DNA of 31,157 nucleotides from Schoenoplectus triqueter (Eukaryota > Streptophyta > Magnoliopsida > Poales > Cyperaceae), in NCBI GenBank assembly GCA_964058805.1, contig CAXKVV010000286.1, positions 1 to 31,157 on the forward strand. The letters run 5' to 3'. Below the pieces are notes generated by a model. That model did no database searches. It saw only the letters and a program-made list of their open reading frames with translations, and was not told where the DNA came from. The position numbers and the translations under genes were made by a program. This document shows positions 1-31,157 of this stretch, piece after piece (within the stretch, counting starts at the first letter, position 1; each line of letters starts with the position of its first letter).

Positions 1-536
1 ATTAAAACTTAAATTTACACTAATTATATACTAATTAAGATAAATTATAAATTAATCAATATTTAATTGCTTAAAATTATATAAAAATAATTAATAAATA
101 TTTAATTATTTTACACGAGTCAGGTCGGATTGAATCGGGTCGATCCGTGACCCAATTGAAACGGATATGAGTTAAAAAAATTTAATCGAAATTTAATTTA
201 ACCAAATTTAAATTAAATTAAGAAAAATAATAAAATAATATAACCCGACCTCCATTAACTCCTCTATCAGGCCAAATGAGGTCTGCAATTTTTTCGGCTG
301 TAACCATTGAAATTTGCTTTATTCCGACACCTTTGGTTCAGGTCAAATCATCTTTTACAACAAAGTAATCATTACGCACACTCCGCTACGGATAGTTATA
401 TCTTTTTCCGAGAAGTTCATCAATATAAATCAATAAAATACTTTATTCCATTTAATTCTATTGGAACAAAATAATTTTTTATTTGCATCTTTTGGAAACA
501 AATGAAGTCGCGGAATTCGTATCGCCTTGAGTATTA
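1..536. other. AT-rich intergenic DNA, no gene seen
   Basis: No coding region, RNA gene or clear element boundary was found. A short GC-richer patch around 117-160 contains GGTCGGATTG, GGGTCGATCC and TGACCC-type words, and the complementary word ACCCGACC recurs near 242. Such words are common in degraded plant LTRs, but no LTR ends were found, so the patch is left unclassified. Confidence 0.5.
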
Positions 537-971
537 CTAGCTATATATATTCGCCAGCAGAATTTTTTATTTAAACATTAAAATATTATAAAATAAAAAA
601 AATTCACATTTATCTAATATTAAATTATAAATTTACCAAATTATAGAGAAAATCTATAATAAAGATTATATTTAATTTTGGATGAGATTTTTACAAAGAA
701 AAGTAAATTATTCTAATATATATTATCACCATTAATTTCTTACCAAATATGCACAAGGTTGCTAAATAAAAAAAGCAATATTATGGAAATAATAGCATAT
801 AAGGAAAAGAAATGGAGAGAAAGAGGGGATCAATGGACGCGATCACATACGCTCGATCAACCAAAAATAAATATTATCCGTCTGATTGTGGGATAAAATG
901 GGTATAATAAAAAATTACCATGATAAAAAATGGACCCTCCAATTCTTAGATGCTTTATATAATAGTATAGA
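537..971 (-). mobile_element. Non-autonomous Helitron, copy 1
   Basis: Read on the minus strand the segment starts with TC (TCTATACTATTATATAAAGC), which resembles plant Helitron 5' ends. It finishes with CTAG, preceded by GAATATATATAG. It lies between an A (536) and a T (972) with no target duplication, the insertion pattern expected for Helitrons. A second copy with the same two ends lies at 29925-30392, and the two align over nearly their whole length with a small indel. There is no RepHel coding sequence, so the element must have been mobilised in trans. The GC hairpin normally found just before CTAG has decayed in this copy. Confidence 0.83.
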
Positions 972-3461
972 TATACATAAATTTAACCATCTAAGTTATT
1001 CACCACGTGAATCTAATGGACACTGTTGTGATTGTTCTGTCCGCGAAACAAATCCAACGACCAACTTTAGCAACTAGTTCGGTATCAATAGAATTGAGGA
1101 ATTGATTAGAAAAGTATTTTATTCTAACCGAATAAAATAGGAATTGATTGAAACAGATAATATAGAATAGCATATTTTTCTACTTTTCTCAATTCCAAGG
1201 GGTTGCTGGAATTGAAGAACTGAAATGAAATAGAAGAGAGAGTGTGTGAGAGAAATTATTTTATCCTTTATTTGACTGAGGTGGCAGCTCTTTTCTTATT
1301 TTTTCTTTTCTCTTGCTTACCGAACACAATCAGAATATGTTGGAAAAAACTCGATTACTAATTCCAAAATTGCCTAAATTCTTTTGCTATTTCATGTGGC
1401 GCCGAACAGGGCCTAAAGGAGTCAGACCCAAAATTGTCAGGACTATTACCAGCTTTAATATTTCAACCAAAGAGAATGTCGGCATAAAACAAGAACAAAT
1501 ACGATGCCAAATGGACGTAGGAAGTCACTGTGGTCACGATTCAAAATTCAAAACACAAAATTTGCTATAAACATTTGAAGTTAATAGTATGTGGATATTA
1601 AAAGTGACAATTAATGCAACTGATATTCTAAGGTAATCTAAGGTGATATTTACTAAAAGCATAAGTGTAGTTAATTCTAAATAAATACCGGTTGGTAGTA
1701 CAACGAGAATATACTAACTAACTGAGAAAAGTGATAGAACAAAAGTGCACAAAAACTAATTAGCTACTCAAAAATATGTAAGAATTAAATATGTTATGAG
1801 AATCAATCAAATATTAATCGTCAAAAAGAATAATTAATATAAAATAATAAACTAGCAACTTCTCAAGAAATGTAAACTTTTACTAAATTGAGAATATTAA
1901 GAATCAAAGAATACAAGTGCTGAAAAGTAAATGATACACGGATTTTAACGGAATTCGTTTATGAAAACCTATATCTCTAGGACCCATTTCACTAACGGAA
2001 CGTTGATTTATTGACACAAAGAAATTTACAATTGAAAATTTTAGCTTCTCCACAATAACAAGTGCAAGAAAAAATAAAAACTAACAAAGAAACAAAGAGA
2101 GCGCTCATGACTTAGAAAATACAACTAAAAAACTAAAGAATAATTGAGCCAAAACTCAATAATTGAGTGAGCAAATGGGAGCTCAAATAATACAAGCAAG
2201 ATGCTAATAGATTTGGTTAATTCAAAGACTTAGGTTTCTTGTGTTTTCAAGAAAAAATTTGGATTCCCTTTGCGCTCATTAAAGAGTATATAATTACTTA
2301 AAATTGTAAGAGTTTGGACCAATTGAACAGTTCCGAAGCAATCCCTTAAATAAGAGCACATAATAGAAAATAATTGGGTTTCTTGTACTGTAAGTCGTTA
2401 TAACATTTCTTGAACTATTATAACAGTTAGTTTCTTGAATTTAGATTTTATCAACAATACCCCCTTGTCAGAACTTTATGACACGTTATAATGGTTCAGA
2501 AATAAATAGGATGAACAGTTATAATGATATGAGAAAGTGTTGAATGTTTCATAAAAAGTTAATAATGTTTTGACATTGTCGACTCAATTCCGATTAGTCT
2601 GACTATCTTCAGAAAAGTTATAACGGTACAAACTGTTGAACTTTTTGTCAATTGTTGTATAACGATTCATTTTGATACTTTGATGGGCTTTCCGTCTTAG
2701 AATAAAAATTGAGATGAATTACTAATCCATTATAATAGGTACTGAAACTGCAGTAGATAAGTTTTTTTCCTTTCAATTTGATTAAGAAACTTAAGATTTT
2801 GAATTATATCTTTATAAAATTATAATTCTATATCTTCAACAATACTTCTTCAGCAGTCTTGAGCGTCTTCAATACTTAATTTCTTGAGTCTTTAATAGAA
2901 TCCTACAAAGCATCTCAAAGAAACTTGTTAAATTCAAATATATTTTATAAAATAATAAAATCAAAAAATTTATTAAGTACAATAGCAACCACATGTGACA
3001 TTTTAATTTCTAATATAGATATTAAGATGTAATTTTAGAGCATAGGAATAACTTTATACTAATACTTAGACATGTAATTATCAATCATATACGCATAATT
3101 TTCAAAATAAATCCTTCAATATGAATAATTCTTCATGACAAGGCTGTTATTATTTATGTTAAAAGAATTTTGTTTTTTTTTCAACATATTAATATTATTA
3201 TTTAATTTATTGAGTTTGTTATTCAACATTTTCTCTTTATTACTCATATTCAGTAATAAAGGTTTATTTTTCTCAATTATTTTATACTTAATGTATTATA
3301 AATGATCGATAAAATTATTATATAGTATATTTGTACCTTGAATAATAAGAAAATTCAATGCATTTGATGTCTACGAGTATTGTTTTATATTTTTAACAAA
3401 TAAAAGATATGCATTTAAAAAAAATCTCATTTGTCGTTAAAAAAAAGTTTAGATGTCACTA
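972..3461. other. AT-rich intergenic DNA with degraded repeat traces
   Basis: No supportable gene. Three things stand out. The region 1090-1225 repeats GGAATTGA-type words, as degraded MITEs often do. The stretch 1930-2010 (ACACGGATTTTAACG followed by an AAAACC...ATTTC stretch) resembles a widespread plant intergenic repeat, but I cannot name its family. The region 2390-2760 repeats GTTATAA(C/T) words. None has a clear boundary. Six-frame ORFs here are short and show no recognisable motif. Confidence 0.4.

Positions 3462-3501
<40 letters not shown>
3462..3501. repeat. (TA)n microsatellite
   Basis: Almost pure TA dinucleotide run of about 40 bp with one C interruption near 3469. It directly abuts the TIR MITE that starts near 3503. 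TA-rich tracts are common insertion sites for MITEs. Confidence 0.95.
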
Positions 3502-3502
<1 letters not shown>

Positions 3503-3504
<2 letters not shown>

Positions 3505-3840
3505 TATGTTTGGATCATGCAAAGAATAGTATAAGAATGGAGGAATTGAGAATAGTAAATAAGGATAGTGAAAAAATAGTGATTTCTAGGTTAGCGCGAG
3601 GATAGTAAAAATGTGATATTATTCTGAATGGTAGAAATATTATTTGAATTGTGTATTTGGAATAGTAACGAAAAGTTGAGAAGAATAACAGATATTCCGT
3701 CTCTCATTTGGAATAGTAGAATAACATATATTTTCATTGTTCCAGAATAGTAAATTTGCATTTAAATACACCGATACCGATACTATTTCTATTTTGAAAA
3801 CAACAGTTACTCTGCTGTTCTTGACCTATCCAAACACTTG
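3503..3840. mobile_element. TIR MITE with TGTTTGGAT ends and GAATAGTAA internal repeats
   Basis: The left end reads GGTATGTTTGGATCATGCAA and the right end is the imperfect reverse complement (TTGACCTATCCAAACACTT). TGTTTGGAT matches exactly, followed by CAA(A)GAA(T/C)AG. The interior repeats AATAGTA-type words about eight times, which is typical of short non-autonomous DNA transposons. No coding capacity is present; open frames inside follow from the low complexity. The exact target duplication could not be fixed, so the superfamily (hAT, PIF/Harbinger or other) is undecided. Confidence 0.6.
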
Positions 3841-5510
3841 TGTAAATATTAATGATATTATTTATGTTAAATCGTTCATTAGTCATTTTATCTTTTACAT
3901 TATTCAATTTAAATACATTATTGTTGAAAACCACGAGAAAACATGTAAAATAATCTGAAAATATATAATATCAATATTGTTATCCATCTTGGTATCACTA
4001 TATTAATTCACTTTCTTCTATTATTACATAACTGCTAACCGGGAAATGTAGCCGAATGCAGGCAAGCGTTAACTAATGAATTCTGATTTGTTTGGAATGT
4101 TCATCATGCGACTTAACTAAAAGAGCACTTGTTCTCTTTTTTTGATCAATGCAGTCTAGTTTATATTTAATTATTTATAAATGGGTGTGGAAACTACTAA
4201 TTACAGTCTAACACATTCTTCCTTGAGTTGCATCTATGTACGATCCTTGACTAGTTCTTCAAAGGTTCGATCTTTCACTTACATAAATAGAAAAATAAAA
4301 GATGTTGAATCAAATATTTAATAGTATTCTAAAAGAAATACGGCTCTCAAAAGCTCAGACATTTGAATTATCCAAGGTTTGGATGGTATTATAATAATTC
4401 TAAATAAAATTATACGCAGGTCTCTTTCATACCAGTGATCGAAGGCATTAAAGTTTCAATTGATTTTCTTTTCGAAATGATAAATTACATCTTGAATTCA
4501 TCCCAAAATATATACCATATAGTCTTTCCATGTTTATTTCAGTTAGTTAGATGCAACTATCTGACAATTACCAAGTGCTTTGACTTAGTCAAAATTATTT
4601 TTGATAATCTTCGACGACATATGTGTTGAACTTTGACACTCATACTTCAAATTCAAAATGCCATACACTTAATTTTTACATAACCTATGTTTGATTGTCG
4701 TCATATATTAACGATCATTTATTGCGAAATGCTCAATTATTGTTTGAATTTAAACATCATTGTTGAAAACCACTCCGGAAGCATTTTTCTACTATTAATT
4801 TATACTCAAGCATGTCAGATATATATTTAAAATTCCGCAGAAGCCAGCATGTATATTCCAGGACTAGATAATTATTAGTTGACGCAGCTAGAAGGCTTCT
4901 AAGGAATAAAGACTTGAAGAATTATTAGAATATTCTTGTTTTGTTAAAGTTGGGAGAAAGCTAAAGCCAACTTCATAAATCATAAACCTGCCCATCGTCG
5001 TTCACTGCTAATTGAGTAATTTCAGACATAAGCGGACCTCGTAATGAAAATGTATAAAATTTGTGGTATTTTTTTGTGTTAAATTTATATTTTTATTTGT
5101 AACTTTTAGTTTAACTGAAATATGAAAACTGTTTCATCACTGAATTTCATATTTAGTTATAATTAATTTTGATGTAATAGGTTAATAGTATTAATATCTT
5201 AAATGATTATTTTATTAGTGTTGTCAATTAACATTATTTGAGCTCGTTAAGTCAAATTTTATCTTTGCCCATAATTTCATAGATGTTGTTTATCCGTGCA
5301 TCTTTGTAAATATTTTTTATAACCTGGTAAACACCTGTACCGCAATTCGACACCGCAAGACTAAATTATATAATGCTTAGCATGCTGTATAATACTCATT
5401 AAATATTTGCATTCTTTAATTCATATAGAGTTTAGTTAGATATTAAATAGTACATGTTTTTTTTTCCATATATAGATAGTAGATTTGGTAATAGAATTAG
5501 GCTATGGTGA
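3841..5510. other. AT-rich intergenic DNA, no gene seen
   Basis: No supportable coding exon or element end. A phrase of about 25 bp ending TTGTTGAAAACCAC occurs both near 3920 and near 4760, each time after a T/A-rich AATTTAAA segment. These may be two remnants of one dispersed repeat. Confidence 0.4.
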
Positions 5511-5872
5511 TATGTACAACACGGATCGATTCCATATTATGAATCAATTCATCATTTTCAAAGTTAAAATGGTTGATTTGAACCGTTAAAAATATTGTTC
5601 ATACGAATATCTAGCCGAGAATCAAATTTTAGAATTTTTTAGAATATTTTTACTTTTTTAGATAGATAGAAAATCGCTCTGATGGCTCATAAAATTAAAT
5701 CAAGTGATTTTCTAACTATCTAAAAAATAGTAAAAAAATTCAAACAAAAATATAAAATTTGATCTACAACTAGATATTCATATGAAAACTATTTTGAGTT
5801 GTTCGGATCGACTATTTTAACTTTGAAAATGATAAATTATTTCATAACACGAGATCGATCCATGCTATGTAT
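5511..5872. mobile_element. Fold-back MITE with arms of about 165 bp
   Basis: The left arm (about 5511-5675) and the right arm (about 5706-5872) are reverse complements over nearly their full length, with substitutions. Shared blocks include GGATCGAT, CATTTTCAAAGTTAAAAT, GAATATCTAG, ATCAAATTTTA, TTTTTTAGATAG and the inner GAAAATC/GATTTTC pair. The loop is only about 30 bp (5676-5705). The element has no coding sequence. Long TIRs suggest a Mutator-like or fold-back MITE, but no convincing 9-bp duplication was found. A transcript through it would fold into one long imperfect hairpin. Confidence 0.75.
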
Positions 5873-6571
5873 AGAAACTATCTCTCTATATATTCAAAAA
5901 GTAATTATATGTCATTATATTTAAAAAATATATAAATGTCAGGATAAAAGATATTTGCAAAGTTAAGTTTTGATGAGAGCTTTTATTAAATTCACTAAGA
6001 TGAGAATTTTTTATGATATATGAACACATTAAATATAAAAATATACGCTAAAAATTTAATAAAATATAAAATGATATTTTTTTTGATATGCGTTCGCATA
6101 AAATCGGATATAGATACCATCAGATGGTGTTGAATAATAAATGGATAATAGCTAAACAATCAAATATATATAAATAATAATTAAATCATATCCTTATCCA
6201 TAATAATTTTTCTGATACAGATATGAATCAGATAATTTTTATCATTTTTCTGATATGATCACAAATAAATAATTTAATATCTCGTTTACAGTCCTAATGA
6301 AAAATGAAGAACAGAGAAAACTTAATTAAAATCAGTTTTTTCATCCAGTCCTATGAAGTGAAAAGACTAGCTAATAGCTACTAAAGAATTAATTTCAAAC
6401 CTCACGTACAACAATTAAAATATGCATATTTATTTAGTAATCAATCCTATAAATCTCGCGTCATATCCGCTATTATTCTAAAGGAAAATAAGCTCTTATT
6501 ATTCTTTCATTTTCACCGTGTAGTTTATTTTATTTTAATAAAAAGTCTCAGATGAAACAATCAAGGACTCT
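5873..6571. other. AT-rich intergenic DNA, no gene seen
   Basis: AT-rich sequence with no recognisable gene, RNA or element end. The T/A-rich composition continues from the preceding MITE up to the CACTA target duplication. Confidence 0.4.
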
Positions 6572-6574
6572 GTT

Positions 6575-7129
6575 CACTACAAGAAAATCATAAATTGGTG
6601 GCCACATATTGATGACAAGAACCATGTTGTCTCCTAATATCACCAAATAGTGACTACAAATAAATGTCATCACAGATTTTTTTTATGCAATGGCGACTTA
6701 GCAAAAGTTGTTGCGTATTCTATTTTTTTCAATGGCGAGTTAAAAAGTCATCCTCTAATTTATTTTTTTGAATGACAATACATTAAAGTCGTCACTGTTT
6801 GTTGGAACTTATAGTGACAGTCATATAGAATCGTCACATATCTCATTTTTCAATGGCGAATTCGAAAACCGTCATATATTTCATTTCTTTTAGTGACCCT
6901 ACTATAAAGCCGTCACCATTAATTAAAACTTATAGTGACTGTCATAAATTGTCGTCTTCGTTGATAATTTAATGGTGATAGCATAATACACTGCCTCTAA
7001 TGTATATTTATAATGACTATAGTTTAGTTCGTCTCCTTTCACTAGATAAATTGGTGACAAACTCCTGTCACCTCTATAATTTTTTAAAAAAATAGAAATT
7101 TATGTCGTCGTCATATGATAATTATAGTG
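6575..7129. mobile_element. Miniature CACTA (En/Spm) transposon, TSD GTT
   Basis: The left terminus is CACTACAAGAAAATCATAAA and the right terminus reads ATGATAATTATAGTG. CACTA is exact at both ends and the next bases match partially. The trinucleotide GTT flanks both sides (6572-6574 and 7130-7132), the 3-bp duplication expected of CACTA elements. The interior is full of subterminal motifs in both orientations (TGGCGA, GTCGTC, CCGTCA, TAGTGAC), as in transposase-binding CACTA ends. At 555 bp it has no coding sequence and is an internally deleted, non-autonomous copy. Confidence 0.85.
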
Positions 7130-7132
7130 GTT

Positions 7133-8249
7133 TTAATTAGTTATTGGTAGGAAAATTGAGTCGTTTCAATATATTTTATGAACGTGATGATTTTTTTTAT
7201 GTGCAACTTGATCTTTATAATATATATAGTTGCTATGTTAGAGTTTGGCACTAAATATTGGAGTTGTTAATAATAAAAAAATACATATTTTCTTTTAATA
7301 GTATAAATATTATCGGTTAATTTATTTTTAAATTATATCAGACCTCATATAGTTTGCACATAATAATAAAAAATAAATTTGTAATTTTTGATGCGTGATA
7401 GTAAAGACCAACAATATTATATACCAATTTAGAAAATACATATTGTACATTTCCATACCGTACGTGACCAAGCAAGAAAGATAGTAGCGTGGTGGTAAAA
7501 AAATAGAACTTATTTATTTATTAAAATCAATAGAGATCAATAATGCATGTGTTAACTTTCTTCTAGTCGTTCATATCCAAAATAAATGTAAATTCATATT
7601 TTCTCAATGGACTGTCATGACACTTAAGAAAATACTAGTAAATATACCTGCTCTTACGTGCGGATTGTGTAAGTTTCTTTTGGATGCTCTCAGCATCTAT
7701 TAGTAATTTTTAGAAATTAAACGAAGGATAGACTATAAGATATCTATAAATTTTGTACGCGCGGACTCTCAAAATTGGGACAATATTTAACAAAAAGAAG
7801 ATAAATCAACAATTAGAAGAAAAATATCTTATCTGAGATAATAATTTGCAGCACCAGGTATTCGCGACATAAAAGAATTATACATGATCTATTATATACA
7901 AACTAACTTTGGTTGTCCTATCTTGCTACAACTGTCCCATAGTATTTTTTTCAATTATTGCAATCCCAAATGTGTCATGATAATGTTATAATTTAACATA
8001 CATGCTGAAACTGTCCCCGCATCACAAAATTTGTATCAAACAATTGTAGCAGATTAGAAATACTGGCAAAATCAACTCTTAACTCATTCTTACAAATCAT
8101 ATGAAATTGTTACATAATCTATGCCAACTGAAAAAGCGAATTACGTAATTCTAGAATTGTTTACCCTTGAGAGATTTCAAGGATGAATAAATGAATAAAT
8201 AAGATAAATTGATGATTAATGATAAATCATAAGAAAAGGGGAGAAGAGA
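7133..8249. other. AT-rich intergenic DNA, no gene seen
   Basis: No supportable gene. The segment is AT-rich until about 8190. The sequence then turns GA-rich (8236-8262) and less AT-biased, marking the left edge of the repeat-rich block. Confidence 0.4.
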
Positions 8250-8351
8250 GAGAGAGGTGGAAAGATGGCCCACTGATCAGGAGAGGTCGCTGCCTAACCC
8301 CGGAACAAATCCATTAGTCCCACAATGGAATGCTGGGCATGAAGTGAAGAG

Positions 8352-8359
8352 TATAAATA
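8352..8359 (+). promoter_or_regulatory. TATA box (TATAAATA)
   Basis: A canonical plant TATA box, TATAAATA, followed by CCCCGC and a pyrimidine-rich segment. A start site about 30 bp downstream would fall next to the 13-bp hairpin at 8384-8440. No coding ORF follows, so any transcript would be non-coding. Confidence 0.45.
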
Positions 8360-8383
8360 CCCCGCTATTCTCTATCCACTCAG

Positions 8384-8440
8384 CATGAGTGACACCCAAG
8401 AAGATCGAGGGAGAGAGGAGACCTCTTGGGTGTCACCATG
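8384..8440 (+). other. Perfect 13-bp stem-loop at predicted transcript 5' end
   Basis: GTGACACCCAAGA (8389-8401) pairs perfectly with TCTTGGGTGTCAC (8424-8436). After one bulged A, CATG (8384-8387) pairs with CATG (8437-8440). The 22-nt loop is purine-rich. The stem sits just downstream of the TATA box at 8352. Confidence 0.6.
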
Positions 8441-8538
8441 TGATTATATTTTCTCTGACAAGTGGGACCCACCTGGCAGTCCCTTGCAGATGAATCTAAC
8501 AACGTAGCCTATCTGATGAGTCACCATGTGACCATTTT

Positions 8539-8567
8539 CACTGACAGGTGGACCCCACACCTCAGTG
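8539..8567 (+). other. Stem-loop CACTGA(CA)GGTG / CACCTCAGTG
   Basis: CACTGACAGGTG (8539-8550) pairs with CACCTCAGTG (8558-8567): ten base pairs with a two-base bulge around the loop GACCCCA. It overlaps one of several copies of the TGACA(A/G)GTGG...CCCAC motif that recur at about 8456, 8540, 9467 and 9649. Confidence 0.45.
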
Positions 8568-8736
8568 ACCTATTGAAGGAGTCAGAATTGAACCCTAAAA
8601 ATCTGCCTTTGGAGCTAACCCTAGAAAGGAGCTGAAGCAGTATAATCCCTATGCTACATGAAATGATGTCAATGCCAAGCTAGCATTTTGATGCAACTAG
8701 TTATAAGAAATTCCAAATGTGATTTTGCTTTCAAGG

Positions 8737-8953
8737 CTGACCTGGTGCCAAAGCTGCGAGCAACCACCTAACCATGCTTTGATTTGTGTCAATTACTGAT
8801 AAGTAGTCAGTTCTTTGACCAAGTCACCCTCATGTTAAGGGATTGAAAGTCAATTTCACAAGACTGATCAGGTGCCAAAGCTGGGAGCAACCACCTGATC
8901 AAGTCTAGATTTGTATTAATTGCTGATAAATAGTCAGCATTTGATCAAATCAA
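8737..8953. repeat. Two diverged direct repeats, period 127 bp
   Basis: The segments from about 8737-8826 and 8864-8953 align. They share GGTGCCAAAGCTG, GAGCAACCACCT, GATTTGT, AATT(A/G)CTGATAA and TAGTCAG. The offset measured at GGTGCCA is 127 bp. No frame is open across the pair, so this is non-coding duplication. Confidence 0.85.
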
Positions 8954-9280
8954 GCCCTAATGAATATCAATATAAGTCTAATTGGTATTTAGTTAGGGTG
9001 GTTTCTGCAAGAGGGAGATAATTGGCAGAGACATTGAGCTACAATTGAGATCAGGGATTAATTCATAAGGAATAATAGGGTTTTATGAATAAAAGAATTT
9101 TTAATTCAGAGAGGCAAGGGCAAAAATGGAATTAAAAATTACAGGGATGATCATCATGAATTTAGGGATTTTTGGTGAAATTTTCATGATTTTTGGATAA
9201 GTGGAGCTATTAAAATAAATTCAGGGAAGATAAAGGCAGAATAAATGGATTAATCAAAGGCTGAGATTCAATCAAGGGTT

Positions 9281-9330
9281 CATCTGGGTGCAATCTGGGG
9301 ACAGAGACTCATCTGGGTGCAAACTGGGGA
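9281..9330. repeat. Short tandem repeat, period 29 bp
   Basis: CATCTGGGTGCAATCTGGGG and CATCTGGGTGCAAACTGGGG occur 29 bp apart with one difference. Confidence 0.9.
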
Positions 9331-9371
9331 TCCTAAGCACACCTATACCGAATCAGAGAAGAGAGAGGGTG

Positions 9372-9722
9372 TGACACGTGTCAGCATTTCATTGGGTCAC
9401 CTCATGCCACGTGTCAGCACCCCATTGGTCCACCTCAGCCATGTGGGTCCCACACCCCTACAGATCTGACAAGTGGGCCCCACCTATGCCACATGGCAGT
9501 CAGCCATTGGTCCACATCAGCAGCCACTTCATCCAGCAGCTAGACAAATGGCAGCATGCTATAGGGCCACCTCAACAGTCCATTGCCATGTGACCTTCCC
9601 TTATTGGTCCACCTCACCACTGTGAATCCCACTATAATATAAGGCGACTGACAAGTGGGCCCCACTGGATGCCACATGGCATGCACTCACTGGTGCCATG
9701 TCACCATACAGCGTGTATAAAG
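9372..9722 (+). promoter_or_regulatory. G-box / CCAAT / TATA cluster (promoter-like)
   Basis: Two G-box cores CACGTG occur at 9375-9380 and 9408-9413; the first lies inside the perfect palindrome TGACACGTGTCA. Four ATTGG (inverted CCAAT) boxes are at 9391, 9424, 9506 and 9603. TATAATATAAGG lies at 9633 and TATAAAG at 9716. The motifs alternate with repeats of GTCCACCTCAGC and GTGGG(C/T)CCCAC. In plants, G-boxes bind bZIP and bHLH factors. The density suggests an LTR-type promoter, but no coding region follows. Confidence 0.45.
9467..9502 (+). other. Three-way-junction-like inverted repeat
   Basis: TGAC (9467) pairs with GTCA (9499) and encloses two small hairpins, GTGG-GCC-CCAC (9473-9483) and TGCCA-CA-TGGCA (9487-9498). 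Both inner hairpins recur near 9655-9685. The stems are short and could be chance, but the recurrence supports a repeated motif. Confidence 0.35.
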
Positions 9723-10360
9723 AGTGACAGATGGCTCTTTATGGTTGGTACAGGGCAACACACAAGGTGCCACATGGCACTATATCACAAAGCCACATCA
9801 TACACAGATCATTAACACTAAGGGTTTGTTTAATAAGCAATCAACCAATCAGGAAGAGCCACCTCAGCATATTAGCATTAATCAGTTGCTAACCTCACAG
9901 GCTTAAACACTTAAACCTTACAGGTGGGACCCAGTAGTCAGATGGATAAGGCTAGGATCACAAGCTAAAGATGTAAACCAGGTCCATTCATCCTGTTTAT
10001 CCAATACAGCGCAATTCAATTTAAAACAAGAGATAAAAGGAAGGTGAACCTGGTGCATGCTCCCCCAGTCGCTGATCTACTCCCCTCTGGCGCTTTGGTG
10101 CACGTGCGCCTGAGCCGTCCAGCCCAGCCGAACACTCTCCCCGCTCTCCCTCTTTCTTCTTCTTCTCCTCGCGCGCGATCATCATCTTCTTCCCATGGCG
10201 CCTCACCATTTTAGAGACTTAAAAGCAATCGATAAACATCAATGCATCAGTCAGAAGGGTAAGAACAAAGGGATGACAGTGAAGGAAGGGTTGAATAGTG
10301 AGATTACCACAGTTCGAGTTGAGACAGTAATGGAGCGATTCTAAAGAGATGTAATTGAAG

Positions 10361-10567
10361 GCTTCAAGCACCAAATTGAACACAGAGACAACTTCCTTGA
10401 GCTAAGGCGACGCCGATTGAGAGGTGATTGTGAAGCAATTGAGTTAGAGGAAGGTGCAAATGTGAAGAGTCGCCGGAGATAGTAATAAAGAGGCAAGCTT
10501 GATAGGCGCTTCAAGCACCAAATTGAACGATCAGAGAGCTTATTCAGATCAAGGCGACGCCAATTAG
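10361..10567. repeat. Direct repeat of about 60 bp, period 147 bp
   Basis: Copies at about 10361-10421 and 10508-10567 share GCTTCAAGCACCAAATTGAA, CAGAGA and AAGGCGACGCC(G/A)ATT. Neither copy is coding. The intervening DNA is unique within the window. Confidence 0.85.
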
Positions 10568-10944
10568 CATGGAAAGAGTGAGTGATTGAGTGGAAGAAGT
10601 GAATTGCGCCAAGAGAAGAAGTGAGGCAGAAACCGGCTTTTGAAATAAATGAAATTTAGTGAAATTGAGAGAGAGAAAATGCTAACCATGGTGTAGAGGC
10701 ATTTAAATATGGATTATTGATAAGAGGGCTTGCTTATCAATCAAAGTAGCTGTTGAATTGGAGTCAAACGAGTTGCGGCACAGTCAAACCATAACAGAAA
10801 GCAGTTGGGCGGTTTTCACGACAAACACAAACCCATCTGGGCCGTTGATTGAGTTAAAATGAAGGGTGAGGATGTATCCAAGGTGGCAATCCGAGTGGAA
10901 AGCAGCCAACCAATCGCAATTGGGTTAATTAGCCGGTTCTAGCC

Positions 10945-11105
10945 TATATAAACTGAAATTCAGCAACAGTAGAGGAGAGATTGATTAGCAGAGCTATTAG
11001 GATCAAGAACATACACCCACATACACTTTTCTAGTCGACAAGAGAGAGAGAGTGAATAGCTAGAAGAGAGATTATTCAATTTCTTGTTTCTGTGAAGAAT
11101 AAAAG
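10945..11105 (+). promoter_or_regulatory. TATA box, leader and possible 5' splice site
   Basis: TATATAAA at 10945-10952 is followed by an AC- and GA-rich leader (about 10975-11100) typical of plant LTR R/U5 or 5'UTR sequence. A good splice donor follows, AAAAG|GTAATT at 11105/11106. No ORF of note follows in the presumed intron or after it. The arrangement suggests a spliced non-coding or retroelement leader transcript; this is inference. Confidence 0.4.
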
Positions 11106-11310
11106 GTAATTGGTAATATTCATTGGTTTATAGATGTTTTCCTTGTATTCCTTCTCTGAAATTGATTTTAAAACATTCAATTCATAGTTATTGAATAGTC
11201 AATTGAATATATTTCTTCACTCTTGCTCTCTTCCTTTGGAAATTTTGCTTCTTTCATTTGTTTCTCCACTGTTCCTCTTTGAAAGGCATCAATTAGCAAT
11301 AATCAGCCGC

Positions 11311-11366
11311 ATTCAGTGAGCCACTGGCCCAATCACAAAGTGATTGGTGAGCCTTTAGGCCTGAAT
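11311..11366 (+). other. Cloverleaf-like stem-loop unit, copy A
   Basis: The outer stem is ATTCAG (11311-11316) with CTGAAT (11361-11366). Inside are three hairpins in order: GCC-ACT-GGC, CCAATCAC-AAA-GTGATTGG (11329-11347) and GCC-TTTA-GGC. The linkers are TGA on both sides. Copy B at 11627-11677 keeps the side hairpins and linkers but replaces the outer and central stem sequences with other complementary sequences. Confidence 0.7.
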
Positions 11367-11626
11367 CGGTTATAAAGTCAAGAATTTGCGATTTAGTTAT
11401 TGATATACTGATTTTCATTGAAAATTTTCATTTTTAGTATTCATTAGCTTATGATCACATAAAACTGAGGTATACAAGTTCATATCTTTGTAATTTTCTT
11501 GATTGAATTGTTCTTGATTGATTAGAATTAACCCTAGCGTTGTAATTTCATTATAATGCACTGATTCTGTTAGAACCAGTATATCGCCGAGTTCTCAAAT
11601 CCAAATTTGTTCAAATTAACACTCAA

Positions 11627-11677
11627 CTCAGTGAGCCACTGGCCCTAGCTACGCCTAGGTGCGCCTTTAGGCCTGAG
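11627..11677 (+). other. Cloverleaf-like stem-loop unit, copy B
   Basis: The outer stem is CTCAG with CTGAG. Side hairpins GCC-ACT-GGC and GCC-TTTA-GGC are identical to copy A. The central hairpin CCTAG-CTACGC-CTAGG (11644-11659) is unlike copy A in sequence but again self-complementary. The T-A to C-G change in the outer stem is a compensatory pair change relative to copy A. It is not a tRNA: there are no A/B boxes or CCA-compatible acceptor stem. Confidence 0.7.
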
Positions 11678-11724
11678 GGGTGTTGATTCGATGAGAAAAG
11701 GGCACGAATTGAGCTAATTAAGCT

Positions 11725-12311
11725 TGGTACCGACCGGTACCATACGCTACCGAGTGATGAATTGCCTCAGCACCGCCAAGAATGAAAGGGAAGCCTTCCG
11801 CCTAACCCATACAGCATCTTCATGTCGAGACGATGCTCATTGACTTCGTAATTGTCAATAACTTTGATCAATTTTGCCGAATTTAACGAATGAAGCATCT
11901 CGGTACCGGTTCTAACTGACACACTACTCGGTACCATCATGTGGCATCTCTCACCGTATGGATTCTCGATCAAGAACCATAAAAGAACTCTCCAAAGCAA
12001 GACGATGCAGAAGCACCGACCTGATCATGGAAGAGATGCTCCGGCCGCCGGAAGCGCCATTCGGCACGAATCCTGACGTAGGAACAAATCGGAAAAGATG
12101 AAAGAACCGTTGGCACGAACCTTGAAGCATGCGCTGATCTTGAAGATAATCAACACACGGGATCTGTTAAGAAGTCCGATTATTAAATCAAGAAAGGATC
12201 TGGGCCGTAGATCCATTAAACACGTATCTCAAGTGAATCTGGCGGCCCAAATGAAGAAGAAGTTATATAAAAGATGCGCACCAATCTCGGCATAGATCTG
12301 GCGGCCCAGAT
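11725..12311 (+). other. Non-coding segment with GGTACC inverted repeats and a TATA box
   Basis: GGTACC-GACC-GGTACC near 11726 is followed by CGGTA...TACCG, and two further GGTACC words lie at 11902 and 11931. TATATAAAAG lies at 12264-12273. GGATCT/AGATCC (12196-12214) and ATCTGG-CGGC-CCAGAT (12296-12311) are small perfect hairpins. AATCTGGCGGCCCA at 12235 is a half-copy of the latter. Open frames on either strand here have no recognisable motif and are not called as genes. Confidence 0.35.
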
Positions 12312-12329
12312 TAAGCCCATTAATTAAAT

Positions 12330-13541
12330 AATAACAGAATAGTAATAACATAGAGTAAATAAATGTTTTAAAAATGTTCCTGAACTCCAAATTGACTCAA
12401 ATTTGTTTCTAAAATTTTCTTATTTTTCATACTATTTTTCTATTCAATAATATTTCAGTTTTAGAAATATAATCATGATAAGACAATTTAAAAGCAAAAT
12501 ACATTACATATATTGATATAGTTGACCTAGCTTTGACTTGTCATTTTAAATACTATAAAAATTCTAAAAATACAAATAAAAATCATAAATAATAACTAGA
12601 TATATTTTAGTGATTTTTCAAGTGATTTTCCATGAAATAATAATGATGATTGTAATATGCTATAATAAAAGTGAAATTAGCTATATTCTTTGATAAATAA
12701 ATAAAAAAATAAAAATAATAATAGATATTATATTGATATTTCCTGTAAAAAAAAGAATAATGAAAATAAATAGCACAGAATATATAAAATATACTACCAT
12801 GGTAATAAATAGTAAAATACATTTTCCTTTATAATAAAGAATGATAATATAGTTTTAGAATATGAATTGTATTTCTTTTGTTATTTCTATACAATAAAAA
12901 TACTTTTGATGAATAAAATGTAATAAAATAATAGTTGTAATAAAAACATAATAAATTTCATCTCTTATGACTATTTTCAACTAATAATAAAAATCCTATG
13001 CTTTTCTATAAATAATAAATAGAAATAATAAAAATAGATATAATGAATAGTATAATAAATAGGATAGAATATTAGTAATGGTTTCTTTTCTTAGCTATTA
13101 TAGATATTAAAAATAAAAAAAATATAATAAAAATAATAATAATAATAGTAAAATAGTATAGCTAACCATCTTTTAATTTTGTAAATGATTCTTACATAAT
13201 GAATAGTATTTCAATATAATAGAATATAATAATAAAATTCTATTACTTTAGCTATTATAAACATTTTAAAAATACAAATAAAAAGATCATATCCATTTTA
13301 TTTTCTATTATTTTTGTAAGTGATTTTCTACAAAATAAATAGAGTTTAGAAATAATAAAAAAATATATATATAAAATTTTACTACTTTAGCTATTATAAA
13401 AATCCCAAAAATATAAATGAAATTCTAAATTAATAGCTACCCCTTTTCCTATTATTTTTGTAAATAATTTTCTACATAGATAAATAGAGTTTAAGAAATA
13501 AAAATAATAATAATAAAAATAATAATAGTAATATAATAATT

Positions 13542-13578
<37 letters not shown>

Positions 13579-13615
13579 GCATCTTTATAATAAAAATAAT
13601 AATGGAAGATATTAT
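12330..13615. repeat. Extremely AT-rich minisatellite with TAA/ATA tracts
   Basis: The segment is nearly all A and T. A degenerate unit is recognisable from GCTATTATAAA followed by AAAAATACAAAT, then CTATTATTTTTGTAA and ATTTTCTACA, then AAATAGAGTTTA. Copies align at 13251 and 13390 (139 bp apart), with older ones near 13094 and 12550. A (TAA)n tract runs at about 13505-13573. Nothing here is coding; the open frames are low-complexity artefacts. Confidence 0.75.
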
Positions 13616-13720
13616 ATAATAGACTTTGTGCATTTTAAGAAATGAATAAATATGCTCACATAAGGAGTGTAGAGCCACATATGAATATTTGCACACATGA
13701 TATAACATTTAGAATGGTTA

Positions 13721-14201
13721 GTCAAGACGAGAACATCTTGACAGAGGACAAATAAGGTTGCAATGACAATAAGAGAAGGTGCGTTGAGACAAGAATATCT
13801 TGACGTGAGAATATTAAGGCCTTGATAGCAACATGAGAAGATACGTCGAGACAAGAACATCTCGACACTTGATGAAGAATAATAGGATACGTTGAGACAA
13901 GAACATCTTGGCGTAGAATGATTAAAGCTTCGATAGCAATATGAAGAGATATGTCGAGACAGGAACATCTTGACGCTTAACGAAGAATAATCAGAGCTAC
14001 GATACTAACATGAAGATATACATCGACTCTGAAGAGGAAGAACATTATGATGTCCTAGATAGGTGACATCTTAATGACTCGCTACCATGAGCAAGTAACT
14101 CATGATTGAATACGCTCACACAAGGGGTGTAGGGCAACATAACAGTTTTGCACAAGTAATGCAACACGTAGAATGATTAGTCGAGACAAGAGCATCTTGA
14201 C
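13721..14201 (+). other. Six stem-loops with GTC(A/G)AGA stems and CAAGAACA-type loops
   Basis: Copies lie at 13721-13742, 13782-13805, 13844-13866, 13890-13913, 13953-13974 and 14180-14201. Each has a 7-8 bp stem and an 8-nt loop close to CAAGAACA. The stem pairs as GTCAAGA/TCTTGAC in copy 1 and GTCGAGA/TCTCGAC in copy 3, a two-sided change. The other copies pair with G-U wobbles. Spacing is mostly 46-62 bp. No ORF is supported; the minus-strand open frame through this array is a by-product of the repeat. Confidence 0.7.
14044..14104 (+). other. Tandem hairpins ATTATGATGTC/GACATCTTAAT and CATGAG/CTCATG
   Basis: Eleven-base arms at 14044-14054 and 14065-14075, with one mismatch, surround a 10-nt loop. 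They are followed by CATGAG (14086-14091) with CTCATG (14099-14104). The same ordered pair occurs at 14271-14333. Confidence 0.7.
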
Positions 14202-14270
14202 GCTCGCTGAAGAATGACCAAGGCTACGACATCAGCATGGAGAGATATGTCGACTTTGAAGAAGAAGAAC

Positions 14271-14333
14271 ATTAAGATGTCCGAGCGAAGTGACATCTTA
14301 ATGACTCGGTGTCATGAACAAGTAATTCATGAC
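14271..14333 (+). other. Tandem hairpins ATTAAGATGTC/GACATCTTAAT and GTCATGAA/TTCATGAC
   Basis: A perfect 11-bp stem (14271-14281 with 14292-14302) has a 10-nt loop. A perfect 8-bp stem follows (14311-14318 with 14326-14333). Relative to 14044-14104 the first stem has become perfect. The second stem has a different sequence (GAA/TTC instead of GAG/CTC) yet still pairs. Confidence 0.75.
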
Positions 14334-14348
14334 CATTTGAGCTGGCAA

Positions 14349-14945
14349 GACTGAACTCGTCCGTCGATGAGTTTGTCTCCTGGCTCATTTCCCGAGACTG
14401 TGAGATTGAATCGGTCTGTAGGTAGATTCATCCACAAAACAGTGAATGTGAACCGTTCTGTAGGTAGGTTCCTTCACTTACACATGCCTCAATGTTGAAC
14501 TGGCCCAGCGCTTCAGGTTTAATATTGTGTGCAATTGTGTTTCCTAGGTTTATGAATCGGCTTAGTGCTTCGAATTCATGATCTAGAAGATCGGTGAGAA
14601 GAAACACGTGGGCCATATCCACCCTTCTCCTGATTTACCAACCTCAAGATCAACCGGCTCAGTGCTTCGAGTTGTATTTTGTGTGATTGGTTGTTGACTA
14701 GTTAAGATTGAACCGGTCTGTTTGTAGGTTTATCTTCTAGATCAACGGAGGTCGAGTCGGTCTGTATGTAGACTCACCTCAAGCCCCCCATATGAAGAGA
14801 TTAACCTGGTCTGTTGGTAAGGTTATATCTCGAGGTGGCATGGACTGAACCGATCTGTTTGTAGGTTCGTCCCCCATAGGACAAAACCGATCTGTTTGTA
14901 GGTTTGTCTTCCATAGATTGAACCGATCTGTTTGTAGGTTCATCT
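14349..14945 (+). other. Array of twelve stem-loops with covarying stems
   Basis: Stem-loops lie at 14349-14377, 14404-14432, 14442-14477, 14491-14526, 14551-14580, 14649-14675, 14704-14736, 14748-14780, 14798-14830, 14842-14872, 14880-14908 and 14915-14945. Units 1-3 and 7-12 share a loop near G(A/G)TCTGTTTGTA: exact in the last three, 12 nt in most, 10 nt and diverged in unit 1, 14 nt in unit 9. Most have a single bulged base on the 5' arm. Units 4-6 have a second loop type, near CGGCTCAGTGCTTCGA. Apical stems differ but pair: GAATC/GATTC, GAACC/GGTTC, GAGTC/GACTC, TAACC/GGTTA, AAACC/GGTTT. Basal stems differ too: GTGAA/TTCAC, AAGA/TCTT, GAGGT/ACCTC, GGAC/GTCC. No coding frame explains the pattern. 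The strand is assigned only from neighbouring TATA boxes. Confidence 0.8.
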
Positions 14946-14961
14946 TCCGTAGATCCCTTTT

Positions 14962-14967
14962 TATAAA
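14962..14967 (+). promoter_or_regulatory. Possible TATA box (TATAAA)
   Basis: TTTTTATAAAC lies directly after the hairpin array and is followed by a CT-rich stretch around 15007. It could start transcription to the right of the array. The evidence is the motif alone. Confidence 0.25.
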
Positions 14968-14999
14968 CTTAGACGACCACTTGACCATCTTTTAACTAT

Positions 15000-15268
15000 A
15001 CTATTTGCTTCTCTCTTTCAAAGATCCAGAGGTGCCTCGAGGTTCGTAGCCCAGGGTAATTAACGGTGGGGGCTTGCGCCCACCGGAATCTACAAGAACT
15101 CACAATCACTAAAAACCCCCTGAATGTGCATCCAAATATCTCTAAACGGCAGAATCGGCCGACACCTAGCAGATGCACGCTCGGGAGGGATCTCCGTGTC
15201 CTTCTTCCGCAGAACCCATCGTCCGGCGGCGGTGCGGCGGCGCGCGAAAAAGGGTCGCACAAGAATTA
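15000..15268. other. GC-rich segment with a 7-bp hairpin, right edge of block
   Basis: The segment is much richer in GC than its surroundings, with CGGCGGCGG-like runs at 15222-15245. CGGTGGG (15064-15070) pairs with CCCACCG (15079-15085). On the minus strand ATGGGTTCTGCGGAAGAAGG (from about 15218 downward) looks like a start in good context, but its frame stops after 17 codons. Other open frames are arginine-rich readings of the GC-rich DNA. It may be a captured exon or LTR U5; undecided. Confidence 0.3.
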
Positions 15269-15422
15269 ATAACAATGCTCTCATAGATTTACTATAGTTC
15301 CCCTCTGCAGGCCAAAAACAAAAATAGAACACAGAAAATTTTGGAAACTATCAAAATTATTAAAAATGACAAGTAAACTTAATTGAATACAAAAGATTAG
15401 GAAATAACAAGAACATTTATAC

Positions 15423-15664
15423 CAGTAAGATAGGGAGGCGGAGCAAGGCTTAGTAGTTTGATGTGGAGGAAATAAATTGAAATCATACTTGTTGTCCTGC
15501 CAAATCAAAGAAATAATAAATAAGCCAAGGTTAAATTCAAAGGATGAGATATACATAAGCAATTATTTTAGGCCTTGATCTTGTATCGAATGACTTGCAA
15601 GCAACATTGACGACGCAGTTGATATCCTCTGCATCTCCTTCCACCACATGTGCAATTAGTTCAT
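15423..15664 (-). pseudogene. Probable exon fragment(s) of an unrecognised plant gene
   Basis: On the minus strand an acceptor TATTTAG|AT at 15664 opens a 110-nt exon ending at 15555 before GTATAT. It reads (x)ELIAHVVEGDAEDINCVVN, then VACKSFDTRSRPKIIAY. The mixed acidic and hydrophobic composition looks like genuine protein. A second candidate exon (15496-15423) lies between TTTGGCAG| and |GTATAA and reads DNKYDFNLFPPHQTTK and so on in a compatible phase. The intron between would be only 58 nt, short for a plant. Downstream frames hit a stop (TGA) at the next plausible junction, and no start exon was found upstream. I do not recognise the family. It is best seen as a gene relic or captured fragment. 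Confidence 0.4.
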
Positions 15665-17000
15665 CTAAATATATAGAAAGTTATATTAGTCAAGATCTGG
15701 TTAAAAAAAAAAGAAGAGAAAGCTCCGATCCGTTGAAATTATTGTTTTGATTCAAGTAGAACAAAAGACAACAAAGTAACAAACCAAAGTTCCACCAATT
15801 AAACTAATTGTATAGCAGATCACTTATAGCTTATAGGAACAGCTTGAAAATAACCCTGGAACGCAAGCATAAACACCAATAAACCAAAGATTAATGTTCA
15901 TAATCTTACCAGTTTACGGGTGCACAGAAGTTTAATTGTTAATCAAGCAGTCTTTTATTGTCTGTACAAATGATTAGATCAGTGATACAATATGACCAGT
16001 TATCACTAATCAAGAGCTCTAATGGTCAACAAAGAAGGTTTGAAACAAAAAAATAGAAGAGGCAAGATCAAGCGATTGATCAGTCCAAAGAGAGAAGGAA
16101 AGGACCTTTACCAGAGAGAAAATCAAAAAGAGAATGGCCGAGGGTACTGCAGCTGTGAAGCGAGGCAAAGCGATAAGGCCAGAAAGAGAGGCGAGATTGA
16201 AGCAATTGAAAGAATGAATGGACATATACCACACTCCAATATTTTCTTGTGAACGCTATAAAATAAAATTGAAAATTTAGTTACACAATGCTTTACCAAT
16301 AGCTAGATATTACAAATCAATATATTATTTTTTGTCAAAAAAGTTTATGAGACTACATATATTGTCATTTGGTATATTAATCTTGTTTTGGAGTGCCCTC
16401 CTATTTTCTTATCATAGTGTTCAGTGGAAATAAAAGAAATCAGTATTGATAACAATTTATACATTAAGCTATCTTCAAAAAGTGCAAAACTCATCCATTG
16501 CGCCACTCCAAACTTAAAACCTAGTCACTTCAACTGGAGAATCAATGAAAGTTATCTAACTAAAAAAATAATAAAGCTATAAAGAATTAAACTAAAAGCT
16601 ACAAAAAAAAAGCTAAACTGATCAGATATAATTTCAAATAACATGTGCAGTTTATAGGATGTACAAACTTTGTTTCAGAAATGAAACAGGTGGCAAAATT
16701 ATCATTTATCATTTATTTTCAAAAAAAGAAAAACATGTGCAGTGACCACAAGATGAGTACCTCCCTTTGCAAGTTTAATCCCTCGTTTATCTTCAGAAAC
16801 TATTTAAATTAGTTAATGTGTCACACTCTCTATCTCACTATGACTTGTATGCCATCCCTCTTATTTCTCAAGTTCCATAGGGTTAGGGATGTACTTCGTA
16901 TCCTCTAACATTCACAAATCCAATATCAAGATTCACAAAATCAGAGTTAATCATTCAAACCTGATAGGTGGCATACTGAGATTTGATGCAAGTCCTGGCG
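15665..17000. other. Intergenic DNA, no firm gene
   Basis: Mostly AT-rich. On the minus strand TTTGTACAG| at about 15974 and CTG|GTAAGA at about 15910 would bound a short non-coding exon upstream of the fragment at 15423-15664, but it has stops in all frames. The 27-codon frame at 16134-16217 is listed separately. Confidence 0.35.
16134..16217 (+). CDS. Possible 27-residue reading frame, unknown
   Basis: An ATG in a good plant context (AAGAGAATGGCC) opens a short frame beginning MAEGTAAVKRGKAIRPE and ending LKQLKE before TGA. It is rich in Lys, Arg and Glu. The purine-rich leader (16070-16133) resembles a 5'UTR. It is too short for firm support, has no recognisable domain, and no splice donor clearly extends it. 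It may be a relic first exon or chance. Confidence 0.15.
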   Translation: MAEGTAAVKRGKAIRPEREARLKQLKE

Positions 17001-17811
17001 CCATCTCTACACTACAGGAAAATAGATATTTTGCGGCGATAAAAGTCATCACTATACACAAAAATATCGTCACCTTTGACTTTCAGTGGTGATTTTCAAT
17101 CGCCACAAGGCCGTCCCCAAAAATTCCGTCGCTAAAAATATAACGTGACAGTTTCAGTCGCCACAAGTTTCAATGACGATATTTTATCGTCATTGTAAGG
17201 TCACAAAAAGATGGCAATATTTAGTGTCACTGTAAATATAAGCTATAGTGGTGATTTATTTTTTATGACAATAATTATTGCCACTAATTATCAAAATAAT
17301 TGTGGCTAGAAAAATCGTCATTTTTTAATCAAATTGTTGCAATTATTTGTCGTCACCTTGGTTTTCATCAGGGGCGATAATTTGTCACCATCTATCATGT
17401 TTTTTCATGACAATACTCATTGTCATCTTATTTCTCAACAATAGAGATAATTTTTTTGTTGTCATATTTTTATAGTTTACAGTGACGATTTCTCTTGCCA
17501 TTAATCTTATCATATTCGATATAATATATATTATATTGGTGGCTAAATTCCACTATTTAATGCTTCTAATATTATTTCTTGACCTTTTATATTATTTTTT
17601 GAAATATGCATTTCAACTATATTTATAAAAATATGAAAAAAAAATAGAATTGGAATTATTTTTCACTGTAACATTAGTTATAAATAATATAAATAATATA
17701 ACATAACTAAAATCAAATAAGCTAAAATTGATGGCAATATAGACATCATCATAATCAATAGCTAAACAAACATATACTAAGAATAATATAATATTTTCTA
17801 ATAACAACAAC

Positions 17812-18030
17812 AAGCTATCATAATTCAGAACTAATTAACATCAAACATCAAACTACCATAATCCAAAACTAATTAACATCAAACAACAAGCTACCATAAT
17901 ACAGAACTAATTAACATCAAACAACAAGCTACCATAATCCAGAGCTAATTAACATCAAACAACAAGCTACCATAATCCAGAGCTAATTAACATGAAAAAA
18001 TAAGCTACCATAATCCATAACTAAACACAC
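17812..18030. repeat. Tandem repeat, exact 38-bp period, about six copies
   Basis: Units begin at 17812, 17850, 17888, 17926, 17964 and 18002. The consensus has AAGCTACCATAATCCAGA then GCTAATTAACATCAAACAAC. The period stays at 38 bp with few substitutions, so the expansion is fairly recent. It lies just downstream of the predicted stop of the CACTA gene. Confidence 0.95.
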
Positions 18031-18477
18031 AAAGATAATAGAAATAATAAAATAGTCTAGACAAATACTCTAAACCTAATTAATAACCAACATCAAGCTC
18101 TCAATTGCATCCACTAAGCACGTCGACCCTGTACAGAAAAAAAGAGGTCAGTAAGCTTCATGATAAAATAAATGAGACAAATATTAGAGTGAATCTCTAA
18201 TACCAGGCTCATGACATGACAAGAATATGCAAGGAATTATAATTCGATGAGAGAGACTGTGGCTGTCAATATGAAAACAGATGTAGATTGTTTATTGTCT
18301 GCAACCCAACTCAATACTAAAGGAACTTATAACCAAGAGCAACCCAACACAATACTAATACTAAAGGAATTTTTATCAGTTCAGTTAGTCTAGACATCAT
18401 AACAGACTAGTGTGATACATATCCAACAAATCACGTAGCTAAATGAAATAAATATGTTATAGTTAGGTGATACATAC

Positions 18478-18906
18478 CCCAACGAATTGCATAGCCGCTT
18501 GAAGATTTTCTTCAAACTCTTTCATAATGTTCTCTTTCATATTTTGCTGCTCAATTCTATGACGTGTTTCCCTTTCTTCACTCTCTTTAAGCATGTGTGT
18601 TTCTCGTTCTTCACTCTCTTTACGTATGAGTTCTTCCCGTTCTTCACTCTCTTTGCGCAGACGTGCCTCTCTTGCTTCAGCTTCTTCCTTAGTCTGTTGT
18701 AACTCGGCTCGTAGATCTTGAATTTGTTGCTCATATGCCACTTGGGAAGCCCTATTTTCTGAATTCTTGCGAGATAGTGGCTTAGGCCCACTCCCGAGGC
18801 CTCGTAAGTATCCAGAACGTGAGCCAAATACCTCAGTCAGTTGTTCTTCAACTGACATGGGAACTTCTTGGTCTTGTTGCGATTCTGAAATCTCTTGAAG
18901 TTGCGG
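18478..18906 (-). pseudogene. CACTA plant transposase (Ptta/En/Spm, Transposase_24-like) C-terminal exon
   Basis: The exon runs from an acceptor AAATGCAG| at 18907 to a donor GTTGGG|GTATGT at 18477, 143 codons without a stop. Counting from the in-frame ATG at 18912, residues 29-45 read FGSRSGYLRGLGSGPKP, the signature just before the coiled coil in plant Ptta/En/Spm transposases. Residues from about 58 onward form a charged coiled coil. Its core is an 11-residue repeat around KESEERE, encoded by three 33-bp DNA repeats (18571-18669). A last exon GRRA-stop may follow at 18128-18114 after TGTACAG|. Upstream exons for the rest of the protein are absent. The open frame continues through the acceptor to 18999, but that part is intron-like. 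Family assignment is by motif recall, not by search. Confidence 0.7.
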
Positions 18907-19020
18907 CTGCATTTGAATAAAAAATAAGTTAGCAAATAGACACTTGTTAAAAAGAAAAGATTGAAATTGAAACCATAGTTTACTATTGACAATTAACAAT
19001 GTATCAAATTTCTATCCAGT

Positions 19021-19510
19021 AAAATACAATGTTAAGTGGCCATATCCAACAAAATTAGGAAATTGATTGATTGGATTTTATGTCTCATCACATTAATATA
19101 AAGTTAGTTGCAAACTTGAACAATGTTGGACATTATTTGCAATAGAACAGTAATGGAAGCTAAGTGGTCAACTACCAGTAACAAAGAATGGCTTCCAAGG
19201 GATCATGCATTAAATATGGGTATCAAACTTATGTACCATTTAGTCAAAATAATACATTGGATGCTCTTTGCAAAGAAATGAAGGAATTCACAATACACAA
19301 CCCTAAAAAACTGGTTCATTATATTTGCAAATGAATTTGGCAGTTATGACTTTAGAGCCAGACAACAAATGCCTAGTATACAACAAAAAATAAGAATTCA
19401 AAAACATTAATCATAATATTGGCTTACTATTTGATAAGATACCAGTAAAAAATTCTTAATTTATTAATTAGATAAGTATTACACAATATTGGCTTACTAT
19501 TTGTCTCAAG
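19021..19510. other. AT-rich DNA between CACTA relic and copia fragment
   Basis: No gene seen. The 19-bp word AATATTGGCTTACTATTTG occurs twice, at about 19422 and 19484. It could mark a small duplication or the junction of two insertions. Confidence 0.4.
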
Positions 19511-20279
19511 ATTTCATGAAATAAGGGATTATCACAGTTCTTGTTAAAATTTCAGAACTAACAGCAGACAGCCCATCAGCCGACAATCTGAATTAGAAAA
19601 ATCATATCTCCCTCATCTTTTAACCAAATAATATGGTTAAGCCCTCTTTGAAAAGCTCTCTTATAGATCTTTCTAACCATGAGAATCATAAAATTTATAA
19701 AGAATCAGAAAGATAAAAATATTATATAAAATTAGAAAATCAATCACCCTGTTCTGACAATCTATCAAAATCATATTTCTTACGACGCTCATAAATTTTT
19801 AGTCGTAAATACAAATTTTATGTTCTTAGACTTTCTGGATAGATCTCAAAGTGAAATATAATTTATTAAAATTTCACATAATTTTAAATTACCAAATGAG
19901 AGAAAATTGGTCCGCACTACAGGAAAGTCACTGATTTCAGAACTCTGACAGAATGACACATTCTAATTGTGACTATCATAACTTTAACTCTACTTATCCA
20001 ATAAATAATTTCATTGACTTTATGAAAAGATTATTGAGAGTTATACAATAGTTATGAAGAACTCTAAATCATTTGAATAACATAAATATATCAAAATCGT
20101 GTCACAATACCAGATAGTCTAGAAATCTGTCTATTCTGAACACCGATTAGAATTTTCATGAATTCTCTCAAAAAAATCATGAAATTGAGACCACAAATCA
20201 AATGAAAATAATAAAAATCATAAGCAAAGTTTAGGTATCAATTTCAAATGGAAAGGAGGACTCATGGCTCTGATACCAC
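19511..20279 (-). mobile_element. Copia-type leader with tRNA-Met primer-binding site
   Basis: On the minus strand TGGTATCAGAGCCATGAG (20278-20261) is the classical plant primer-binding site for initiator tRNA-Met. It lies one base after the LTR end at 20280. The leader continues leftwards to about 19.5 kb as AT-rich non-coding sequence. The gag-pol frame is absent: no protease, integrase, reverse transcriptase or RNase H motif was seen, so the element is truncated. The left limit is approximate. Confidence 0.75.
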
Positions 20280-20547
20280 TATTAGAAATAACGGATATAA
20301 GGCAATTCAGAATTACCAGCGGAAGCGTTTCCCTTTTTGATCATGCGTCTCCAATCACGTCTGCCGTACCTAAGTCCTTGTGTTGTATGTCCTACACCGT
20401 AAGCCTTAGAGAATCACTTTGTTGAAGATAGACCACAGCCGGGACCGAGCCTATCTCTTTGTTTCACAACCTAGATGTCGCGACCTCTTCGATTTTCACG
20501 TCGAGACTACTTGTTCTCATCCTGTCATGGAGAAACTGGACCATCTC
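20280..20547 (-). mobile_element. Copia-type LTR, 3' part (R/U5 side)
   Basis: On the minus strand the LTR ends ...TTATTTCTAATA immediately before the primer-binding site; the canonical CA has become TA. This 268-bp portion is cut off at 20547 by the insertion at 20548-25865 and continues at 25866. ATCTC at 20543-20547 is the left target duplication of that insertion. Confidence 0.7.
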
Positions 20548-21104
20548 TGTCAAACCGTGAAATTTACTTAAGAAATAATGATAATTAATATAACAAATAA
20601 ATTAATTTTAACATAAATTAGTAAATAACTTAAAATAACAATTAAAGAAATATAAATGTAATTATACAACGATAAAGGAACAATAGCTAAAGTTAACAGT
20701 AAAGAAAAATAAAATTTGAATTTAAAACCAATAATTTGATAATTAATTTAATTAAATCTGTTAATAAATAAATAAAGGATAAAGCGTATCTAATGATCAA
20801 ATGAATAATCAAACCAAAAAGGGGCAGAAATAATACAATGCGCGAATAACTGATGACTGAAAATCAACCGATATAGAATAAATAAACACCTAAAATAAAT
20901 TAAATCAAAAATGTTAATTCATTTAATTTAATATAATCAGAAAATTTTCAAATACTCTCGGGATTTAACCCAGTTTGGATTTAATAAGGAAATAATAATT
21001 CACAATAATAAAAATGAATATGAGATTTTATTTGGAAATTGATTTGCAACACTATATTGCCACACGTTTTGCCCCAAATGTCTGTCACAGACAATCCCAA
21101 ATAT

Positions 21105-21159
21105 TCTCTCTCTCTCTCTCTCATTTATTTCCCATTATCCCTTCTCTCTCTCTCTCTCT
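21105..21159. repeat. (CT)n microsatellite, two tracts
   Basis: CT runs at about 21105-21122 and 21143-21159 are separated by an AT-rich spacer. They lie upstream of the TATA box at 21435 in the LTR-like element, where CT tracts are frequent in plant promoters. Confidence 0.9.
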
Positions 21160-21434
21160 GGACCCGAATTAAATGGGCGACAGCCCCGTCTTTTCTTCTG
21201 ACCCGCTCCTCTCTCTTGTGCTCTCCGCGGCGCTCTTTCTTCTCACCATTTCCGCTCTGATGAGGGCTACCTGTTTCCCGTCTAAATCCCGACCTAACCC
21301 CTCCTCACCGTCCTCCTATTGTTCCATCAGCCGAGCGCTGTCACCTCAGTTGACCATTGCCCCTCTCAGTTCGTGTCATGCACCTGCTCCCACTCTCGCT
21401 CATTTGCCCGAGCACACTCCCTTGACCCCCTCTC

Positions 21435-21440
21435 TATAAG
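21435..21440 (+). promoter_or_regulatory. Possible LTR TATA box (TATAAG)
   Basis: CTCTCTATAAGTTCTCGCG lies after a GC-richer segment and is followed about 30 bp downstream by a CT-rich start region. If used, U3 would be about 0.9 kb and R/U5 over 4 kb, unusually long. Confidence 0.35.
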
Positions 21441-21725
21441 TTCTCGCGCCTTGCTCATTTCTCCCCTCTTGCTCATTTCTATCTCATGTGCTGAGAACTG
21501 TCCCAAAAAGGAAAACTGATAAGAACAATTTTAGGGTTTTGGTTAGAAATTCGAAGGGAAGGGGGAAAGGAATAAGCCGACGCTCGGTTTGCTTTCTTGC
21601 TGATTGTGGTTGTTCCTCGCTCACTGGTAAACACCCCAACCACTCTTTATTGCTTATTATTTCCTTGATAATAGATGTTGCTTTCTTATGAATGGCTTTA
21701 TGGGCTTATGACACTGGCCCTGGTA

Positions 21726-21749
21726 CACTGGTACTAGTCGGTACCAGTG
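21726..21749. other. Perfect 9-bp inverted repeat CACTGGTAC/GTACCAGTG
   Basis: CACTGGTAC (21726-21734) pairs with GTACCAGTG (21741-21749) around the 6-nt loop TAGTCG. A second copy with the same arm length and loop size lies at 22138-22161. Confidence 0.75.
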
Positions 21750-22137
21750 ACGCAGGTGCTGTCTTTTGTCTGTTGGTTTGAGCCAGGTTATTTACTATTT
21801 TCTAGGATCTGGGTTGTTGCTATGCTGAATGCAGTCTTTCCTGTCCCTTAATGCTCTCTGTGACTTTCCTTGCTTATTTTGGTATCTGCCCTACTGGTAG
21901 AACCGCCCCCTCCTCTGTGGACTGATACTGGTACTGTTTCAGGGTCGGGTTAGTCCTTGTGTTGTTTGTTGGTAATGAGATTGATGGATTCTGCCTTGTC
22001 AGACCTGCTGGTTTGCTGAGTTGTCTCTGAACCCTAAAAATATCTGTTCTTATTGTGGGTTGATTTCTTTTGGTGGGTTAATTCATTTTGGGCTGTATGA
22101 TTGGGTGTTGCTCGTTGGGGTGAGAATGACCTTGGTA

Positions 22138-22161
22138 CACTGGTACCATTTCGTACCAATG
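22138..22161. other. Second CACTGGTAC hairpin, one wobble pair
   Basis: CACTGGTAC (22138-22146) pairs with GTACCAATG (22153-22161) around a 6-nt loop. The single difference leaves an A opposite C, so the arm is one pair short of perfect. Flanking sequence is not closely related to the first copy apart from the preceding TGGTA. Confidence 0.65.
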
Positions 22162-23114
22162 AAGTGAGGCATTTTGCCATGTGCCCTTTTTATCCGCTCT
22201 GTTGGGTTGTCATGTGATGTGTTCTGTTCTGGTACTGATGCTGGTATGGCCTGAGTGATTATGCATTATTTGCTTGATTTGCATTGGTCTGGTTGTTTGT
22301 GCTAATTGGTTCTGATTTTTTTATCTGTTGAATACTGGTTAACTGATTGTTGCCTTGATTATTGGTTCTCTCCTGGTTCCCTTTTGTTGCATTGTTGCTT
22401 TGACTAAGTTCCTGACACTCTGAACTGATATACCCTTGATCTATTGCCTACTTTAGTTGTTGCTGGTAAAATCTAAGATCTTTTGTTGTTACTCTTGTAA
22501 TTGTGGTGAATGATACTGCACTGGTGCTACCTTGAATCTATTTCTTTTTCTCTGTGCTGGTGTACTGTCCTTATTGCTGCACTGACCCTGGCCTTGTAGC
22601 CTTGTTGAACTGTTGCCTTTGGTTGGCTCTGTGGCTTGTTGTGTTGCCATCTTGGCTGATCCGTGTACTATTTTTTTCCTTATTCTGAATTGTGCCTTGT
22701 GCTGTGGTCTTTCTTGCTTGCGTGTTGGCTGGGTTGTCTGAACTTGGGCTTTAAGAAAATTAACTAGAAAAAAAAATTGGGTTGCTAAATAAAAAGAAAT
22801 AGAGGTTATATTGGGCCGAGTAATGGATTAAAATTAATTAAAACCTAATTAGAAATAAGTGTTAGATTAAAATGGCCCAATATTTAAAAGTCTCATAAAA
22901 AAAAAGAAGATTTATTAAAATGTGTTTAATTAATTGGAGGCCGCCCCGAAAGGTTTGGCGGTATCCATGGACTAATCACATCAATTTAAATTCGGGAAAT
23001 GATTATATTCCCTGACTGCCCCCATTTCGGGTTGCCAGTGCACAGACACAATTGGCTTGGTAGTCAGCGTATGATCTCGTTCATTAAAACACCAACACAT
23101 AAATAATATAACAA

Positions 23115-23250
23115 TTTTTCTTTACTTTTGTTTTATTTATTTTCCGTTTATTTTATTTATTTTATTTTATTTTATTTATTTTCTGTTTATTTTATTTATT
23201 TTATTTTATTTTATTTTATTTTATTTCTTCTTATTTTACTTTTATTTTTA
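23115..23250. repeat. (TTTTA)n / TTTATT low-complexity tract
   Basis: Pentanucleotide TTTTA and TTTATT units make up most of this stretch, with a longer duplication of the TTTATTTTC(C/T)GTTTATT segment. Confidence 0.9.
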
Positions 23251-23360
23251 AAATTATTTTCCCTAACTTATAAAAAACCTAATAATAATAATTATATATA
23301 ATAAAGAAACTACATAAATTAAAAGCATAGTAATAACCATACTTAGAATGTAATTAGTAT

Positions 23361-23573
23361 ATATTAATCAATTTCTCTATTTTTTAAAATAAATGAAATA
23401 TTATATATATATATTCTATATTAATCAATTTCTCTATTTTATAATATAATAATATTAATAAATATATAAAGATATGTTAATCAATATTCTCTATTTAAAA
23501 AGATAAATAAAAGAATATTAAAATATAATATTAGATATATTATATATCATATATTAATCAATTTCTCTATTTT
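23361..23573. repeat. Four copies of ATATTAATCAATTTCTCTATTT, spacing 54-79 bp
   Basis: Copies begin near 23361, 23418, 23472 and 23551. They are separated by TA-rich sequence. The third copy is the most diverged. Confidence 0.8.
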
Positions 23574-23854
23574 AGATTAAATAATTTGATAATTAACTCC
23601 ATAAACTCGAAATTTAAATAAAGAATGAACGTATAAATGCGATCAAGAACGATAAACACAACTAAACAGATCGATATGCGAGAAACTAAAATTTCCGACG
23701 CCGCATAGATGCAGCAAGAATGCTGCCGAAATTTTTCAAGAAAAGACGATAAAACCCGAACGACCGTTTAATTAATTATCAATCTATTTTAATTATTAAT
23801 TGTTAAGTAAATCAAGTAAAACTAATAAGCGTCTAATTAAAATAGGAAATACTG

Positions 23855-23990
23855 TCGACTCGGATCCACTCGCGGAGTACGAGGTCACTCCCGATCAGAC
23901 GTACGCGGACACAGACCCCGAGGCCGGTGTTCTGCCTCCGGAGTAGAGCGACTCCGTGATCCTCGCCAACACTCTCAGGTACGGTTTCCT
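23855..23990 (+). other. GC-rich island with coding-like frame and splice donor
   Basis: Within AT-rich LTR sequence a GC-rich island reads, in one plus frame, SDPLAEYEVTPDQTYADTD then PEAGVLPPE and a TAG stop. About 32 bp later lies a strong splice donor, CTCTCAG|GTACGG. The acidic, proline-containing translation looks protein-like, but because the island is GC-rich other frames are open too. It could be a captured exon or chance. Confidence 0.25.
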
Positions 23991-24355
23991 GGGATTTGAT
24001 TTTCACTCTTTAGAATTAAGAATCCAAACAAAAAATAAAACTGTTTTTAAAATCTGAATTGCGATCTTTTTATCCAAAAATAACTAGAGACTGAATCTGA
24101 CATGTCATTTGCATCCGGTAAATTGACTAGCATATTCGAGACATAACCGCATTCGCATGTCATATCATGTCATATTGCACGTAGACAGGATAAGAGTAGG
24201 ATTCAGAAAATAGTCCTGAGATAGGATTAGATAGAATTAAATAATTCAAGTTGTAGATTATATTTATTAGGAAAATATTATTACTATTACTAATTATTAA
24301 TTAAGTTAGGTAATTAATCATGCATTAAATGCATGGGAGTGCTGAGAGGCGGACC

Positions 24356-24479
24356 GGATAATTCCCAGTCTGAGTTGCCTTGCATAACCAGACCGTTGTG
24401 GTTACGTACGGTGACCCATAGGCCCGTGGGACCCACCGGTCTGTATATGTACTACGCATCTGTGCCTGTCGGATTATCC
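24356..24479. other. Multi-hairpin domain closed by GGATAAT/ATTATCC
   Basis: GGATAAT (24356-24362) pairs with ATTATCC (24473-24479). The enclosed sequence contains GTCTG(A)GTT/AACCAGAC (24368-24393), ACCGT/ACGGT (24392-24412, overlapping the previous) and GGTG(A)CCCA/TGGG(ACC)CACC (about 24410-24437). Individual stems are short; the ordered set is the point of interest. Confidence 0.4.
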
Positions 24480-24750
24480 ACCGATTCCGTCATTTGGCGG
24501 GTTCGGCTGTGTCAGAGTGTTTTTCTTTGATCAATATTATATTTTTTATTATTCTTAATATGATTAAATTTTTAATCCAAATTTGAGCGATTTAGGATAC
24601 CGTGTACTTCAGTGTTTAGTGTGGGCGGCCATATTCGAGACTGGAATCTACTTCGTGTTATTATATTATTATATTTATCCGGCGTATTTAGGATCCTAAT
24701 ATTGTTCGAAGGGCTTTCTCCTTTGGCCCCTGGTTGGTACAGAGAAAGTT

Positions 24751-24876
24751 GGGATGCGGTCCGCTGACCTTAGTGGGTACAGTGTAGGCTCCAATTTGTT
24801 TATATTTCGTTTTGATACTTTTACGGGATGCGGTCCTCTGACCCTTGGTTGGTACAATATAGGCTCCCATTTGATT
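24751..24876. repeat. Direct repeat, period 74 bp, with GGTC/GACC hairpin
   Basis: GGGATGCGGTCC(G/T)CTGACC starts at 24751 and 24825. Both copies are followed by GG(G/T)...GTACA, TAGGCTCC and ATTTG. Each contains the small hairpin GGTC-C(G/T)CT-GACC. A partial third copy (GGTTGGTACAGAG) precedes at about 24732. Confidence 0.75.
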
Positions 24877-25011
24877 TCGATTTGTTAATTCATGAGTAGT
24901 TAACTCCTTTAGCGATATGGCAACTGAAGACATATTTATCCATTTGTTTTTATTTTGTAAGGTGAATTATCAGATTTAGCAGACCAGAGTACGTGCGCAT
25001 GCACGCTCACT

Positions 25012-25037
25012 CTCCTAGGGCGTTATCGCCTCGGGAG
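25012..25037. other. 11-bp imperfect hairpin CTCCTAGGGCG/CGCCTCGGGAG
   Basis: Arms 25012-25022 and 25027-25037 surround the loop TTAT. Pairing needs two G-U wobbles and one A-C mismatch. A smaller hairpin, GTGC-GCAT-GCAC, lies just before at 24993-25004. Confidence 0.6.
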
Positions 25038-25048
25038 CCCGAATTATC

Positions 25049-25076
25049 GTTTATGCGGCATTGGCGCCGCATAAAC
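25049..25076. other. Perfect 11-bp hairpin GTTTATGCGGC/GCCGCATAAAC
   Basis: Perfect arms at 25049-25059 and 25066-25076 surround the 6-nt loop ATTGGC. It lies between the hairpin at 25012 and the covarying 46-bp repeat at 25084. Confidence 0.85.
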
Positions 25077-25083
25077 ATAAAGT

Positions 25084-25170
25084 CCTAAGTTCGTAAGTTG
25101 GGTCGCTGGTGGCGCCCGCTTAGGCAAGGCCCAAGTTCGTAAGTTGGGACGCTGGTGGCGCCTGCTTGGG
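25084..25170. repeat. Tandem 46-bp repeat with covarying closing stem
   Basis: Two copies share AAGTTCGTAAGTTGGG, CGCTGGTGGCGCC and GCTT(A/G)GG. Copy 1 closes with CCTAAG (25084-25089) and CTTAGG (25119-25124). Copy 2 closes with CCCAAG (25130-25135) and CTTGGG (25165-25170). The middle pair changes from T-A to C-G on both arms while the rest is nearly constant. Confidence 0.8.
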
Positions 25171-25865
25171 ATAGATCTGGTGATTTGCAAATTGGGATAT
25201 TTATTTCAGGTATTTGTTTCTCGTACCTTATATTTTATATTATATTACTATTTCCACAGATTTTCTATTTCGGGGTTATTTGTCATTTCATGTCACTCAT
25301 GTAGGTGTGTTCTCAATATGTATAAAATAGTAATATATTAATATATATTAAAATATTTCATTGCATTAAAATTCGATATCGGTATTTGGGTCCAGTCTAG
25401 GAAAGAATATCAAATCTTAAGGCTGGATCTAAATCCATACTGAGTAATTTAAAAATTACTCACGTTTTCACGGTGGTTGTGGGGTCCAGGTATTTCAGGT
25501 TCGGGATCTTATTGGAGCGAGTGCTAGGTGCAGTCCTGCGTGATATCAGAGGTGCTTCGCCGCATCAGCACAGTGAGGCGGGTAGATTATAGGACTTATC
25601 GGGCATCGGGTTTTTGGTTTTTTTCTTTGGGCTTTATTTGAGAGATTTTGCTACCCATTCCGATGGAGTTAGCCCCGCCAGTGTTAGGCGTTGTATTTAT
25701 CTGTATATTCTGGACTGTTATTGTTTTGTATTATTATTATTATTTTATTTATTCTGGGATTTACTTTATTTTTATTCACTTAGCCTTTCGTACGCACGTC
25801 TCGTCGTGCGTACGTGGCGGGATTAAGCACCCTTAACCCGTTTTTAATTATTCTGGGGTGTGACA

Positions 25866-26192
25866 ATCTCTCTCTTGGATGATATTCTCTCTTTCTCTTT
25901 AAGTGTTTTTGTTCTGTTATGTTGTTTCTCATACATAGATACAGAGCATCAATCCATATATATAGAAATATCACATGTTTGAATAGGCGCGAATACACCT
26001 TTTCAGCCAATAAGGATGCGAATGTACCTTTTCAGCCCAGTTCATTTGGTCTGTATACATACACCAATACCGTTTATACAACATAGAAACGCCGGGAGAA
26101 TTATAAAAAAGCCCACCACAGTTTGGTTCCTTGGGCTAATTAATTAAGAAAATATAATTTGGTATGTATTAATGACAATTAGGACGGCAACA
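25866..26192 (-). mobile_element. Copia-type LTR, 5' part (U3 side)
   Basis: Continuation of the LTR at 20280-20547 after the nested insertion; ATCTC at 25866-25870 is the right target duplication. It contains a direct repeat, GCGAATACACCTTTTCAGCC and GCGAATGTACCTTTTCAGCC (about 25988 and 26019), likely a U3 enhancer duplication. On the minus strand a TATATATATGG box lies upstream of a GA-rich start region. The outer end is probably ...TGACA at 26176 or ...CAACA at 26192; no second LTR is available to decide. Confidence 0.6.
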
Positions 26193-29100
26193 TGTACGTA
26201 GTTTGACTATTTTAATATGAATGGTCTCAGGATTACCAATTTATTTAACTGGAGAGTGGAGATTGAGTATATGACTGAAAAATAATGTTTTATATCCACA
26301 ATAAATTTGTGTAATACTTTTGAAATTCAGCGTAGTAAGTATTAGTTCCCATTAAAATTGTACGTTAAAACATTCGACATTTTTTCTTTGGTCTGAGTAT
26401 AATTATCCTACAGGCATTTCTTCAAAAACAAACAAAGGAAGATAAATTATGTCAAATTTTGTATGTCTAAAATTAAGGTCGGTTAATCATCATTCCAATA
26501 AAATTTTAACGGCATTAAGGGCTAAAATTTTATTAAAAAAATCGCCGATCTTGAATTTTTTTTTTGAGTCACTTGATTTTATCTTTTACCGAGAAAAAAA
26601 AATCAAATTTCTTTTTCTTTTTCTCTTTTTATATGAAGAGTTATTTGTGATAATACTTGCACCATAAACACATTAGTCCGGCAGAACAATATTTCAGGAA
26701 AATCGTATTATATTTTTTTCCTTTTTTTCTAGCTCAAAATTTTTTAGATAGCCGCCTACTGAGTACTGACCCAACAGGCTAGCACCGAGCAAATTTGAAG
26801 ACCTCTGTTATTTAAAGAGTTTACAAATATTCATCTGGAACAAAAGGGGTGTATAGTTTTTGACTGCTATTGTAATGACATTTTTGTTTTTACACGTAGG
26901 ATCATAATCAATTGTATCTCACTATGTTGCTGAACAAAAACGCTATTAACTCTATCAAAGCATATATTAACAAGAGTTGGTATAATGGCGCTCTCCTGAG
27001 CAAGGCAGATGTAGTCTATATCACGGGAGGTCAATTGATCTCTCTTAGATTTAAAAAAAATAGTGCTTTTAGGTTAAAGTTTTTTGTTAATTTGATATCT
27101 CTGAATCAAATTTCTGATCTCTTTAAATTGTCTGATTATTTTTCAATGAGAAAAAATATTTAATATCATAAATAATGAAAGAATTATACAAAAAAATTTA
27201 AATATGAAGTCGTATGGAGGAAATTTTCTTTATCGTTATGATTATTTATTGTTTTGACTTTTATTATTTATTATTTTTAATATATAAAAGATATTATTTT
27301 AATATTTTTATTTAATAACTGATTTATTAATGATAAGTTATCAAATCCGAATACTGACCCCCCTTAATCAAAATCATGCATCTGCCCTGCTCTTGAGGAA
27401 ACCCTCTTCCCATTTCAGTACCACTCGGTTCAATCGACACTAAATCAGACTCGAACAAATTGACTTGAATAAACTGAAACAACTACGGGTCGTCAATTTT
27501 ACAAGACAACACCTATAGAAGTAGGGACACACAGTGTTCTGTGAAAAGTTGGTGTGGGATCTCAACTTTTGTACTGTAAGATAATGAGAAGTTGTAGAGA
27601 TATACAGTCTTTTAATGAGTTGAATATTGTTATAAGTTATTAAATTTCATCTACTAAATGTGAAGTTGTATTATATACATTTTATATGGATTTCTGGTGC
27701 TCAATGTATTTTCTTGAATTATATTAGATCAAGTGGAACATGTTCATATTAATGCTGGAAGTATTATATATGAATATATGAGAATATGACACCTCTATCC
27801 CCTCATCAAACCTATAGACTATTGTATTGAAAAAAATCCATCCGAATTCAGCCCGACATGTTGAACTCGTGGATGTGATCTGCCGCGAGGTCAAGCCAGT
27901 CTCAACTCGTGCACCAACGAATCCATGCCTAAGACGGATTGTGGCCAATTAATCCCAAAAATACCCAACCATAACTTGTCTCCCCCAAAACCCGATCCAG
28001 CCTAACCAGCCTACACAACCCCATCAAAAGCCACCCGGAACCCATCAAAATCCAGCCCCGGTCTATTGCCTTTACCCACTTGACCCGTTACCTTTACCGA
28101 CCCAGGTAAGTCTCGCTTCCTGGCCTTTCTGCCGCAACATCGGTTTCAGTACTCCGGTCAAACCCAGGTATGAACTATTAGCTAAGCTTTTTACAGACAA
28201 ACAACTACTTCTTTAGTAAGTGTTTATGCACGTATAATGTATTAGTTTCTCCAGGTCAAATTATCGAGCACTTCATCTAAATGACAAAAACACTGAAAAT
28301 TATTTTAAGTAGTGTTTTCTATGAATTCATTGCTTGTAATGTACATTATAGTGAATGATGGTATTCTTTTAGGATTTCTGGCTTCGAATATGTACCTGGC
28401 CTCAAGCTGCCAAAAATTGATTTCCTGAATAAATGGCATGATCTTTTTTAAATTTTCTTCATGTATAATTTCATTTCTACTTAACTAAAAAGCAAATCAT
28501 AATCCTCTTTTCTTTTTAATCAATCCTAAGACCAAATAGGAGAATCAGAAGAAGCATGCAAAGCTTAATTTAAGTTTAAATCTTCACAAAGTGCTCAAGG
28601 AGCCATTGGAGAAATCTAGACATTCACTATAAATTCTAGAATTGATCGAGAAAGACAATAAAGATAGTAATGTGCATTGCCGTGATGGTTAAACATTTAT
28701 TTGAATTTTTATATTTTTGAAATTATAAAAAAATGAAAAAAAAATCAAAATCATTAAAGATTATAAATGGTTAAATGTTTTGGACTATTCCGACATCATT
28801 TTTTTTGAAATTTATTTTGAATCATTTGTGTTATTTTGGAGTTTTACAAAATTGAAAAAAAAATCACCGGACCAGTTGCATTGACTTGACCCCTTAACCT
28901 GATCTGATCCGTTCGACCGACCAACTTATGATCCTACGAAGTATTGCAATAAGTGCTTCAAAAATAAATATGTCCAAACCAATCCGGCCAATATGTTAGA
29001 CCATCTAACCCGTAAACCGTCCAACCCATTGGACCATCCAAGTTTGAACCAATTTGATCCTCTCCGCCCACCCCTTTTGAATACACTACTATAGACAGAA

Positions 29101-29396
29101 TCTACCCCCACATTATGCTTCTTTATTTTTTTTTCAAGCTCTAACTTAAATTTCATCAAAAAAATAAGTTTTAATTTAAAAGTCGGTAGGTAACAAGGTA
29201 TGCAATATGTTAGGTATAATGATGTGATGCCAACAAACTACTGGATAATGTAGAGTTGTCAAAACATGAAAGAGCTAAAAAAAGTCTCTGGTTATTACCT
29301 TTGAGATTTTTAGCAACACAATATGTGTAATGTATCGTGCAAAAAGTTCAACTTGAAGAAAATGGGTCGATCAGTTGCTAGTACCACCGGCCACAG
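26193..29396. other. AT-rich intergenic DNA with weak exon-like traces
   Basis: No complete gene. A 12-bp perfect inverted repeat, AATAAAATTTTA/TAAAATTTTATT, lies at 26497-26534. Around 28105 a perfect donor CAG|GTAAGT follows GC-richer sequence, and a second donor-like CAG|GTATGA is near 28165. After TTTTAG| at 28372 a short frame reads SGFEYVPGLKLPKIDFLNKW and ends in TAA at 28451. These could be relic exons of one gene on the plus strand, but I recognise no family and the linking frames were not established. The 28860-29060 part has pyrimidine-rich CCAACC words of unknown origin. Confidence 0.3.
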
Positions 29397-29404
29397 TTCA
29401 CAGT

Positions 29405-29602
29405 CAGGGGCAGATTTAGGGGGGGGGGGGTCGGGGTCTCCCCTCCCAATCCCACGGAAGTTACACATCGGGTTTAATTTTTTATCATGTAATTTTATTT
29501 CGTACAGTATATTAGTCCCCTCTAATTTAACAATTTTAATACTTTAATAACGTATACCTGCATGTCAGCCTCCCTATATAAAAATCCTTGACTATGTCTC
29601 TG
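29405..29602. mobile_element. hAT-type MITE with 8-bp target duplication
   Basis: The left end is CAGGGGCAGATTTAGGG; the right end CCTTGACTATGTCTCTG is its imperfect complement and begins CAGAGACA on the other strand. CAGGGGCGGA-like termini are typical of plant hAT MITEs. TTCACAGT (29397-29404) and TTCATAGT (29603-29610) form an 8-bp duplication with one substitution, as expected for hAT. A run of 12 G (29419-29430) followed by TCGGGG lies just inside the left end. The element is non-coding. Confidence 0.75.
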
Positions 29603-29610
29603 TTCATAGT

Positions 29611-29924
29611 TATCTATACCCAAAAGTTTACCGCCGCTGAAGAATTTACTTTTCGTGTTATAGTCTACTTGAACTATCACACATTGTCATTATTCATGAA
29701 GTTGACACTTGACGACCATTGTTTCAAACTAATGAAGGAAATTAAGAACAAATATAAATCCGCTGCAAGACCATGTTATCATCAAAGACTCTCCATGGAG
29801 GTATGGCATTAATTTGAAGATACTTATTCTTGATGAGTGATATTAGTTGTTTTAATTTTTTTTCCTTGCTTGTCTTCTACTTACGATGTTCAATTTCATA
29901 TAAACAATAGTATATTTTTAATCA
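29611..29924. other. Possible exon relic, otherwise AT-rich
   Basis: A plus-strand frame around 29690-29800 reads MKLTLDDHCFKLMKEIKNK and then ends at a donor-like ATGGAG|GTATGG near 29801. Nothing recognisable precedes it across the MITE. This is recorded as a weak coding trace only. Confidence 0.2.
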
Positions 29925-30392
29925 CTAGCTATATACTCGCGCGTTGCAGCAGACTCTTTTATTTAAACATTAAAATATTATAAGATAAAAAAATTCATAT
30001 TTATCTAATATTAAATTATAAATTCACCAAATTATAAAGAAAACCTATAATAAAGACTATATTTAATCTTGGATGATATTTTTGCACAATATGATTTAAT
30101 GATTCATCATTTTAATGGCAATGAAATTAAATTATTCTAACATATATTATCACCATTAATTTTTTACCAAATATGCATAAGGTTACTAAATAAAAAAACA
30201 ATATTATTGAAATAATAAAATATAAAGGAAAACATGGAGAGAAAGAGGGGATCAATGGACGCGATCACATACGTTCGATCAACCAAAAATAAATATTATC
30301 CGTCTAATTGAGGGATAAAATGGGTATAATAAAAAATACCATCACAAAAAATGGACTCTCCAATTCTTAGATGCTTTATATAATAGTATAGA
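29925..30392 (-). mobile_element. Non-autonomous Helitron, copy 2
   Basis: Same family and orientation as 537-971. On the minus strand it starts TCTATACTATTATATAAAGC and ends GCAACGCGCGAGTATATAGC followed by TAG, between A (29924) and T (30393), with no duplication. It is 33 bp longer than copy 1, partly from an extra segment of about 30-40 bp near 30085-30125. The pre-terminal GC-rich hairpin sequence (GCAACGCGCGAG) is better preserved here than in copy 1. No Rep or helicase coding sequence is present. Confidence 0.85.
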
Positions 30393-31157
30393 TTCTTGAT
30401 ATTGATGGCAACTCGGGATAAATTTCTCTAGTTTTGATTTTTGTCTTTCGATTTAATATTTATTTACTTAGCAATTTTTGGTTTAGTAGATCTTTCTTAA
30501 ATAATCATGCATTTACTATTTTTAATTAGGAGTGAAAAAGGAGCAAAATAAATCATTTTTATCATAGGGAATAAAACATTGGCGCTAAATTGAAGAAAGG
30601 TAGGCCTCATGAACTTCAACGACTTTCATCAAGGGACCTGCCAATTCCATGCCACTACAAAGCTTAGTCCATACTCTATGGTTTTAAATATTAAATAAAT
30701 AACAAATAAATAAACAAATATCAAAGCTTGTCCTTCTAGTTCCAACAGGACCGATTTGGAAAATTTCAAATAAAAAGATAAATCAACAAGCTGCTACCAG
30801 ATGCAAAATTAAAGATAATGATGGCAAATTTCTTTGTCATTTTTAATGTTCTAGAATATTTTTTTGTGTCTTACATGTATATATTTTAGCTAATTGGATT
30901 AATCAGGTTTTGTTATAATTTTCTGGTTCATTGGAACATTTTCTCACGGACAAAAATATTGACAAAAAAGCATCACGTCTCCACAAATTTTTTTATTGTT
31001 GTGTGAGGTGGTAGGCCCAACTTTACAACAAGTATATAAACAACTGAGATATAAAGAGCAGAAATAGACAAAAAAAGAAAAAAAGAAAAGAAAAGGAAGG
31101 GCTACAAATAGAAAAAGAGAAAACAAGAGCATAACAAAAAAAAGTTCATGAGAAAGC
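30393..31157. other. AT-rich intergenic DNA, no gene seen
   Basis: No supportable gene or element end. A purine-rich tract of AAAAGAAA/GGAAGGG type occupies about 31060-31125, and the open minus-strand frame through it is a low-complexity artefact. Confidence 0.45.

Follow-up and report, generated by a model that had tools for sequence, protein, structure and literature searches.

How a row of similar but non-identical hairpins is maintained in a plant genome, and to what it belongs, was the question raised by a stretch of 31,157 nucleotides from Schoenoplectus triqueter (contig CAXKVV010000286.1, positions 1 to 31,157 of the forward strand), referred to below as the window. An earlier note, made from the sequence alone, had described twelve successive stem-loops within about 600 bp (14349-14945) and had ascribed them to selection on RNA structure, with templated mutation as the alternative.

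Anatomy of the hairpin array

Thirteen hairpins (U1 to U13), all on the + strand, were located at 14338-14947. The stem-loops were thus present where they had been described, but their number had to be raised from twelve. A common loop was likewise found, although its strict form (type 1, G-N-TCTGT-N-N-GTA) occurs in eight units rather than nine, at 14413, 14455, 14715, 14759, 14808, 14852, 14889 and 14925. These units and their apical stems are U2 (14399-14436; GAATC/GATTC), U3 (14441-14478; GAACC/GGTTC), U8 (14698-14741; GAACC/GGTTT, with one G.U), U9 (14748-14780; GAGTC/GACTC), U10 (14796-14831; TAACCT/AGGTTA), U11 (14841-14873; GAACC/GGTTC), U12 (14878-14909; AAACC/GGTTT) and U13 (14914-14947; GAACC/GGTTC), the basal pair of the last being T-A or C-G among copies and T.G in two of them. 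Most type-1 stems are about 9-14 bp long. A single bulged base on the 5' arm, which had been attributed to most units, is present in six of these eight (U2, U8, U9, U11, U12 and U13); in U10 the bulge is on the 3' arm, and in U3 an internal loop takes its place. A variant of U12 found in seven copies, first in L033, is able to pair without the bulge. The second loop type (GGC-N-N-AG-Y-GCTTC) is carried by three units, as had been reported, namely U4 (14490-14528), U5 (14544-14586), a hairpin that is kept in distant subfamilies, and U7 (14638-14690). U1 (14338-14388), the least constrained unit, and U6 (14588-14636) each have a loop of their own, that of U6 being long.

The apical 5-bp stems of the eight type-1 units differ in sequence yet still pair, as the earlier note had stated, with 39 Watson-Crick pairs and one G.U among 40. 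When 3' arms were exchanged between units, the mean fell to 28.5 Watson-Crick pairs of 40, and only 48 of 40320 permutations reached 39. The summed folding energy of 16-nt arms was -87.6 kcal/mol, compared with -61.8 +/- 6.0 for exchanged arms (0/5000). The same test was applied to eleven other arrays, with 0 to 24 of 5000 on the sense strand (weakest in L048) and 0 to 30 of 5000 on the antisense strand. Windows of 120 nt over the array proper (14341-14940) were not unusually stable (z from -1.8 to +0.7), and a purely thermodynamic argument was rejected on this ground. The signal of the array is matched arms and fixed loops, not raw energy. With the counts corrected, the stem-loop array noted from the sequence is confirmed.

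Elsewhere in the window the type-1 loop pattern occurs three times on the + strand and not at all on the - strand, and at these places 1-3 of the five flanking bases pair. Outside the LTR array, no type-1 loop with a paired 5-bp flank was found in L009, L010, L011, L018 or L023. Six class-B hairpins (13721-14201, + strand; starts at 13721, 13783, 13845, 13891, 13953 and 14180), read in the window alone, have a stem like GTCGAGA/TCTCGAC and a near-constant loop of approximately CAAGAACA; they extend the array upstream, partly within a 108-bp tandem repeat. Two further hairpins, CATTAAGATGTC/GACATCTTAATG and GTCATGAA/TTCATGAC, lie at 14270-14333 (+ strand).

The LTR and its element

The array sits in the U3 of a 7.1-kb LTR, at the 3' end of U3, which bears out the earlier guess of a retroelement. 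This solo LTR (8158-15261, + strand, 7104 bp, TGTTTACC...GGTCGCACA), whose borders were taken from aligned copies, is flanked by 5-bp target site duplications (TSD) AGAAT at 8153-8157 and 15262-15266, abutting its start and its end, respectively. The right border at 15261 (TCGCACA), which lies 316 bases beyond the end of the interval in the earlier note (14945), is common to 20 of 20 aligned copies. It is followed by GGATCTGGCACGCCC(G/A)GTGGGAC, a primer-binding site (PBS), in 13 of these copies and by other DNA in seven. The left end is the same as the LTR start bounded on contig C914. That copy has both LTRs bounded (6.9 kb each, starting with TGTTTACCC), a TSD ATCAC and a PBS after the 5' LTR, and the complete element is 28.5 kb long as calculated from coordinates. 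Two LTRs with TG..CA ends, a 5-bp TSD and a PBS are the features of an LTR retrotransposon, and all are present in that copy. The two LTRs are 99.84% identical over 5473 bases and 99.95% over 1863 bases, and the insertion is therefore recent.

The coding region was assigned on the copy in contig C1662, in which Pfam domains follow the order gag (PF03732), protease, reverse transcriptase (RT), RNase H, second RNase H, integrase zinc domain and integrase core, as in Ty3/gypsy elements, with the protease under its curated cut-off (20.6 of 28.2 bits). In Ty1/copia elements, to which the Sireviruses belong, integrase precedes RT, whereas here it follows RT and RNase H. The second RNase H (RVT_3 at 161-273) lies between RT_RNaseH (19-91) and Integrase_H2C2 (379-433), and an antisense open reading frame (ORF) beside the 3' LTR encodes a plant mobile domain (PF10536, E = 9.6e-27). 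An extra RNase H between RNase H and integrase has been described as a mark of the Ogre and Retand subclades of Tat, and an ORF with a plant mobile domain was reported in 57% of Ogre elements (PMC6317226). Because of these two features the element is called Ogre/Tat type here, that is, a giant Ogre/Tat-type Ty3/gypsy element as assigned by domain content and order. An antisense ORF with PF10536 lies at 8219-10000 (+) of L009, its open frame starting at the 3' LTR border.

Downstream of the array, a promoter-like stretch (14960-15008, + strand) contains TTTATAAA at 14960 and CTATACTATTT near 14996; it is putative, as is its transcription start. Since TTTATAAA is not conserved in subfamilies, the promoter assignment is tentative, and CTATACTATTT is an alternative.

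The array is highly repeated in the 82-Mb assembly, whose light-harvesting genes point to a plant. Among 40 candidates scored out of 671, the window included, 39 other copies are each about 98% identical to it over the full 597 bases; the array was present in 19 of 20 retrieved stretches, twice in one of them. A second sample of 60 LTR ends was collected by the PBS and not by array similarity. The PBS pattern matched 278 places (140 + 138, tandem duplicates included), and the ends were drawn from 100 places in listing order, which is not a random draw. The pattern read backwards matched no place, and neither did a pattern for other LTR-end bases before the same PBS. Among the 60 ends, 49 have 7-10 type-1 loops by pattern, five (L050, L062, L067, L071 and L080) have no type-1 but at least one type-2 loop, and in six (L049, L058, L078, L079, L086 and L089) the pattern detects neither loop type. 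The array is therefore not universal. Two of the six, L049 and L058, were inspected and are A/T-rich at the array position. The type-1 bearing relatives range widely in identity to the window over about 1 kb: 87-90% in L034, L035, L047, L054, L065 and L088, 83% in L082, 78-80% in L039, L040, L048, L081 and L083, and 69% in L084. Subfamilies vary in unit number, and some have 11-base loops such as GTTCTGTAGTA. In a distant subfamily (L062 and L067), repeated modules of about 130-145 bp with several hairpins each replace the type-1 array. In L013, L014, L019, L020, L024 and L028 the last 78 LTR bases are repeated about 145 bases past the LTR end; PBS places in several contigs are 136-147 bases apart, and the LTR end occurs three times in L028.

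Covariation, strand and loop conservation

For the comparison between copies, 59 distinct arrays were aligned, namely that of the window and 58 from 80 other sequences. Eight identical sequences were left out, as were 14 with a non-matching 5' part (11 without type-1 loops, and L048, L064 and L084), so that the most diverged copies are outside this test. The structure was taken from the window with G.U included, and U12 was omitted from the pair counts owing to its split alignment. A standard pair is formed in 98.6% of 9946 cells, against 35-45% when the structure was slid by one to three columns; this figure includes the pair 252/300, formed in two of the 59 arrays, which was dropped from the column-pattern null and from the strand test on the window-folded structure. 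Compared with shuffles, both two-sided cells (32 vs 9.6, 0/500) and two-sided pairs (6 vs 3.4, 4/500) were in excess; further pair types in the 59 arrays were not above the shuffles (206/500). A null that keeps relatedness was obtained by moving whole column patterns (169 pairs). Against it, 32 two-sided cells were observed vs 3.4 (0/2000), six two-sided pairs vs 1.7 (6/2000), and a paired percentage of 99.2 vs 98.4 (1/2000). Without U1, an exclusion that was chosen after the data had been seen, here and in the strand test, and for which both versions are given, the values were 28 vs 1.7 for cells (0/2000) and 4 vs 0.9 for pairs (24/2000). Covariation thus exceeds what relatedness among the copies yields. 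The arm-exchange and column-pattern tests both speak against chance, or tandem duplication without selection, and this explanation was rejected.

Related hairpins are also found in distant subfamilies, with stems that differ but remain complementary. U5-type hairpins from 17 sequences (type-1 arrays together with L050, L071 and L080) have 98.6% of cells paired and four two-sided pairs (column null, 39/2000 for pairs and 1/2000 for cells). The inner stems of U6-type hairpins, with outer arms alike, include GAGAAG/CTTCTC, AAAGAC/GTCTTT, AAGAT/ATCTT, AAACC/GGTTT, AAATG/CATTT and AAGGTG/CACCTT. With examples hand-picked as distinct, arm exchange gave 0/20000 for nine U5-type hairpins and 6/20000 for eight U6-type hairpins. 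A further hairpin in R/U5 (15064-15085, + strand) has also changed its stem two-sidedly in subfamilies: among 81 sequences it reads GGTGGG/CCCACC in 66, AATGGG/CCCATT in nine, AGTGAG/CTCACT in two and AGTGGG/CCCACT in one, with a one-sided change in three. Stems are therefore preserved in paralogous copies as well as in distant subfamilies. Neither of the outcomes that the earlier note had named as refuting it, a lack of covariation above a null or a loss of stems in related copies, was observed, and its reading, selection on RNA structure, is supported.

The strand on which the hairpins fold was deduced from the kind of mismatch that is tolerated, since a hairpin of one strand tolerates G.U and not A.C, and the reverse holds for the other strand. 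The test was restricted to pairs whose column majority is Watson-Crick. The copies fell into 51 clusters, and a variant was called shared when two or more clusters had it and private when it was confined to one. Shared variants comprised 17 G.U vs 4 A.C and private ones 16 vs 20 (Fisher one-sided p = 0.0069, two-sided 0.012). All four shared A.C variants lie in U1, and without this unit the counts were 11 vs 0 shared and 14 vs 18 private (one-sided p = 0.0008). The matching changes in unpaired columns were balanced (46 vs 49 shared, 25 vs 33 private), so that mutation bias does not explain the G.U excess. An earlier structure folded from the sense strand of the window had given 42 vs 26 pair states (p = 0.034), with 18 vs 4 shared and 13 vs 21 private (p = 0.0014); a sense-folded structure itself favours G.U, and the G.U-free column-majority structure was used instead. 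Among 91 distinct type-1 arm pairs, one of which (L064) is not a real unit, there were 22 G.T vs 5 A.C in the apical five positions and 47 vs 31 in whole arms, these being non-independent counts. All 13 units had a lower minimum energy on the sense strand. In the global fold, by contrast, the antisense strand had the stronger z-score (-6.3 vs -4.9), and U6-type hairpins and a small hairpin at 14307-14335 fold better antisense. In our view private variants mostly represent post-insertion decay, whereas shared ones have been through transposition. The asymmetry among shared variants then indicates selection on a folded sense single strand in transmitted copies. Overall, there is good support for the RNA-structure reading, and the sense strand is the one indicated.

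This asymmetry also bears on functions at the DNA level. The units could be dyad-symmetric transcription-factor sites in a promoter-proximal U3, forming a transcriptional cis-region like that of Sireviruses, whose motifs are described as clustering upstream of the TATA box (PMC2829016). The array indeed lies just upstream of the TATA-like stretch, and when identity to 19 other copies was taken in 100-base bins, the window scored 97-99% over the array vs 82-97% over 12300-14299, these copies having been picked by array similarity. However, a site in duplex DNA would conserve its arms, whereas here the arms change in matched pairs and the loops are fixed, and an excess of G.U over A.C is unexpected for double-stranded DNA or cruciforms, in which both strands are equal. 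A cruciform or duplex-DNA function is thus disfavoured, and we regard the cis-region as an unlikely explanation.

The loops were compared in 413 type-1 loops from seven units of the 59 arrays, U12 not included. Positions 1, 3, 4, 5, 6, 10, 11 and 12 are one base in 98.8-99.8% of loops and position 7 in 94.9%, while positions 2, 8 and 9 reach only 46.7-56.4%; TCTG is present in 409 of 413. As many of the sampled copies are young and alike, the contrast between loop positions is more telling than the percentages themselves. That fixed positions stand next to free ones suggests that the bases are specifically recognised.

The alternative of templated mutation holds that template switching, in reverse transcription or replication, copies one arm onto the other, so that stems match with no selection. 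It would give two-sided changes, and units have been gained and lost in subfamilies, so that exchange between units is plausible. It predicts, however, perfect arms, whereas bulges are kept in most units; it predicts strand symmetry, whereas shared variants are G.U-biased and private ones are not; and it predicts no pattern of fixed and free loop positions. Since shared variants tolerate G.U in a strand-asymmetric way, it is disfavoured as the whole explanation, and we consider it very unlikely.

Possible role and known systems

We consider it probable that the array is a cis-acting sense-RNA structure of the Ogre/Tat-type element, which would serve as a multivalent protein-binding platform with Gag as the favoured partner. 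By the standard LTR life cycle, a position at the 3' end of U3 would put the array close to the 3' terminus of the genomic RNA, just upstream of R and the poly(A) tail. Each type-1 unit would display the loop G-N-UCUG-U-N-N-GUA, with its fixed and free bases, on a mostly bulged stem whose sequence matters little as long as it is paired. Most likely, one RNA-binding protein would bind the roughly eight copies of a single loop (in the 49 samples with an array, 7-10 by pattern) together with the second loop class. Recognition of this multivalent kind would resemble that of phage coat-protein operator arrays or of the nucleocapsid sites of retroviruses. The favoured candidate is the element's own Gag, acting through zinc-knuckle-like motifs, which would pick out or concentrate the element RNA when particles assemble; the alternative candidate is a host factor of 3'-end formation or export.

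The gag-pol frame contains two zinc-knuckle-like CX2HX4HX4C motifs: FCPYHRIIGHSIEDC follows the gag domain, and FCPYHRILGHTIEEC is located between protease and RT. The second lies behind the protease and outside Gag proper, which speaks against the Gag reading. Retroviral packaging signals are usually located in the 5' leader, whereas the array is in the U3 of the LTR. In Moloney murine leukaemia virus the nucleocapsid zinc knuckle binds UCUG in the packaging signal, and the leader exposes several UCUG (PMC7599994). The likeness lies in several exposed UCUG among stem-loops and in a zinc-knuckle partner, established there and a candidate here; the difference is that the UCUG studied there is a linker in the 5' leader, whereas here UCUG is found in hairpin loops of U3. 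Recognition of UCUG by a zinc knuckle in the present element is accordingly a lead, by analogy across very distant proteins.

The position before R also suits another role, in 3'-end formation or first-strand transfer, in which the hairpins would distinguish the poly(A) site of the 3' LTR from that of the 5' LTR or give the acceptor template its shape. Only a short distance separates the end of the array from the probable start of R, in the standard life cycle the RNA carries U3 at its 3' end alone, and a second covarying hairpin lies in R/U5. UGUA is an upstream poly(A) motif, and it is missing from some loops such as GGUCUGUUGGUA; in addition, the six LTR ends without either loop type speak against such a role, which seems quite unlikely to us. 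The hairpins might also be a source of small RNAs through Dicer-like processing, for host silencing or as a decoy. Clusters of Sirevirus palindromes are reported to draw small RNAs in maize (PMC10760457, citing a 2016 paper). On the other side, most type-1 stems, at about 9-14 bp, are on the short side for Dicer-like enzymes, and kept pairing with G.U tolerance and a base-specific loop are unexpected in a silencing target. We judge this source highly improbable.

Within the preferred reading of a protein-binding platform, a more specific version is possible, though doubtful. The array would be an Ogre-type 3'-end RNA recognition code, in which about eight G-N-UCUG-U-N-N-GUA hairpins are read by the element's own Gag and sister subfamilies use other hairpin sets (type-2 loops or longer three-hairpin modules) or none. 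If true, this code would serve in plants as a signal for packaging or assembly, evolving together with its protein and separating subfamilies that reside in the same genome. To our knowledge, cis-acting RNA elements of plant LTR retrotransposons have hardly been characterised. The array offers a concrete, mutable target for the question of how giant retrotransposons mark their own RNA. Furthermore, a highly repeated family with recent insertions provides many natural variants, so that selection on RNA structure can be tested by shared versus private variants, in the same way as selection on protein.

The earlier note had known of no plant element with this architecture, but a partial and nearest precedent is found in the palindromic motif clusters of Sireviruses, plant Ty1/copia elements with 8-32 palindromic units each, those in the LTR being clustered upstream of the TATA box (PMC2829016). 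Both systems have repeated palindromic units in the LTR upstream of a TATA box or TATA-like stretch. Sirevirus units, however, are described as having conserved stem sequences, nearly all with a CGG-CCG core, and short or absent loops (PMC2829016), whereas here no sequence-constant CGG-CCG palindrome is seen: stems vary between units and covary, loops are fixed, most type-1 units are bulged, and the element is Ty3/gypsy. The array thus sets RNA-structure hairpins apart from the sequence-constant palindromes of Sirevirus LTRs. With the Ogre lineage of the Tat clade the element shares the order RNase H, second archaeal-type RNase H and integrase, and the plant mobile domain ORF; the passages of the published description used here (PMC6317226) make no mention of a conserved U3 hairpin array. 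Among the open-access papers listed in a literature search, none reports a covarying stem-loop array in a plant LTR in its title or in the displayed opening of its abstract.

In architecture, the type-1 units resemble phage coat-protein operator hairpins and the iron-responsive element, which have a short upper stem, a single bulge on the 5' arm and fixed loop bases; the loop sequences differ. Rfam models, that of the iron-responsive element included, gave no match at the gathering score in the window, and the best sub-threshold match over 13650-15261 was an enterobacterial sRNA (E = 0.2).

Several other features of the window were recorded. Pfam gave no match for five ORFs of the window. A 33-bp tandem repeat of about three copies (18559-18666) lies inside a minus-strand ORF that encodes a charged repeat and matches no Pfam family, and a 38-bp tandem repeat of about six copies is found at 17806-18024. 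An inverted repeat at 5511-5873, with 141-nt arms that are 74% complementary and 81 nt between them, may be a small foldback element. Near both contig ends, 555-972 and 29947-30393 form direct repeats in several pieces, 82-95% identical and 29.4 kb apart.
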